From NCBI RefSeq assembly GCF_003584685.1, contig NZ_AP018549.1, positions 372,001 to 436,000 of the forward strand: a DNA stretch of 64,000 bases, read 5' to 3'. The stretch comes from Lactobacillus paragasseri (GTDB lineage Bacteria; Bacillota; Bacilli; Lactobacillales; Lactobacillaceae). Both the position numbers and the translations under genes were made by a program. Positions 1-64,000 of this stretch are shown piece by piece; position 1 is the stretch's first letter, and every line of letters starts with the position of its first letter. The notes below the pieces were generated by a model. That model saw only the letters and a list, made by a program, of their open reading frames with translations. It was not told the origin of the DNA and did no database searches.

Positions 1-1
1 T

Positions 2-1261
2 GATTTTTATCATCGTTATCCAGAAGACTTAAAATTGGCCCATAATCTGGGGCTAAATGCAGTTCGTATATCAATTGCTTGGACTCGTATTTTCCCTAAT
101 GGTTATGTAACGAACAAGCCAAATGAAGCAGGGGTTAAATACTATCATCGACTTTTTCATGAATGCTTAAAAAATAATTTAGTACCATATGTAACACTAC
201 ATCATTTTGACAGCCCTAAGACTTTGTTTGATCAAGGTGATTGGCTTAATAGAGAAATGATCAATGAATTTGTAAAATATGCAGACTTTTGTTTTCAAGA
301 ATTCGCCGAGGTTGATAATTGGTTTACGATTAACGAATTGATTTCATTAGCTATGTGTCAGTATATTCAAGGCACTTTTCCCCCTAATAAGTTATTTGAT
401 GTTTCTGATGCAATTCAGGCTCAGCATAATGAATTAGTAGCACATGCAAAAGTAGTTAATCTCTTTAAAGCTAAAGGATATAAGGGACGAATTGGGTTAA
501 TTCATGTGATTCAACCTGTTTATCCAGCAACAAATTCAGAAGCAGATCGACATGCAGCTGATTTAAGAGATGCATTTATGAATCGCTTTTTATTAGATGG
601 AACCTTATTAGGTTTTTATTCTGATCGAACGCAGCATTTAATTAAGGAAATTTTAGTTGCAAATAATGCTGAATTAAAGATTCTTCCTGAAGATCTTGAG
701 ATTCTCAAACAGGCAAGTAAGCAGAATGATATGCTGGGGATTAATTATTATCAAAATCAAACCGTTGCTAGTTATGAAGGACCAAGTGAAACTTATCATA
801 ACGGTAATGGAAAAAAAGGCAGTAGTATTTTTGCCTTTCATGGAGTTGGTAAAGATGTGCGAAATCCCGCTATTCCGACAACAGATTGGGACTGGAATAT
901 ATATCCTGAAGGGCTATATGACGTACTAAAGAGAATAGAACACGATTATCCTGACTATCCTGTGATCTATATAACTGAAAATGGAATGGGTGCAAAAGAA
1001 GCGTGGGATAGTTCGAAACAGTATCTTGATGATGATTACCGAATTGATTTTATTGACCAACATTTGGCAGCTATCTTAAAGGCTCGAAATGAAGGAGTTA
1101 ATGTGCAAGGATATTTCCTTTGGTCTTTACAAGATCAATTTTCATGGTCAAATGGCTATAATAAACGTTACGGCTTAATTTATGTGGATTTCGCTAGTCA
1201 AGATAGGCATTTAAAAAGAAGCGCCTTGTGGTTTAAGGCCCTAAGTAAGACTATGCAATAA
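2..1261 (+). CDS. 6-phospho-beta-galactosidase/glucosidase (GH1), 5' partial
   Basis: Glycoside hydrolase family 1 enzyme that hydrolyses 6-phosphorylated beta-glycosides delivered by a PTS, in the cytoplasm. The frame is open from base 2, so the start codon lies upstream of the window; the first in-window start-like codon (TTG at 35) is internal to the conserved N-terminal barrel. The acid/base Glu is in TINEL (codon 335-337) and the nucleophile Glu in ITENG (codon 976-978). Near the C-terminus SWSNGYNKRYG keeps the Ser, Lys and Tyr that bind the substrate phosphate in LacG-type enzymes, so a phospho-sugar substrate is likely. DWDWNIYPEGLYD also resembles the LacG branch. Galactoside versus glucoside preference cannot be decided here. 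Confidence 0.9.
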   Translation, partial: DFYHRYPEDLKLAHNLGLNAVRISIAWTRIFPNGYVTNKPNEAGVKYYHRLFHECLKNNLVPYVTLHHFDSPKTLFDQGDWLNREMINEFVKYADFCFQEFAEVDNWFTINELISLAMCQYIQGTFPPNKLFDVSDAIQAQHNELVAHAKVVNLFKAKGYKGRIGLIHVIQPVYPATNSEADRHAADLRDAFMNRFLLDGTLLGFYSDRTQHLIKEILVANNAELKILPEDLEILKQASKQNDMLGINYYQNQTVASYEGPSETYHNGNGKKGSSIFAFHGVGKDVRNPAIPTTDWDWNIYPEGLYDVLKRIEHDYPDYPVIYITENGMGAKEAWDSSKQYLDDDYRIDFIDQHLAAILKARNEGVNVQGYFLWSLQDQFSWSNGYNKRYGLIYVDFASQDRHLKRSALWFKALSKTMQ

Positions 1262-1310
1262 TAATTTTTTAACAGATAAGAAATTATCGTTCCGAAACTA
1301 AGCACAACTT

Positions 1311-1319
1311 TGCTATACT
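1311..1319 (+). promoter_or_regulatory. Extended -10 promoter of the sigma-factor gene
   Basis: TGC-TATACT is a TG-extended -10 element about 90 bases before the sigma-like gene at 1407. No convincing -35 was seen, which fits an extended -10 promoter. Downstream a strong AAAGGAGG ribosome site (about 1388-1395) precedes the ATG. Confidence 0.45.
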
Positions 1320-1406
1320 TGTATCCCATAAACATTCGTTCCCTTAGAAAGGATTCATTCTTTTTTTATTCTGATTATCAAATAGAAAAAGGAGGAATTT
1401 CCTGAG

Positions 1407-1964
1407 ATGGAAAAAGTGAATGAAGTTTACTTGATTAGAAGGGTGAAAGAAAAGCAAGATATGAAGGCTTTACATGAGCTTTTGGATCGCTACCGGCCTT
1501 TAATCAATGGCGCTAAAATGAATTTTTTCATTCGTAATTTTGATAACGATGACTGGGAACAAGAAGCGTTAATTATGTGTTATCAGAGTTGCTGCACATA
1601 TGATGAAGATCGAGCAGATAATTTTGGTGCCTACTATCGAACGAAATTCTATAATCATTTAAGATCGCTTTTAAGGTATGAACTAGCCCAAAAAAGGACC
1701 GCTTTTACTAAATCAATTTCTTACGACAATGTAGTGCAGAAAAATTTAATTAAAGAAGAAGTCGAAGAAATGCATATCACGCCTCGAAAAGAAATGTATC
1801 AAAAGTTTATTAAAAAGCTTTCTGATAAAGAAGTAATTGCTCTAAAAGTTTTTTTAGGAGAATTAACGATCGAAGAGGCAAGTCAGAAAACAAAATATAG
1901 CCGTTATCAATTATTGCAAGCAAAGGCTCGCTGCAAAGCAAAAATGCGAAAAGAATTGTTTTAA
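1407..1964 (+). CDS. ComX/SigH-like sigma-70 family factor
   Basis: A 185-residue RNA polymerase sigma factor of the SigH/ComX type. The N-terminal half (LHELLDRYRPLINGA through DWEQEALIMCYQSC and the Phe/Tyr-rich FGAYYRTKFYNHLRSL) matches the region 2 pattern; the C-terminal 50 residues (LSDKEVIALKVFLGELTIEE...YSRYQLLQAK) look like a region 4 helix-turn-helix. The length is normal for ComX-like factors. An AAAGGAGG site lies about 10 bases before the ATG. In Bacillus, sigH sits directly before rpmG-secE-nusG; here those genes lie 14 kb away. In lactobacilli such factors are linked to competence genes, but whether this strain is competent is unknown. Function by family, target genes not visible here. 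Confidence 0.8.
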   Translation: MEKVNEVYLIRRVKEKQDMKALHELLDRYRPLINGAKMNFFIRNFDNDDWEQEALIMCYQSCCTYDEDRADNFGAYYRTKFYNHLRSLLRYELAQKRTAFTKSISYDNVVQKNLIKEEVEEMHITPRKEMYQKFIKKLSDKEVIALKVFLGELTIEEASQKTKYSRYQLLQAKARCKAKMRKELF

Positions 1965-2031
1965 ATTCGCATAGAGGTGATAAAAAGACTATAATAATAT
2001 TTGTAGAATTTATTTAGGAGGTAATTTTAAG

Positions 2032-2250
2032 ATGGCAGATGAAGTTATTAAGACAGAATTGTTAGACCGTCACATGAAGGAAGTTTTTGATTGGAGCGAC
2101 TCTGACATCCCTGTTAGAGATGCACTATGGGACTACTTTATGGAAAAGAATGGTAGAGATACCATGAAGACGGAAAGTGACATGCTTCCGTTCTTGAAAG
2201 ACTCTGACGATAAGATCGAAGCCTTCGTCAACGAAAATCTTAAGAAGTAA
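2032..2250 (+). CDS. Small acidic conserved hypothetical protein (72 aa)
   Basis: A 72-residue protein beginning [14 protein letters not shown], soluble and acidic, with no signal peptide or membrane segment. A textbook AGGAGG site precedes the ATG, followed by a double-hairpin terminator, so it appears to be a real, separately transcribed gene. It contains several Asp/Glu-rich stretches and a C-terminal [14 protein letters not shown] helix. I do not recognise a family with a known function. It follows the sigma-factor gene by 67 bases and could be cotranscribed with it. Confidence 0.7.
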
Positions 2251-2280
2251 CATCACCTAAAAACAATAATTCTACGCACC

Positions 2281-2336
2281 GTGGTCACGCATTGTTTGAC
2301 CACCAAAGAACAATCTCTAGGGATTGTTCTTTTTTT
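2281..2336 (+). terminator. Tandem hairpins with T-run
   Basis: Hairpin one is GTGGTCA (2281-2287) with TGACCAC (2297-2303). Hairpin two is AGAACAATC (2307-2315) with GATTGTTCT (2322-2330), followed by six T. The second is an intrinsic terminator for the 72-aa gene; a longer reading of the gluconokinase frame would run through it, which supports the later start at 2373. Confidence 0.8.
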
Positions 2337-2372
2337 GTGAGAAAATATATTTTAAAAGAAAGGGGTGGCAGA

Positions 2373-3881
2373 ATGAACTATATTATTGGAATGGATATTG
2401 GAACTACAGCAAGCAAGGGTGTTCTGTACCGAGAAAATGGAGAAATAATTGAAGAATTATCCATACCTTATCCCTTGATTCAGGAAAAAGTAGGCCAAGC
2501 AGAAGAAGATCCGCAAGTAATTTTTGATGCTGTGCAAAAGATTATCTTTGACTTGAGTAAAAATGTTTCAGGAAAAATTAGTGCAATTTCATGGTCGAGT
2601 CAGATGCATAGTCTGATTGGTCTTGGTAAAGATAATCAGTTATTAACCAACAGCATTACTTGGGCAGACAATCGCAGTAAGGATGTTGTAGCTAGAGCAA
2701 AGAAAAGTAGATTAGCTAATAGTATCTATCAACAGACAGGGATGCCACCCCATCCAATGGCTCCTGTATATAAATTGCTGTGGATTCAAGAAGAAATGCC
2801 AGAACTTTTTGCACAGGTGCAAAAGTGGATTGGAATCAAAGAATACATTATCTGGCGTTTAACCGGAAAAATAATGACAGATACAACAATGGCAGCCGGT
2901 ACTGGTTTACTGAACTTAGCTACTTTATCTTGGGATAAAAATTTACTTAAGCAAATTGGCCTAGCAGCAGAAAAATTGCCAGTTTTAGGCCGGCCAGAAG
3001 ATATTTTGGGAAGAGTATTGCCTGAGTATGTGCAAAAATTAAACTTAAATTCTGAAACCAAAATTATTTTAGGAGCAAGTGACGGGTACTTATCAACAAT
3101 TGGAGTTGGCGTTTTAGACGAGAAGTCATTTGCTTTAAATGTAGGCACTTCTGGAGCTGTGAGAGTAATTGCACCTGAAGCAGTAGTGGATTCAGAAAAT
3201 CGATTTTTCTGCTATCCTGTTGATAAAAAACATTATTTATTGGGTGGACCGGTAAATAATGGTGGCATCGTGTTTGAATGGGCTAGAAAAACTATTTTCG
3301 GTCCTGATCAGACAGCTGAAGATTTTATCAATGTGGCAGAAAGTGTCCCTGCTGGAAGCAATGGGTTGATCTTTCATCCTTACTTGGGCGGAGAGCGGGC
3401 TCCAATTTGGAATGCCCAGGCGCGTGGATCTTTTATTGGACTCACTAGAAATCACACTAAGCCGCAAATGGCACGCAGTGTTTTAGAAGGAATTGTTTTT
3501 AATCTTTTGGGTGCAGCTAGAGGCTTATGTGAAAAAATTGGTGAACCAGAGGCACTAAGAGTGACTGGTGGTTTTGTAAAGAGTGATTTTGTGAGACAGC
3601 TAATTGCCGATATTTTTAATTTGCCAGTAATTATAATTAAAAATGACCAAAGCGGAACTTTAGCAGCAATGTTTTTGGCACAAGTGGGGATGAAAAGAGA
3701 AGCAAATTTAGAAAAGATTGTTAAGAAGATTGATGAGAGTAAGGTCTATTTCCCTAATCCGAAAAATGTAGCAGTATATCAAGATATAATTCCAATTTAT
3801 CGTGAAGTTGAACATGATTTGGATCAAAGCTACGAAAAAATCGCGAGCTTTCAGGAAAAATACCCTAAATTGTTTGAATAA
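2373..3881 (+). CDS. gntK: Gluconokinase (FGGY family)
   Basis: A 502-residue carbohydrate kinase that phosphorylates D-gluconate to 6-phosphogluconate for the pentose-phosphate route. The FGGY N-terminal ATPase motif is GMDIGTTASKGVLY; GASDGYLSTIGVG and NVGTSGAVR are the adenosine/phosphate motifs, and GGERAPIWNAQARG and VTGGFVKSDF are typical of the C-terminal domain. Overall similarity, from memory, is to Bacillus GntK (about 513 aa). The ATG at 2373 is chosen because AGGGGTGG at 2361-2368 is correctly placed; an upstream in-frame start would cross the preceding terminator. It stands alone, without a linked gluconate permease. Xylulokinase is the alternative family member. Confidence 0.8.
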   Translation: MNYIIGMDIGTTASKGVLYRENGEIIEELSIPYPLIQEKVGQAEEDPQVIFDAVQKIIFDLSKNVSGKISAISWSSQMHSLIGLGKDNQLLTNSITWADNRSKDVVARAKKSRLANSIYQQTGMPPHPMAPVYKLLWIQEEMPELFAQVQKWIGIKEYIIWRLTGKIMTDTTMAAGTGLLNLATLSWDKNLLKQIGLAAEKLPVLGRPEDILGRVLPEYVQKLNLNSETKIILGASDGYLSTIGVGVLDEKSFALNVGTSGAVRVIAPEAVVDSENRFFCYPVDKKHYLLGGPVNNGGIVFEWARKTIFGPDQTAEDFINVAESVPAGSNGLIFHPYLGGERAPIWNAQARGSFIGLTRNHTKPQMARSVLEGIVFNLLGAARGLCEKIGEPEALRVTGGFVKSDFVRQLIADIFNLPVIIIKNDQSGTLAAMFLAQVGMKREANLEKIVKKIDESKVYFPNPKNVAVYQDIIPIYREVEHDLDQSYEKIASFQEKYPKLFE

Positions 3882-3884
3882 AGT

Positions 3885-3925
3885 AAAATGATCACCTAGT
3901 TTAAGTACTAAGTGATCATTTTTTT
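3885..3925. terminator. Bidirectional terminator between convergent genes
   Basis: AAAATGATCAC (3885-3895) pairs with GTGATCATTTT (3912-3922), with T-runs on both strands. It separates gluconokinase (+) from the AraC regulator (-). Confidence 0.85.
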
Positions 3926-3927
3926 GT

Positions 3928-4764
3928 TTACTTATTTTTGAATTGAATGGGCGACATGTCATAAATCTTATAGAAAGAATTATAAAGATTTCGATATGTT
4001 TTAAAACCGGTTTTAACTGCAATTTTTTCTAATGGTAGTGAAGTTGAGCGAATTAATTCAATTGATTTGTTAATTCTAATAATTCTAAGTAAGTTTGAAA
4101 AAGAAACACCTAAATTTTCGTTAATTAAACGAGAAGTGTAATAAGTCGAATAAGAAAAGTGTTGTGCAATATCATTTAAGGTTAAATCAGAAGTATAACT
4201 CTTTTCTAAATAACTTAGAGTTTTTGTAATGAAGCTAATTCGATTATTAGAGTATGAATTAACATTGTCTTGAGCATAGAATTGTACCAATAAACGGATA
4301 ATTCTTGTGACATTGGTTAAAATCATTAAATTTTTAACTATACCTTTGGATTGAAAAGTTTCTCGGAGAGTTAAAGTTTGGGACATATTTTTAATTAGTT
4401 CGGCATCACTATCTTGTTTTTGCTTAGTCGAGTTTGCGGAAAAAGTAAACTGATTGTAAAAAGAATTACTTGTAACGTATGAAAGAAAGGAGAAAGGAAG
4501 TTGAATACATAGAATGTGATTTTCTATTGGACTCTTTGAGGTGTGTATTTCGTAAGGATTAATAACAATGAAGTCATTCTTTTTTAGCAGATATGATTGA
4601 TTTTTTACTGTAACTTGTAATTCTCCAGATTCACAATATAAAATTTCTGTACTTTGATGCCAATGAAGTGGGATCACACGAGCAAGATTATGGGCATGAA
4701 AACTAAAAAGTTTAAATGGGAGCTGAGGATTATTTTGAATATATTCGTGCGAAATATGATGCAT
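3928..4764 (-). CDS. AraC-family transcriptional regulator
   Basis: A 278-residue regulator. The N-terminal half is a cupin-like sugar-sensing domain (HWHQSTEILYCESGELQV, then ...INPYEIHTS). The C-terminal 100 residues hold two helix-turn-helix units, first LTLNDIAQHFSYSTYYTSRLI and second LPLEKIAVKTGFKTYRNLYN, ending DMSPIQFKN. The ATG at 4764 is chosen because AAAGGAG lies 9 bases upstream; an in-frame TTG at 4806 has no ribosome site. It is divergent from the PTS IIC/GH3 operon, so by position it most likely regulates that operon in response to the imported beta-glucoside. The ligand is unknown. Confidence 0.88.
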   Translation of the reverse strand: MHHISHEYIQNNPQLPFKLFSFHAHNLARVIPLHWHQSTEILYCESGELQVTVKNQSYLLKKNDFIVINPYEIHTSKSPIENHILCIQLPFSFLSYVTSNSFYNQFTFSANSTKQKQDSDAELIKNMSQTLTLRETFQSKGIVKNLMILTNVTRIIRLLVQFYAQDNVNSYSNNRISFITKTLSYLEKSYTSDLTLNDIAQHFSYSTYYTSRLINENLGVSFSNLLRIIRINKSIELIRSTSLPLEKIAVKTGFKTYRNLYNSFYKIYDMSPIQFKNK

Positions 4765-4849
4765 AGCTTGATACTCCTTTGAATTGTAAATACTTTGAAA
4801 TGACAAATATTTACATATTTTTCTATATTTATTTGTATTTTAACATTTT

Positions 4850-4863
4850 AGAAAGCGCTTTAA
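4850..4863 (+). promoter_or_regulatory. Candidate catabolite-responsive element (cre)
   Basis: AGAAAGCGCTTTAA matches the core of the CcpA cre consensus TGWAANCGNTNWCA except at the outermost bases. It lies 38 bases before the PTS IIC start, in the AraC/PTS divergent region, a sensible place for glucose repression. Confidence 0.5.
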
Positions 4864-4900
4864 TATAGTAGCTGAAGAGTGAATTTGGAGGTCTATCAAC

Positions 4901-6157
4901 ATGAAAAAGAAAGTCATAGCATTTTTTAATCGATTGCAACCTATTTTTGGAAGGTTAGGAAATAACAAATATTTACAAGCTATTATGGGCGCTATGATGG
5001 CAACATTAGGACCTATGATTTTAGGGTCGTTAGCAACTCTAATAGCTGTATACGCTGGTAAATGGGGATTAAAACCATTAGCTAAAATCATGGGATTTGT
5101 TAATACAGCGACAATAGGTGCGATTGCACTCTATGTAGCTTTTTTGATGGCTAAGCATATTGCACATATGGTATTGCAAGAAAGTGATGATGGCACTAAT
5201 GCGGGGATAGTATCATTAATGTGTTTTTTGATTATTACTCCATTAACTAGTTTAAAGAGCGTAACTGTAATACCAACAACTTGGCTTGGATCAGATGGAT
5301 TGTTTTCAGCAATTATCGTCGGACTAATTGTCGGGAGATCATATGCTTATATGAAGCAACATAATTGGACGATCAAAATGCCCGCTGGAGTCCCACCAAT
5401 GGTATCGAACACTTTTGCTGGACTAGTACCAGCATTATTAATTGGTTTGTTCTTTATTTTAGTTGCATTTGGATTCAGCTTGACGCCATTTGGTAGTTTT
5501 CATCAATTGATATTTACGATGATTGAGGCTCCTTTACAACACTTAGGTGGATCATTCGGAGCAATGATTTTAATTTGTTTAATTGAACAATTAGTATGGT
5601 TCTTTGGCATTCACGGAACTAGCGTCATTGTTCCAATGGTGATGCCGATTTGGATGTCATTGGATATGCAAAACTTAACTGCTTACCAGGCAGGTAAGAA
5701 TGTGCCACACATCTATGGAAATGCATTTTTTAATATTTATACATGGGGTGGTACTGCTCTGGGATTAGTATTACTAATGCTATTTTTTGCTAAAAGTAAA
5801 AGATTCAAAACTCTGGGTAAAGTTGCAATAATTCCAGCTTTATTCGGAATTACTGAACCAGTTATTTTTGGTACACCATTAGTTTTAAACTTCGATTTCT
5901 TTGTTCCATTTATTACTAACAATGCAATTGCTGTTATGATTGCTGGTTTATGTACAAAGCTCGGCTTAGTAGCAAGGTGTACTGGGGCACAACCAGTGTT
6001 TGGATTGCCTTTAGGCTTTCATGCTTTATTAGGTGGTCATATTTCGATCGTAGTTTTAGTATTAATAATTCAATTAATAATTTCACCACTTTTATGGTAT
6101 CCATGGTTTAAGATGGCAGATAATAAAGCAGCAGCTGAAGAAAGTAGTAAGAATTAA
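4901..6157 (+). CDS. PTS EIIC permease, lactose/cellobiose family
   Basis: A 418-residue integral membrane permease of the Lac/cellobiose PTS family with about ten hydrophobic segments. FFGIHGTSVIVPMVMPIW and the substrate-site motif GITEPVIFGTP are diagnostic of this EIIC family. It carries no IIA or IIB domain and none is encoded nearby, so it must borrow those subunits from elsewhere. GGAGG precedes the ATG. It is 18 bases upstream of a GH3 beta-glucosidase and divergent from an AraC regulator; the three probably form one beta-glucoside utilisation locus. Exact sugar not determinable. Confidence 0.9.
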   Translation: MKKKVIAFFNRLQPIFGRLGNNKYLQAIMGAMMATLGPMILGSLATLIAVYAGKWGLKPLAKIMGFVNTATIGAIALYVAFLMAKHIAHMVLQESDDGTNAGIVSLMCFLIITPLTSLKSVTVIPTTWLGSDGLFSAIIVGLIVGRSYAYMKQHNWTIKMPAGVPPMVSNTFAGLVPALLIGLFFILVAFGFSLTPFGSFHQLIFTMIEAPLQHLGGSFGAMILICLIEQLVWFFGIHGTSVIVPMVMPIWMSLDMQNLTAYQAGKNVPHIYGNAFFNIYTWGGTALGLVLLMLFFAKSKRFKTLGKVAIIPALFGITEPVIFGTPLVLNFDFFVPFITNNAIAVMIAGLCTKLGLVARCTGAQPVFGLPLGFHALLGGHISIVVLVLIIQLIISPLLWYPWFKMADNKAAAEESSKN

Positions 6158-6175
6158 GCTAGAAGAGATAAAGTT

Positions 6176-8392
6176 ATGAAACAAAAGGAATTAAAAGCAT
6201 TATTAGATGATATGAGTCTTGATGAAAAAATTGGTCAGTTAGTTCAATTATCAGGAGAATTTTTACAAGCTAATGATATTTCTTATGGCCCTCGAGAAAA
6301 GTTAGGCATTACAAAAGAAACTGTTAATTTGATTGGTTCTGTACTAAATGTAGCTGGAGCAAAAGCAACTAGAAAAGTGCAAGATATGCAGATGAGAGTA
6401 CAGCCACATCATATTCCAGTCTTGTTTATGTCAGATGTTATTTATGGGTATAAAACGGTATACCCAATTCCTTTAGGTTTGGGAGCTACCTGGAATCCAA
6501 AATTAGTTGAAAATGCATTTCAAAAAGCTGCTAATGAAGCAAGTGCAGCAGGAATTCAAGTAGCGTATGCCCCGATGATAGATGTAGTACATGATGCAAG
6601 ATGGGGCAGAGTTTTAGAATCGCCAGGAGAAGATCCATATTTAAATTCAGTTTATGCTAAAAGCATGGTAAATGGATTTCAGAAAAAATTAGGAGAAAAG
6701 CAAGGAGTGGTGTCTTGCTTTAAGCATTATGCAGCTTACGGAGATGTTGAATCTGGTAGAGAATATAATACAGTAGATATGTCTCTTAGTAATCTATTTC
6801 AAAATTATTTACCGCCTTATAAAGCTGCTGTTAAGGCTGGAGCCAAGATGGCTATGACTTCTTTAGCTTCTTTAAATGGTGTTCCATCAACTGCTGATAA
6901 ATGGTTATTAGACACAGTATTAAGAAGAGAATGGGGATTTAAAGGCATAATTATTTCTGATTATGCTTCTATTTACGAATTAATTAAACATGGCTTTGCA
7001 GGAAACATTGAGCAGGCCGCAAAAAAGGCGATTAATGCTGGTGTTGACATTGACATGAAGTCGCCATGTTATGCAAAAGGGCTAAAGTCTCTAGTTACTG
7101 ACGGTAAACTTGATGAAGAAAAAATCAATCAAGCAACGTGGCGAATCTTGTGTTTGAAGAATGAATTAGGATTATTTGAAAATCCATACTTTGGTATAAG
7201 TGAAGAAAAAGAAAGTAATAAAAATGTTTCATTATCTAATAGAAAATTAGCAAGAAAGTTGGCAACTGAATCTTTAGTATTGCTTAAGAATAAGAATGGA
7301 GCACTACCATTACATAAAGAAGAAAAGGCTGTACTCATTGGGCCTTATGCCGATAATCATCAATTGTTAGGCATGTGGGCTATTCATGGAAATTCACAAG
7401 ATACGGTTTCTATTTTGGAGGGAATGCAAAAATATAATCCAGATATTAAAGTGGCGAAAGGCACAGATATAAATAGAAATCGTCATCTTTTTGAAGAAAT
7501 GGGATTCTTTTCTGAAAAACAAATTGATCAGCTGGTCTCTGCTCCAGAAGTAGAGAAAGAAAATAACCAAGAAGCCCTTAAATTGGCTGCCGGAGCTGAT
7601 ACCGTAGTTCTTGCACTAGGTGAAAATTCGCTTGAATCTGGAGAAGCAGGTGCTAAGACAAATTTATGTTTACCAGATAACCAGCTTAAATTAATTAAAG
7701 ATATTTCTAAATTAGGAAAGAGAATTGTTGTCTTGGTAATTAGTGGTAGACCTCTGGTTTTAACTAATATTGTTGATAAAGTAGACGCGATAATTGAATG
7801 TTGGTTTCCAGGTACTGAGGGAGGAAATGCAATCGCTGATGTTCTTTTTGGTAAAGAAAATCCCTCAGGTAGGTTGTCAATGACTTTCCCATATGATGTG
7901 GGGCAAGAACCGATTTACTATAATCATTTTTCAACTGGCAGACCATACCATGGTTCACAACATAAGGGACGGTTTGTATCAAAGTATTTAGATGCTCCTG
8001 TTGATCCTTTATATCCATTTGGGTATGGCTTATCTTATGGAAAGACCAAGATAAAAAACATAGAATTAAGTAACAAGTATTTTAAACAAAATGGAAAGGT
8101 AAAAGTAAAAGTTAATTTAGAGAATACAAGCGATTGGGATCAAAAAGAGGTAATCCAATTATATATTCATGATAAAGTTGCAGGTTTAGTTCAGCCGGTA
8201 AAGAGATTGATAGACTTTACAAAGGTGGATATTAAAAGGCATTCAGAAGAAGAAGTTTCTTTTGAAATTTCACCTAATCAATTAGCTTACTTTGATAACA
8301 CTGGAAAGGAAGTAGTAGAAAAAGGAGAATTTGATATTTTTGTAGGTAAAAATTCGATGGAATGTTTATCTACAAAACTAGAATTAATCTAA
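6176..8392 (+). CDS. Beta-glucosidase, glycoside hydrolase family 3
   Basis: A 738-residue cytoplasmic GH3 enzyme (no signal peptide). The N-terminal barrel shows RWGRVLESPGEDPYL, CFKHYAAYGD and IIISDYASI; the Asp in SDY (about residue 262, codon 6959-6961) is the expected nucleophile. The C-terminal half holds the alpha/beta sandwich (VVLALGE...ESGEAG) and a fibronectin-like domain (YPFGYGLSYG onward). It follows the EIIC gene by 18 bases, with a weak ribosome site. GH3 enzymes usually act on unphosphorylated beta-glucosides, whereas PTS imports phosphorylated ones, so the pairing is odd. Gentiobiose- or sophorose-like substrates are possible. Confidence 0.88.
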   Translation: MKQKELKALLDDMSLDEKIGQLVQLSGEFLQANDISYGPREKLGITKETVNLIGSVLNVAGAKATRKVQDMQMRVQPHHIPVLFMSDVIYGYKTVYPIPLGLGATWNPKLVENAFQKAANEASAAGIQVAYAPMIDVVHDARWGRVLESPGEDPYLNSVYAKSMVNGFQKKLGEKQGVVSCFKHYAAYGDVESGREYNTVDMSLSNLFQNYLPPYKAAVKAGAKMAMTSLASLNGVPSTADKWLLDTVLRREWGFKGIIISDYASIYELIKHGFAGNIEQAAKKAINAGVDIDMKSPCYAKGLKSLVTDGKLDEEKINQATWRILCLKNELGLFENPYFGISEEKESNKNVSLSNRKLARKLATESLVLLKNKNGALPLHKEEKAVLIGPYADNHQLLGMWAIHGNSQDTVSILEGMQKYNPDIKVAKGTDINRNRHLFEEMGFFSEKQIDQLVSAPEVEKENNQEALKLAAGADTVVLALGENSLESGEAGAKTNLCLPDNQLKLIKDISKLGKRIVVLVISGRPLVLTNIVDKVDAIIECWFPGTEGGNAIADVLFGKENPSGRLSMTFPYDVGQEPIYYNHFSTGRPYHGSQHKGRFVSKYLDAPVDPLYPFGYGLSYGKTKIKNIELSNKYFKQNGKVKVKVNLENTSDWDQKEVIQLYIHDKVAGLVQPVKRLIDFTKVDIKRHSEEEVSFEISPNQLAYFDNTGKEVVEKGEFDIFVGKNSMECLSTKLELI

Positions 8393-8421
8393 TTTAAATA
8401 TGCACTTTCTTAATTTGAAAG

Positions 8422-8459
8422 AAAAACTTCTGAAGTTTATAATTCTTCAGAAGTTTTTT
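8422..8459. terminator. Bidirectional terminator
   Basis: AAAAACTTCTGAAG (8422-8435) pairs with CTTCAGAAGTTTTT (8445-8458). It ends both the GH3 operon (+) and the convergent glycerate kinase (-). Confidence 0.85.
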
Positions 8460-8462
8460 AAT

Positions 8463-9599
8463 TTACCACAATTTTTTAATCAACCGGCCAATATTTTCAC
8501 TAATCTGAGCAAGATCATGTTGACTATCCTTAATTGCTTGTTTCAAATCCTTAGCGCCACTTTCAGTCGCAAAAATTGCATCAATTGGACCATAAAGCTC
8601 GTCAACTTTTTTACCAATATTACCAGTTAAGCAAATTACAGTGGAAGTTGGTGCGACTTCTTTGGCTGCTTTAGCAACACCATATGGAGTTTTACCAAAC
8701 TTGGTTTGAAAGTCAGTTGCTCCTTCGCCGGTAAAAATAAAGTCTGCATTCTTTGTTTTTTCTTTGAAATGGGTCATTTCAAGTACGGCTTCAACGCCAG
8801 ACTGGATAGTAGCATTTGTAAAGGTGAGTAAACCAAAGCCAAGACCACCAGCAGCTCCGGCACCAGGAGTATTTTCATAATTTTCTTTAACATCTCTTCG
8901 TACAACAGCAGCGAAATGATGTAAATTTTGATCTAATTCTTCTACCATTTCAGGCGTAGCTCCTTTTTGCGGACCGAAGACAGAAGAGGCACCATTTTTG
9001 CCAGTAAGTGGATTAGTTACGTCGCTAGCTAAAATGATTTCGGTATTTTTTAGCCGAGGATCAATTTTAGAGTTATCAATTCTTACTAGATGATTTAAGT
9101 TTCCACCGCCTAGAGGAAACTCTTGGCCCTGTAAATTAAGCAGTTTAACGCCAAGTGCTTGAGCCATTCCAGCTCCACCGTCATTAGTACAACTTCCACC
9201 TAGTCCGACAATTATTTTTCTAATTCCTGTGTCTAGAACTGTTTTAATTAATTCTCCAACACCGTAAGTAGTAGTTATTAGTGGGTTTTTAGTTTGATCA
9301 TTAACATATTGCAGACCTGCTGCTTCGGCCATTTCGATGACAGCAGTTTCTTTGTCGCCTAAAATACCATAATGAGCAGTGACAGAAGTATTTAAAGGAC
9401 CGGTAACTGATTTAGTAAAAATTTTTCCATTTGTGGCATCCACTAAGGCTTGCATTGTACCTTCACCGCCGTCAGCCATTGGAATTTCAATGTATTCGGC
9501 AGAAGGGAGGGCTCGTTTTAGGCCAGTATAAATGGAATTAGCGACTTCTTTTGCAGTAAGTGAGCCTTTGAATGAATCAGGTGCGATGATAATTTTCAT
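8463..9599 (-). CDS. Glycerate kinase (GarK/GlxK family)
   Basis: A 378-residue glycerate 2-kinase-type enzyme converting D-glycerate to phosphoglycerate. Family motifs are the N-terminal MKIIIAPDSFKGSLTA, EIPMADGGEGTMQAL, GLGGSCTNDGGAG and the C-terminal FTGEGATDFQTKFGKTP. Length is normal (about 380). The ATG at 9599 is preferred over an upstream in-frame codon because AAAGG lies just upstream and the family begins MKIviAPDSFK. A transcription terminator of the upstream transketolase-like gene lies between 9637 and 9682, so this gene is probably expressed from its own promoter or by read-through. The neighbours suggest small organic-acid metabolism. Confidence 0.9.
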   Translation of the reverse strand: MKIIIAPDSFKGSLTAKEVANSIYTGLKRALPSAEYIEIPMADGGEGTMQALVDATNGKIFTKSVTGPLNTSVTAHYGILGDKETAVIEMAEAAGLQYVNDQTKNPLITTTYGVGELIKTVLDTGIRKIIVGLGGSCTNDGGAGMAQALGVKLLNLQGQEFPLGGGNLNHLVRIDNSKIDPRLKNTEIILASDVTNPLTGKNGASSVFGPQKGATPEMVEELDQNLHHFAAVVRRDVKENYENTPGAGAAGGLGFGLLTFTNATIQSGVEAVLEMTHFKEKTKNADFIFTGEGATDFQTKFGKTPYGVAKAAKEVAPTSTVICLTGNIGKKVDELYGPIDAIFATESGAKDLKQAIKDSQHDLAQISENIGRLIKKLW

Positions 9600-9638
9600 A
9601 GATATACCTTTTCTCTTTAATAAAATATTTTTCAATAA

Positions 9639-9682
9639 AAAAGGTGTAAACTGTATAACCTTAAGTACAATTTACACCTTTT
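9639..9682 (-). terminator. Terminator of the DXS-like gene
   Basis: On the minus strand AAAAGGTGTAAA and TTTACACCTTTT (9671-9682 and 9639-9650) form a 12-bp stem with inner TGTA/TACA pairing, followed by a T-run. Confidence 0.8.
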
Positions 9683-9698
9683 GACAAAAATATCTAAA

Positions 9699-11459
9699 TT
9701 ATTTAATTATCTCCAAAATTTCACTGGCAATTTGCTCTGGCATCAAATGATCACGCTTATAAATAGATCCTTTTGGTTCGTTATCAGTGTATTCTTTCTT
9801 AGCACCGTAATTCTTAACCATCATCTTAGTTGGTCCGTAATAGCTTGCGACTTTTTGACCAAAACCACCATCAATACTATTATCTTCAAGAGTAACAACT
9901 AATTCGTGATCTTTTTGTAGGTCATCTAAAGTATCAGTATCAAGGTGAGCAGCAGATTTTGGATTAATTAAAGTGGCGTTGATATTGTCTTTCTTTAGTA
10001 AATCCACTACTTTTTCACCTAATTGATAAAAGTCGCCTAAACCAATAATTGCTACTTTAGAACCAGATTTAACATCATAGTGAATAGTTGAGTAATCTTC
10101 ACTAACTACGTTGCCTTCAGGAAGTGGGTTAACTGGAGATTTAATTGCTACGGGATGCTTTCTTTGCTTAACTGCCCATTCGAGCATTGATTTTAATTCA
10201 TTCAAGGTAGTAGGAGCCAAGTATTCCCAGCTAGGCCAATTTGCAACCATTGTATTGTCGAAAATACCTAAATGAGTTTTAGAAGCAGCAGTAATTCCAC
10301 CACCAGCAACAATCATTACGACTGGTAAGTCATTAGCAGCAACATCGTGAGAAAGTTGATCATATGCACGTTGTAAGAAAGTAGAATTTTCAAATAAAAC
10401 TGGCGTAATTCCTTCCTTAACAGCACCGGCAGCAAAGGCAACTGATTCTTGTTCAGCAATTCCAACATCCTTGTAGTTCTTTGGATAATTCTTTTTAATC
10501 GCACCTAAACCAAAGACGCCTGGAATAGCAGCATTGATTGCAAGAATATTTTCTTGGTTTTCAATATGTTTCTTTAATAAATCAAGAATTACAGTACTTG
10601 CATTTGGAGTTTTTGGTGCAGGAACAGTGGTTTTATCAGTCTTAAGGTCAAATGGAAGGACCCAGTGGTGACTAGCTTCATTTTCAACTGCTGGTTCATA
10701 TCCCTTACCCTTGAGAGTATTAATGTGTAAAACGATTGGATGATCAATATCCTTAACTGCTTTGAAGGCATCGATCATAGATTTAATATCGTTTCCTTGA
10801 CCAACATATTTATAGTCAAGTCCCATAGCTGTGAATGGATTGTCTTCAGCTTGACCGTTTGATTCACGTAATTTCTTTAAGGCAGTTACTACGCCACCAA
10901 CGTTGTTATCAATAGACATTTGATTATCATTAACAACAATGATTAAGTTGTGCTTTTCATCAGCTGCATTATTGAAGCCCTCAAAAGCTAAACCACCAGT
11001 TAATGAACCATCCCCAATTAAAGCAGTAATATTTTCATGTTTGCCCATCATGTCACGTGCTCTAGCCATCCCTGTAGCTAAGGCAACAGAAGTAGATGTA
11101 TGACCTACTGCGTAATAATCATATGGACTTTCATCGGGATTTGAATAAGGAGTTACATCTTCGTACTTATCTGGATCAAGCCAGGCATAAGCACGACCTG
11201 TTAACATCTTATGTGGATAAGTTTGGTGAGAAACGTCCCAAATAATCTTGTCCTTTGGTGCATCAAAAACATAATGATAAGCAATTGTAGCTTCGACAAT
11301 TCCAAGGTCTGGTCCAAGGTGACCACCTTCTGCAGCATCTTTTTCTAGGATTAACGTTCTAATCTCACTAGCTAATTTTTCTAACTCTTTTAAATCTAAT
11401 TTTTTAAGATCTTTTGGACTTTCAATCTTGTTCAGTAAAAATTCTGGATGTTTGTTCAT
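9699..11459 (-). CDS. DXS-like thiamine-diphosphate transketolase family enzyme
   Basis: A 586-residue ThDP enzyme with the overall order of 1-deoxyxylulose-5-phosphate synthase: DVSHQTYPHKMLTGR, GHTSTS, the ThDP/Mg site GDGSLTGG...NDNQMSID, DVGIAEQESVAFAAG with the cofactor Glu, and STFLQRAYDQLSHDV. However, the arginines that bind the glyceraldehyde-3-phosphate phosphate in E. coli DXS, in the DRAG, YLR and YPRG segments, are replaced here (IVAGGG, MVANWP, KSPVNP). Lactobacilli of this group make isoprenoids by mevalonate, so a true DXS role is doubtful. It more likely joins pyruvate or another donor to a different acceptor. It is single-gene, with its own terminator, next to glycerate kinase and an MFS carrier. 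Confidence 0.75.
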   Translation of the reverse strand: MNKHPEFLLNKIESPKDLKKLDLKELEKLASEIRTLILEKDAAEGGHLGPDLGIVEATIAYHYVFDAPKDKIIWDVSHQTYPHKMLTGRAYAWLDPDKYEDVTPYSNPDESPYDYYAVGHTSTSVALATGMARARDMMGKHENITALIGDGSLTGGLAFEGFNNAADEKHNLIIVVNDNQMSIDNNVGGVVTALKKLRESNGQAEDNPFTAMGLDYKYVGQGNDIKSMIDAFKAVKDIDHPIVLHINTLKGKGYEPAVENEASHHWVLPFDLKTDKTTVPAPKTPNASTVILDLLKKHIENQENILAINAAIPGVFGLGAIKKNYPKNYKDVGIAEQESVAFAAGAVKEGITPVLFENSTFLQRAYDQLSHDVAANDLPVVMIVAGGGITAASKTHLGIFDNTMVANWPSWEYLAPTTLNELKSMLEWAVKQRKHPVAIKSPVNPLPEGNVVSEDYSTIHYDVKSGSKVAIIGLGDFYQLGEKVVDLLKKDNINATLINPKSAAHLDTDTLDDLQKDHELVVTLEDNSIDGGFGQKVASYYGPTKMMVKNYGAKKEYTDNEPKGSIYKRDHLMPEQIASEILEIIK

Positions 11460-11483
11460 GTTTTTTTCACCCCAACATTAATA

Positions 11484-11525
11484 AAAAAGCTTACTCATTT
11501 ATTGTAGGTCAATGAGTAAGCTTTT
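11484..11525 (-). terminator. Terminator of the MFS gene
   Basis: AAAAGCTTACTCAT (11485-11498) pairs with ATGAGTAAGCTTTT (11512-11525), followed on the minus strand by a T-run. Confidence 0.8.
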
Positions 11526-11558
11526 ACTAATATAAAGTTAGCATAGTGATCTATATAT

Positions 11559-12806
11559 TTAATCTATACTTTCTTCTAATTCTTGAGAGGTTGCTTGTTT
11601 TTTAAGGGTCAAGAATAATGCAATAAAACTAAGGGCAAAAGCTGCGGAGTTAATTGCCCAGCCAAAGTTGTAAGAACCAGTTGTATCAAATAACAGACCA
11701 TTCAAGTAAACAGAAGCAGACATTGCAAATGCCCCAGTCATGTTAATGACAGAAAGAATTGTACTGTAATCTTTAGCACCAAACTCTTCACGAATGAGGT
11801 AAGGAAGAGCAACTAAGCAAACACCTTGTCCTAATCCTAGAATGAAGGCAGATGCGATAAGAGGCAAACTAGTTTTAAAGAAAATCTCACCGCTCCAGCC
11901 TAGTAAACCAAATAAAGAGTAGATTAATAAGGTTAGACGAGTATTAAAACGGTCAAGCATAAAACCAATAGAGATTTTACCAGCTGCTGCCCCTAGCATT
12001 ACTCCTGATACTACTGATGCTCCAATTGTTAAAGGCAGACCTTGACTAGTGATATGTCCTGAAATGTGCTGTACAGATCCAGAAACAAATTGTAAAGCTA
12101 GCATTGCGAAGGCTAGAGCATAGAAGACTGGGGTCTTTAAGGCAGCTTTTAGGCTAATACCAGTAGTTTCAAGAACTTTTTCTGGAATATTTTTAACTTT
12201 GCCATAAGCATGGTGTTTTTCATTTGGCTTTTCACGTAAAAAGAATGCCGCAGGAACTAAAATTCCAAGAATTAATAGACCCTCACAAATAAAACCGCCT
12301 CGCCAGCCAAAGTTAGTAATAATATCACCAATTATTGGATTAAAGATTGTACCACCGAAGGCAGAAACGCCAAGTGCAATCCCCATAACTGTACCTAATT
12401 TTTCATTAAACCAATTCCCTAATAAGACAGGAATTGATAAGGTAATGGCAATTGGCTGACAAATTCCAATAATGATCCAAGCAATGTAAAAATGAGTCAA
12501 GCTTTGTGCTACAGACAAACTTAGCATTGAAAGACCAATTGTGGCAAAACAGAATGTTAAAAGCCAGCGTAAATTAAGCTTGGTCATAATTTTACCAGCA
12601 AATAAAAGCGTAATAGCTGCCGCTGCATTTTGCAGAGTGGTCATTAAAGCAACACTTGCTCGGCCAACATGGAAACTCTTACTAATTGGTTCAAAGAAGA
12701 GGCCGATTGTATTAACTATTAGACCGAAGCCAACTAATGAAATCAAGCATGAGGCAATAAAGACCCACCATGCAAAAAAGTGTGAAGTATTTTGTTTTTT
12801 GTTCAC
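11559..12806 (-). CDS. MFS transporter, oxalate:formate antiporter-like
   Basis: A 415-residue twelve-helix major facilitator. The N-terminal WWVFIASCLISLVGFGLIVNT, the loop-2/3 motif GKIMTKLNLRW and GNWFNEKLGTVMGIALGVSAFGG resemble the OFA/monocarboxylate branch. It starts at a GTG (12806) with AGGA upstream. It is flanked by terminators on both sides and is therefore monocistronic. Lying beside glycerate kinase and a DXS-like enzyme, a small carboxylate is a plausible substrate, but this is inference. A CoA-transferase of the formyl-CoA/oxalate superfamily lies 30 kb away and gives no firm link. Confidence 0.75.
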   Translation of the reverse strand: MNKKQNTSHFFAWWVFIASCLISLVGFGLIVNTIGLFFEPISKSFHVGRASVALMTTLQNAAAAITLLFAGKIMTKLNLRWLLTFCFATIGLSMLSLSVAQSLTHFYIAWIIIGICQPIAITLSIPVLLGNWFNEKLGTVMGIALGVSAFGGTIFNPIIGDIITNFGWRGGFICEGLLILGILVPAAFFLREKPNEKHHAYGKVKNIPEKVLETTGISLKAALKTPVFYALAFAMLALQFVSGSVQHISGHITSQGLPLTIGASVVSGVMLGAAAGKISIGFMLDRFNTRLTLLIYSLFGLLGWSGEIFFKTSLPLIASAFILGLGQGVCLVALPYLIREEFGAKDYSTILSVINMTGAFAMSASVYLNGLLFDTTGSYNFGWAINSAAFALSFIALFLTLKKQATSQELEESID

Positions 12807-12872
12807 TTCTTATCCTACTTTCTAGAGTATTTATCCAACCAAATATTATATCGAAAGTGAATGTTAGAGGAA

Positions 12873-12903
12873 AAGAAAAGAGCGTTCTTCTTAACGCTCT
12901 TTT
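12873..12903 (-). terminator. Terminator of the polyprenyl synthase gene
   Basis: AAAAGAGCGTT (12876-12886) pairs with AACGCTCTTTT (12893-12903), followed by a T-rich tract on the minus strand. The stem overlaps the stop codon of the synthase gene. Confidence 0.75.
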
Positions 12904-13918
12904 AATATTGTCTTTTTAATAATCTACCTGTTAATTGTTCGATCAAAGCACGATTCTCATTATCTGGCCAATGTTTTTTTAGACTAGCTAGGGCTTTTTC
13001 GGTATATTGATCAGCTAACTTTTGTGCTCGTTCCACACCGCCGAGATGATTAACCAAATTTTCAATTTCATGTAATTGATCTTGGGTCAGATCTTTTCCC
13101 ATTTTTACCAATTCGTGTAAATGATTATTATTATCGTTTTGCAAGGCGAAAATTAAAGGACCCGAATAGATTCCATCTTTAACATCAAGTAAGACCGGCT
13201 TTTTAAAAGTAGAGCTTGTAGTTGTGTAATCTAAAATATCATCTCTTAGTTGAAAAGCTTGCCCTAGGTATTCTCCAAACTGTTTAGCTTTTAAGGCTTT
13301 AGTTACTTTAATTCCACTTTCATAAGCACCAATAAAACAAGCTAAGCCAAATAAAACGCCAGTTTTGCCCTTAATTTGGTTTAAATATTCTTTTTCAGAA
13401 ATATTGATATTATAGGCATTGTTATATTGTTCAGTTTCCCCAACTAGGATATTTTGCATTGTTTTTCCGTCAGCAATTACACTGTGTAAACTTTGAGCAT
13501 TTTCACTTAAAAGCGTTAACGAAAGGGCGAATAAATAGTCACCTGCATAAACGGCGATATGTTTGCCGTACTTAGTTTGAATAGATGGACGCCCATGTCG
13601 CATACTAGATTCATCAATAATGTCATCATGAATTAAGGTTGCGTTATGAAGCGTTTCAATAGAAGTTGCTATTTTCTGGAGATCGTCATGTTTTTGAGTA
13701 GCGTCAGGACCAAATGCACCAAAGAGCATTACACAAGCAGGGCGGAGCATTTTTCCAGGAACAGCAAAAGTATCTTCTAGTGCTTGTCCTAATAAACCGG
13801 GAACGCTATTAATGTGTTTTAAGATAATCTGATTAATCTCAATCATATCTTTTTGCACTTGAGGGAAACTATCCCAAAAAGTGAATTTATTTTTGATATT
13901 ATTTCTTTTTTCTAGCAT
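12902..13918 (-). CDS. Polyprenyl diphosphate synthase (trans-isoprenyl)
   Basis: A 338-residue class I prenyl synthase that extends allylic diphosphates with isopentenyl diphosphate. Both Asp-rich motifs are intact: HDDIIDESSMRHGRPS (first, DDxxD) and LRDDILDY (second), with GKMLRPA near the N-terminus. Its length fits the medium or long-chain heptaprenyl/octaprenyl type, as used for quinone side chains; chain length cannot be read directly. The start codon lacks a strong ribosome site, but the sequence reaches the conserved FWDSFPQVQKDM region soon after it, so the start is roughly right. It stands alone, upstream of an AT-rich intergenic region. Confidence 0.85.
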   Translation of the reverse strand: MLEKRNNIKNKFTFWDSFPQVQKDMIEINQIILKHINSVPGLLGQALEDTFAVPGKMLRPACVMLFGAFGPDATQKHDDLQKIATSIETLHNATLIHDDIIDESSMRHGRPSIQTKYGKHIAVYAGDYLFALSLTLLSENAQSLHSVIADGKTMQNILVGETEQYNNAYNINISEKEYLNQIKGKTGVLFGLACFIGAYESGIKVTKALKAKQFGEYLGQAFQLRDDILDYTTTSSTFKKPVLLDVKDGIYSGPLIFALQNDNNNHLHELVKMGKDLTQDQLHEIENLVNHLGGVERAQKLADQYTEKALASLKKHWPDNENRALIEQLTGRLLKRQY

Positions 13919-14296
13919 AGTATAGGTAATTAAAAGACTAAGTTATTAACTTGTCTTTTGTCTTTGATCCTTCCAGTCATTGAATATTGGTTATAAGAGT
14001 AGTCAAAGTTAATAAAAATAAAGTAAGTTGAAGCAATGGATGTTATTTTTCCGCAATATTTTTTAATTTGAATTATTAAGAACTAGAAGATGTAGATCTA
14101 AATAGATAATTATAAAAAATGCGATATATCAAGACTTACTATTCTTTATGATTATATAAAATATCTTTATTTTTAGTTAAATAAGATCTTATAATGTATA
14201 ATTTTACACTATCTGGGATCATTATTTAAAAGTAGATATTGAATTTATATTTATTTATTAATTATGCTAAAATTAATAAATAAATATTAAAAAATA
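13919..14296. other. AT-rich intergenic region without a gene
   Basis: About 380 bases of very AT-rich sequence between the divergent prenyl synthase and secreted-peptide genes. No supported ORF, RNA or long repeat was seen. Its composition contrasts with the flanking metabolic genes and is consistent with a boundary of acquired DNA. Confidence 0.5.
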
Positions 14297-14325
14297 TTGA
14301 AAATATTAAATAATTCGACTATAAT
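14297..14325 (+). promoter_or_regulatory. Sigma-A promoter of the secreted peptide gene
   Basis: TTGAAA (14297-14302), a 17-base spacer and TATAAT (14320-14325), about 39 bases before the ATG at 14364. The -10 to start-codon segment is duplicated at 15989-16041. Confidence 0.75.
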
Positions 14326-14363
14326 GCAATTAATAAATCTATTAAATGTAAAGGAGAATCAAG

Positions 14364-14654
14364 ATGAAATTAAAAAAGAGTTTATTAACTATTGGTGTTG
14401 TAGTTACTTTGGGGTTAAGTGCATCTGTTGTTTCTTCTAACAAAGTTTCTGCAGCAGAAGTAGGTAATACCGAGACAACAACATTTGAAATCAAAAATAA
14501 TGTACAATCTTTTAATCAAGAACATCTTTTCTTGGAAAGCAAAGCAGGAGGATGGCTTAATCATATTGCACATACAGGATACTGGGGAGGCGGTCCTTTA
14601 GGCGGTGGAGAGAGTCCAACTAATCCAATTAAAGAGTATTATCCTTGGAGATAG
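14364..14654 (+). CDS. Small secreted Gly-rich peptide, bacteriocin- or pheromone-like
   Basis: A 96-residue precursor with a clear Sec signal peptide (MKLKKSLLTIGVVVTLGLSA, cleavage expected near SAAEV). The mature part is about 66 residues: a polar stretch, then a Gly/aromatic end KAGGWLNHIAHTGYWGGG followed by PLGGGESP and a C-terminal EYYPWR. No Cys and no double-glycine leader. It has a canonical promoter and an AAAGGAG ribosome site. A perfect palindromic terminator separates it from a CPBP membrane protease. I do not recognise the family. A secreted bacteriocin, with the CPBP protein as immunity, or a processed signalling peptide are both possible. Confidence 0.7.
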   Translation: MKLKKSLLTIGVVVTLGLSASVVSSNKVSAAEVGNTETTTFEIKNNVQSFNQEHLFLESKAGGWLNHIAHTGYWGGGPLGGGESPTNPIKEYYPWR

Positions 14655-14740
14655 CGAAAATTACAAAAAAATATTTAATGTACTAATATTATTTTTAATA
14701 ATATATTAATTTATTTACTTATAAAATCTCCAAGTATACT

Positions 14741-14776
14741 AAAAGGAGAACCGAAATTTCGGTTCTCCTTTTTATA
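14741..14776. terminator. Perfect 32-base palindrome, terminator or attenuator
   Basis: The arms 14741-14756 and 14757-14772 are perfectly complementary (AAAAGGAGAACCGAAA and its complement), followed by a T. It lies between the peptide and the CPBP gene and should reduce read-through, giving more peptide than protease message. Confidence 0.8.
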
Positions 14777-14804
14777 TAAACATAGAAAAAGGGATTATGA
14801 ATTA

Positions 14805-15980
14805 ATGAAAAAAATCAGCTATTCCAAAATTTTAACAATCCAGATAGTACTAAATATAGTATTTACGCTACTTATATTTAATCAAATAGGTATATTTTTC
14901 TTTATTTTTCAAGAGATTATTTTAATACTCGTCTTATTCTTAAAAAAGAAAAATATTTATTTAAGTGTAGTATTTTTGCCATTTATTTTTATGTATACGT
15001 ATGGGTTAATACTTTATACGATAGCTCAAACAAATCTTAAACTAACTTTGCCCATATATATAGTCTATTTTACTGGTATGCTTCTAATCTTAATTCCAGT
15101 TGTTAAAGAAAAATTTGGAAAGATAAAGCAAGAATTAATCAGATTAATATCTCTAATTTGGCTTGTTTTGATAAGTATTCATTCAGTAGGTATTTTCCCA
15201 ATAGTTACAAGGGAACAAAATGAATTATTATATGCAATAAATGCGAGTGGAATTTTATATGCTTTTGTTACATTTATTTGTGTATATATATTGTTAAAGC
15301 TTTGGGGACATGATTTTCACTTTAATCTTCATGTAAAAAATACAGGAATGAGATATTATGGTGTATTATTATTGTCGCTTCTATTTATTATTTGGTATAC
15401 TTTTTTCTCTATTTTTTTAGGTTTAGCACAATCAAGTAATGAGATTTTTAATAATTGGAACGTTTCTTTGATAAATCCAGATTATTCAGCAAAATATATA
15501 AATGTTGTAGAAATTGTATTGAATTCTTTAGATCCCGCTATCTATGAAGAAGTAGAAAGATATGGATATATTATAATTTTATTAGTTATTTTTAAAAGCA
15601 AAAAATATCAAATGCAAGGGGCAATATTTATAAGCGCTTTATTATTTTCCTTAAGTCATATTGGTAATTTTTTCACTACCGACATGTCTTTCAATGACGT
15701 TATATCCCAAACTATAGTAGCATTTGGATTAGGCTGTTTTTTAGCTGTAATGCTACTATATACTGGTAAGGTATGGATAAATATTTTGATTCATTTTAGT
15801 TTTGATTTTTTAGTTTTTTCGATAACGGATATTGGATATTTAACTGTAAGTATATTTAATAAAAATAATGGTTGGCTATTAAAGTCAAGTATAGAGCTAT
15901 GTATTCTGCTTTTTGCTACATTTATATTTGCGAAATTTAATAAAAAAATATTGAAAATGAACATTGAAGAATTGATCTAG
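14805..15980 (+). CDS. CPBP family (CAAX-type) intramembrane metalloprotease
   Basis: A 391-residue membrane protein with about ten hydrophobic segments. The CPBP/Abi catalytic motifs lie in the C-terminal half: EEVER within YEEVERYGYI, the FxxxH motif in LFSLSHIGNF, and HxxxD in ILIHFSFDF. All expected zinc or catalytic residues are present, so it is probably active. Family members process peptides or give self-immunity to bacteriocins in lactic acid bacteria. The upstream small secreted peptide is the obvious candidate partner. The gene is very AT-rich, with many AUA and UUA codons, unlike the ribosomal genes that follow. It has only a weak ribosome site before the ATG. Confidence 0.85.
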   Translation: MKKISYSKILTIQIVLNIVFTLLIFNQIGIFFFIFQEIILILVLFLKKKNIYLSVVFLPFIFMYTYGLILYTIAQTNLKLTLPIYIVYFTGMLLILIPVVKEKFGKIKQELIRLISLIWLVLISIHSVGIFPIVTREQNELLYAINASGILYAFVTFICVYILLKLWGHDFHFNLHVKNTGMRYYGVLLLSLLFIIWYTFFSIFLGLAQSSNEIFNNWNVSLINPDYSAKYINVVEIVLNSLDPAIYEEVERYGYIIILLVIFKSKKYQMQGAIFISALLFSLSHIGNFFTTDMSFNDVISQTIVAFGLGCFLAVMLLYTGKVWINILIHFSFDFLVFSITDIGYLTVSIFNKNNGWLLKSSIELCILLFATFIFAKFNKKILKMNIEELI

Positions 15981-15988
15981 CCATAAAA

Positions 15989-16041
15989 TATAATACTAAT
16001 TAGAAAATCTATGAATATAAAAGAGGATCAAGACGAGATTA
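15989..16041 (+). repeat. Degenerate copy of the peptide promoter/start region
   Basis: This 53-base stretch runs from TATAAT through an RBS-like AAAAGAGGATCAAG to ACG, and matches 14320-14372 at about 43 positions with two compensating single-base gaps. The start codon of the copy is ACG instead of ATG, and the similarity stops after it. Confidence 0.6.
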
Positions 16042-16101
16042 GTCTATTGAAATTCTTGCTATGAAGTACAATTATCTTACACTTTACTTTTTAGATAGTA
16101 A

Positions 16102-16130
16102 TTGCTAAAATAACGTTTTTTTGCTAAGAT
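16102..16130 (+). promoter_or_regulatory. Promoter of rpmG-secE
   Basis: TTGCTA (16102-16107), a 17-base spacer, TAAGAT (16125-16130), then TAGGAG before the rpmG ATG at 16154. Confidence 0.65.
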
Positions 16131-16153
16131 AAATGCAGTTTAGGAGTGGTTTT

Positions 16154-16303
16154 ATGGCAGTAAAGAAAGCAGCTCTTGCATGTACTGAATGTGGCTCTCG
16201 CAATTATTCAATTGCAGCCAGCAAGAATAGAACGCAAAGACTTGAACTTAAGAAGTTTTGTAAGCTCTGCGGCAAGCAGACTTTGCATAAGGAAACGAGG
16301 TAG
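16154..16303 (+). CDS. rpmG: Ribosomal protein L33 (zinc-ribbon form)
   Basis: A 49-residue 50S subunit protein, too short for ordinary ORF cutoffs. It begins [18 protein letters not shown] and ends [17 protein letters not shown]. The two CxxC pairs (CTEC and CKLC) make this the zinc-binding form of L33. TAGGAG lies 9 bases upstream. The order rpmG-secE-nusG is the conserved Firmicute cluster. Confidence 0.95.
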
Positions 16304-16310
16304 GTAAGCG

Positions 16311-16481
16311 ATGTTTAAATTTTTTAAGAGTGTTAATCAAACTATGGCAAAGGTATCATGGCCAACTTGGAAACAAAATAGACGTGATACCGGGGTCGTA
16401 GTAATTAGCTCAATTTTATTTGGTGCTTACCTTGGATTGCTAGATTTATTATTTAGCTACTTAACGCAATTGTTCTTATAG
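16311..16481 (+). CDS. secE: Preprotein translocase subunit SecE
   Basis: A 56-residue single-span SecE, starting MFKFFKSVNQTMAKVSWPTW with the conserved amphipathic segment K-VSWPT, followed by one transmembrane helix (VVVISSILFGAYLGLLDLLF). It forms the SecYEG channel with SecY and SecG. It begins 7 bases after the rpmG stop and is short enough to be missed by automatic callers. A terminator follows at 16513. Confidence 0.95.
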   Translation: MFKFFKSVNQTMAKVSWPTWKQNRRDTGVVVISSILFGAYLGLLDLLFSYLTQLFL

Positions 16482-16512
16482 TGACAGTATATGTGTTATA
16501 ATTGAATCAGCT

Positions 16513-16538
16513 AAAAAGCCTCCCTTGGAGGTTTTTTT
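16513..16538 (+). terminator. Terminator between secE and nusG
   Basis: GCCTCC (16518-16523) pairs with GGAGGT (16527-16532) across a CTT loop, within flanking A and T runs. Confidence 0.75.
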
Positions 16539-16576
16539 ATTTGCACTAAGGTATTATTTTAAGGAGTTTAAAGACA

Positions 16577-17128
16577 ATGGTTGAAACCAGCGAAAAGAAA
16601 TGGTACGTTTTACACACTTATTCTGGCTACGAAGAAAAAGTTAAGAAAGATTTACTTTCTAGAGCCCAATCAATGGGAATGCAAAACTATATCTTTCGAG
16701 TAATTGTTCCTGAAGAACAAAAGACTGAAACTGTTCGTGGTAAGAAACAAGAAGTCGATGAAAAGGTATTTCCTGGATACGTTTTGGTAGAAATGGTAAT
16801 GACTGACGAAAGTTGGTACGTTGTTAGAAATACGCCAAACGTTACTGGATTTGTTGGCAGTCACGGTGGTGGATCAAAGCCATCTCCTTTATACGATGAA
16901 GAAATCGAAAGAATTCTTAAGTCTCAAGGACAACCAGCTAAGGAGCAAAAAGCTGACTATGAAGTTGGTGAAACAGTAACTATTATCGATGGTGCATTTA
17001 GCGGCATGAGCGGTAAAATTACTGAAATTAATCCAGAAAAAGATAAACTTTATGTTTCAATTGATATGTTCGGCAGAGAAACAAATGCTGAACTTGACTA
17101 TAACCAAGTAAAAGAATTTGATGAATAA
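16577..17128 (+). CDS. nusG: Transcription termination/antitermination factor NusG
   Basis: A 183-residue NusG. The N-terminal NGN domain (KKWYVLHTYSGYEEKVKKDL ... FPGYVLVEM) contacts RNA polymerase and the C-terminal KOW domain (FEVGETVTIIDGAFSGMSG-like, here YEVGETVTIIDGAFSGMSG) contacts NusA, Rho or S10. Length and order are standard. AAGGAG precedes the ATG. It begins after a terminator, so it may have a separate or read-through supply of message. Confidence 0.97.
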   Translation: MVETSEKKWYVLHTYSGYEEKVKKDLLSRAQSMGMQNYIFRVIVPEEQKTETVRGKKQEVDEKVFPGYVLVEMVMTDESWYVVRNTPNVTGFVGSHGGGSKPSPLYDEEIERILKSQGQPAKEQKADYEVGETVTIIDGAFSGMSGKITEINPEKDKLYVSIDMFGRETNAELDYNQVKEFDE

Positions 17129-17145
17129 TAAAGTCTAATTAACTA

Positions 17146-17174
17146 TTGTCAATTTGAGTAATTGCTGGTAGTAT
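17146..17174 (+). promoter_or_regulatory. Promoter of rplK-rplA
   Basis: TTGTCA (17146-17151), a 17-base spacer and TAGTAT (17169-17174), with a TG extension at 17166-17167. It heads the L11-L1 operon. Confidence 0.75.
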
Positions 17175-17194
17175 ATTAGAGTATCTTTATTATT

Positions 17195-17232
17195 GTGGGA
17201 GGAGAAGAAGGAAAATTCTCCATTATAACCGC
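17195..17232 (+). promoter_or_regulatory. Candidate structured leader of rplK
   Basis: GGAGAA (17201-17206) pairs with TTCTCC (17216-17221), with an outer GTGG (17195-17198) and CCGC (17229-17232). A similar GTGG...CCAC arrangement stands before rplA. Both may be autoregulatory sites for L1 or its partners, as known for L11-L1 operons in general. Confidence 0.4.
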
Positions 17233-17258
17233 ATCACGGAATCAAGGAGGTATTGACC

Positions 17259-17684
17259 GTGGCAAAGAAAGTTATTAACGTAGTTAAACTGCAAATTCCT
17301 GCTGGTGCAGCAACTCCTGCACCTCCAGTTGGTCCTGCATTGGGTCAAGCTGGAATCAACATTGTTGGTTTCACTAAGGACTTCAATGCACGTACTGCTG
17401 ATCAAAAGGGTATGATTATCCCTGTAGTTATTACAGTATATGAAGATCGTTCATTCGAATTCATTACTAAGACTCCACCAGCAGCTGTTCTTTTGAAGAA
17501 GGCTGCTAAGGTTGACAAGGGTTCTGGTGAACCTAACACTAAGAAGGTTGCTAAGGTAACTAAGGACCAAGTTAAGGAAATTGCCGAAACCAAGATGAAA
17601 GATCTAAACGCTGCAGATGTTGAAGCTGCTATGCGCATGATTGAAGGTACTGCTAGAAGCATGGGCTTCACTGTAGAAGACTAG
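17259..17684 (+). CDS. rplK: Ribosomal protein L11
   Basis: A 141-residue L11, the standard length, that binds 23S rRNA at the GTPase-associated centre. It begins [20 protein letters not shown] with [19 protein letters not shown]. The GTG at 17259 is chosen because AAGGAGG at 17244-17250 is 8 bases away; a TTG at 17253 is too close to it. The C-terminus [13 protein letters not shown] is typical. Confidence 0.97.
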
Positions 17685-17729
17685 TGTTTTTAGGAACGTC
17701 GGATCGTTAATCAAAATTAACGAATCAAG

Positions 17730-17761
17730 GTGGGAGAGTTTGAGAAGACTCGTTTGACCAC
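17730..17761 (+). promoter_or_regulatory. Candidate structured leader of rplA
   Basis: GTGG (17730-17733) faces CCAC (17758-17761) around GAGT (17736-17739) and ACTC (17748-17751). An additional hairpin CGTTAAT/ATTAACG precedes it near 17705-17722. It sits in the rplK-rplA gap, the kind of place where L1 feedback sites occur. Confidence 0.4.
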
Positions 17762-17781
17762 ATTTTCAGGAGGATTTTTAC

Positions 17782-18474
17782 ATGGCAAAGCATGGAAAGA
17801 GATATTTAGAAGCAGCTAAAAAAGTTGATTCAACTAAATTTTATTCAGTAGATGAAGCTATGAAGTTAGCAAAAGAAACTTCATACGCAAACTTTGACGC
17901 AACTATCGAAGTTGCATATAACTTAAGCGTTGACCCAAAGCAAGCAGATCAACAAATTAGAGGTGCATTGGTACTTCCAAATGGTACTGGTAAATCTAAG
18001 AAGGTTGTTGTTTTTGCTGAAGGTCCACAAGCTGACCAAGCTAAAGAAGCAGGTGCTGACGAAGTTGGTTCTGACGATTTAGTAGAAAAAGTTCAAAACG
18101 GTTACTTAGACTTTGATGTAGTTATTGCTACTCCAATGATGATGGCTAAGGTTGGTCGTTTAGGTCGTATCTTAGGACCTAAGGGCTTAATGCCAAACCC
18201 TAAGACTGGTACTGTTACTATGGACGTTGCTAAAGCTGTTGAAAACCAAAAAGCAGGTCAAGTTGAATACCGTGTTGATAAGCAAGGTTTAATCCACGCA
18301 CCAATCGGTAAGGCTTCATTTGACGCTGATAAGTTGGCACAAAACTTTGATGCATTACGTGACGTTATTCTTCGTGCACGTCCTGCATCAGCTAAGGGTC
18401 AATACATTAAGAGTGTTGCCGTTTCTGCAACCTTTGGCCCTGGTATCCACTTGGATCCATTGAACTTAGACTAA
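17782..18474 (+). CDS. rplA: Ribosomal protein L1
   Basis: A 230-residue L1 of the 50S stalk, also known to repress its own operon in several bacteria. The signature [20 protein letters not shown] is present. AGGAGG precedes the ATG. It follows rplK, as usual, but is not followed by rplJ: an amino-acid transporter of three genes has been placed between them. Confidence 0.97.
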
Positions 18475-18495
18475 TTAATAGTTACTTAATTAAGC

Positions 18496-18527
18496 AAAAA
18501 GACTTCACATTTGTGAAGTCTTTTTTT
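18496..18527 (+). terminator. Terminator after rplA
   Basis: AAAAAGACTTCAC (18496-18508) pairs with GTGAAGTCTTTTT (18513-18525), followed by Ts. Confidence 0.85.
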
Positions 18528-18604
18528 GTACTAAGGTTGAAAGTACAATTAGATTTTAGTTAGAATTAAACAATACGCTATTTTTAGAACAGGAGGTGAA
18601 GGAA

Positions 18605-19249
18605 GTGCTAAATTATATTTTTAGTATTTTACCTTCATTGTTTTCCGGTGCTTGGTTAACTATCGAAATCTTTTTTTGGACGACTGTAGTTTCTATTCCA
18701 TTAGGTTTGTTAGTCGCTTTTGGCTTACATTCAAATTTAAAACTGGTTAAGGCTATTTTGAAATTCTATGTATGGATTATTCGTGGTACGCCGCTTTTAC
18801 TCCAATTAATTTTTATTTTTTATGGCTTACCAACTGTCGGAATAGTTTTTCCAAGATATGAGGCTGCTTTAGTTGCTTTTATTATTAATTACGCCGCATA
18901 TTTTGCTGAGATTTTTCGTGGGGGTTTACAAGCCGTTCCTGTTGGACAATTTGAAGCTGCACAAGTGCTGGGGTTAAGTCGCTGGCAGACTATTAATCGA
19001 ATTGTTCGACCACAAGTTGTTAAAATCGTTCTTCCTTCAATCGGAAATGAATTAATTAATTTGGTCAAGGATTCTAGTTTAGTTTATGTAATTGGCTTAG
19101 GCGATTTACTTCGTGCTGGAAATGTGGCAACGGCGCGTGATGTATCTTTAGTTCCACTTGTCTTAGTAGGATGTGTATATTTGGCAATGACTGCGGTTTT
19201 AACAGCTTTATTACGAGTAGTGGAGAAGAAGAGCAATGTCTGGAAATAA
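18605..19249 (+). CDS. Polar amino acid ABC transporter permease
   Basis: A 214-residue permease of the His/Glu/Gln/Arg family. It has five or six hydrophobic segments and the EAA loop (QFEAAQVLGLSRWQTINRIV) that contacts the ATPase, after WIIRGTPLLLQLIF. The GTG at 18605 is chosen because AGGAGG at 18591-18596 lies 8 bases away; an in-frame GTG at 18596 overlaps the ribosome site. It overlaps the next gene by 14 bases in a three-gene operon: permease, ATPase, binding lipoprotein. The substrate is probably a polar amino acid such as glutamine or cystine. Confidence 0.92.
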   Translation: MLNYIFSILPSLFSGAWLTIEIFFWTTVVSIPLGLLVAFGLHSNLKLVKAILKFYVWIIRGTPLLLQLIFIFYGLPTVGIVFPRYEAALVAFIINYAAYFAEIFRGGLQAVPVGQFEAAQVLGLSRWQTINRIVRPQVVKIVLPSIGNELINLVKDSSLVYVIGLGDLLRAGNVATARDVSLVPLVLVGCVYLAMTAVLTALLRVVEKKSNVWK

Positions 19250-19883
19250 AGTTTTAGAGCTTAAGAAGATAAGCAAGAGCTTTGGTACAAGAAAAATTAT
19301 TGATAAATTAGATCTCTCACTTGATCAAGGCGATATCCTAAGTATCATTGGGCCATCAGGCGCAGGTAAGACAACATTATTACGTTTAATTGCGGGCCTT
19401 GAAAGTGCAGATAGTGGAAAATTTATCCACAATGGAAAAGAATTTGATCCAACTGATCGTAATAATCATTTGGTAGGGATGGTTTTTCAAGATTATAATC
19501 TTTTTCCTAATCTTTCGGTGATGGATAATATTACTTTGGCACCAATTATGGTGAATAAGGTGAGTAAAGAAGATGCTGAAAGGGCGGCAGAACCTGTTTT
19601 AAAGCAGTTAGATTTGGAAAAGTTTAAGAATTTGTATCCTTACCAATTGTCAGGTGGACAAAAGCAACGTGTAGCAATTGCTAGAGCATTGCAAATGAAG
19701 CCAGAAATTTTGTGTTATGATGAACCAACTTCAGCTTTAGATCCTGAATTGGTAGGAAAAGTAAAAGAAATTTTCTTAAAGCTTAAACAAACTGGAATGA
19801 CGCAGGTTGTTATTACGCATGATCATCAATTTGGGAAAGCTGTCGCTGATAAAATCTTAAAAGTTGAGCCAATAGAAAAATGA
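19236..19883 (+). CDS. Polar amino acid ABC transporter ATP-binding protein
   Basis: A 215-residue ABC ATPase. Walker A GPSGAGKTT, signature LSGGQKQRVAIARAL and Walker B CYDEPTSALDPE are intact. It begins inside the permease gene (14-base overlap), preceded by GGAGAAGAAG, and its stop overlaps the start of the binding protein. It is shorter than the 240-residue norm, ending soon after the switch histidine in ITHDHQFG. Confidence 0.95.
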   Translation: MSGNKVLELKKISKSFGTRKIIDKLDLSLDQGDILSIIGPSGAGKTTLLRLIAGLESADSGKFIHNGKEFDPTDRNNHLVGMVFQDYNLFPNLSVMDNITLAPIMVNKVSKEDAERAAEPVLKQLDLEKFKNLYPYQLSGGQKQRVAIARALQMKPEILCYDEPTSALDPELVGKVKEIFLKLKQTGMTQVVITHDHQFGKAVADKILKVEPIEK

Positions 19884-20671
19884 TGAAAAAAATAATAAAA
19901 GTTTTAGGCTTACTGATGATTGTTATTACAGCCTTGGGATTATATGGTTGCCAAAGACAGGAAAGCTCTTGGCAAAAAATTAAAGAGCGTGGAACCTTAG
20001 TAATTGGTGTGGATGATAGTTTTGTGCCGATGGATTTTAGACAAAAAAATGGTAAGTTAGTTGGCTTTGATGTCGACTTAGCAACAGCTGTTTGCAAGAA
20101 AATTGGTTTAAAACCTGATTTTCAAACTATCGATTGGTCAATGAAAGAAACCGAATTGCGTAATGGAACAATTGATGTTATTTGGAATGGTTATACCAAA
20201 ACGAGGGCTCGAGCAAAAAAAGTAGCATTTTCACGACCTTATCTTGAAAATGACCAAATTTTAGTTACGCGTAAGAAAGATAAGATAGATAATTATCGTC
20301 AAATGAAGGGAAAAGTCCTTGGCGTTCAAACTGGGTCTTCTGGAGCAGACGATTTAGATAATTATCCTAATGTTCTAAAAAAGCGGGTTAAAAGCATAGT
20401 TTTATATGATACTTATAATAATGCCTTCATTGATTTGAAAGCCGGTAGAATCACCGGTTTATTGATTGATGGAGTGTATGCCAATTACTACCTAGCTCAT
20501 AGTAAGTATCAAAAAGAATTTAAGAAAGAAAAACTACCATATCCGAGCGAAAAGTTTTCAGTAGGAATAAATAAGAAAGACAAGATTTTAAAAGATAAGA
20601 TTAATCAAGCTCTTGAGCGTCTAGAAAAGACAGGGGAGTTAGAGAAAATACGACAAAAATGGTTTAATTAA
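19880..20671 (+). CDS. Amino acid ABC transporter substrate-binding lipoprotein
   Basis: A 263-residue family 3 periplasmic-type binding protein anchored as a lipoprotein. The signal ends in LYGC with the lipid-carrying Cys near residue 24. GTLVIGVDDSFVPMDFRQ, GFDVDLATAV and the C-terminal KINQALERLEKTGELEKIRQKW pattern are typical. It overlaps the ATPase by four bases (ATGA) and has a second ATG immediately after the first, so either may be used. It completes the transporter operon that separates rplA from rplJ. Confidence 0.93.
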   Translation: MMKKIIKVLGLLMIVITALGLYGCQRQESSWQKIKERGTLVIGVDDSFVPMDFRQKNGKLVGFDVDLATAVCKKIGLKPDFQTIDWSMKETELRNGTIDVIWNGYTKTRARAKKVAFSRPYLENDQILVTRKKDKIDNYRQMKGKVLGVQTGSSGADDLDNYPNVLKKRVKSIVLYDTYNNAFIDLKAGRITGLLIDGVYANYYLAHSKYQKEFKKEKLPYPSEKFSVGINKKDKILKDKINQALERLEKTGELEKIRQKWFN

Positions 20672-20680
20672 AAAAAGCTA

Positions 20681-20709
20681 TTGACGACTTATCTAATTTA
20701 AGGTAATAT
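20681..20709 (+). promoter_or_regulatory. Promoter of rplJ-rplL
   Basis: TTGACG (20681-20686), a 17-base spacer, TAATAT (20704-20709), directly before the L10 leader. Confidence 0.8.
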
Positions 20710-20715
20710 ATTGTA

Positions 20716-20825
20716 CAGTAAATTCTACCTAAGACTCGGGTGGCTAACGTGCCTTAATATCCCGCCGAGGCCAGAAAAACTAAGAGTTTTACAACTCCAT
20801 GTCTTTTTGGCATGGAGTTTTTATT
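20716..20825 (+). promoter_or_regulatory. L10 leader with terminator-attenuator
   Basis: The segment ACCTAAGACTCGGGTGG ... CCTTAATATCCCGCCGAGG is the well-known L10-L12 mRNA leader, where the L10-L12 complex binds to repress. It ends in a terminator hairpin CTCCATG (20795-20801) with CATGGAG (20811-20817) and a T-run, so control may be by attenuation. It directly precedes rplJ. Confidence 0.85.
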
Positions 20826-20870
20826 TCGGCTGATAGAATTTATCTTAAAGTAAATTTGGAGGTGAATTCG

Positions 20871-21371
20871 TTGAGTAAAGCAATCATTGCTAAAAAAGAA
20901 AAGCTTGTTGATGACTTTGCAGCAGAACTTAAGGAAGCTAAAGCTATCTTAGTAATTGACTACTTAGGTTTAACTGTTGAAGAAGTAACTAACTTACGTA
21001 AGGATTTACGTGATTCTAACGTTAAGATGAAAGTTATCAAGAATACTTACTTAAAGCGTGCTGCTGAAAAGGCTGGTATCGAAGGTTTAGACGAGACTTT
21101 TGTTGGTCCTACTGCTGTTGTTTACACTGCTGATGCAGATGACATTACTGAACCAGCTCGTATTGTTTCTAAATACGAAGACGATATCGACGCATTATCA
21201 ATTAAAGGTGGTATGCTCGAAGGTAAGGTTGCCAGCCAAGAAGAAATCAAGAAACTTGCAGCTATTCCAGGTCGCGAAGGTTTACTTTCAATGCTTGTAT
21301 CTGTATTACAAGCTCCAGTTCGCAACTTTGCATATGCTGTTAAGGCTGTCGCTGATTCAAAAGACGAATAA
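20871..21371 (+). CDS. rplJ: Ribosomal protein L10
   Basis: A 166-residue stalk-base protein that carries L7/L12 dimers. The TTG at 20871 is chosen because GGAGG lies 8 bases upstream (TTGGAGGTGAATTCG) and the protein then begins MSKAIIAKKEKLVDDF, as in relatives. A longer frame from 20799 would run through the leader terminator and is rejected. It ends with QAPVRNFAYAVKAVAD. Confidence 0.96.
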   Translation: MSKAIIAKKEKLVDDFAAELKEAKAILVIDYLGLTVEEVTNLRKDLRDSNVKMKVIKNTYLKRAAEKAGIEGLDETFVGPTAVVYTADADDITEPARIVSKYEDDIDALSIKGGMLEGKVASQEEIKKLAAIPGREGLLSMLVSVLQAPVRNFAYAVKAVADSKDE

Positions 21372-21414
21372 TTATAGTAAATTTACACATATCTAATTTC
21401 GGAGGAAACTTATA

Positions 21415-21777
21415 ATGGCTTTAGATACTGAAAAGATTATTGAAGATTTAAAAGGTGCTTCAATCCTTGAATTAAACGACTTAGTAAAGGCTATTGAAGA
21501 CGAATTTGGTGTTTCAGCTGCTGCTCCAGTTGCTGCTGCAGGTGCTGCAGGCGCAGGTGCAGAAAAGACTGAATTTGACGTTGAATTGACTGATGTTGGT
21601 CAAGAAAAAGTTAAGGTTATCAAGGTTGTTCGTGACATCACTGGTCTTGGCCTTAAGGATTCTAAGGACCTTGTTGATGGTGCTCCTAAGAACGTTAAGG
21701 AAGGCGTTTCTGAAGACGAAGCTAACGACATCAAAGCTAAGCTTGAAGAAGTTGGCGCAACTGTTACTGTTAAGTAA
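21415..21777 (+). CDS. rplL: Ribosomal protein L7/L12
   Basis: A 120-residue acidic stalk protein. The Ala-rich hinge ([14 protein letters not shown]) links the N-terminal dimerisation domain to the factor-binding domain ([13 protein letters not shown] ... [20 protein letters not shown]). It is a full-length protein. GGAGG precedes the ATG and it follows rplJ in the usual order. Confidence 0.98.
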
Positions 21778-21802
21778 TAAGGTCTTAACTGAACACACTA
21801 TT

Positions 21803-21839
21803 AAAAATGAGGACTCTATTTTACGGAGTCCTCATTTTT
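21803..21839 (+). terminator. Terminator after rplL
   Basis: AAAAATGAGGACTC (21803-21816) pairs with GAGTCCTCATTTTT (21826-21839). Confidence 0.88.
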
Positions 21840-21854
21840 GTTTACAATAAAATT

Positions 21855-22691
21855 ATGCTTAAGAAAAATTTTTATAAATGGTTTAAGGCTACTTTAGCTA
21901 TCATTTCAATTGTATTGATCGTTCTAGACTTTGCAGCCATAATTGATATTAATGGTACTAATAGTAAGTGGTTTTGGCTTAACAATATTATTTTAATTAT
22001 TTTAGCAATTGATTATTTTTATAGGCTATATCTTGCTAAAGATAGGCGGGCTTTTTTTAGCAATAATATTTTTGAATTAGTGGCAATTATTCCGGTTGGA
22101 ATTGCTTTTAACTGGATGAAATTTGCGCAATTGGGAGATATTGGTCTATATTTTAGACTTTTGCGTTTAATTCGCCTGGCCGGACTAGTGGGGATGCTGA
22201 AAGATATTTTGCACACTCATGGCATTTTATACGTAATATACTTTAGTATTGCATTTTTAATGTTAGGATCAGTTGCAATATCAATTACTGAACACGTTTC
22301 ACTTGATCAAGCCTTTTGGTGGGCGATTACCACTGCAAGTACGGTTGGTTATGGTGACATTTCACGGCATACAATTTCTCCACAATCTTTGTTGGGAAAA
22401 CTAGTGATTCTAGTAATGATCTTGATTGGAGTAGGAGTAATGGGAATTGTTACTAGTTCTCTTACTGCCTACTTGATGAGGAGAAATGAAGGAAAAGTCA
22501 GTATTAAAGATAAAGATGCAGAATTAACCTTAATTTTAGATAAATTAGACCGGCTAGAGCAGCAAAATAAGCTTCTCGCTCAGCAAACCCAAAATTTACA
22601 AGAACAAATTCAAGAATTAAAAGATAGTCATACACCTAGCGAATGGAACAAGTTTAAGGATTGGATAGAAAAAAGAAAAGATAAAAATTAA
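21855..22691 (+). CDS. Voltage-gated-type potassium channel protein
   Basis: A 278-residue six-helix potassium channel monomer. The selectivity filter TTASTVGYGDI is intact. A basic S4-like helix (FRLLRLIRLAGLV) suggests voltage sensing. The C-terminus is a coiled coil (LDRLEQQNKLLAQQTQNLQ), likely for tetramerisation. The ATG at 21855 is preferred over an upstream frame that overlaps the rplL terminator, though its ribosome site is weak. Probably monocistronic, ended by a bidirectional terminator. Confidence 0.88.
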   Translation: MLKKNFYKWFKATLAIISIVLIVLDFAAIIDINGTNSKWFWLNNIILIILAIDYFYRLYLAKDRRAFFSNNIFELVAIIPVGIAFNWMKFAQLGDIGLYFRLLRLIRLAGLVGMLKDILHTHGILYVIYFSIAFLMLGSVAISITEHVSLDQAFWWAITTASTVGYGDISRHTISPQSLLGKLVILVMILIGVGVMGIVTSSLTAYLMRRNEGKVSIKDKDAELTLILDKLDRLEQQNKLLAQQTQNLQEQIQELKDSHTPSEWNKFKDWIEKRKDKN

Positions 22692-22727
22692 AGCGTAAAT
22701 TCAAAAAAGATGAATTTACGCTTTTTT
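22690..22727. terminator. Bidirectional terminator
   Basis: AAAGCGTAAATTCA (22690-22703) pairs with TGAATTTACGCTTT (22711-22724). It serves both the K+ channel gene (+) and the small membrane protein (-). Confidence 0.85.
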
Positions 22728-22950
22728 ACATGGTTAAATAAAAATGTAAAATGATCATGAATAAAAGATAGCAGCCCGCGATGATAATAATAACCCACCC
22801 AGCAGTCAGCCAAAATCTAGCCCAAGTTTGACTGTTAGTTGAAAGAACACGGCCAAAGACAGCTTGATTGCCTTTTATTCTGAATCCCATCCATAGACAG
22901 AAAATTCCGACAATAATTGCTAAAATAAATATAGGAATAGAAACTAACAT
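22726..22950 (-). CDS. Small two-helix membrane protein, unknown
   Basis: A 74-residue protein with two hydrophobic segments: IPIFILAIIVGIFCLWMGF near the N-terminus and WVIIIIAGCYLLFMIILHF near the C-terminus, joined by a polar loop with FGRVLSTNSQTWARFWL. AAAGGAAGAG is well placed before the ATG, and it is convergent with the K+ channel gene. I do not recognise the function; no enzymatic motif is visible. Confidence 0.65.
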   Translation of the reverse strand: MLVSIPIFILAIIVGIFCLWMGFRIKGNQAVFGRVLSTNSQTWARFWLTAGWVIIIIAGCYLLFMIILHFYLTM

Positions 22951-23055
22951 TCTATCTCTTCCTTTCTGTAATCATTCTAATTATAAAGCTTTGTAGAAAA
23001 AAGCAAAGTAGAATTGATAAACTATAAGATAGAAATTGAAGAAGCGAGAATAATT

Positions 23056-23667
23056 ATGACAAAAAAGAATCAAATGTATTTTGCGGCTAATCCGGATGCT
23101 AAACATGATGAACATTTAGTTGATTATCATATTGACGATATTGATTTGAAATTTACAACTGATGCAGGCGTATTTTCAAAGCTAAGAATTGACTATGGTT
23201 CTGGTGTATTAATCAAAACCATGAAAGACTTAACCTTTCCAAAAGCTGGGATTTTAGACGTTGGAACAGGGTATGGTCCAATGGGCTTATTTGCAGCTAA
23301 ATTTTGGCCAGATCAAGAAGTTGATATGGTCGACGTAAATGAACGAGCTCTTGATTTAGCTAGAAGAAATGCAAAGTTTAATCAAATTAACAATGTTAAT
23401 ATCTACCAATCAGATATTTATGAACAAGTGGATAAAAAGTATGGGCTAGTGATTACTAATCCACCAATTCGGGCTGGAAAGAAAGTAGTTGACCAAATTT
23501 TATCTGAAGCTAAAGAGCACTTAGTGGAAAATGGAATTTTGCTAGTTGTCATTCAGAAAAAACAAGGAGCCCCAAGTGCAAAGAAACTAATGACAAAAGT
23601 ATACGGAAACTGTGAAATTTTAGCTCGGGATAAGGGATATTACATTTTAATGAGCAAAAATAATTAA
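23056..23667 (+). CDS. RsmC-like class I SAM-dependent methyltransferase
   Basis: A 203-residue methyltransferase of the small RsmC type (16S rRNA guanine N2-methylase family). The SAM-binding motif is ILDVGTGYGPMG, followed by DMVDVNERALDLARRN, and the catalytic motif is TNPPIRAGK. The ATG at 23056 gives the expected start MTKKNQMYFA; an upstream frame extension looks unsupported. In relatives it lies next to tadA and dnaX, as here. The exact rRNA target is assigned by family. Confidence 0.85.
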   Translation: MTKKNQMYFAANPDAKHDEHLVDYHIDDIDLKFTTDAGVFSKLRIDYGSGVLIKTMKDLTFPKAGILDVGTGYGPMGLFAAKFWPDQEVDMVDVNERALDLARRNAKFNQINNVNIYQSDIYEQVDKKYGLVITNPPIRAGKKVVDQILSEAKEHLVENGILLVVIQKKQGAPSAKKLMTKVYGNCEILARDKGYYILMSKNN

Positions 23668-23743
23668 AAAGATAACGATAATGGTTTATAATGAAAGCGA
23701 ATACAAAGTAGAGAAGATAATACTTTGAAAGAAGTGAATCATT

Positions 23744-23926
23744 ATGAAGCTATTGATTAATATTATTTTAGTCTTAATTGTTTTGGCTGGGTTTGGTGGA
23801 ATGATTTATTTATCAGTTAATGGTAATAGATTCCTTGGTGCAGCTGGTTTGGCTATGCTTTATTTTGTCGGATCAATTGGCTATTTTGTTAACTGTTATA
23901 CGATTAAAAAACGTGGCCGAATTTAA
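23744..23926 (+). CDS. Small two-helix membrane protein, unknown
   Basis: A 60-residue protein with two transmembrane segments (LLINIILVLIVLAGFGGMIY and LGAAGLAMLYFVGSIGYFV) and a basic tail KKRGRI. GAAAGAAGTG precedes the ATG. It is co-oriented with the methyltransferase and TadA. No family recognised; plausible real gene from the ribosome site and hydrophobic pattern. Confidence 0.6.
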   Translation: MKLLINIILVLIVLAGFGGMIYLSVNGNRFLGAAGLAMLYFVGSIGYFVNCYTIKKRGRI

Positions 23927-24086
23927 TAGAAGAGATCCAAAAGATCTTTTTTATTTTTACTTTTTATACTATACATGAATATGTTTAATAATGAACTTCT
24001 TTACGTTAGCAGTTAATTTAACTGGCTTTTTCGATTACAATAATAATGATTAATAAGAATTATAGGAAAGATATTGAATAAAATAT

Positions 24087-24569
24087 ATGTTTGAAAAAAG
24101 CGATAAGGAAGAATACATGCAGCTAGCTTTTGCACAGGCAAAAAAAGCTGAAGACCAGGGAGAAGTACCGATTGGTGCAATTGTTGTGGATAAAGATGGA
24201 AAAGTAATTGGCGAAGGCTACAACAGACGCGAGCTTGATGAGGATGCAACCCAGCATGCAGAAATGATTGCGATTAGAGAGGCCTGCAAAAATCTGGGTT
24301 CTTGGCGTTTAGTTGATTGCAGCTTGTTTATTACCCTTGAACCATGTCCGATGTGCAGCGGTGCAATTGTTAATTCACGGCTAGCTGAAGTTTATTATGG
24401 CGCTTTTGATCCTAAGGCCGGAGCTGCTGGAAGTGTAATTGATTTATTCAAAGTAGAAAAATTTAATCACCACCCTCAAGTTTTTGGAGGCTTATTTAAG
24501 GATCAAGCAGCGCAAATGTTAAAAGATTTTTTCCGTGAAATTAGGCGTAAACAAAAGCAAGATAAATAG
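24087..24569 (+). CDS. tadA: tRNA adenosine(34) deaminase TadA
   Basis: A 160-residue zinc deaminase that makes inosine at the wobble position of tRNA-Arg(ACG). The zinc motifs are QHAEMIAI (His plus the catalytic Glu) and PCPMCSGAI (two Cys). The start at 24087 (MFEKSDKEEYMQLAF) fits the family pattern; a later ATG at 24117 has a better ribosome site but would remove the first helix. It is upstream of the SRP RNA and dnaX, as in other Firmicutes. Confidence 0.94.
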   Translation: MFEKSDKEEYMQLAFAQAKKAEDQGEVPIGAIVVDKDGKVIGEGYNRRELDEDATQHAEMIAIREACKNLGSWRLVDCSLFITLEPCPMCSGAIVNSRLAEVYYGAFDPKAGAAGSVIDLFKVEKFNHHPQVFGGLFKDQAAQMLKDFFREIRRKQKQDK

Positions 24570-24596
24570 TGGAAAAAATAGTTAAAATACTGTATT

Positions 24597-24683
24597 ATAG
24601 TTTGTGGGCAATGTCCGACCTCCAAATTGTGTCAGGACCGGAAGGTAGCAGCACTAAGGTTGCTTGGGCATGTGCCTTTTTTT
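24597..24683 (+). ncRNA. ffs: Small signal recognition particle RNA
   Basis: The hallmark tetraloop region GTCAGGACCGGAAGGTAGCA followed by GCACTAAGG occurs at about 24631-24658, inside a long stem pairing GGCAATGTCCGACC with the 3' GGTTGCTTGGGCATGTGCC. A T-run follows. It is the short SRP RNA that with Ffh targets ribosomes to the membrane, and it lies between tadA and dnaX, the conserved position. Ends are approximate. Confidence 0.93.
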
Positions 24684-24696
24684 GAGAAAATAAACA

Positions 24697-24728
24697 GCTC
24701 TTAGCTCGTTTGAGCTAGGAGTTTTTTT
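24697..24728 (+). terminator. Hairpin with T-run between ffs and dnaX
   Basis: CTCTTAGCTC (24698-24707) pairs with GAGCTAGGAG (24712-24721) with one wobble, followed by seven T, 18 bases before dnaX. It is probably a second terminator. Confidence 0.7.
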
Positions 24729-24745
24729 GATAAAGGAAGTGCAAA

Positions 24746-26554
24746 ATGGCTTATCAAGCGCTATATCGTAAGTGGCGTCCTAGAACTTTTGATGGAGTTG
24801 TAGGGCAGACAGCGATTACTGATACATTAAAAAATGCAATCAAGCGTGGCAAGATATCACATGCTTTTTTGTTTGCGGGACCACGTGGTACTGGTAAAAC
24901 ATCATGTGCAAAGATTTTTGCAAAGGCCTTAAATTGTACTAATTTGCAAGATGGTGAGCCATGTAATGAGTGTGAAAACTGTCTTGCGGCAGATCGAGGG
25001 ACGATGAATGATATTATCGAAATCGATGCAGCATCAAACAATGGTGTTGATGAAATTCGTGATATCCGCGATAAGGTAAAATATGCTCCCACACAGGGGA
25101 AATATAAAGTTTATATTATCGACGAAGTTCATATGCTTTCGATGGGTGCCTTTAATGCCTTACTTAAGACACTAGAAGAGCCACCTGAGCATGTAGTATT
25201 TATCTTAGCTACAACTGAACTTCAAAAAGTCCCAGCAACTATTATTTCAAGAACTCAGCGCTATAATTTTAAACGGATTGATCAACATGATTTAATTGCT
25301 CGCATGACTTATATTCTTGGTCAAGAAAAAATTGGCTTTGAAGAAAAGGCACTTGAGGTAATTGCTCAAGTTGCTGATGGTGGAATGCGGGACAGTTTAA
25401 GTATCTTGGATCAAATTTTATCCTATGATCAGGATAAGGTTAAGTATGACGATGCCTTAAAAATTACTGGTTATGCTGCTCAAGAAAAGATTGAGCAAGT
25501 CTTATTAGACTTACTTAAGGGCGAAACGTCAGAAGCATTCGAAATAGTTCATAATTTACTTCAAGATGGGGCATCAACTAAGAATATCTTAGATGAACTA
25601 ATTAGCTTAACTGTTAAAGGGATGCTGGTTATTAAGAGCAATAAAGAGGCAACTTTTTTAACTAAAGATTATGCAGCAGAATTAGCTAAGATCCCAGAAG
25701 AAAAATTTTATAATTTAGTTCAAGCAGCCAATACTGCTTTAAATGATTTGCGCTACACTAATCAGCAACAAATTCCACTTGATGTGTTTGTGGTTCAAGT
25801 CACGCAAGGGGTAGGCGGAAATGCACCAGTAGAACAAGGTGATTCAGTTTCTTCAATTGTCGTTCAAAAGTTAAAAAATGAAATTGATAATTTAAGTAAA
25901 CAAGTTGCTGAACTAAAAAATAGACCAGTTCAAGTAACTAATAGAAGTAGCTCTGACTTTTCTGGGACTATTAAGACAGAAACTAATTCTCGTCCTAAAC
26001 AAATTGCTGCTCAAACAGCTAATACTGATCAAAAACCTAAGAGAAGAAAAGCTAGTGCAAATAACCAAGCAGCACAGGAAAATAATCGCCGTCAAGTCTA
26101 CCATGTACTTGAAAATGCGACGAAAGAGGACTTAAATACAGTCAAAGATATTTGGCCAGATTTATTGTCTACTTTGAAGGTATCTCAAAGAGCCGTCATG
26201 GAAGTTTTGAATCCTGTAGCTGCAAGTCATGAGCAAATTGTTTTAAAATGTAAATATGAATTATGGTTTAAACGGGCAAATCAAGATGGAGATTTAATTT
26301 CTCAGCTTGAAGCTGAAATTGCCAAGTTAACGAAGCATAATTATAGTATTGTTTTAGTTGCAGATTCTTCATGGCTAAAAGTACGGCATGATTTTGTAGC
26401 AAGTCATAAAGAAGAATTACTTGCTAAGAAATTTCAAAAAATAGAAAAATCTGAACAAGAAACAAATGAAAATCAGGTAGATCCTCAAGCTAAAAAGGAA
26501 GTTATCGATAAAGCAAAAGAACTTTTTGGAGATCTAGCGCAGATTAAAGATTAA
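24746..26554 (+). CDS. dnaX: DNA polymerase III subunits gamma/tau
   Basis: A 602-residue clamp-loader ATPase. Walker A is [11 protein letters not shown]; the zinc-knuckle cysteines are in [16 protein letters not shown]; Walker B and sensor motifs are IDEVHMLS and TTELQKVP. The C-terminal third is low-complexity and then a tau-type domain. AAAGGAAGTG precedes the ATG. It begins a conserved run dnaX-ybaB-recR-yaaL-tmk. Confidence 0.97.
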
Positions 26555-26565
26555 GGAGAGAAAAA

Positions 26566-26895
26566 ATGAGTAGAAGACCTAATTTTGGTGGTATGGGCAT
26601 GGGCAACATGCAAGGCTTAATTAAGCAAGCTAAAAAGATGCAACAACAAATGGAAGCTGAACAAGCAAATTTAGCTACTCAAGAATTTGTTGGCAAGTCT
26701 GCTGATGATATGGTAGTAGCAACTTTTAGTGGTGACCGTCAATTAAAAGACTTAAAGATTGATAAGGAAGCAATTGATCCAGATGATCCAGATATGCTTC
26801 AAGATTTAGTTATTGATGCTGTTAATAAAGGAATTAAGGCAGTCGATGATGCTACTCAAGCATCAATGGGAAAATACACTAAAGGTTTGATGTAA
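26566..26895 (+). CDS. YbaB/EbfC nucleoid-associated protein
   Basis: A 109-residue DNA-binding protein that dimerises and packages DNA. The Gly/Met-rich N-terminus ([19 protein letters not shown]) is followed by the family core [26 protein letters not shown] precedes the ATG, and it lies between dnaX and recR, a nearly universal arrangement. Confidence 0.94.
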
Positions 26896-26897
26896 TT

Positions 26898-27497
26898 ATG
26901 CAATATCCATTACCAATTGCACGTTTAATTGATAATTATATGAAGTTGCCTGGTATTGGTGAAAAAACAGCAACGCGGTTAGCTTTTTATACAATGGACA
27001 TGCCTGAAGATGATGTGGAAGACTTTTCCAAGTCATTAATGCAGGTAAAAGAAAATCTTCACTCTTGTTTTATTTGTGGAAATATTACCGAGAGCGATCC
27101 ATGTGAAATTTGCCGAGATGCAAATCGTGATCGTTCAACAATTATGGTGGTAGAGCAGCCAAAAGATGTAATGGCTTTTGAAGAAATGGGTGAATATAAC
27201 GGTTTATACCATGTTTTACATGGTGTTCTGTCCCCAATGGATGGTGTTGGCCCAGAAGAAATTAATATTAAGAGCCTAATTACTAGACTGCAAAAGCAAG
27301 ATGAGGTTAAAGAAGTCATTTTGGCTTTAAATTCTAGTCCAGAAGGTGAAGCAACTGCAATGTACTTAGCTAAGCTAATCAAACCAGCCGGCTTGAAAGT
27401 GACGCGCCTAGCTGCAGGGTTAGCTGTAGGTAGCGATATTGAATATGCAAACTCAATTACTTTGAAGCGCGCTGTTCAAGGGAGAACAGATCTATGA
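26898..27497 (+). CDS. recR: Recombination protein RecR
   Basis: A 199-residue recombinational-repair protein that with RecF/RecO loads RecA at gaps. Helix-hairpin-helix residues [14 protein letters not shown], the four-Cys zinc finger [16 protein letters not shown] and the Toprim domain ([16 protein letters not shown] ... GVGPEEINI) are all present. It begins 2 bases after the YbaB stop. Confidence 0.96.
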
Positions 27498-27730
27498 TTG
27501 GAAAAAGGCATAAAGTTAAAAAAGCAGGCGATGAGCGACTATTAAAAGTAGTTGCTCAATTACAAAGACAACTTGCAGAACAAAAAGTTTTTGATCAGAC
27601 AACAATTGATTATTCATTTGATAATCGCGTTTTAAATAAAATTCTACATGCAAAATTTATTTTTTTGTATGAAGAAGCAAGAAGAAGAAACACTAAATCT
27701 AGTAGCTCATCAAGCGTGATTACTAGATAA
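27494..27730 (+). CDS. YaaL family protein (DUF2508)
   Basis: A 78-residue basic protein of the YaaL family, which in Firmicutes follows recR. It overlaps the recR stop by four bases (ATGA). Conserved-looking features are the helical segment [16 protein letters not shown] and the end [11 protein letters not shown]. Function unknown. A Ser-rich low-complexity tail (SSSSSS) precedes the stop. Confidence 0.8.
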
Positions 27731-27733
27731 TGT

Positions 27734-27759
27734 AGTCCACCACTGGTGGGCTTTTTTTG
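27734..27759 (+). terminator. Terminator after the recR operon
   Basis: GTCCACC (27734-27740) pairs with GGTGGGC (27745-27751) with one wobble, then seven T. Confidence 0.8.
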
Positions 27760-27837
27760 TGGAAAAATAAATAATCTGAAAAAAACAAGTCTGTCTTTCT
27801 TTTTTCTTTTACAGTACAATGCCAATTGGGGGTAGAC

Positions 27838-28479
27838 ATGAAAGGATATTTAATTACATTTGAAGGCCCAGATGGGGCAGGAAAAACCACAGTTATCAAC
27901 GAGCTTATCAAGCAGTTGCCAAAAGAAATACAGAAAAAGACGATTATTACACGTGAACCTGGTGGATCAAAAATTTCTGAAAATATTAGGACAATTATTT
28001 TAGATCCAGCAAATAAGGAAATGGATGATCGAACTGAAACTCTTCTTTATGCAGCTCAAAGAAGTCAGCATGTTAGTGAAGTTATTCGCCCAGCTTTGGC
28101 AGCTGGAAAAATTGTTTTATCTGATAGATTTATCGATAGTTCTTTGGCATACCAAGGTGTTGGCAGAGATTTAGGCGTTGAAGCTGTAAAGCAAATTAAT
28201 GATTTTGGAACTGGCGGTCTTGAGCCTGATTTGACGATCTTTTTAGACTTAGATCCTGCAACTGGCTTGGCTAGAATTGAAAAGGAACGAGCAGGGCAAG
28301 AAGATCGACTTGAACAAGAAAAATTAGCTTTCCACAAAAAAGTTTATGCCGGATATATAGACTTGTTAAAACGATATCCTGATAGAATTAAAAAGGTGGA
28401 TGCTAATTTGCCAATCGAGGAAGTTGCAGCTAATAGTGTTAAAATAATAAGAAAGCAATTACCTGATATTTTTATGTAA
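27838..28479 (+). CDS. tmk: Thymidylate kinase
   Basis: A 213-residue dTMP kinase. The P-loop [11 protein letters not shown], the DRX-type motif [14 protein letters not shown] and TREPGGS are typical. The ATG at 27838 follows GGGGGT and gives [10 protein letters not shown]; an upstream TTG at 27826 would overlap that site. It heads the tmk-darA-holB-yabA-rsmI run. Confidence 0.96.
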
Positions 28480-28492
28480 GGATTTGGTAAGA

Positions 28493-28819
28493 ATGAAACT
28501 CGTTTTAGCAATTGTACAAGATAAAGACGCGGATGCATTGGCAAGAGAATTTATTCAAAATAATGTGCGTGCAACAAAATTAGCTACAAGCGGCGGCTTT
28601 TTAAAGGCAGGAAATACAACTTTTATTGTTGGGATTGAAGATGACCGAGTAAATGAAGTATTAGAAATTATCAAAAAGAGTTCCCACACTAGAGAACAGT
28701 ATGTTTCTAATATGAATATGGATGCAGCGGGAACTTCAATGCTAGGTAAGCCTGTCCAAGTTACTGTAGGCGGAGCAACGGTCTTTGTATTACCAGTTGA
28801 GGAATTTAAGCACTTTTAA
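28493..28819 (+). CDS. darA: Cyclic-di-AMP receptor DarA/PstA (PII-like)
   Basis: A 108-residue PII-like trimeric protein that binds c-di-AMP (formerly YaaQ). Features are the start MKLVLAIVQDKDADAL, the conserved RATKLATSGGFLKAGNTTF and the loop VNEVLEIIKKSS. The ATG at 28493 is preferred over TTG 28484 because the family begins MKlvlaIVQD. It lies between tmk and holB in Firmicutes, as here. Signalling target unknown. Confidence 0.9.
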   Translation: MKLVLAIVQDKDADALAREFIQNNVRATKLATSGGFLKAGNTTFIVGIEDDRVNEVLEIIKKSSHTREQYVSNMNMDAAGTSMLGKPVQVTVGGATVFVLPVEEFKHF

Positions 28820-29676
28820 TGATTGATTTAAAAAATATAGGTCAAAAGCAGACTGATCTTTTAAGGGATGCATATTTAAATAAAAAAGTTGCCCACAGTT
28901 ATTTGTTTGTCGATCCAATGCAAAAAAAAGGACTTAATACAGCTTATTGGCTGGCATGTCTTTTTAATTGTACAGGAGAAAATAAGCCTGATGGGACGTG
29001 CAATAATTGCCAAAGAATTTTAGATGGCAATCATCCTGATGTCTTTTTAGTAAAACTAGAAGGAAAACAGACGCTTTCAATTGATCAAATTCGTCCTTTG
29101 AAAGAAGAATTGGCAAAAAGTCCTGTTGAAGGCAAGCGACGTTTTTTTATCATTGAAAATGCTGAAAAGCTAACTTTAGCTGCAAGTAATGCTTTGCTTA
29201 ACTTATTAGAAGAGCCGGTAGCACCTGTAGTTACGATTTTGATAACCAATAATGAAAATCAAATCTTGCCAACAGTTAAGTCTAGAACGCAGATTCTTAA
29301 TTTCTCTGATGAAAAAATTGATAGTAAGAGAGCGCAGTTGCTTGAATATGGCTTAACTGATGAAGAAATTGATGATCTAGGCGATACGGCTAAGCTTGAA
29401 GAAGAAAGTAAGTATTTGTTCCAAGAGTTATTAGAGCAGAATGATTTAGCACTGGTACGCGTGAGCCAGATTAGCGGTCTTGCTACAAAGCCAGCAAGTC
29501 AAAAATTTGTTTTTTATCAACTTAAGACTTTAGCGATGAAGAGTCTAGCAGCTGGTGAAAAGTTAAGGAAAAGTGCATTCTTATTGGAGTTGTTGATGAC
29601 TGCTGATAAGATGCGAGCTAGTAATGTTAGTTTCCACAATACGTTAGATTATTTAGTATTGAGTTTTGAACGGTAG
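28819..29676 (+). CDS. holB: DNA polymerase III delta' subunit
   Basis: A 285-residue clamp-loader stator subunit. It keeps the zinc cysteines (CLFNCTGENKPDGTCNNC) and a Walker-B-like ENAEKLTLAASNALL, but the N-terminal loop lacks a normal P-loop (VDPMQKKGLN), as expected for delta', which does not hydrolyse ATP. It overlaps the DarA stop by one base. Confidence 0.92.
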   Translation: MIDLKNIGQKQTDLLRDAYLNKKVAHSYLFVDPMQKKGLNTAYWLACLFNCTGENKPDGTCNNCQRILDGNHPDVFLVKLEGKQTLSIDQIRPLKEELAKSPVEGKRRFFIIENAEKLTLAASNALLNLLEEPVAPVVTILITNNENQILPTVKSRTQILNFSDEKIDSKRAQLLEYGLTDEEIDDLGDTAKLEEESKYLFQELLEQNDLALVRVSQISGLATKPASQKFVFYQLKTLAMKSLAAGEKLRKSAFLLELLMTADKMRASNVSFHNTLDYLVLSFER

Positions 29677-29686
29677 GTGTTTTTGA

Positions 29687-30031
29687 GTGGATCCATTTTC
29701 ACAATTGTCACAATTACAGCAAAATCTTCAGGCAATGACAAAAACTGTTGCCGGTCTGGAAAATGACATGCTTGAAGTATTGAAAGAAAATACAGAGTTA
29801 AAGGTTGAAAATCAACTATTAAGAGAAAAAATTAGTAAATTAGACGCCAACAAAGAACCAGCAGAAAGTAAGTCCCAAGCTGGTCTAAAATCACTACGTA
29901 ATATTTACGATTCTGGCTATCATATTTGCAACATGTATTATGGCTCTCACCGTGAATCTGGTGAAGATTGCATGTTTTGCTTAGATATTTTAGATAATTT
30001 CGTAAATCACGGACAAAAAAATAGGGGATAA
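29687..30031 (+). CDS. yabA: Initiation-control protein YabA
   Basis: A 114-residue negative regulator of replication initiation. The N-terminal coiled coil (LQQNLQAMTKTVAGLEND, KENTELKVENQLLREKI) mediates tetramerisation and the C-terminus carries zinc-binding HICNMYYGSHRESGEDCMFC. It starts at GTG and lies between holB and rsmI, as in Bacillus. It binds DnaA and DnaN in relatives. Confidence 0.93.
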   Translation: MDPFSQLSQLQQNLQAMTKTVAGLENDMLEVLKENTELKVENQLLREKISKLDANKEPAESKSQAGLKSLRNIYDSGYHICNMYYGSHRESGEDCMFCLDILDNFVNHGQKNRG

Positions 30032-30034
30032 AAG

Positions 30035-30892
30035 ATGCAAGCGCAAAGTAGTTTTAATGAAAAAGATAAGGGGCGTCTTTACCTTGTCCCTACACCAATT
30101 GGCAATTTAGAAGATATTACTTTAAGGGCGAAGAGGATTCTAACTGAAGCTGATTATATTGCTGCTGAAGATACTAGAACCAGCGGAATCTTACTTGAAA
30201 AAATTGGCGTTCATAATAGGATGATTTCTTTTCATAAGTATAATTCTAAAGAACGTGCGCCAGAATTAATTAAATTGCTTAAAGAAGGAAATACGATTGC
30301 CGAAATTTCTGATGCTGGGATGCCGGTTATTTCCGATCCTGGTTATATTTTGGTCCAAGAATGTATCAAAAATGATATCCCGGTTGTTTCGCTTCCAGGA
30401 CCTTCAGCTTTTGCGACAGCTTTAATTGCATCTGGCTTTGATGCTCAACCATTTACCTATTATGGCTTTTTACCGCGTAAGAGTAGTGAGCAAAAAGTAT
30501 ATTTTGAGATGATGAATCAGGCACGTGCGACTTCAATTTTCTATGAAGCACCTCATCGTTTAAAGAAGACTTTAAAAACTTTGGCTGAGGTAATTAAACC
30601 AGATAGAAAAATTGTGTTAGCTCGTGAACTAACGAAGATTCATGAGGAATATTTAAGAGGTACAATTAGTGAAATTAATGAATACTTCACTAAGAATGAT
30701 CCTCGAGGCGAGTTCGTAGTTTTGGTTTCACCAAATGATGAGAAAGAAAAGCAACTTTCTTGGGATGAGCTAATCAAGCAAGTGGCTGATCGAGTTGAAG
30801 CTGGCGAAAGTAAAAAGGATGCTATTAAGTTAGTCGCTAAGGCTAATAAAGTATCAAAGAATGAGCTCTATGATAAATATCATCAAAATTAA
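30035..30892 (+). CDS. rsmI: 16S rRNA C1402 2'-O-methyltransferase RsmI
   Basis: A 285-residue tetrapyrrole-methylase-fold enzyme that 2'-O-methylates C1402 of 16S rRNA. Signature: LYLVPTPIGNLEDITLRAKR, AAEDTRTSGILL, SDAGMPVISDPG and LPGPSAFATALIASG. AGGGG precedes the ATG, and it follows yabA directly, a standard order. Confidence 0.95.
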   Translation: MQAQSSFNEKDKGRLYLVPTPIGNLEDITLRAKRILTEADYIAAEDTRTSGILLEKIGVHNRMISFHKYNSKERAPELIKLLKEGNTIAEISDAGMPVISDPGYILVQECIKNDIPVVSLPGPSAFATALIASGFDAQPFTYYGFLPRKSSEQKVYFEMMNQARATSIFYEAPHRLKKTLKTLAEVIKPDRKIVLARELTKIHEEYLRGTISEINEYFTKNDPRGEFVVLVSPNDEKEKQLSWDELIKQVADRVEAGESKKDAIKLVAKANKVSKNELYDKYHQN

Positions 30893-30909
30893 TTGCGTGG
30901 TGATCGCTA

Positions 30910-31644
30910 ATGGAAAAGATTTTTAAAGAAGAACATCAGGTTACTTATGGCGACTGTGATGAAACGGGGAAAATTCAGCTTCCTAAATTAATTGAACATT
31001 TTATGAAAGTTTCAAATGATCAATTAACTCAAGGCAATGCTGGGATTCATGATTTATTAAAACAAAACTTAGGCTGGGTGGTAGTTGAATACCATCTTGA
31101 TCTTGAGCGTCTTCCTGAAGCTGGTGAAAAAATTACCGTTACAACAAACGGTAGCGGTTATAATCGCTTTTTTGAATATAGAGATTGTGGTATAATAGAC
31201 TCTACTAACAAAAAGATATTAGATGTCAAAAGCCAATGGGTGATTTTAGATCTAAAAAATCGAAAAATTACTGAAGCAGATAGTCAAATGATGGAAAAGT
31301 TTGGAAATCCATACTTGAAACATATGCCACGTTTTAAGAGATTACGTCCTTTGAAGGATTATGAATCGAGTAAGACATATGCGGTTCGTTACTATGATTT
31401 AGATACAAATCATCATTTAACTAATAGTGTTTATTTTGATTGGATGATTGATACTTTACCAAGAGAATTTTTGAATTCTCATACTGCTAAAAGTGTCGAT
31501 ATTTCATTTAAAAAAGAAGTACAATATGGCGATCAGGCCGTATCTGAGCTTACGCTTGATCAAGATACGCTTACGTCGTATCATTTGATTTCTAATCAAG
31601 GTGAAATTTCTGCTTTGGCTGAAATTAGTTGGAGAGAAAATTAA
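30910..31644 (+). CDS. Acyl-ACP thioesterase
   Basis: A 244-residue hotdog-fold thioesterase of the FatA/FatB-like bacterial family, releasing fatty acids from acyl carrier protein. Two hotdog domains are visible: the first with TYGDCDETGKIQLPKLIEHF and the second with the catalytic-type pattern DLDTNHHLTNSVYFDW. A ribosome site GTGGTGATCG precedes the ATG. Followed by a terminator, then a folate transporter gene. Confidence 0.88.
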   Translation: MEKIFKEEHQVTYGDCDETGKIQLPKLIEHFMKVSNDQLTQGNAGIHDLLKQNLGWVVVEYHLDLERLPEAGEKITVTTNGSGYNRFFEYRDCGIIDSTNKKILDVKSQWVILDLKNRKITEADSQMMEKFGNPYLKHMPRFKRLRPLKDYESSKTYAVRYYDLDTNHHLTNSVYFDWMIDTLPREFLNSHTAKSVDISFKKEVQYGDQAVSELTLDQDTLTSYHLISNQGEISALAEISWREN

Positions 31645-31645
31645 G

Positions 31646-31678
31646 AGCATGACTTGTTAGTACAGTCGTGCTTTTTTG
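31646..31678 (+). terminator. Terminator after thioesterase gene
   Basis: AGCATGACT (31646-31654) pairs with AGTCGTGCT (31664-31672) with one wobble, then six T. Confidence 0.75.
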
Positions 31679-31688
31679 GAAGGTAGGG

Positions 31689-32210
31689 ATGCCAATGAAG
31701 ACGGGAATAAAGAAAATAGATTTGCAAGGTTTAGTTACTTTGGCACTATTTGTAGCGATGGATATTGTATTAGAAAAAATTTCTTTTGGTACTTCAACTG
31801 TAAAAGTAGGATTGGGATTTATTGGAAGTGCGCTTTTAGGATATTATTTCGGTCCACTTTGGGGTGGAATCGGCGCATTAATTAGTGATTTATTGCGGTC
31901 AGCTATTTTTGGAGTTGAGGGAGGTTTCTTCCCCGGCTTTACTCTGTCAGCTATTGTTGGCGTGGTGATCTATGCCTTATTTTTATACCAAAAACCAATT
32001 AAATGGTGGCGCGTTATTGCAGCGACTTTATTAGTCACTTTAGTAGTTAATGTATTAATGAATACTTATTGGCTTCACCTACTATATGGCCTAGACTTAC
32101 GAGCAGCCTTCTTACAAAGAATCTTGAAAGAGTTAATTACGCCATGGATTCAGATTGTTGTACTTTACGTGATTTTAAATGCTTTTCAACGTGTTAAAAT
32201 AAGAAGGTAA
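31689..32210 (+). CDS. folT: ECF transporter S component, folate type
   Basis: A 173-residue membrane protein with about six helices, matching the folate-family ECF substrate-binding component: KVGLGFIGSALLGYYFGPLWGG, DLLRSAIFG and a GGFFPGFTLSAIVG loop. It needs the shared EcfAA'T module encoded elsewhere. ATG at 31689 follows GGAAGG; an alternative start is the ATG at 31695. The folate assignment is by family resemblance. Confidence 0.8.
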   Translation: MPMKTGIKKIDLQGLVTLALFVAMDIVLEKISFGTSTVKVGLGFIGSALLGYYFGPLWGGIGALISDLLRSAIFGVEGGFFPGFTLSAIVGVVIYALFLYQKPIKWWRVIAATLLVTLVVNVLMNTYWLHLLYGLDLRAAFLQRILKELITPWIQIVVLYVILNAFQRVKIRR

Positions 32211-32238
32211 TTTCGATAATATTAAGGATAGAGTTTAA

Positions 32239-32964
32239 ATGAAGATATTAAGTATCACGACTGCAACCAATCATTTGAATGTAGCTTTGAATGATGGGGA
32301 TAAAATTGTTGAAAAAAATGAAGAGGATCATCGCAACCATAGCGAGCATTTAGATCCTTTGATTACTGAATTACTAAAAGAAAATAATCTTACCTTAAAA
32401 GATATTGATCGTTTTGCAGTGGCAGAAGGGCCAGGTTCTTATACGGGATTGAGAATTGGAATTACAACTGCTAAGATGTTTGCTTCTATTTTAAATAAAG
32501 ATTTAGTCGGAGTATCAACTTTGGCTGCTTTAGCTAATGGAGTAAATGACGGAGTGATTGTAAGTGAGTTAGATGCTCGTAACAAGAATTTCTTTGCTGG
32601 GGTTTATCGAAAAGTAAATGGTAAGCTAGAGAACTTAGTTCCAGATGGTCATTATCATTTAGACGATTTAATTAATAAGATTAAAGAATTGGGTCTGCCT
32701 GAAGAAGTTGTCTTTGTCGGCAGTCCAATTGATAAATATCAAGATGAGATTGAAGACTTGTTAGGGTCAGACAACTTTAAGCAAGCTGCAGGCGATAATC
32801 AAATTCATGCTGGGGAAATTGGTAAGTTAGCACTTAATAAGAAAGCAATTGATCCTGATAAGATGGTGCCAAAATACTTGAGACGTACGCAAGCTGAAAT
32901 TGATTGGCATAATAAGACTGGAAAGGCATTTGGTCCAGATAGCGACTATGTTGAAGAAGTTTAG
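32239..32964 (+). CDS. tsaB: tRNA t6A biosynthesis protein TsaB
   Basis: A 241-residue ASKHA-fold protein of the t6A complex, partner of TsaD and TsaE. It begins MKILSITTATNHLNVAL and carries AVAEGPGSYTGLRIG and LDARNKNFFAGVY. It overlaps rimI by 17 bases in the tsaB-rimI-tsaD operon. Together they form N6-threonylcarbamoyladenosine on ANN-decoding tRNAs. Confidence 0.95.
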   Translation: MKILSITTATNHLNVALNDGDKIVEKNEEDHRNHSEHLDPLITELLKENNLTLKDIDRFAVAEGPGSYTGLRIGITTAKMFASILNKDLVGVSTLAALANGVNDGVIVSELDARNKNFFAGVYRKVNGKLENLVPDGHYHLDDLINKIKELGLPEEVVFVGSPIDKYQDEIEDLLGSDNFKQAAGDNQIHAGEIGKLALNKKAIDPDKMVPKYLRRTQAEIDWHNKTGKAFGPDSDYVEEV

Positions 32965-33505
32965 TTTATTTTTTCATCCAGCAGAAATTGACTTGAGTTT
33001 TTCGCCTTTTGCTTTGAGACTTGATAATCAAACTTATCAAATTATGAAGGCAAGCGATGAAAATATTGCTGACTTGTTGGGCTTAGAGCAAGAAGTTTAT
33101 TTTGGCAGAACCCCATGGAGTCGATTTTCTTTTAAGAGCGAATTGAAAAAGCATGCCAATTCTTTGTATCTTGTGGTTTATCAGGGTTCAACCTTGGTAG
33201 GCTTCGTCGGGATGAGAATGCAGGCACAAGAAGGACATATTACTAATATTGCTGTTAAGCCTGCTTTTCAAAAAAGAGGAATTGGTGGATTTTTGCTCAG
33301 GACGATGATTGAAATTGCTCAAAAAAATCATGCTGTTCAGATGACCTTAGAAGTTCGAAGCGATAATTACAATGCGCAGAGCTTGTACCGGAAGATTGGA
33401 TTTAGGGATAATTTTATTCGGAAAAATTATTATTCGGCTGAACATGCGGACGCCGTAAGCATGATTAAAAAGATAGCAGATAGAGAACAGGAAGAAGTAA
33501 ATTGA
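32948..33505 (+). CDS. rimI: RimI-type GNAT N-acetyltransferase
   Basis: A 186-residue GNAT acetyltransferase. Acetyl-CoA binding motif [18 protein letters not shown] and the SLYRKIGF element are typical. The ATG at 32948 starts inside tsaB; no strong ribosome site is visible, so translation coupling is likely. It is slightly longer than RimI (about 150), with an added N-terminal 30 residues. It acetylates ribosomal protein S18 in the family's model; other substrates are possible. Confidence 0.85.
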
Positions 33506-34548
33506 CAAAAAAAGATATTCGAATTTTAGCATTTGAAAGCTCATGTGATGAAACTTCTACCGCCGTAATTAAAAATGGGCGCGAAATTGAAAGCTTAATT
33601 GTAGCTACTCAAATAAAAAGCCACCAACGTTTTGGCGGGGTAGTGCCAGAAGTTGCAAGTCGTCACCATATTGAAGTAATTACTCAAATTACTAAGGAAG
33701 CTTTAGCTGAAGCAAACGCTACTTGGGATGATATTGATGCAATTGCCGTTACCTATGGACCAGGTCTAGTTGGAGCTTTGTTAATTGGGGTTAGTGCCGC
33801 AAAGGCAGCTTCAATGGCAACTGGGATTCCATTGATTGGCGTTGACCATATCATGGGTCATATTATGGCAGCGCAATTAAAGGATGAAATTGAATATCCA
33901 GCACTTGCCTTGCAAGTTTCTGGTGGTCATACTGAAATCGTCTTGATGAAAGATCCAATCCACTTTGAGATTGTGGGTGATACAAGAGATGACGCAGCTG
34001 GTGAAGCCTATGACAAGATTGGTCGAGTTTTGGGAGTTAATTATCCAGCTGGTAAGACAATTGATGAGTGGGCACATAAGGGTAAGGATACTTTCCACTT
34101 CCCACGGGCAATGATGGAAGATGATGACTATGATTTTTCATTCTCAGGCTTAAAGAGTGCCTTTATCAACACTTGCCACCATGCAGATCAAATTCATGAA
34201 AAACTTGATAAGTATGATTTAGCTGCAAGTTTTCAGGCTTCAGTTGTTGATGTGTTGAGCCACAAGACAATTAGAGCGATCAAAGAATATAAGCCGAAGA
34301 CATTTATCTTAGGCGGCGGTGTCGCCGCGAACCACGGCTTACGCGATAGATTAGCAGAAGAGATTGAAAAGTTACCTGCTGATATTAAGCCAAAGGTGAT
34401 TTTACCGGACTTGAAACTTTGCGGAGATAATGCGGCAATGATTGGTGCAGCTGCATATAACTTGTACAAGGCTGGTAAGTTTAGCGATGAGAATTTGAAT
34501 GCAGATCCATCACTTGAGTTGCCATATGCAGAGAGCATGTTGAAATAG
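33502..34548 (+). CDS. tsaD: tRNA N6-threonylcarbamoyltransferase TsaD
   Basis: A 348-residue catalytic t6A protein. The metal site is in [11 protein letters not shown] and [10 protein letters not shown], with [12 protein letters not shown] and [17 protein letters not shown]. It starts at TTG (33502), overlapping the rimI stop by four bases (TTGA). Length is standard. A terminator follows 16 bases after the stop. Confidence 0.96.
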
Positions 34549-34563
34549 AAAAATAGTTATGAA

Positions 34564-34596
34564 GAGAGTCGAACAGGGATGTTTGGCTCTTTTTTG
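34564..34596 (+). terminator. Terminator after tsaD
   Basis: AGAGTCGAACA (34564-34574) pairs with TGTTTGGCTCT (34580-34590) with two wobbles, then a T-run. Confidence 0.8.
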
Positions 34597-34649
34597 GTAG
34601 AATGTTTTTATTTTCTAGTTTTAAATAACTGACACATTAACATTTCATT

Positions 34650-34683
34650 AAAAACAAGCAATTTCTCCGTTGCTTGTTTTTTC
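34650..34683 (+). terminator. Second, isolated terminator-like hairpin
   Basis: AAAAACAAGCAA (34650-34661) pairs with TTGCTTGTTTTT (34670-34681), followed by T. It stands 55 bases after the tsaD terminator with no gene between; a back-up terminator or the end of a small RNA. Confidence 0.55.
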
Positions 34684-34723
34684 TTATCACTAACATGTTT
34701 CCGCAAGCCCTTATTCTGCCGTT

Positions 34724-34745
34724 TTATAACGATTGTTGTTATAAT
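34724..34745 (+). promoter_or_regulatory. Inverted repeat over a TATAAT box
   Basis: TTATAAC (34724-34730) and GTTATAA (34738-34744) flank a 7-base spacer, and overlap TATAAT (34740-34745), a likely -10 for the membrane protein gene at 34783. The arrangement resembles an operator, but it could be chance in AT-rich DNA. Confidence 0.4.
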
Positions 34746-34782
34746 AAATACGAAAGATAAATAGTCTTGAGGAGGAATTATT

Positions 34783-35406
34783 ATGAAAGATGAAGTTCAA
34801 TCTCCACAAGAAGAAACTCCTAACACTTATTGGCGTTGGTTAGTAGAATCATGGCGCTATCCTTTAGGCCACAATCCTGCAGAGAAGTGGTATGGAGTTG
34901 TTACCTTATTAGGTGAAGATATTGTATTATTCATTGGTTTAGCAGTGGCAGGTAATTATATTGCTAACCTGTTTGACATGCCATTAGTACATCATGGATC
35001 TGGTGCAACTTTCTGGGCAATAGTAATTTTATTTGTTGTTCAGATTATTACAATTCTTTGTTCCATGGTTGGTCACTTATTCGTGTTTGGTAACACAGGT
35101 GGCTTTTGGCAGTATGTCAATAAGGTTGCACAAGTAACTAACTGGAACTTCTGGATTGCAATTTGTGCATTCTTTTTCTTAATTTTGAGCTTAAGCTCAG
35201 GCTTGCTGGGATTTGGAGAAGGTTTAGTTTGGATTTTCTACGCACTATTTGCATTGGGATCATTTCTTTTAGTTGTCTGCCCAGATCCAGGAACCGAAAA
35301 GATGATTCACGACCCATTCTGGGGAGCAGTTATTTACTTAGTAATGGTAGCTGTAGTTTATGCCATTATTTGGGGCATAGCATTAAGTATTTTAATTAAC
35401 TTGTAG
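34783..35406 (+). CDS. Membrane protein of unknown function (207 aa)
   Basis: A 207-residue protein with about five hydrophobic segments after a 45-residue polar N-terminus (MKDEVQSPQEETPNTYWRW). The segments include LLGEDIVLFIGLAVAGNYI, WAIVILFVVQIITILCSMV and IFYALFALGSFLLVVC. GGAGG precedes the ATG. I do not recognise the family; no enzymatic motif is visible. It is monocistronic, between terminators. Confidence 0.7.
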   Translation: MKDEVQSPQEETPNTYWRWLVESWRYPLGHNPAEKWYGVVTLLGEDIVLFIGLAVAGNYIANLFDMPLVHHGSGATFWAIVILFVVQIITILCSMVGHLFVFGNTGGFWQYVNKVAQVTNWNFWIAICAFFFLILSLSSGLLGFGEGLVWIFYALFALGSFLLVVCPDPGTEKMIHDPFWGAVIYLVMVAVVYAIIWGIALSILINL

Positions 35407-35425
35407 AAGGTTATTATTTCTATAT

Positions 35426-35476
35426 AAAAGGGTGTTGATCATCTTCGCTTATTGCGTTGAATGATCGACACCTTTT
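35426..35476. terminator. Long-stem terminator between convergent genes
   Basis: AAAAGGGTGTTGATCAT (35426-35442) pairs with ATGATCGACACCTTTT (35461-35476) with one wobble or mismatch. It lies between the membrane protein (+) and the ClC pseudogene (-). Confidence 0.75.
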
Positions 35477-35496
35477 GTTTTGAAAATATTTATGAA

Positions 35497-36087
35497 TTAT
35501 TCTTCTGCATGTTTAACTTTAGGCAAGTTAGATAGCTTGTGATAATTCATCTGAATTCTTAGAGCTGCGTAAATTGGTTTTCCACCTAAGAGATCTAACA
35601 CAAAGTAAGCGATAAAAGTGGTGATCAGCATTGGAAAAATCTGTTCAACTGAACCTACCATTTCTGTTAAAAGCGTCAGCGCAGTGAAAGGAGCCTTTTC
35701 AATAGTACCAAAGTAAGCACACATCGAAGTGACAATAATAATGCCATAGCAGCGCTTTGGCGCAATATTGAAGTGAATCATAAGCACAGCGAATACTACG
35801 CCGAGAAGGGCTCCTAAGACTAGAATTGGCATGAAGATACCGCCAGGAACAGATGCCCCATAAGAAATCATTGAAAAAATAAACCGAACGGCGAACCAAA
35901 CAAGTGGTAATAGTATCAGACTTAAGGCTCCAGTTTGAATACTTTTCATGAAAGTTGGGTCAAATAGACTTGAAATAAAGTCGTGTGAGCCGCCAAGTAG
36001 GTTAGCATTCCATAAACCAATTGGAATTACGAGCAGAAGCGGAATAACACTAATGATAAATTGCTGGAATTTTGGTGATCTTTGCAT
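35497..36087 (-). pseudogene. ClC chloride channel, C-terminal fragment (frameshifted)
   Basis: The downstream 196-residue piece of a ClC-family channel. It carries the GxFxP motif (SVPGGIFMPIL) and the end of the membrane domain. It reads in the +1 frame relative to the N-terminal piece at 36050-36871. Its apparent start ATG, inside the overlap, has no ribosome site. Removing one base near 36052-36056 joins the two parts as ...KIPAIYHSVIPLLLV, which reads as continuous protein. Without that change this fragment would be orphaned. Confidence 0.85.
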
Positions 36088-36871
36088 AGACTGGTTTAAG
36101 GCTTAAGAGGCAGTATTGATAAAGGTATGCGAGTAAGCCTAAGACTACACCAATAATTGCTACAAACCAATAAGAAGTAAGTGGCAATGACTTGTCTAAA
36201 GGAAGATATAGGCAAGGCTGCGTGCCAAAGAAGCAAAGCGTCATTAAGTCAGATGACATGGCAGCAGCTAAGGCAGTCAGGACTTCTTTGGGAGTGAAGT
36301 TAAAGGTTATTTCTTCTACTAGGAAGAAGACACCAGCTAGCGGTGCGGAAAATGCGGCGCTTAATCCAGCAGCTATTCCGCATCCCTGGAGTCTTTTAAG
36401 GTCATCTGGATCAGCATGGAAGAGATTTTCACCAAAGGCCTGACCAACCATTGCGCCCATTTGAATACAAGGACCTTCTCGTCCTAAGAATAGACCGGGA
36501 CAAATAGCTAGCAAGCCACCTACAAACTTACGCCATAGAATGCTCCACCAGTTCATTTTATTTTCGTTAAGCATCACAGCTTCAACTTGCGGCACACCGG
36601 AACCAGTAATATTACTTAGAACGGGTTTAATAATTTTTCCTAGAATTAGAACGATTGACAAAGTTGCAATGATGTAAGGAATTAGGTAGATCGGTTTTTG
36701 CCGCATTAGGGGATAGATAAAGAATAAGAACTTCATTGTGTGGTCGATAATCCACCTAAAGGTACCGACAATTAATCCAGTTATGATCCCGATGATAATT
36801 CCCTGTAAGAAGATAAAGAAGAAGTTTGATGTAAACGGCTTAGCTAAGACTTGCTTGGCAGTTTTAATCAA
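36050..36871 (-). pseudogene. ClC chloride channel, N-terminal fragment (frameshifted)
   Basis: The 273-residue N-terminal piece of an EriC-type chloride channel or H+/Cl- antiporter. The ion-path motifs GSGVPQVE and GREGPCIQMG are present, including the gating Glu. Translation ends in KIPAIYH followed by TAG at 36050. The full locus 35497-36871 is 1375 bases, one more than a multiple of three, exactly as expected for one inserted base in a 457-residue protein. Initiation appears to be TTG with a weak ribosome site. Confidence 0.85.
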
Positions 36872-36937
36872 TTTTTTCGCCAGCTTTCTAAAAAGTACTT
36901 GCTTAATTTAGTTTACATCAATTAGAAGTTAAACTAA

Positions 36938-36973
36938 TAAAAATAACGATAGCTGTGCGCCATCGTTGTTTTT
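36938..36973 (-). terminator. Terminator of the DUF3990/DUF3791 operon
   Basis: AACGAT (36944-36949) and ATCGTT (36962-36967) form the base of a hairpin with T-rich flanks. It is 8 bases beyond the operon stop, so the pair is an independent transcription unit. Confidence 0.7.
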
Positions 36974-36980
36974 ATCAGTA

Positions 36981-37268
36981 TTAATCTGTTGGTAACTTAT
37001 ATAGTTGAGGATTTTGCATTAAATAAAGTTGATTGTTGTCGACCATTAGTCCTTTATGCTCTAAGTTTTCATACATTTCATAGAAATATTGTGGATCTTC
37101 TTCATAAAAATAATCCGGTGGAAAACATAGAAAATTATAGACTTTTGATTCTTTAAATAAATTTTCAGCTTTTTCGATCGACATATGATCATTTGCAGCA
37201 ATTAAAATACTGACTTCCTTAGTAATTGCATTAATAAATGATTCGGTTACGTATTTATTTTTCTTCAT
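36981..37268 (-). CDS. DUF3791-like protein, partner of the DUF3990 gene
   Basis: A 95-residue soluble protein beginning MKKNKYVTESFINAITKEVS and containing MSIEKAENLFKESKVYNFL. It resembles DUF3791 proteins, which often sit next to DUF3990 genes. The ATG at 37268 is chosen because GGAGG lies 8 bases upstream; the start at 37283 has no such site. It overlaps the DUF3990 stop by 14 bases, so translation is probably coupled. It is the candidate antitoxin or regulator of the pair. No direct experimental function is known to me. Confidence 0.65.
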   Translation of the reverse strand: MKKNKYVTESFINAITKEVSILIAANDHMSIEKAENLFKESKVYNFLCFPPDYFYEEDPQYFYEMYENLEHKGLMVDNNQLYLMQNPQLYKLPTD

Positions 37269-37785
37269 AAAAGACACCTCCATATTTTAAACAGTTAATT
37301 GAATTTTGAGTTTTAAAGGCCCATTGGTCAGTTAAATTTTCTGGTTTAAGACGAGATATAGCTTTCTCAAAAGATATTGTACCATTAGAATATAGTGCCA
37401 ATGCTTCCCAGGAATTTGCTCCATCAACTACAGGACCTATAACTAGATCATAATCTGTATTTAAAGCGAAATCGATATTCTTTCTATTTTTTATGATATA
37501 GTTTAGCCAATCTTCGCTTACATGATCAAATATTTTGACTCTTAATGAATAGAATTGGTTTGTATCAAATACATATTTAGAAATTAAAATGTTGTACGGA
37601 TTTTGTTTTAATTTTGAAGAATTAATTTTTATTTTATGTTTGCTCCATTTTGCTGCTTGATTAATATCTGTAGTTAAGTAAAAGCCTTTACCGAAGTCAT
37701 GTCTTGGTTTTCCCGCATGAATATCTGGTTTTTCTACAATAACGTCATTGCCATGGTACAAAAGATTTGGAATGGAAATTTTCAT
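37255..37785 (-). CDS. DUF3990 protein, ADP-ribosyltransferase-like
   Basis: A 176-residue protein with the DUF3990 pattern LLYHGNDVIVEKPD at the N-terminus and DFGKGFYLTTDINQAAKWS around residues 30-48. The His of LYHG and the Tyr of FYLT match the H-Y-E type ADP-ribosyltransferase core; an acidic residue in SWEALALYSNG may be the third catalytic residue, but this is tentative. It is the first gene of a two-gene operon with a 10-bp perfect inverted repeat upstream and a terminator downstream. A toxin-like enzyme modifying a cellular target is an inference. Confidence 0.7.
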   Translation of the reverse strand: MKISIPNLLYHGNDVIVEKPDIHAGKPRHDFGKGFYLTTDINQAAKWSKHKIKINSSKLKQNPYNILISKYVFDTNQFYSLRVKIFDHVSEDWLNYIIKNRKNIDFALNTDYDLVIGPVVDGANSWEALALYSNGTISFEKAISRLKPENLTDQWAFKTQNSINCLKYGGVFYEEK

Positions 37786-37806
37786 ACTAAATCAACTTTC
37801 TAAAAA

Positions 37807-37835
37807 TATATAGAGAAAAAGTTAGTCTCTATATA
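37807..37835. promoter_or_regulatory. Perfect 10-bp inverted repeat before DUF3990 operon
   Basis: TATATAGAGA (37807-37816) and TCTCTATATA (37826-37835) flank a 9-base spacer, 22 bases upstream of the DUF3990 start. It is a candidate operator or 5' UTR hairpin. Confidence 0.65.
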
Positions 37836-37884
37836 AATAAGTACGCAAAAAGAAGATGATTTTTTGTATGAAAATTGAATGAAT

Positions 37885-37923
37885 ATAAAAACCGAAGTAT
37901 CCACTTATATGAATACTTCGGTT
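37885..37923 (-). terminator. Terminator after guaC
   Basis: AACCGAAGTAT (37890-37900) pairs with ATACTTCGGTT (37913-37923), followed on the minus strand by a T-run. Confidence 0.8.
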
Positions 37924-37938
37924 CTCATGATTTAAATT

Positions 37939-38931
37939 TTATTTATCGCCATCAAAAATGGAAGATTTTACAATAACATAATCTACTACTCGAATTGCAC
38001 TCAAGTCTTTACCGCCAGCATATGAAATAGAAGACTGTAAATCTTCCTGCATTTCACGCAAGGTATCTTTAATAGAGCCACGATAAGGAACTAACATTTG
38101 CTTTCCTTCAACATTGCGGTAAGCACCTTTTTGAACTTCAGAAGCTGAACCCCAATATTGCTTATATCTCTTGCCATCAATTGTAATTAAGTTGCCAGGA
38201 GATTCCTCGTGTCCTGCAAATAGAGATCCAATCATTACCATTGAAGCGCCAAATCGAACAGACTTGGCAATATCCCCGTTGTGGCGAATACCACCGTCAG
38301 CAATCAATGGCTTTCTAGCAGCTTTAGAACACATTCTAAGTGCTGCTAATTGCCAGCCTCCGGTACCAAAACCAGTTTTTAACTTAGTGATGCAGGCGCG
38401 TCCTGGACCGACACCGACTTTAGTTGCATCAGCTCCGGCATTTTCTAATTCACGAACTGCTTCAGGAGTTGCAATGTTGCCAGCTGTTAAAAATGTATCG
38501 GGCAACTTATCTTTAATGTATTTAATCATCTTAATTACATAATCTGAATGCCCGTGAGCTACGTCGATTGTAATATATTCAGGGATGATCTTTTCTTTAG
38601 CCAAATAGTCGATAAAATCGTATTCGCTATCTTTAATCCCAACAGAAATTGAAGCAAATAAGCCTTTATCATGCATCATTTTAATAAAATCAGCGCGCTT
38701 TTCTGGATAAAAACGGTGCATTACATAGTAGTAGCCGTTTTCCGCTAACCAAATAGCTAAATCATCATCAATTACGCTCTCCATGTTTGCTGGAACAACC
38801 GGGATTTTAAATGTTCGGCTTCCAAATTTTACGCTTGTATCGGCCTCTTTACGGCTCTTGATAATGCATTTATTAGGTACAAGTTGGATGTCATCATAAT
38901 CGAAGGCTTCCATACTAAAGTAATTGCTCAT
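37939..38931 (-). CDS. guaC: GMP reductase
   Basis: A 330-residue IMPDH-fold enzyme that reduces GMP to IMP with NADPH, recycling guanine nucleotides to the A branch. The loop [20 protein letters not shown] contains the catalytic Cys, and the absence of a CBS domain plus the length fit GuaC of Firmicutes. It is divergent from purA and probably co-controlled with it. Starts at an ATG with AGGTAAATT upstream. A terminator follows. Confidence 0.93.
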
Positions 38932-39033
38932 CTAATTTACCTCGTGCTTTTTAAAAACTACATGAGTTAATATACGGGGGTTATGAGGTAAAGTCAAGAG
39001 TAAAAATGAATGTTTATTTTATTGATTATTAAA

Positions 39034-39078
39034 AATGTTCGGAAATTAATTGACTATTAAGATATAGATTGTTAAACT
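39034..39078 (+). promoter_or_regulatory. PurR box and purA promoter
   Basis: The reverse complement of 39034-39046 reads ATTTCCGAACATT, a perfect PurBox (AWWWCCGAACWWT). It is followed by TTGACT (39050-39055), a 17-base spacer and TAAACT (39073-39078). In lactic acid bacteria PurR activates from such boxes. Because guaC diverges, one box may serve both directions. Confidence 0.8.
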
Positions 39079-39121
39079 AGTCTTCGGTTTTAAGAAAATG
39101 ATTTTTATGAGGTGAAATCAA

Positions 39122-40411
39122 ATGACAGCAATAGCAGTTGTAGGTAGTCAATGGGGCGACGAAGGAAAGGGTAAAATTACCGATTTCTTAAGTAAAGATG
39201 CAGCAATGGCTGTACGTTCAAATGGTGGTAACAATGCAGGCCACACTATTGAAATTGGTGACAAGACTTTCAAGATGCGCCTAATTCCATCTGGAATTTT
39301 TGCTGCTAAGAAGGGTGCTGTAATTGGTAATGGTGTCGTTATCAATCCAGAAGTAATGTTCGGAGAATTAGACAACCTTGAAAAAGAAGGTATCGATATT
39401 AGTGGCTTGAAGATTTCTAATCGAGCACATGTAATTATGCCTTACCACATTTTGCAAGATACTTATCAAGAAGAAGCTAAGGGTGACAAGAAGATCGGAA
39501 CTACCAAGAATGGTATCGGCCCTTGTTACATGGATAAGGCTTCAAGAATTGGTATTCGTGTTTGCGATTTACTTGAAAGAGATACTTTTGAAGAAAAATT
39601 ACGTACTAATTTAGCTGAAAAGAATGCTTTATTTACTAAGGTTTATAACAAACCTGCTCTTAAGTTTGAAGATATTTTTGAAAAATACCTTGAATACGGT
39701 CAAAAGATGAAGAAGTACGTTACTGATACTTCAGTAGTAGTTAATGATGCGTTAGATAAGAATGAAAAAGTCTTATTCGAAGGTGCGCAAGGCGTAATGC
39801 TTGATATTGATGAAGGTACTTACCCATACGTAACTTCATCAAACACTATTTCTGGCGGAATTGCTTCTGGTATCGGTATGGGAGCTAACCGTTTGAATAC
39901 TGTAATTGGTGTCTGCAAGGCTTACACTACTCGTGTTGGTGAAGGTCCATTCCCAACTGAATTATTAGATGAAGTTGGTGATCGCATTCGTGAAACTGCT
40001 CATGAATATGGTACTGTTACTGGTCGTCCACGTCGTGTTGGTTGGTTTGACTCAGTAGCTCTTCGTCACGCAAAGCGTGTTGCGGGTATCAATGCTTTAA
40101 GCTTGAACTTATTAGATGTATTTTCTGGCTTTGACAAGATTAAGATTGCTACTGCTTATGAACTTGATGGTAAGAAGATTGACTACTACCCAGCAAGCTT
40201 GAAAGAATTATACAGATGTAAGCCTGTTTACGAAGAATTACCAGCTTGGGATGAAGATATTACTAATGTAAAGACTTGGGAAGACTTACCAGAAAACGCT
40301 AAGAAGTTCTTGAACCGCGTTTCTGAATTAGTTGGTGTTCCTCTAGTTACTGTTTCTGTTGGTCCAGATCGTGAACAAACTATTGTTTTGAAGAATCCTT
40401 GGGAAATGTAA
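39122..40411 (+). CDS. purA: Adenylosuccinate synthase
   Basis: A 429-residue GTP-dependent enzyme joining IMP and aspartate, first step to AMP. The N-terminal loop [16 protein letters not shown] is the P-loop, and [10 protein letters not shown] and [14 protein letters not shown] are standard. AGGTG precedes the ATG. It starts the purA-purB operon, purB following after 3 bases. Confidence 0.97.
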
Positions 40412-40414
40412 TTT

Positions 40415-41710
40415 ATGCTAGAACGTTATACTCGTCCCGAAATGGGCAAAATTTGGTCATTAAAAAATAAATATGCTGCTTGGTTAAAGGTTGAGATTGC
40501 AGCAACTAATGCTTGGGCAGAGCTTGGTGAAGTTCCTGCTGAAGATGCTAAGAAAATTGCTGATAATGCTTCTTTTACAGTAGAACGCGTTAGTGAATTA
40601 GAAGCAATTACGCACCACGATGTTGTTGCTTTTACGAGAACAGTTTCTGAGAGTTTAGGCGAAGAAAAGAAGTGGGTTCACTTTGGCTTAACTTCAACCG
40701 ACGTTGTGGATACTGCACAAGGCTATATCTTAAAACAAGCTGACGAAATTATTCTTAAAGATTTAGAGACCTTAAAAGAAACAATTGCAGATAGTGCTCG
40801 TAAGTATAAGTACACCGTTGAAATGGGAAGAACTCATGGTGTTCAAGCAGAACCAACTACTTTTGGCTTGAAGTTAGCTCGTTGGTATGCAGAAATTAAT
40901 CGTGACATTGAACGCTTCAAGGCAGCTGCTAAAGATGTTGAATCTGGTAAAATTTCTGGAGCGGTTGGTACTTTTGCCAACGTTCCACCAGCAGTTGAAA
41001 CTAGCGTTTTGAAGCAACTGGGATTAACTCAGCAACCAGTTACTAGTCAAGTTTTGCCAAGAGACTTACATGCTTACTACATCGCTACGATTGCTTTAAT
41101 TGCTACAAGTATTGAAAATTGGGCAACAGAAATTCGTGGTTTGCAACGTAGTGAAATTCATGAAGTTGAAGAGCACTTTAGAGCTGGTCAAAAAGGCTCT
41201 TCTGCAATGCCTCACAAGCACAATCCAATTGGTTCTGAAAACTTATGCGGTATGGCTCGAGTAATGCGTGGCTTTATGGTGCCAGCTTATGAAGATGTAG
41301 CTTTATGGCATGAGAGAGATATTTCTCATTCAAGTGCTGAACGTGTAATTTTACCTGATGCAACAATTGGAATTGATTACATGTTAAACCGGTTTAACCG
41401 GATTTTGACTAACTTAGATGTTTTCCCTGAAACAATGCTTAAGAATATGGATCGTACTTATGGTTTGATTTATTCACAACGGGTGCTTTTGAAGTTAATT
41501 GATGAAGCAGGTTTGTCACGTGAAAAAGCATATGATATGGTGCAAAAATTGGCTAATAAGTCATGGCAAGAACAGACTTCATTTAGAAAGTTAATTGAAG
41601 ATAGCGAAGTTATGAACTACTTGTCTGAAGCTGATTTAGATGATGCCTTTGATTATCATTATCACTTGAAGCATGTAGATGAAATTTTTGAAAAATGCGG
41701 CTTAGATTAG
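40415..41710 (+). CDS. purB: Adenylosuccinate lyase
   Basis: A 431-residue fumarase-superfamily lyase that makes AMP and fumarate, and also acts earlier in purine synthesis. The signature GSSAMPHKHNPIGSEN carries the catalytic Ser loop. It starts 3 bases after purA. A terminator follows at 41721. Confidence 0.97.
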   Translation: MLERYTRPEMGKIWSLKNKYAAWLKVEIAATNAWAELGEVPAEDAKKIADNASFTVERVSELEAITHHDVVAFTRTVSESLGEEKKWVHFGLTSTDVVDTAQGYILKQADEIILKDLETLKETIADSARKYKYTVEMGRTHGVQAEPTTFGLKLARWYAEINRDIERFKAAAKDVESGKISGAVGTFANVPPAVETSVLKQLGLTQQPVTSQVLPRDLHAYYIATIALIATSIENWATEIRGLQRSEIHEVEEHFRAGQKGSSAMPHKHNPIGSENLCGMARVMRGFMVPAYEDVALWHERDISHSSAERVILPDATIGIDYMLNRFNRILTNLDVFPETMLKNMDRTYGLIYSQRVLLKLIDEAGLSREKAYDMVQKLANKSWQEQTSFRKLIEDSEVMNYLSEADLDDAFDYHYHLKHVDEIFEKCGLD

Positions 41711-41720
41711 GATAGAAATA

Positions 41721-41766
41721 GAAACGTTTTGTTGGATATAATTATGTCTGACAGAACGTTTTTTAT
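41721..41766 (+). terminator. Terminator after purB
   Basis: AACGTTTTGT (about 41722-41731) pairs with ACAGAACGTT (41751-41760) with one wobble, followed by T. Confidence 0.7.
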
Positions 41767-41787
41767 TTTGGGGAGAGATATTTGATC

Positions 41788-42237
41788 ATGAAACATGAAC
41801 ATTCAGCAGGTGCAATTATCTGGCGCAAGAAAAATAACGAAATCCAATATTTATTAATTCAAAGTCAGCCTTATAAGCAATTCAAGAGTGCATGGGCTTT
41901 TTCAAAAGGACATCTTGAAGCTGGAGAGACAGCGCAAGAAGCTGCAAAACGAGAAATTTTTGAAGAAGTAGGTTTGAAGCCTGAATTTAATTTTGATTTT
42001 AGTGAAAGCTATTCATATCAAGTTACTTCAGAAATTGAAAAGACTGTAACTTTATTTTTAGCAAAATACAATCCTGACCAGAAAATAAAACGGCAAGAAA
42101 GTGAAATTAGGCAAACTGCTTGGCTAAACTATGAAGATGCGCAGAAAAGAATTAGAGAGCAAAACTTTAAGGAATTCAGTTTCGAAGATCTGTCTTCTAT
42201 TTTGGAAAAGGCTAATGATTATTTGAATGGACATTGA
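41788..42237 (+). CDS. Nudix hydrolase, Ap4A pyrophosphatase type
   Basis: A 149-residue Nudix enzyme. The Nudix box GHLEAGETAQEAAKREIFEE is complete (with VGL after it). The start MKHEHSAGAIIW resembles bis(5'-nucleosyl)-tetraphosphatases of Firmicutes. GGGGAG at 41771-41776 is close to TTG 41782 and 11 bases from ATG 41788, so either start is possible. Substrate is by family only. Confidence 0.85.
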   Translation: MKHEHSAGAIIWRKKNNEIQYLLIQSQPYKQFKSAWAFSKGHLEAGETAQEAAKREIFEEVGLKPEFNFDFSESYSYQVTSEIEKTVTLFLAKYNPDQKIKRQESEIRQTAWLNYEDAQKRIREQNFKEFSFEDLSSILEKANDYLNGH

Positions 42238-42303
42238 TTTTGAGAATAGAGCCTGATGAGATTCTTTATAATTCAAGTAAGATTATATCTAGTTAAAATT
42301 AAA

Positions 42304-42330
42304 TACAATGTATATAAATTGTAGTATAAT
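42304..42330 (+). promoter_or_regulatory. Inverted repeat and -10 before the relB-like gene
   Basis: TACAAT (42304-42309) and ATTGTA (42318-42323) with an 8-base spacer, adjacent to TATAAT (42325-42330). It is a candidate operator for RelB-type autoregulation. Confidence 0.5.
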
Positions 42331-42352
42331 TTTAGAAAAGGGAGTGATTAAT

Positions 42353-42652
42353 ATGGCACATACATATAGTTATCGTGCAGATTCTAAAGATCATGATGAA
42401 GTTAAAAGAATTTTAGATAATCTAGGTTTAGATATGTCTACTAGTATTAAAATGTATTTTAAACAAATTATTAGACATAATGGAATTCCCTTTTCAGTAA
42501 CTAATTCTGATACGCTTACAGAAGATACTAAGAAAGCTCTTTTACTTGCGGAAGCTAAGGATATGGGCTTAATTGAAGACGATACTCCAGCCTTTAAAGA
42601 TACTAATAAATTGATTAGTTATATGAAAAAACGTGCAAAGGAATTAGAGTAA
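42353..42652 (+). CDS. RelB/DinJ-family antitoxin
   Basis: A 99-residue ribbon-helix-helix antitoxin. It begins MAHTYSYRADSKDHDEVKRI with the RHH core LGLDMSTSIKMYFKQIIRHNGIP. The ATG at 42353 follows AAAAGGGAGTG. It overlaps the toxin start by one base. It would bind an operator upstream and neutralise the toxin, whose gene is frameshifted here. Confidence 0.9.
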   Translation: MAHTYSYRADSKDHDEVKRILDNLGLDMSTSIKMYFKQIIRHNGIPFSVTNSDTLTEDTKKALLLAEAKDMGLIEDDTPAFKDTNKLISYMKKRAKELE

Positions 42653-42962
42653 TGTATGAAATAAAAGCCGAAGATACTTTTATTCAGGATGTAAATCGTT
42701 GGAGTAAGAAAGTTCCTGAGTTATGGGATGAAATTCAAGCAATAACTTCATATATGCAAGAAACTGGAGAAATACCGGAAGAATATGATCCACATCTTTT
42801 AACTAATGAAGAGCTGAATTATGTAGGATATTTTGAGTTTCATTTATATTTGAGGGGAAACTTGACTTGCTTGTTATTCATACAAAAAACAGAAATAAAA
42901 AAGTCTTTCGATTGGTTAGACTAGGGTCTCATAATGAATTATTTCATTCTGATTTACGATAA
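42652..42962 (+). pseudogene. YafQ-family toxin, inactivated by one-base deletion
   Basis: The first about 68 codons match YafQ-type mRNA interferases (YEIKAEDTFIQDVNRWSKKV, EEYDPHLLTNEELN), then the frame fails after a GGGG tract at 42854-42857 and stops at 42922. Restoring one G gives LDLLVIHTKNRNKKVFRLVR and then LGSHNELFHSDLR to a stop at 42960-42962. The locus is 311 bases, one short of 312, exactly as expected for a one-base deletion in a 103-residue toxin. Confidence 0.85.
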
Positions 42963-43061
42963 TTAAAATTAAAGTCGTTGCTATCAAACGGCTTTTTATT
43001 TTGCTCATTTTTATCTAAAATAAGACTTGAATACAGTTAAAACAAGAAAGTGTATATAAAA

Positions 43062-44249
43062 ATGTCAGAACCAAATTATGCCAAGTTAGAAGCAAGCAAC
43101 CCTCATTTAGATAAAGAGAAGCCATATCCATTAGCAGGAATCTTGGTTGTGGATTTCACCCATGTCTTGTCAGGTCCAACTTGTACAAGAATGCTTGCCG
43201 ACGCAGGTGCACGGGTAATCCACATTGAGAGAAAAACAGGGGATGATACGCGTCACATGGGACCATACATTGCGGATGGTTCAAGCGAATATTTCAGAAT
43301 CTGCAATGCAGGAAAAGAATCAATTGCCTTAGATCTGAAAGATCCAAAAGACCATGCCTTAGCTGAAAAAATGATTGCCAAGGCAGATGTAGTTGTAGAA
43401 AACTTCCGTCCAGGTGTTATGGCGCGTTTAGGTTTTGATCCAGAAGAAATGGTAAAAAAGTATCCTAAATTGATTTTTGCATCAGTATCTGGCTTTGGAC
43501 AATACGGACCTTGGTCAAAGCAAGCTGCGTACGACACAATTATTCAAGCTGTTTCGGGATTAATGGATGCTACAGGTGAACCGAACGGTAAACCAACTCG
43601 TGTTGGAACTTCAGTTTCTGATGTTGTTGCAGGAATCATGGGTTATAGCGCTATTACCACCGCATTAGTTGCAAGAGAGCGCACTGGAAAAGGAACCACA
43701 ATAGATGTTTCGATGCTAGATTCCACATTTTCATTAATGGTGCAGGACTTGATGCTTGCTCTTGGGCCACATGAAGTACCACACAGAATTGGTAATCGCC
43801 ACCCTGACATGTATCCATTCGATACCTTTGATTGTCAAGATCAGCCAATTGCTATTTGTTGTGGTAATGACCACTTATGGAGTTTATTATCTAAGGCATT
43901 GGACCATGAAGAATGGATTAATCAAGCAGATTTTAAGACAAATGATTTGCGTGAGAAGAACTGGCAAAAAGTTAAAAATGCAATGCAAGATGTACTTAAG
44001 ACCAAGCCTGCTGCTGAGTGGGACAAGATCTTACACGAAGCAGGTGTGCCAGCTGGTTTAGTGCTCAATGTGGATAAGACCAGACGCCTTGATCAAATTA
44101 TTGAGCGCGGGATGGTTAAGACTTTGCCCGATGGAAATGAAGTTTTAGGTTCGCCACTTAAGTATGGAACTTGGAATTCTTATGGATTGCAAAAAGATGC
44201 ACCGAAATTGAACGAACAAGGTGAGCAGATTCGTAAGGAATTTGAATAA
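43062..44249 (+). CDS. CaiB/BaiF family CoA-transferase
   Basis: A 395-residue class III CoA-transferase. The family start GILVVDFTHVLSGPTCTRMLA, IHIERKTGDDTRHMGP and a catalytic-Asp region (VGTSVSDVVAGIMGYSAI) are present. Formyl-CoA:oxalate transferases are relatives, but no oxalyl-CoA decarboxylase is nearby, so substrate specificity is uncertain. The ATG at 43062 is chosen; ribosome site weak. It is monocistronic. Confidence 0.85.
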   Translation: MSEPNYAKLEASNPHLDKEKPYPLAGILVVDFTHVLSGPTCTRMLADAGARVIHIERKTGDDTRHMGPYIADGSSEYFRICNAGKESIALDLKDPKDHALAEKMIAKADVVVENFRPGVMARLGFDPEEMVKKYPKLIFASVSGFGQYGPWSKQAAYDTIIQAVSGLMDATGEPNGKPTRVGTSVSDVVAGIMGYSAITTALVARERTGKGTTIDVSMLDSTFSLMVQDLMLALGPHEVPHRIGNRHPDMYPFDTFDCQDQPIAICCGNDHLWSLLSKALDHEEWINQADFKTNDLREKNWQKVKNAMQDVLKTKPAAEWDKILHEAGVPAGLVLNVDKTRRLDQIIERGMVKTLPDGNEVLGSPLKYGTWNSYGLQKDAPKLNEQGEQIRKEFE

Positions 44250-44261
44250 AAATATACATGA

Positions 44262-44306
44262 AAAAAGATCAAGATTTTCTATTTTTTGAGAATCTTGATC
44301 TTTTTC
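44262..44306 (+). terminator. Terminator after the CoA-transferase
   Basis: AAAAAGATCAAGATT (44262-44276) pairs with AATCTTGATCTTTTT (44291-44305). Confidence 0.85.
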
Positions 44307-44435
44307 ATATGGCGTAAAGATTTTTTTAACATTAGATCTTTATTTCTAGCCTATTCTACTATATTCTAAACTCTACTATTGTTATATAATTAACAAAAAA
44401 ATTAATAAATTATAAAAATACTAGGAGATGAAATT

Positions 44436-45254
44436 ATGGCAATTGGAGAAGCACTGTATGAAGAGCGACAAAAATTAGGATTAACGCAAGAAAATATGGT
44501 GAAGGGAATTATTAACAAAGGGCATTATTCAAAAATTGAACGAGGATTGGAAAATATTTCAATTGATACATTGTTTAGAATTATTTTGAAACACCATATT
44601 GATATTAGTGACTTTTTCAATAAAGTGAAAGATACCTATTATACTTTTGAAGATAAAAAAGCTGAAAAACTAAAGCAAAAGATAATGTATGCTTTTAATA
44701 ATAATCAAAGAGATGAATTAAGAATTTACTTAAATGAAATTTTGGATTTAAAAGAGCATCAGATTTTTAAATATCGAACCGTAATTGCTATTGCATCTTT
44801 AGAAAATAATTTAGCTGACTTAAGTCCATCTTTTAAAAGTAAGATAGTTACTAAATTTTCCGAGCATGAAAATTGGTTTGAAAATATTGGAGCATTACAG
44901 TTATTTTCTGACTGTATGAAAATATTTACTTTGGAACAGCTAGACTATTTTCTTGGTCAACTATTAAAACATTATCAAAAACATACTTATTCTGAAAGTA
45001 TGCAAGAAAGAATAGCAATTATTTGCAATAATTATCTTTGCTATTGTTATAAGCAAAAAATAGTTGGAAGTAATATTCAAAATGCATTGAGCTATTTAAA
45101 AAATTTAGAACCGATTGGTCATTTTTTACTTTATAAAATATGTTATGATCTATATTTTTATTTATTTGAAGGCAATACAGAAAAAGCAGATGAAATAAAG
45201 AAATTACTGATTAATTGTGGATATCAAGACTGTATTGAACGGTGGCAAATTTAG
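44436..45254 (+). CDS. Rgg/MutR-type XRE transcriptional regulator
   Basis: A 272-residue regulator with an N-terminal XRE helix-turn-helix (GEALYEERQKLGLTQENM ... GHYSKIERGLENIS) and a long alpha-helical C-terminal domain like that of peptide-sensing Rgg proteins. AGGAGATG precedes the ATG. Its co-oriented neighbours are two signal-peptide proteins and a membrane-anchored protein, so they are probable targets. Many Rgg proteins sense small peptides, but no SHP-like gene is evident here. Confidence 0.85.
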   Translation: MAIGEALYEERQKLGLTQENMVKGIINKGHYSKIERGLENISIDTLFRIILKHHIDISDFFNKVKDTYYTFEDKKAEKLKQKIMYAFNNNQRDELRIYLNEILDLKEHQIFKYRTVIAIASLENNLADLSPSFKSKIVTKFSEHENWFENIGALQLFSDCMKIFTLEQLDYFLGQLLKHYQKHTYSESMQERIAIICNNYLCYCYKQKIVGSNIQNALSYLKNLEPIGHFLLYKICYDLYFYLFEGNTEKADEIKKLLINCGYQDCIERWQI

Positions 45255-45311
45255 TTGTGTCTGACGCAACTAATTAAGTAAATATGAAGAAAGATGTGAT
45301 AATTATGAGCA

Positions 45312-45341
45312 ACAAATGATAAATTTTAAGTTGTCATTTGT
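45312..45341 (+). promoter_or_regulatory. Hairpin/operator-like inverted repeat before the secreted gene
   Basis: ACAAATGA (45312-45319) and TCATTTGT (45334-45341) flank a 14-base spacer, 34 bases before the ATG at 45375. It may be an Rgg-type operator or an mRNA hairpin. Confidence 0.5.
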
Positions 45342-45374
45342 GAAAATGTAATATTTATGCTTATGGAGGGAAAA

Positions 45375-45746
45375 ATGAAATTTAATCTAAAAAAAATAGT
45401 AACTAGTTTATTAATGTTGTCAATCTTAGGTGTTTTTGAAACATCTAAGGTTGATGCGGCTGAAGTAAACACTAGTAGGAGTGAGTCATCAGTGAGTGTA
45501 AACCAATACACTCCTTCAAGAATTTGGATTACTTTGGGAGCTTATGATAACAGTCCGACTCATTATTTTGAATATAATGGTTATCGTGGATATTTATCTA
45601 GAGTTACTCGTGAAAGGATAGTTGGGAGAGGATCGATGACTTTTTATAGAGGCTACCTATATAGCAGAAATGTACGTAGTATACCTACCCCTTATTCTCG
45701 GAATCCACAATTATTGAAAAATGTCTTAAGTTTGGAGGATAAATAA
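45375..45746 (+). CDS. Secreted protein of unknown function, Rgg-linked
   Basis: A 123-residue precursor with a Sec signal peptide (KKIVTSLLMLSILGVFETS, cleavage near VDAAEV). The mature part carries YNGYRGYLSRVTRERIVGRG and RGYLYSRN, an aromatic/Gly/Arg-rich pattern. GGAGGG is 5 bases before the ATG at 45375; an earlier in-frame start at 45357 would overlap that site. No function recognised. The next gene encodes a protein with a related YxGxLxR-like pattern. Confidence 0.75.
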   Translation: MKFNLKKIVTSLLMLSILGVFETSKVDAAEVNTSRSESSVSVNQYTPSRIWITLGAYDNSPTHYFEYNGYRGYLSRVTRERIVGRGSMTFYRGYLYSRNVRSIPTPYSRNPQLLKNVLSLEDK

Positions 45747-45747
45747 A

Positions 45748-46128
45748 ATGTCAGTGAAAAAATTATTATTAGCAATGCTTTTATCATGTAGTGTAGGAGT
45801 AACGTATGTAAATAATACAGCTAAAGCACAAGTAGTATCTCAAAAAAATGAGGTTTCCGTCCAGGTATATGGACCTAGTAAAAATGGACCGTTATATAAA
45901 TATGTATCCAATGTTTATAGATATAGTGCTTGGCAAGGAGGAGATAATTGGAATTTAGCCAATACTACTCCCGGTAAGGTTTACTATAACGATGGTAAAT
46001 ATAACGGGTATCTATATCGAAAGGGCACTTGGATGGAACATAATTATAGAACTAATAAAACCAGATGGGTGTCAGTATATGGGGGAAATGTTAGGTTAGT
46101 AGCATATGGACTTGCTACGAACTATTAA
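45748..46128 (+). CDS. Secreted protein of unknown function, paralogue-like
   Basis: A 126-residue precursor with a Sec signal (KKLLLAMLLSCSVGVTYVNN, then AKAQV). The mature part has YYNDGKYNGYLYRKGTWM, resembling the YNGYRGYLSR segment of the previous protein, and a tail TRWVSVYGGNVRLV. It begins 1 base after the previous stop (TAAA ATG), so it is in the same operon. Function unknown. Confidence 0.75.
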   Translation: MSVKKLLLAMLLSCSVGVTYVNNTAKAQVVSQKNEVSVQVYGPSKNGPLYKYVSNVYRYSAWQGGDNWNLANTTPGKVYYNDGKYNGYLYRKGTWMEHNYRTNKTRWVSVYGGNVRLVAYGLATNY

Positions 46129-46144
46129 ATGTACGAGGACAAAT

Positions 46145-46609
46145 ATGAAAAATAAGAAATTAGTTGTGACTGCTTTGGTAGCTTTATTACTTTTAGTAGG
46201 CGGTGGAGTATGGTTTTATCATAATCAGACGACTGTCCCTAAAGGCTGGGTTAATCAAAGCTTAATGACTTTGGAAAAATCAGATAATAAACTGAGTAAT
46301 TCTTTTTATTTGATGTTTGACAAAAATACAGCCTATCTGGCTACACGCTTAGGGGGTAATGAAGAAAGCAAACCTTCAAAATTAAGTAAAGATATTTTAA
46401 ATGCTTTTTCATTGAAAGAAAATGAACGCCCACAAGCAGGTCAATGGGTAAAATTGGGCAGAGTTAAAACCGAAAAGTTGAAAAATGGTTACAAATTTAA
46501 AACGCGTAAAGTAACTTTTATTTTAAAGAAGACTGCTAATGGTGCTTATCAAAGCCAAGATGGTACTTATTGGCAATTTGTTCCAGAAGGAGTGACAGAA
46601 AGTAAATAA
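46145..46609 (+). CDS. Membrane-anchored protein of unknown function
   Basis: A 154-residue protein with one N-terminal membrane segment (LVVTALVALLLLVGGGVWFY), probably uncleaved, and a soluble extracellular domain (TVPKGWVNQSLMTLEKSDNK ... ATRLGGNEESK). The ATG at 46145 is preceded by GAGGAC. It ends the Rgg-linked operon, followed by a terminator. It may be an immunity-type or accessory protein, but no family was recognised. Confidence 0.65.
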   Translation: MKNKKLVVTALVALLLLVGGGVWFYHNQTTVPKGWVNQSLMTLEKSDNKLSNSFYLMFDKNTAYLATRLGGNEESKPSKLSKDILNAFSLKENERPQAGQWVKLGRVKTEKLKNGYKFKTRKVTFILKKTANGAYQSQDGTYWQFVPEGVTESK

Positions 46610-46647
46610 TCAAAATGGATATAAGTGATATTAATATTAACCAATAT

Positions 46648-46696
46648 AAAAAATATGCCTAGTTAGACTAACGAAATCTAATTAGGCATATTTTTA
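46648..46696 (+). terminator. Terminator of the Rgg-linked operon
   Basis: AAAAATATGCCTAGTTAGA (46648-46666) pairs with TCTAATTAGGCATATTTTT (46677-46695), with one mismatch. Confidence 0.85.
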
Positions 46697-46744
46697 TTTA
46701 TAAGTATTGTAGAAATTGAGTATAGTCAATCTTGATCTTTTACT

Positions 46745-48676
46745 TTATTCAAATTCATCTAGTGCATCCAAGGCATTTTCCCACTCATTATTTGCCTGGT
46801 CTAATTGCTCTTGAACAGCAGATAATTTTTCTTGCAATGGTCCAAGCTTTTCAAATGAAGCGGCAATCTCTGGATTTGCCATCTCAGTTTGAATTTCTTT
46901 TTCTTCTGCTTCTAATTTTTCAATCTTAGCTTCAGCATCGCTAACTGCACGTTCTAATTTTCTCTTTTGAGAATCGCGTGCTTTTTGTTCTTGATAAGAT
47001 AGTTTACCTTTATTTTGACTGGCAGCCGGAGTGGTTTCAGTTTCTGCTTTTTGTGCTTCTGCTTCTTGAGCAGCTGCAGCTTGCTTAGCCTTTTCATCTA
47101 GGTAGTAAGAATAGTTACCATTATAGATCTTAGCGTGGCCATCGCGAACAGAAATAATCTTGTTAGCTAACTCATTAATGAAGTAACGGTCGTGAGAAAC
47201 GAAGAGCAATGTTCCATCGTAATTATCTAGTGCTTCTTCAAGAACTTCTTTAGCTTCAATATCTAAGTGGTTGGTAGGTTCGTCCATTAGTAAGAAGTTA
47301 TCTTTTTCAAGAGACAAAACGGTCAGAGTCAGCCGCGCTTTTTGACCACCAGATAATTGACCAACTGTCTTATCAATATCTTCGGCAGTGAACAAGAAGG
47401 AAGCCAAAATAGATCGGACGTCTTTTTCAGGCATTGTCTTGTGACGATCCCAAATTGTATCAAGAACAGTTTTTGAAGGATCTAAACTTTGGAGTTCTTG
47501 ATCATAGTAACCAATATCTAAACTTGCACCATATTTAATTGAACCACCTTTTGGTTCAAGCTTTTTCATGATGGTCTTGAGCAAGGTAGACTTACCAATA
47601 CCGTTAGGTCCGATAATAGCAACTCGGTCATTCTTATTAACTTGGAAGTCGATATCGGAAACCATTACCTTATCTGGATAGCCAATGGTTAGATCTTTAG
47701 CGATCAACACTTCCTTACCAGAAGGACGTTCACTAGTGAAGTTAATACGAACTTTTTGCTTGTGCCTAGGTAGCTTGATACGCTCCATCTTGTCCAAAAC
47801 TTTACGCCGGCTTTGGGCGCGTTTAGTAGTTGAAGCACGAACCAAGTTCTTTTGAATGAACTCTTCTTCTTTTTTGATCTTTTCTTGTTGTTTTTCATAA
47901 GCGGCTTCTTGCTGGCTATCCATCAATTCACGTTCTTTAACGTATTGACTGTAATTACCCTTGAAAGTAGTCAGCTTTCCAAAGTTCAGTTCAAAAATTT
48001 GATTAGCTAAGTGATCTAAGAAGTACTGGTCGTGAGAAACAGTAATAATTGCGCCTTGATAATTCTTTAGGAACGCTTCTAACCAATCTAAAGTATCTAA
48101 GTCAAGGTAGTTAGTAGGTTCGTCAAGCAGCAGTACTGGTGGCTTTTGTAAAAGCAATTTAACAAAGGCAAGTCGTGTCTTTTCACCGCCAGAAAGGGTG
48201 CCAATTACCTTATTCCAAGTATTTTCTTTAAAATTAAAACCGTTAAGAATACTCTTAATTTCAGCCTGGTAGGTAAAGCCGCCTTCTTGTTCGAAGTCGT
48301 AAGCTAATTGATCATACCGCTTGAGCAAGTCTTCATCTTCGGGATGGTCGGCAATTTGCTCTTGCATTTTAGTGATTTTTTTATTTTTTTCGATTAAGTC
48401 ATTAAAGACAGTAAGCATTTCATCCCAGATTGTTTTGTCTTCATCGAGGCCATTTTCCTGAGCGATGTAGCCGACTTTTAATCCCTTATTAATAGTAAAT
48501 TGACCACTAGTTGGTTCTTGTTGACCAGTCATGATCTTTAATAAGGTAGTTTTTCCGGCTCCGTTAGGTCCAACAAGACCGATTCTGGCATTGTCAGGAA
48601 CCGAGAAAGAAATGTTACTGAAGATAATATTGCCTCCAAAACGTTGTTCGAGGTCTTGAGCTTGTGCAATAATCAT
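46745..48676 (-). CDS. ABC-F family ATPase
   Basis: A 643-residue soluble protein with two ABC domains and no membrane helices. Walker A motifs are GPNGAGKTT and GPNGIGKST; signatures are LSGGEKTRLAF and LSGGQKARLTL; Walker B are LLLDEPTNYLD and LLMDEPTNHLD. A charged C-terminal coiled coil follows (KLERAVSDAEAKIEKLEAE). It resembles translation-associated YdiF/Uup-type proteins, not transporters. AGGAG precedes the ATG. Exact subfamily not assignable. Confidence 0.92.
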   Translation of the reverse strand: MIIAQAQDLEQRFGGNIIFSNISFSVPDNARIGLVGPNGAGKTTLLKIMTGQQEPTSGQFTINKGLKVGYIAQENGLDEDKTIWDEMLTVFNDLIEKNKKITKMQEQIADHPEDEDLLKRYDQLAYDFEQEGGFTYQAEIKSILNGFNFKENTWNKVIGTLSGGEKTRLAFVKLLLQKPPVLLLDEPTNYLDLDTLDWLEAFLKNYQGAIITVSHDQYFLDHLANQIFELNFGKLTTFKGNYSQYVKERELMDSQQEAAYEKQQEKIKKEEEFIQKNLVRASTTKRAQSRRKVLDKMERIKLPRHKQKVRINFTSERPSGKEVLIAKDLTIGYPDKVMVSDIDFQVNKNDRVAIIGPNGIGKSTLLKTIMKKLEPKGGSIKYGASLDIGYYDQELQSLDPSKTVLDTIWDRHKTMPEKDVRSILASFLFTAEDIDKTVGQLSGGQKARLTLTVLSLEKDNFLLMDEPTNHLDIEAKEVLEEALDNYDGTLLFVSHDRYFINELANKIISVRDGHAKIYNGNYSYYLDEKAKQAAAAQEAEAQKAETETTPAASQNKGKLSYQEQKARDSQKRKLERAVSDAEAKIEKLEAEEKEIQTEMANPEIAASFEKLGPLQEKLSAVQEQLDQANNEWENALDALDEFE

Positions 48677-48841
48677 AATTATTTTCTCCTAGTGCTTATT
48701 TTAACATAGTGAATCTTTTAAATTTTATGAAAATATGACCTTTGTGAAAATTGTTTCTTGATTTATCCTTAAAGAATGCCTATTATTAGTTTGATTAGTA
48801 AATATTTCACATTCGTATTTATAAAAGAAAGAGGCCTCTTA

Positions 48842-49486
48842 ATGGATGAAATTAAGATTCCTAAGGCTACTGCCAGACGCTTGCCGCTATATTATCGCTA
48901 TTTAATCTTTTTAAATGATGAAGGAAAAGAAAAAGTGTCCTCAACTGAACTTGCGGAAGCAGTTCAAGTTGACAGTGCTTCAATTCGTCGTGATTTTTCT
49001 TACTTTGGTGCCTTGGGTAAGCGTGGCTATGGCTATGATGTTAAGAACTTGCTTAATTTCTTTAAAAAGATTTTGAACCAAGATACTTTAACTAACGTTG
49101 CCTTAGTTGGTGTTGGTAATATGGGACATGCGCTTTTGAATTATAACTTCAAGCGTACTAATAATATCAGAATTAGCGCTGCTTTTGACATTAATCCTGA
49201 AATTACTGGAACAATTATGTCAGGTGTGCCTGTTTATGATATGAGTGAAATGAAGAAGCAGCTTCGTGAGCAACAAATTACGATTGCAATCCTTTGTGTA
49301 CCGCAAACAGCAGCGCAAAGGACTGCCAATGAAATGTTTGATGCCGGAATTAAAGGAATTATGAACTTTACGCCACTTCGTTTATCTGCACCTTCTAGTG
49401 TTCGTGTACAAAATGTTGACTTGGCGACTGAACTTCAAACTTTAATCTATTTCTTGGATTCAGATAAAGATAAGAACAAAAAATAA
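48842..49486 (+). CDS. rex: Redox-sensing transcriptional repressor Rex
   Basis: A 214-residue NAD(H)-sensing repressor. The N-terminal winged helix ([20 protein letters not shown]) is followed by a Rossmann domain with [12 protein letters not shown]. The ATG at 48842, with AAAGAGG upstream, is preferred over a longer frame from 48776. It diverges from the ABC-F gene. A half-like Rex site (TTTGTGAAAATTGTTTC, near 48740) lies upstream. Confidence 0.95.
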
Positions 49487-49623
49487 TTTACTATTAATAT
49501 AGCTTTTGCACAAGCTTAACTAGGCTTGTGCATTTTTTATACATTTTTATTTGTAATCAGAGAGAAAATAATTTTAAGATAAATAGGCATAGAATTTTTA
49601 AATTTAGAAATAAGGTAGATAAA

Positions 49624-50190
49624 ATGATTAAAAAAATGGCAGTTTATTGTGGTGCACGCTCAGGTAACCGTCCTGAATATGCCAAGGCTGCTTATGAATT
49701 TGGTAAAAAAATGGCAGACCACCAGATTGAGCTAGTCTATGGTGGCGGTAAGTATGGTTTAATGCGAGCAGTTGCTGATGGCGTTTTAGAAAATGGCGGT
49801 ATTGTTCATGGCATTATTACTGAAGAATTAAAAGATCGTGGTGCAGCTTACAATAAGGTGCAAGATTTTCGCGTGGTGCCAAGTATGGATAAGCGCAAAG
49901 ATACGATGATGAACTTGGCTGATGGGATGGTAGCTCTTCCTGGCAGTATTGGTACTTTAGAAGAAATAAGTCAAGCTATTTCTTGGACTGCAATTGGCGA
50001 TAATGCTAAGCCCGTTGCTTTTTATAACTATGCTGGCTTTTATGATTATTTAGATAAGTTGTTGAAGCGCATGAATCAGGATGATTTTTTAGAAAATATT
50101 TACTTAGATACGGTCTATTTTGGAACTGATTTTGATAAGATTTTGCAGTTTATGGAGGATTATCAGGCTCCGGCTTATCGTGAATATTGA
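49624..50190 (+). CDS. LOG family protein (cytokinin riboside-monophosphate hydrolase type)
   Basis: A 188-residue Rossmann-like protein with the LOG motif VALPGSIGTLEEISQAISW (relative of PGGxGTxxE) and VYGGGKYGLMRAVADG. Family members hydrolyse nucleoside monophosphates. The ATG at 49624 follows AAGGTAG; an upstream frame has no ribosome site. Physiological substrate unknown in lactobacilli. Confidence 0.85.
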   Translation: MIKKMAVYCGARSGNRPEYAKAAYEFGKKMADHQIELVYGGGKYGLMRAVADGVLENGGIVHGIITEELKDRGAAYNKVQDFRVVPSMDKRKDTMMNLADGMVALPGSIGTLEEISQAISWTAIGDNAKPVAFYNYAGFYDYLDKLLKRMNQDDFLENIYLDTVYFGTDFDKILQFMEDYQAPAYREY

Positions 50191-50201
50191 TTTATTAAAC
50201 T

Positions 50202-50258
50202 AAAGAAGCATAATCTAAATTTCCCCCTCGTATTTAGGTTCATACTTCTTTTTTTGAC
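50202..50258 (+). terminator. Imperfect-stem terminator after LOG gene
   Basis: AAAGAAG...CTAAAT (from 50202) pairs imperfectly with ATTTAG...CTTCTTT, followed by a T-run. Confidence 0.6.
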
Positions 50259-50360
50259 CACTTAGAACTTTAAAATGACCGCTTAGTCAATTTCACTAGA
50301 TTTTAATCTTATATTCATGTTTAATATAAATATCAAGAACGAAACAAGGAAGTGAGAATT

Positions 50361-50819
50361 GTGAAAGTTAAGCTTGAACTTGATCCAGATCAGCAAGAGA
50401 CAGAAATAACAATTCATGCTAAAAGCTTAACGCCTGAAGTAGAAAGAATATATCATCAACTTCAAACTGATTCAGAACATCCTGATCAAATTGAGGGGAT
50501 GATGGACAATACTTCTTATTATTTAAGTATTAACGATATTCTCTTTTTTGAAACAGACGCTAAGCAGGTAATGGCGCATACGACGAGGAATGCATATTTT
50601 GTTAAGTATAAATTATACGAACTAGAAAACTTATTAAGTGGACAGTTCATGCGAGTATCGAAATCGACTATTTTAAATTTAGATCAGATTTACGCTGTTA
50701 CTAAATCGATTTCTAATTGTCAGATTAAGTTTCATGATTCCTATAAGACAGTCTATGTTTCAAGAAGATATTACCGAGATTTAAATGAAAGATTAAAAGA
50801 GAGAAGGGCATTATCATGA
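50361..50819 (+). CDS. LytTR domain transcriptional regulator
   Basis: A 152-residue DNA-binding protein with a C-terminal LytTR domain (YYLSINDILFFETDAKQVMA ... YELENLLSGQFMRVSKSTIL). It has no receiver domain, as in small LytTR regulators paired with membrane partners. It starts at GTG (50361) with AAGGAAG upstream, and its stop overlaps the next gene's start by four bases (ATGA), so the two are coupled. Confidence 0.9.
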   Translation: MKVKLELDPDQQETEITIHAKSLTPEVERIYHQLQTDSEHPDQIEGMMDNTSYYLSINDILFFETDAKQVMAHTTRNAYFVKYKLYELENLLSGQFMRVSKSTILNLDQIYAVTKSISNCQIKFHDSYKTVYVSRRYYRDLNERLKERRALS

Positions 50820-51574
50820 GAAAGGCCAGTTTTGGAAGAATTCTTTGGGGGTTAGGTTTGCTTGCGGCAGCTGCGTTTTTAGTTTTAGATCAGCTCCACT
50901 TGATGCCATTAGAATTAGGCTTTTGGGCAATTTTTTGGACAGTAGTCTTTGGAGCAACCTTAATTACTTCTTTAATTAATAAAAGTTTAGGCGGCAGCAT
51001 TTTTTCACTTGCTTTCCTATTAATCATTTATGCTAAACCACTTCATATTGAAAGTATTGTTCCTTGGACAGTACTTTTAGCAGCGTTCTTAATTTGGGGA
51101 GGTTTGAGATTAATCTTCAAAAAAAGCTGGAAGCCGACTGTGATTATTAATGGTGAAAAAGTTAACGCTAATTGGTCAGACTTGAAGGCACCACATAAAT
51201 TTAAGGCTGAGCATGTATTTTCTGATACGTCTAGTTCAGATAATGATGACAATATTGTGATTAGCGAAAAGTTGTCTTCTACTTCACGTTATGTTCATTC
51301 GCAACACTTAGAAACGGTGACTGTGAATGTTTCAATGGGAGATGTTAATGTATATCTTGATTCAGCTAAGCCTGCTGGGGATGAAGTACTTGCTAACATC
51401 AATATGTCGATGGGAGATATAAATATTTACATTCCAACTTCTTGGCGAGTTGATGATCAACTTGAACATAAATTTGGTGATTTTACTATTGATGGTGATC
51501 AGCCAGCAGAAGGTCCAACATTAGTACTTCAAGGTCGTGCTAATATGGGGGATGTTACTATTAAGAGAGTTTAG
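50816..51574 (+). CDS. LiaF/VraT-like membrane protein
   Basis: A 252-residue protein with about four N-terminal membrane helices (FGRILWGLGLLAAAAFLVLD, FWAIFWTVVFGATLITSLI, and others) and a C-terminal beta-rich toast-rack-like domain (ETVTVNVSMGDVNVYLDSAK, NMSMGDINIYIPTSW). This resembles LiaF-type inhibitors of cell-envelope stress regulators. It is coupled to the LytTR regulator, which it may control. Envelope-stress function is an inference by family. Confidence 0.8.
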   Translation: MRKASFGRILWGLGLLAAAAFLVLDQLHLMPLELGFWAIFWTVVFGATLITSLINKSLGGSIFSLAFLLIIYAKPLHIESIVPWTVLLAAFLIWGGLRLIFKKSWKPTVIINGEKVNANWSDLKAPHKFKAEHVFSDTSSSDNDDNIVISEKLSSTSRYVHSQHLETVTVNVSMGDVNVYLDSAKPAGDEVLANINMSMGDINIYIPTSWRVDDQLEHKFGDFTIDGDQPAEGPTLVLQGRANMGDVTIKRV

Positions 51575-51600
51575 AACTAGAAAAGTCGATCAGCTCTAAT

Positions 51601-51790
51601 TTGAAGTAAAAATTAATTTGCTGTAAAATACTTGTAGTAAAGAAATACTTGTAGTATAAAAAAAGAGAGCTACTGAGAATAGCTCTCTGAAGCACAAGCC
51701 GCTAAAAGTGCGGTGGCAAAATTATTATTAGCAAACTAAAAAGTCGCTATCAAACTCGGCCAAAAGTTATGGAGCGGCTTTTTTTGTTTG
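51601..51790 (+). ncRNA. Predicted small RNA convergent with the small ORF
   Basis: TTGAAG (51601-51606), a 17-base spacer and TAAAAT (51624-51629) predict a start near 51636. The transcript holds a direct repeat ATACTTGTAGTA (51628-51639 and 51645-51656), a hairpin AGAGAGCTA/TAGCTCTCT (51663-51688), a second hairpin around GCCGC...GCGG, and a terminator AGTCGCT/AGCGGCT with T-run ending at about 51789. No ORF is evident in it. It meets the minus-strand small gene at the terminator. The layout resembles type I antitoxin RNAs, such as those of Fst modules. Confidence 0.5.
51749..51790. terminator. Bidirectional terminator shared by small ORF and ncRNA
   Basis: AGTCGCT (about 51750-51757) pairs with AGCGGCT (about 51773-51780), with a T-run on both strands. 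Confidence 0.65.
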
Positions 51791-51791
51791 C

Positions 51792-51944
51792 TTATTTTTT
51801 CTTCCACAAATCGTGGATAGCCTTTATGAGCTTTTTTACGGCTTTTACCAACTTGGTCATATCTCGCACCAGCTTTACCAATAACAAGACAATACAATCC
51901 AAGAGCCCAATAAAGACATAGACAGCGCCAAATAAGGCAACCAT
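51792..51944 (-). CDS. Small membrane peptide with basic tail (50 aa)
   Basis: A 50-residue peptide beginning MVALFGAVYVFIGLLDCIVL, one transmembrane helix, then a lysine-rich amphipathic tail LVKAVKKLIKAIHDLWKKK. AAAGGAGG lies 13 bases before the ATG at 51944 (10 before an adjacent TTG). It converges on a predicted small RNA. The shape is that of type I toxins or holin-like peptides, but I cannot place it in a named family. It lies upstream of groES. Confidence 0.45.
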   Translation of the reverse strand: MVALFGAVYVFIGLLDCIVLLLVKLVRDMTKLVKAVKKLIKAIHDLWKKK

Positions 51945-52123
51945 CAAGCAAAGTGTACCTCCTTTCAGTAAGATTCTGAACAATAGCTATTACACCATTG
52001 GCATCATCTCCTTAAACGAAAGTACCACCGCATATTTAACTTTTTGTGCTTGTTTAATTTTATCAAAAATTACAGACAATCCATATTGAATTTTTAAATA
52101 AATATTAAATAAATTAGCACTTT

Positions 52124-52235
52124 TTAGCACTCAAGCAAGAAAAGTGCTAATTTTTGTGTCTAAATACTTGCTTTTCTTTTATAAACAAGGTACTATCGTA
52201 AATGTAAGTTAGCACTTATGAGATATGAGTGCTAA
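52124..52235 (+). promoter_or_regulatory. groESL promoter with two CIRCE operators
   Basis: CIRCE 1: TTAGCACTC (52124-52132), 9 bases, AAGTGCTAA (52142-52150). Promoter: TTGCTT (52168-52173), a 17-base spacer, TACTAT (52191-52196). CIRCE 2: TTAGCACTT (52209-52217), 9 bases, GAGTGCTAA (52227-52235). HrcA repression at both sides of the promoter is expected; each copy has a single departure from consensus. Confidence 0.92.
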
Positions 52236-52276
52236 GTGATGTAATAATAGATTAAATATGTACAGGAGGGACTAAC

Positions 52277-52561
52277 GTGTTACAACCAATCGGTGATCGC
52301 GTGATCGTTAAAGTAAAAGACGAAGAAGAAGAAAAAGTTGGAGGCATTGTCCTGGCTTCTAACGCTAAAGAAAAGCCTCAAATGGGCGAAATTATTGCCG
52401 TAGGAAATGGTAAGCGTAACGCAAATGGCGACTTAATTCCTATGTCAGTTGCAAAAGGTGAAACAGTATTCTTTGATAAATACTCTGGCACTAACTTGAA
52501 ATACGAAGGCGAAAAGTACTTAGTACTTCGTGAAAGCGACTTATTAGCTGTCGTTAAGTAA
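52277..52561 (+). CDS. groES: Co-chaperonin GroES
   Basis: A 94-residue lid protein for GroEL. It begins [20 protein letters not shown] and contains the mobile loop [18 protein letters not shown]. The start is GTG with AGGAGGG 6 bases upstream. It is followed by groEL after 31 bases. Regulation is by the two CIRCE elements upstream. Confidence 0.98.
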
Positions 52562-52565
52562 TTAA

Positions 52566-54224
<1,659 letters not shown>

Positions 54225-54298
54225 TTTAATTCCTAACAAAAAATAAGAAAGAATTATCATTATGACACTATTAGTTTACTGATAGGCATAATGTAAAA

Positions 54299-54338
54299 GA
54301 ATCGAGCAATCGCTGATGGTTGCTCGATTCTTTTTTTA
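54299..54338 (+). terminator. Terminator after groEL
   Basis: GAATCGAGCAA (54299-54309) pairs with TTGCTCGATTC (54320-54330), then seven T. Confidence 0.85.
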
Positions 54339-54460
54339 TGGGCTTTGTAAGATTAAGGGATATTTCTTTAGGTTGTACGGCAATAAATATAAAAAAGTGA
54401 AATCGAATTCAATATTAGTATAGAATTTATAAAAATAAGTGTTATTATATAGTTGTCGAT

Positions 54461-54474
54461 TGAAAACGTTATTT
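54461..54474 (+). promoter_or_regulatory. Candidate cre site before the adhesin
   Basis: TGAAAACGTTATTT matches the CcpA consensus TGWAANCGNTNWCA at 12 of 14 positions, 43 bases before the adhesin start. It suggests sugar-dependent control, but has not been shown. Confidence 0.45.
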
Positions 54475-54516
54475 AATTAAGGAAATAACCATTTAGGTCT
54501 ATTGGAGGTAATTTGT

Positions 54517-57417
54517 ATGAGTAGTAAGATGTTTGGAGATAAACACAACCATTATAGTATTAGAAAACTTTCCGTTGGGGCAGCATCTGTTTTAATTGGT
54601 GCCACAATTTACTTGGGAGGGGTAAACGCCCAAGCTGTACGCGCTGATAGTGTTAATGAGGATGCTACTGAACAAGTAGAGAAGAAGGATGAAGCTAATG
54701 TTAAGGCAGCAGAAGTAAAGACTACTGAACAAAAGCAAGAAAATAATAAGACATCGGTTTCTGCTACTAATGAAAATGCTAAGCAAAATGTTGCTGAAAC
54801 TACATCAGATAGCAAAAAGGTTGCATCAAATGGGGATGTTAATGTTATTAAAAACGATGTAACTACTGATGAAGAAGCAGCTACTAAGTCTAGTGTTCAA
54901 GCAGATAAAGATGTTAATGCAAATAAGTTGGACACTAATACTGTTTCAGTGAATAAGCTTCAGAGAAATTTTAATGTTGCTGGACTTACTGAGAGCAAGG
55001 CTGCTAGTGAGAATGTTGAACAAGAAGCTGAGGAGAGTCCACTTGGTGCACGTTTTATGAACCATGTGAATGAATTTCAATCTCTTAGTGATGTTACAAC
55101 AACGCGTACAGTAACCTTAAATAAACCACAATCTGCTGGTGGTAGGGAAACTATTACGCAAAAGTTAGGTGGATTTGGCTATCCTGAAGTAACAAAAGCA
55201 AGTAATGTATCAACAAACATAACTACGATAAAGTTTGAGTTTACTGTGATGCTAACCCTTAACGGTCAAGGACTGGATACTGGTATTCGTGATTTTTCAA
55301 CAAATTTAGTCCTTTATAATAACAGCTGGACATTTGCATCTGCGGAAGATGAAGAAAATTATAATAAATTCCTGGCTTTTCAACCATCTGATTATAAGGG
55401 AACTTTACCAGCTATTAAGAATAGTGAAATTGCTGTAGATGGATATACTTGGAAGATCACAAGTGCTACTCCAGATGGTGCAGGACTTGGTGCTGAAACA
55501 TTATCACCATATGCTGGTATTTCACAAAATATCGTTATTGATTATACAAAAGAAGAACACACTGTAACTTACAAATTTAAAGATCCATTTGGTAATCAAG
55601 TAGGTAGTTCAGTACCAGTAACCGGTGCAGCTGGTAGCAATCAATCAGTTAGTTTAACTCTTCCAACTGGTTACCAACTTGCGTCAGGAAGCCTTCCAAC
55701 TAGTGTTACTATCCCTGATAAAGATAAAAGTATTTCAATTCCTGTAAAACATCAACTTACAATCACTCTTTTAGGTGAAAGCACATTTAATTATGCGGAT
55801 GATAACTGGAAAAATTTAGTTGAAACTAATGAACTTCCGGCTAGTGGCTATGATATTAGGTTTAATGATGTTAACGCTAGAGTACAACTGTCTAATGGCG
55901 ATGTAACGTATAATGAAAATAGAAATGCTGGAACTTATACAGTTAGTCTAACCGAAAAGGGTCTTAATCACATTAAGGGTCAATTTCATGATAAGTTCAT
56001 TTATCCAGATCTTAAGGATGTCAAAAGTGAGGCCAAGTTTATTATAGATAAAGGAAATAAAACAATTTCTCTTATGGGAGGAGATACAAAGGTATTTGAT
56101 AATACTTCTACTCTTCCAGATCAAGGTACTTTCTATTCGGGACTAGGTCTTGCGGATAATGATCAAGGTAGAATATCAGTTTACAATTCAGATGGCACTC
56201 TTAGAACAATTCAATTAACACCAGCTGATGTAGAATTTTGGTTTAATGGACATAAAATCGATAAAGACCAAGCTAAAAATGTTGGAACGTATAATCTTCG
56301 TTTAACTGATGACTTTATTAATAAAGTTAAAGCTGCTGATGGTAATAATGGAAATAACTATGAGTGGGCTTATGGAACGCACACGCCTACTGGTAGTGAT
56401 ACTTACACTGCTGACTATGTAATTTATCAAGCAACCGGTAAAGCTAACTTAAGCGGTAACAATTCTAAACTTTATGATGGCAATGCTGTAACTACTGCTG
56501 ATGTCAATAAGGATGGGAAGATTACTATTGATTTAACTTTACCAGTCTATAAACAAGCTGATGAACCAGGTGATGTGCCTCAATTATTGAGAACCGTTCC
56601 TTTAGGTAAGTACACACTCCAAGATGGTGACTACACTTGGAACACTACTGATGGTTCTGCACCAACTAAAGGTGGTTCCTACACAATTAGTTTGAATAAG
56701 GATAAGATTTTATCTCATTTGCAAGATCGTTTAAAGACTTTAGCAGGTGTTGGTACTGATCCTGATTCAGAAGATCCAGATAATCCTACTCCTATGGATA
56801 ATGTTACTGTTTCAGCTGAAGATCTTGCTGGTACAGCAAACTATGATATTAATACTAGCGTTTCTTATCAATTCATTGATAATGATAACAATGATAGTAA
56901 AGTTGGTGCTCCTGTAGTTGTAACGGGACTTAATGGTGAATCAAAGGATGTTAGCTTAGTTGTACCAGAAGGTTATGAACTTGTAGATGTATTACCAACT
57001 AAAGCAACTTTTGGTGATATTAATCGAACTATTAGAATTAATTTGAAGCATAAGAAAACATCAGTTGATGGCAGAGATCATAAAGATGATAATGACATTT
57101 ATCGTACAGTAACTCGTACCATTACAGTTAATATTGAAGGACAACCTACACAAGTTATATCTCAAAAAGTTTCACTATATAGAATCAAGACAGTTGATGA
57201 AGCTTTAAAGGCAGCAGGTAAGCCAGAATCTGAGTACACAACTTACAGTGCTTGGACTTCAAATATGTCTGATGGATCAACTTCATTTGCAACAGTATCA
57301 GTACCAGCAGATGGAAACGGTTATGTTCGTTCAATTACTGGTGGCACAATTGAAAAGGATAAAGTTACAGAACAATCAGCTTTAAACAACGGTGAACCAG
57401 CCAAGGATAACTGTTAA
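54517..57417 (+). CDS. Mucus-binding-type adhesin, N-terminal part (frameshifted)
   Basis: The 966-residue first part of a large cell-wall adhesin. A YSIRK signal (HNHYSIRKLSVGAASVLIG) directs it to the cross-wall, followed by a Ser/Thr/Lys-rich region, then domains resembling MucBP or Mub B2 units (HTVTYKFKDPFGNQVGSSVP, VSYQFIDNDN). The ATG at 54517 has GGAGG upstream. The frame ends at a TAA after EPAKDNC; one extra base in GCCAAGGATA (near 57405) moves it out of frame. Removing it gives EPAKITVNYAKAEQ, continuous with the next ORF. As written, this part has no wall anchor and would be secreted. Confidence 0.88.
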   Translation: MSSKMFGDKHNHYSIRKLSVGAASVLIGATIYLGGVNAQAVRADSVNEDATEQVEKKDEANVKAAEVKTTEQKQENNKTSVSATNENAKQNVAETTSDSKKVASNGDVNVIKNDVTTDEEAATKSSVQADKDVNANKLDTNTVSVNKLQRNFNVAGLTESKAASENVEQEAEESPLGARFMNHVNEFQSLSDVTTTRTVTLNKPQSAGGRETITQKLGGFGYPEVTKASNVSTNITTIKFEFTVMLTLNGQGLDTGIRDFSTNLVLYNNSWTFASAEDEENYNKFLAFQPSDYKGTLPAIKNSEIAVDGYTWKITSATPDGAGLGAETLSPYAGISQNIVIDYTKEEHTVTYKFKDPFGNQVGSSVPVTGAAGSNQSVSLTLPTGYQLASGSLPTSVTIPDKDKSISIPVKHQLTITLLGESTFNYADDNWKNLVETNELPASGYDIRFNDVNARVQLSNGDVTYNENRNAGTYTVSLTEKGLNHIKGQFHDKFIYPDLKDVKSEAKFIIDKGNKTISLMGGDTKVFDNTSTLPDQGTFYSGLGLADNDQGRISVYNSDGTLRTIQLTPADVEFWFNGHKIDKDQAKNVGTYNLRLTDDFINKVKAADGNNGNNYEWAYGTHTPTGSDTYTADYVIYQATGKANLSGNNSKLYDGNAVTTADVNKDGKITIDLTLPVYKQADEPGDVPQLLRTVPLGKYTLQDGDYTWNTTDGSAPTKGGSYTISLNKDKILSHLQDRLKTLAGVGTDPDSEDPDNPTPMDNVTVSAEDLAGTANYDINTSVSYQFIDNDNNDSKVGAPVVVTGLNGESKDVSLVVPEGYELVDVLPTKATFGDINRTIRINLKHKKTSVDGRDHKDDNDIYRTVTRTITVNIEGQPTQVISQKVSLYRIKTVDEALKAAGKPESEYTTYSAWTSNMSDGSTSFATVSVPADGNGYVRSITGGTIEKDKVTEQSALNNGEPAKDNC

Positions 57418-58060
57418 CTATGCAAAGGCTGAGCAATCTACAACTGTAACTTACGTTGATAAAGATGGTAATGAAATTAAGATGCCAGATGGTCAGCCAG
57501 TAGCAGGGAGTCACTATGAAATTTCAGGTAAGACTGGAGACACAGTTAATACTGATGTAAAAGACAAAGTACCAGCAGGCTGGGAGATTATTCCAGGAAC
57601 TAAGTATCCAACTACAGTAACGTTTGGCTCAACTCCAACTAGTCCAATTAAAGTTAAAGTAGAGCACAAGATTACTAAAACTGATGGCAGAAATCACAAA
57701 GATAAGCAAGATTTGTACCGTGAAGTCACTAGAACAATTTTAATGAATGTTCCAAATGCAACGAGTCAAGGTAAAGAAACTGAAACTTTGAGTTTCTACA
57801 GAATTATGACCCATGATGAAGTAACTGGTGATAATACTTACAGTGAATGGAAATCAGATGTAGCAGGTGATAAGACTGCCTTTGATGAATTTGATGTTTC
57901 AAAGACTAATGATGGTAAAGAAATCGCTGCTGGTTATACTCCAACTTCAAGAGATGTAACGTTAGAAGCTAAGAACGGCGACAAATTTGTACCAAGTCAA
58001 TCAGCCTTGAAGAATGGGGTTCCAGCAGATAGTTTCATTGTTGAAGTTGCTTACACACCA

Positions 58061-59725
58061 AATGCACAAAAGACAACAGTAACTTATGTTGATGAAAGTG
58101 GTAATGAAATTACCAATCCAGATGGTAGCGTAATTCCTGGTAGTCACTATGATTTAACTGGTGTAACAAATAAGAAAGTTGATACTAATATTCAGAAGAA
58201 TGTACCAACTAATTGGCATATTACTGATCCAGAAGTTCCAGCAACTATTACCTTTGGCGCAGATGGTCATACTCCAATCACAGTTCACGTAGCTCACAAC
58301 ACTAAGCCTGTGGATAAGAATGATGTTCCAGATGGTTACACTAAAGATAATTTTGTTAAAGAGATTAAACGCTCAATTACTGCTAAGGAGCCAACTGGTG
58401 ATGTTGATCTAAGTCAAACAACTGAATTGACGAGAACTGGAACTTATGACGAAGTAACTAAGAAGGTTATTTCTTATGGCAACTGGACAACTGGTAGCTT
58501 TGATGAAGTTACAGCTCCAGAAGTTGCAGGTTACACACCAAGTCAAGCTAAAGTTGATAGAGCTGATGTAACAGTAGATAGTAAGTTTGATCCAACTGTT
58601 ATTACATATGCACCAAATGCACAGAAGACAACAGTAACTTACGTCGATAAAAATGGTAAGGAAATTACCAACCCAGATGGCAGTGTAATTCCTGGCAGTC
58701 ACTATGATGTAACTGGTGTAACAAATAAGAAAGTTGATACTAATATTCAGAAGAATGTACCAACTAATTGGCATATTACTGATCCAGAAGTTCCAGCAAC
58801 TATTACTTTCGGTTCAGATGGATATCCTGCAATTACAGTTCATGTAGCTCACAACATTAAGACTGTGGATAAGAATGATGTTCCAGATAACTACAAGGAA
58901 AGTGACTTTAGTAAGACCATTAATCGTACAATTACTGCTAAGGAGCCAACTGGTGATGTTGATCTAAGTCAAACAACTGAATTGACGAGAACTGGAACTT
59001 ATGACGAAGTAACTAAGAAGGTTATTTCTTATGGCAACTGGACAACTGGTAGCTTTGATGAAGTTACAGCTCCAGAAGTTGCAGGTTACACACCAAGTCA
59101 AGCTAAAGTTGATGGAGCTGATGTAACAGTAGATAGTAAGTTTGATCCAACTGTTATTACATATGCACCAAATGCACAGAAGACAACAGTAACTTACGTC
59201 GATAAAAACGGTAAGGAAATTACCAACCCAGATGGTGGTGCAATCACTGGCAGCCATTACGATGTAGATGGTGTAACTGGTCAAAAAGATATTCCAACTA
59301 ACATCGAAAAGAATGTTCCAACAAATTGGCACATTACTGATAAGACTATTCCAGGAACTATTAGCTTTGGTCCAAATGGACATGATCCAATTAAAGTTCA
59401 TGTAGCTCACAACACTAAGCCAGCTGATAAAGATAATGTACCAGATGGCTACAAGAGGGAAGACTTTGATAAGACTGTAACTCGTACAATTACTGCCAAA
59501 GAACCAAGTGGCGATGTTGATCTAAGTCAACATGTTGAATTAACAAGAACTGGTACTTACGATGAAGTAACTAAAGAAGTTACATACAACCCTTGGACTA
59601 CTAGCAGCTTTGTTGAAGTAACTGCTCCAGAAGTAGCTGGTTATACTCCAAGTCAAGCTAAGGTTGATGGTGTTAAAGTAACTGCAGATAGTAACTTTGA
59701 TCCAGTTGTGATTACTTATGTTGAA
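58061..59725 (+). repeat. Mub-type repeats, about 555-base period
   Basis: The segment beginning AATGCACA(A/G)AAGACAAC recurs at 58061, 58616 and 59171, 555 bases (185 residues) apart. Units one and two are almost identical; the third diverges after its first third. These are mucus-binding domains. Confidence 0.9.
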
Positions 59726-61017
59726 GATCCAATTGGTCAAGACATCACAGTAAAGAAGGGTGACACCCCATCACCAGAAGATGGCGTTAAGAATCATGGT
59801 GACTTAGACAAGGTCACTGATCCAAAGCATCCAGATGCTAAGACAACCTACACTTGGAAGAAGACGCCAGACACAAGCGTTCCAGGTAATGTCCCAGCAA
59901 CAGTGATTGTTCATTACCCAGATGGTTCTAATAAGCCAGTTGATATTACAGTTCATGTTATAGATGAAACTCCAATACCAACCAAGGACCCAGATCCAAT
60001 TGGCCAAGACATCACAGTAAAGAAGGGCGACACCCCATCACCAGAAGATGGCGTTAAGAATCATGGTGACTTAGACAAGGTCGCTGATCCAAAGCATCCA
60101 GATGCTAAGACAACCTACACTTGGAAGAAGACGCCAGACACAAGCGTCGCAGGAGATGTCCCAGCAACAGTGATCGTTCACTACCCAGATGGTTCTAATA
60201 AGCCAGTTGATATCACTATTCACGTTGTAGATGACACTCCAGTAGTACCAACTAAGAATCCAGATCCAATTGGTCAAGATATCACAGTGAAGAAGGGCGA
60301 CACTCCAGATCCAGAAGATGGGGTTAAGAACCACGGTGATTTAGATAAGATCACAGATCCAAAGCACCCAGGCACTAAGACAACCTACACTTGGAAGAAG
60401 ACGCCAGACACAAGCGTCGCAGGAGATGTCCCAGCAACAGTGATCGTTCACTACCCAGACGGTTCTAATAAGCCAGTTGATATTACTGTCCATGTTGTAG
60501 ATGACACTCCAGTAGTACCAACCAAGAATCCAGATCCAATTGGTCAAGATATCACAGTAAAGAAGGGTGACACCCCATCACCAGAAGATGGGGTTAAGAA
60601 CCACGGTGATTTAGATAAGATCACAGATCCAAAGCACCCAGGCACTAAGACAACCTACACCTGGAAGAAGACTCCAGATACAAGCGTCGCAGGCGATGTC
60701 CCAGCAACAGTAGTTGTTCACTACCCAGATGGTTCTGAAAAGACAGTTGATATCACAGTTCATGTTGTTGACGATACTACAGTAGTACCAACAAAGAACC
60801 CAGATCCAACTGGTCAAGATATTCATACTCCACAAGGTAAGGTTCCAACTCCTGAATCAGCTATTACTAACAAGGACAAGATGCCAGATGGAACTAAGTA
60901 CACTTGGAAGGAAATCCCAGATGTTAATACTTTAGGTAAGCATCCTAGTGTAGTTGTTGTAACTTACCCAGATGGAACTGCTGTTGAAGTGAAAGTTAAT
61001 GTCTTTGTCGACGGCAC
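59726..61017 (+). repeat. Rib/alpha-like repeats, 267-270-base period
   Basis: GATCCAATTGGTCAAGA-type starts occur at 59726, 59993, 60263, 60533 and 60803 (89-90 residues). Four units are near-identical; the last at 60803 is shortened and divergent. Each carries DPIGQDITVKKGDTP and a PATVIVHYPDG segment. Such DNA can change copy number by recombination. Confidence 0.9.
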
Positions 61018-61303
61018 TCCAGAAGCAAAGAAAGAAACTAAAGCTCCAGTAGTTAAGAAACATGTTGTTGAACCAACAAAAGTTGAAACAAGACAAAAGT
61101 TGGTTAATAATTACGTGGCTCCTCGTGCAGTAGAAGTTCAAAGAGCTCAAGCTAAAGGTAAGCGTCAATTACCACAAACTGGTGCTAAAGAAAATATTGC
61201 AAGTGAAGTACTAGGCATGCTTTCAGTAGGCTTAGGTGCATTGACTGCAGGATTTGCTTCAAAGCGTCGTAAGAAGAATAGATAGTTTTTAGGATAACTA
61301 ATT

Positions 61304-61345
61304 AAAAACACTCCATGATTTTTCAGAAATCACGGGGTGTTTTTG
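61304..61345 (+). terminator. Terminator after the adhesin
   Basis: AAAAACACTCC...TGATTT (from 61304) pairs with AAATCA...TGTTTTT (to 61344), with two mismatches. Confidence 0.75.
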
Positions 61346-61387
61346 CGTAGAAAAAACATAAAATTTTAATTTAAAAATAATTTTGCA

Positions 61388-61396
61388 TGATATAAT
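61388..61396 (+). promoter_or_regulatory. Extended -10 promoter of the leader/ABC exporter unit
   Basis: TGA-TATAAT at 61388-61396 is a TG-extended -10 box, 33 bases upstream of the leader ORF. Confidence 0.65.
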
Positions 61397-61429
61397 TTAA
61401 TAAAAATATTATCTTAGGAGGATGAAAAA

Positions 61430-61480
61430 ATGATCATGGTAGTAACAAACGCTCATCAAAATGTACAAATCACTAGATAA
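61430..61480 (+). CDS. Candidate leader peptide, 16 codons
   Basis: ATG at 61430 with TAGGAGG (61415-61421) 8 bases upstream encodes MIMVVTNAHQNVQITR then TAA. It is far below normal ORF cutoffs. Codons 7-10 contain the first arm of a hairpin with 61483-61490. It precedes an ABC exporter, so translation of this ORF could control the downstream gene. No known leader family is recognised. Confidence 0.5.
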   Translation: MIMVVTNAHQNVQITR

Positions 61481-61535
61481 TAGATGAGCGGAACTTAATT
61501 AAATTTCATTTTGTTAAATCCGTTCATCGAGGAGG
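61450..61535 (+). promoter_or_regulatory. Two mutually exclusive hairpins before the ABC exporter
   Basis: CGCTCATC (61450-61457) pairs with GATGAGCG (61483-61490). The same segment, extended to GATGAGCGGA (61483-61492), can instead pair with TCCGTTCATC (61519-61528), directly adjacent to the ribosome site GAGGAGG (61529-61535). This is the layout of a translational attenuator. Confidence 0.55.
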
Positions 61536-61539
61536 CAAA

Positions 61540-63303
61540 ATGAAACATTTACATAAATTAAACCAATACTTCAAAGAATTAACTCGAACTTATCACCTGT
61601 TCTTTAAATCAGCTCCTTTAGTTGCCGCTTGTGTCTTATTACTTGCACCACTTCAAGCAGTAATTCCTTTACTTGCTGTGGCAGCAGGACAAAAGGTAAT
61701 TGATCAAGTTACTAATCATTCACCTTTTATGGAAATGATCATTGTTTGGATTGTGGCAACGGCATTTCAACAATTTTTACCATCGCTTTCGACAATGGTT
61801 CAAGGAGTTCTAACTGATAAATTAACAGGCTTTATCAATATTAGCTTGATGAAAAAGTCGGCGGACTTACAATCGATCAGTATTTTTGATGACAGTAAGT
61901 ATTTTGACGATTTACAAATGCTCAGAGATGATGCAAGCTGGCGTCCAGTTAATTTAATTGTTTTTGGTGTATCGGTTTTGCAATCATTTCTAACGCTAGC
62001 TTTCATGCTAATATATCTGGCGCGATACAATTGGTGGTTAGCCTTGCTTTTATTAGTAGTGATGGTGCCGCAGAGTATTTCTTACTATCGTATTCAGCAG
62101 CAGTCATTTGAGACAATGGTTGAAAGAAGCAAGAACGCAAGATACTTGCACTACTATAGTGGATTGTTGCTTGACCGCAGGGATGCTAAAGAAGTTAGAC
62201 TTTTCAACATGTTTCCAAAGATCATTGAAAAGTACATAAACTTGTTTGAGCAAACGAAAAAAGATGTTAATCAAATTCGTAAAAGGCAACTTGCGACTAG
62301 TTCGCTATTTGTTGTATTGACTGTTGGAGTGTTTGGCTATGGCTTTTATTGGTTTACTAATTCAGTAAGAACAGGTGCATTAGAAGTTGGTGTCTTATTG
62401 ATGTTTGTTTCAGTAATTGGCTATATTTCTACCAGTATGGCGCGAGTAGTAGAAGACAGCAGCTTGTTATACGATTCATTATTATGGATTGAAAAATACT
62501 TTAAGTTTCTTGAGTATCAAGATAATTTTGAAAACGGCAGCCAGAACTTTCCGGATGATTTTGATGATATTAATGTTAAGAATCTGTCTTTTACATATCC
62601 GTTTTCTGATACTGAAATTTTACACAATGTTAGTTTCTCAGTTAAAAGTGGAGAAAAAATTGCAGTTGTTGGAGAAAATGGGTCGGGAAAGTCTACTTTG
62701 GTAAAATTATTAATGCGTTTTTATGACCCGACTAATGGAAAAATTTCTGTTGATAATTATGATTTAAAAGACTTTAATATTTTTGACTTACATAAAAATT
62801 TATCAGCTACTTTTCAGGATTTTTCTCGCTTTAAATTAACGCTTCAAGAAAACGTGATTACTGGATATTCATTCAATAAAGATAGGGTAAATAATGTTCT
62901 TAAAGCATCTGGATTGGGTGATTTGTTAGCTAATGACCATCTTAATCTGAATACGATGCTGGCTAAAGATTTCAAAAATGGAACTGATTTGTCAGGTGGT
63001 CAATGGCAAAAAGTAGCTTTGGCACGAGACTTATATGCTGATGGTAAGATTGAATTTTTAGATGAACCAACGGCAGCTTTAGACGCTAAGAGCGAAGCAG
63101 AAATTTATCAACGTTTCTTGAAGGAAAATGATAAGAAGACAATTTTCTTTGTTACTCACCGCTTGTCAGCAGTTAGATTTGCTGATAAAGTGCTATTTTT
63201 AGATGGTGGAAAAATTAGCGGGTTTGACACGCATACTAATTTGTTGCAAACTAATCCAAAATATAAAGAAATGTATGACTTACAGAAAGATGCATATCTG
63301 TAA
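61540..63303 (+). CDS. ABC exporter, fused permease and ATPase
   Basis: A 587-residue half transporter. The N-terminal part has about six membrane helices (SAPLVAACVLLLAPLQAVIP, FLTLAFMLIYLARYN and others); the C-terminal ATPase carries Walker A GENGSGKST, signature LSGGQWQKVALAR and Walker B IEFLDEPTAALD. It probably dimerises and exports a peptide, lipid or drug. GAGGAGG is 4 bases before the ATG. A leader ORF and hairpins precede it. Confidence 0.9.
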   Translation: MKHLHKLNQYFKELTRTYHLFFKSAPLVAACVLLLAPLQAVIPLLAVAAGQKVIDQVTNHSPFMEMIIVWIVATAFQQFLPSLSTMVQGVLTDKLTGFINISLMKKSADLQSISIFDDSKYFDDLQMLRDDASWRPVNLIVFGVSVLQSFLTLAFMLIYLARYNWWLALLLLVVMVPQSISYYRIQQQSFETMVERSKNARYLHYYSGLLLDRRDAKEVRLFNMFPKIIEKYINLFEQTKKDVNQIRKRQLATSSLFVVLTVGVFGYGFYWFTNSVRTGALEVGVLLMFVSVIGYISTSMARVVEDSSLLYDSLLWIEKYFKFLEYQDNFENGSQNFPDDFDDINVKNLSFTYPFSDTEILHNVSFSVKSGEKIAVVGENGSGKSTLVKLLMRFYDPTNGKISVDNYDLKDFNIFDLHKNLSATFQDFSRFKLTLQENVITGYSFNKDRVNNVLKASGLGDLLANDHLNLNTMLAKDFKNGTDLSGGQWQKVALARDLYADGKIEFLDEPTAALDAKSEAEIYQRFLKENDKKTIFFVTHRLSAVRFADKVLFLDGGKISGFDTHTNLLQTNPKYKEMYDLQKDAYL

Positions 63304-63326
63304 AGTTAAATTTTAAATAAGTAATA

Positions 63327-63365
63327 AAATTCTTCATGCAAGCAGGCATGGAGAATTTTTTTTGC
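63327..63365 (+). terminator. Terminator after the ABC exporter
   Basis: AAATTCTTCATGC (63327-63339) pairs with GCATGGAGAATTT (63346-63358) with one wobble, then T. Confidence 0.8.
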
Positions 63366-63446
63366 CTTTTAACAGTTAAGATTTTTTATCAGTTTTTACG
63401 TTATAATAGAACATAGGTTTTTGGAAGAAAGGATATTTGGTAACGA

Positions 63447-64000
63447 ATGGCAAAAAAAGATACGACACCAATGATGAAGCAATACTACGAGATTAAGGAA
63501 CAATATCCCGATGCGTTTTTGTTTTATCGTGTGGGCGATTTCTACGAATTATTTGAAGATGATGCAGTTAAGGGTGCACAAATTCTAGAATTAACGTTAA
63601 CTCATCGTTCAAATAAAACTAAAAATCCGATTCCAATGGCAGGAGTTCCTCACCTAGCTGTGGATACTTACGTCAATACTTTGGTGGAAAAAGGATATAA
63701 GGTTGCACTTTGTGAACAACTTGAAGATCCCAAGAAAGCTAAAGGAATGGTCAAACGCGGGATTATTCAATTAATTACGCCAGGAACCATGATGCAGGAG
63801 CGTCCTGACCAAGCAAAAGATAGTAACTACTTAACTTCAGTTATTTCAACAAATTCTGGCTTTGGCCTAGCTTACAGTGACTTATCCACTGGGGAAACTT
63901 TTTCCACACACTTAACTAATTTTGAAGGTGTCGCAAATGAATTATTATCCCTTCAAACAAGAGAAGTTGTGTATAACGGGCATTTAACAGAAGCAAACAA
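63447..64000 (+). CDS. mutS: DNA mismatch repair protein MutS, 3' partial
   Basis: The first 184 codons of MutS, open to the window end. The start [21 protein letters not shown] is followed by the mismatch-binding motif [16 protein letters not shown] (the Phe-x-Glu wedge) and FLFYR. AAAGGA precedes the ATG at some distance. The rest lies outside the window. Confidence 0.95.

Follow-up and report, generated by a model that had tools for sequence, protein, structure and literature searches.

Upstream of an ABC exporter gene of Lactobacillus paragasseri lies a short open reading frame followed by segments that can pair in mutually exclusive ways. Does this region control the exporter, and what would it sense? 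The window considered here is the whole stretch of 64,000 nucleotides that was analysed (contig NZ_AP018549.1, positions 372,001 to 436,000), and all coordinates are those of the window. We consider it likely that translation of an intrinsic ABC exporter is controlled here by a chromosomal attenuator of the erm/cat/cmlA type that responds to ribosome stalling. A leader-peptide attenuator acting through ribosome stalling had been proposed in the initial annotation, and it is still the reading that best accounts for the sequence, for its conservation and for the outcome of the folding tests. The candidate elements are as follows.

61388..61396, + strand, extended -10 promoter element TGATATAAT (from the sequence)
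61416..61421, + strand, Shine-Dalgarno box AGGAGG of the leader ORF (from the sequence)
61430..61480, + strand, leader ORF of 16 codons, MIMVVTNAHQNVQITR-stop (from the sequence and the alignment)
61450..61457, + strand, arm 1, CGCTCATC, within leader codons 7-10; pairs with arm 2
61483..61492, + strand, arm 2, GATGAGCGGA (also written GATGAGCG(GA)), common to helices 1:2 (OFF) and 2:4 (ON)
61504..61515, + strand, arm 3, TTTCATTTTGTT; partner of arm 5 in the helix across the exporter start
61519..61528, + strand, arm 4, TCCGTTCATC; in the ON state pairs with arm 2 (10 bp, one G-U)
61530..61535, + strand, exporter Shine-Dalgarno box AGGAGG; in the OFF state its two final G residues are paired with arm 3
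61534..61545, + strand, arm 5, GGCAAAATGAAA, including the exporter ATG; pairs with arm 3
61540..63303, + strand, type IV (B-family) ABC exporter, 587 aa (ABC_tran 2.5e-29)

The extended -10 element, the ribosome site and the 16-codon ORF described in the initial annotation are all present in the sequence. TATAAT is kept in all ten aligned relatives and the TG extension in some of them only. No -35 hexamer passes the promoter scan, and the promoter is thus absent from the scan output. The ORF lies upstream of the exporter, is co-directional with it and has its own ribosome site, which is conserved among the aligned relatives except for a single substitution in L036. All 11 genomes that carry the leader keep its length of 16 codons; the sole indel, of 3 nt at the end of the ORF (L028 and L029), leaves the frame and the stop intact. 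The peptide variants are MIMVVTNAHQNVQITR (two genomes), MITVVSDAHQNIQITR, MPTVVLNAHQDEQITR, MPTVVLNAHQNVQDNK, MPTVVLNAHQNLQNNK, and MPTVVLNAHQNLQDNK (five genomes). Residues V4, V5, A8, H9, Q10 and Q13 are invariant in these 11 genomes, and the neighbouring residues differ; in the alignment this suggests that one particular site matters. Identity at codon positions 1, 2 and 3 is 84, 79 and 80%, and with this lack of a third-position excess the alignment does not show selection on the leader peptide as a whole.

The minimum-energy fold of 61404-61580 consists of helices 1:2 and 3:5 (-31.0 kcal/mol, z -2.74), and 1 of 200 shuffles folded equally well. The 3:5 start-codon hairpin has 12 bp, ten Watson-Crick and two G-U, and buries the exporter ATG together with the tail of its Shine-Dalgarno box. 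Since the arms follow in the order 2, 3, 4, 5 and arm 4 sits in the 3:5 loop, helices 2:4 and 3:5 are mutually exclusive unless a pseudoknot is formed. Helix 2:4 excludes 3:5 and is therefore the state that would free the ATG. The exclusive pairings 1:2 and 2:4, the latter over ten bases, had been seen earlier and are confirmed here. The position of arm 4 beside the exporter ribosome site was also described correctly, helix 2:4 ending one base ahead of the Shine-Dalgarno box. However, 2:4 is the predicted ON state, and silencing would be due to the separate 3:5 hairpin, which had been overlooked. Helix 2:4, being so near the Shine-Dalgarno box, could hinder 30S binding. The scan found no + strand terminator between the leader and the exporter, and therefore control would act at translation. 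The Rfam search yielded only weak matches, none above the gathering score.

These elements suggest the following sequence of events. In the resting state arm 1 would pair with arm 2 and arm 3 with arm 5, so that the exporter ATG and the end of the Shine-Dalgarno box would be buried. A ribosome that completes the leader would cover arm 2 when at the stop codon and leave 3:5 in place, the exporter still being OFF. If a ribosome is instead held anywhere from leader codon 4 to codon 14, arm 1 would be covered and arm 2 left free to pair with arm 4. As the resulting 2:4 helix is topologically incompatible with 3:5, the ATG would be released. We thus infer that the leader is translated, that ribosomes stall on it and that exporter synthesis then rises.

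To mimic a stalled ribosome, all RNA as far as 15 nt beyond the first nucleotide of the P-site codon was deleted before folding; the size of this footprint is assumed, and the folds are those at equilibrium. The exporter ATG is predicted to be unpaired with a probability of 0.00 when the whole leader is folded; this rises to 0.44-0.60 for a P site at codons 4-14 and is again 0.00 for codons 2-3 and 15-16. With the ribosome at the leader stop, where it covers arm 2 and 3:5 persists, the predicted exposure is likewise 0.00. Even the ON state reaches a predicted ATG exposure of only about 0.6. A null sample was taken from stretches of the same genome totalling 864 kb, in which a simple caller found 485 genes, giving 29 leader-gene pairs. 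The OFF-ON-OFF pattern, defined as exposure below 0.05 for the full leader, above 0.5 with a stalled ribosome and below 0.05 at the stop, was shown by one pair of the 29, namely this leader and exporter.

The exporter was found at E <= 1e-120 in 18 of the 75 genomes searched in the genus, and in 11 of these 18 it is preceded by the leader. The leader-bearing genomes, all at species level, belong to a single Lactobacillus clade that includes L. taiwanensis, L. hominis and Candidatus L. pullistercoris. Of 150 relatives searched with a covariance model, 11 gave a single copy each, every one at the exporter and none at other genes, and no copy was found in the plasmid collection. The leader is missing in L. 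johnsonii ATCC 33200 and L. psittaci, and also from the exporters that are about 60% identical. Weak DNA matches (L049-L051) were considered as further leaders and rejected, as they fall in start regions of unrelated genes. Similarly, a search for a wider VVx[ND]AHQ[ND] family in 397 Lactobacillaceae genomes gave three matches outside the clade, one within a long protein and two in frames with no matching short leader ORF, and these were taken as chance.

The leader and the arms are thus conserved in relatives, as anticipated by the initial annotation. In ten sequences 97.5% of the cells are paired in helix 1:2, 100% in 2:4 and 98.2% in 3:5, as opposed to 25-56% in slid controls. Mean pairwise identity is 91% in arm 1, 94% in arm 2 and 96% in arms 3 and 4; elsewhere it is 81% and 76% in the linkers and 65% at four-fold sites of the exporter. 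Covariation of the arms, also anticipated, is weakly present. Variation in 1:2 and 2:4 is one-sided (G-U with A-U or G-C), with no two-sided change, and 3:5 has one compensatory pair, T-A in three sequences, A-T in five and an unpaired A.A in two. In shuffle control (a) there was no signal for 1:2 and 2:4 and a weak signal for 3:5 (38/500). With few independent sequences, the covariation support for the helices appears thin.

Ribosome-dependent opening of the ATG is predicted in 10 of the 11 genomes. Seven genomes other than L. paragasseri are predicted to switch as the window does, and two are partly open at the start, with predicted default openness 0.30 in G014 (L021) and 0.53 in G021 (L023); both are predicted to be shut with the ribosome at the stop. 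G021 is half open by default because its helix 1:2 is broken by two mismatches. The exception is L. hominis (L025/L053), predicted to be OFF throughout even with a stalled ribosome (0.02-0.09).

The exporter has its membrane and ATPase parts in a single chain, and its best solved relatives are ABCB-type exporters; among the best 25 NCBIfam matches none reaches the cut-off. It is located between groEL and a mutS-like gene, both names being assigned from the translated sequences. In the window a large LPXTG surface protein with Rib/Muc_B2 repeats (57392-61285) lies between groEL and the leader, and a terminator-like hairpin follows its stop codon at about 61313-61335. In L. taiwanensis, G024, G059 and G069 an Rgg-like regulator is encoded directly upstream of the leader; in the window, L053 and L054 the leader has no adjoining Rgg. 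In L. johnsonii ATCC 33200 (L056) the leader is missing, and the exporter is preceded by two genes (794-1642 and 1779-2468), the first for an Rgg-like regulator and the second for an orphan protein of 229 aa. These genes and the exporter are possibly an older regulated operon. The orphan protein has no Pfam or NCBIfam match; a 43% identical relative occurs in L033. The window encodes another Rgg-like protein (44433-45215), 28% identical to that of L. johnsonii.

The exporter frame of L. taiwanensis L024 contains one in-frame TAG, and that of the Candidatus L. pullistercoris metagenome-assembled genome (L036) is broken. These interruptions could be assembly errors or decay. L024 and L052 are mosaic, the leader region resembling that of L026 and the exporter that of the window: identity at four-fold sites of the exporter is 0.78-0.82 between L024/L052 and the window, versus 0.55 between L024 and L026. 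In these alignments the pattern suggests recombination near the exporter start.

One alternative is that the inverted repeats arose by chance in an A+T-rich leader. Two of 1000 dinucleotide shuffles of the leader region satisfy the strict OFF-ON-OFF definition, and the genome holds many genes. On the other hand, the pairing and its position are conserved in 11 species-level genomes and the behaviour is unique in the genome sample, and chance is strongly disfavoured. The 16-aa peptide could itself be the functional product, acting as a pheromone or being exported by the pump, perhaps in connection with the upstream Rgg, given the Rgg-like regulators upstream of the leader in four genomes and of the exporter in L. 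johnsonii. We regard this as very unlikely. The peptide is short and polar at its end, with no signal or double-glycine leader, the non-coding arms are better conserved than the peptide, and the leader is kept where no Rgg adjoins it and absent in the Rgg-bearing L. johnsonii. Assignment as an Rgg/SHP pheromone gene was rejected given the polar peptide and this same distribution.

Other alternatives retain the RNA switch and change its cue. The initial annotation named a stalling drug or a starvation state; ribosome stalling holds up as the cue, and starvation fares poorly. Sensing of histidine, glutamine or valine starvation, as in classical amino acid attenuators, would fit the invariance of the His9, Gln10, Val4 and Val5 codons; stalls at these codons lie within the ON window or at its border. 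However, there is no run of a single codon beyond Val-Val, and the target is an exporter, neither a biosynthetic gene nor an importer. For want of such a run and such a target, biosynthetic or uptake, the trp/his type of attenuator was rejected, and starvation sensing is improbable in our judgement. The rate of ordinary leader translation might instead tune the exporter and so report growth rate or ribosome availability; in that case no specific arrest would be involved, and the exporter would open whenever a ribosome moved slowly through codons 4-14. The breadth of the ON window agrees with this, as does the lack of a synonymous over non-synonymous excess in the peptide as a whole; the invariant residues among variable neighbours point rather to a particular site. 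We therefore give this possibility small weight.

If stalling on the leader opens the exporter, as we consider likely, a drug acting at the peptidyl transferase centre, of the phenicol or oxazolidinone type, is a possible inducer, suggested tentatively. This type is preferred because, with His9 in the P site, the invariant Ala8 occupies the penultimate position and the ribosome stands midway along the ON window, leaving RNA free from 61469. Chloramphenicol and linezolid arrest ribosomes best with alanine at the penultimate (-1) position, chloramphenicol also in Lactobacillus plantarum (PMC8987054). Other 50S drugs are perhaps inducers as well. A rather doubtful variant, though not a negligible one, is that the leader acts as a nascent-peptide sensor of a new kind (VVx[ND]AHQ[ND]) for a natural compound of the gut or of competitors that the pump exports, and not for a clinical antibiotic. 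It would have taken over a pump that in L. johnsonii follows the Rgg and orphan 229-aa genes.

The best-known translational attenuators belong to acquired resistance genes. If the stalling-dependent attenuator is real, it would be an intrinsic one, conserved among the human and animal commensals of one clade, and would couple pump expression in probiotic species to drug exposure. The identity of the inducer would be a quick route to the substrate of the pump, and the leader would be an additional peptide for studies of context-specific ribosome arrest. The pumps encoded by cmlA and fexA are MFS proteins, whereas the target here is an ABC exporter; the peptide also differs, with 16 codons here and nine amino acids in cmlA. 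These are acquired resistance genes, whereas here the leader was found on Lactobacillus chromosomes only, with none in the plasmid collection.

With cmlA and fexA the locus shares a short leader ORF bearing its own Shine-Dalgarno box, alternate stem-loops, a sequestered Shine-Dalgarno box or ATG and an exporter as target (PMC8876359, PMC5418344); cmlA is induced through chloramphenicol stalling in its 9-aa leader peptide (PMC8876359). In ermC, as proposed here, stalling of a ribosome over arm 1 lets arm 2 pair with a later arm, and the resistance gene start becomes accessible (PMC5418344). However, the ermC target is an rRNA methylase and not an exporter, and ermC is a plain four-arm relay, whereas here 3:5 holds arm 4 in its loop and the ON and OFF states clash in the manner of a pseudoknot. 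The bmrB leader of bmrCD in Bacillus subtilis also governs an ABC exporter through leader translation upon exposure to 50S drugs (PMC4191407). It encodes 53 amino acids and acts via transcription termination; a transcriptional attenuator of this type was rejected here, as no + strand intrinsic terminator precedes the exporter as far as the scan shows. No description of the leader-exporter switch was found among open-licence papers. The locus combines a leader ORF, a predicted start-sequestering hairpin, a predicted start-freeing alternative pairing (not in L. hominis) and the lack of an intrinsic terminator, and the candidate switch is a further case of a known attenuator type, following the erm/cat/cmlA logic.
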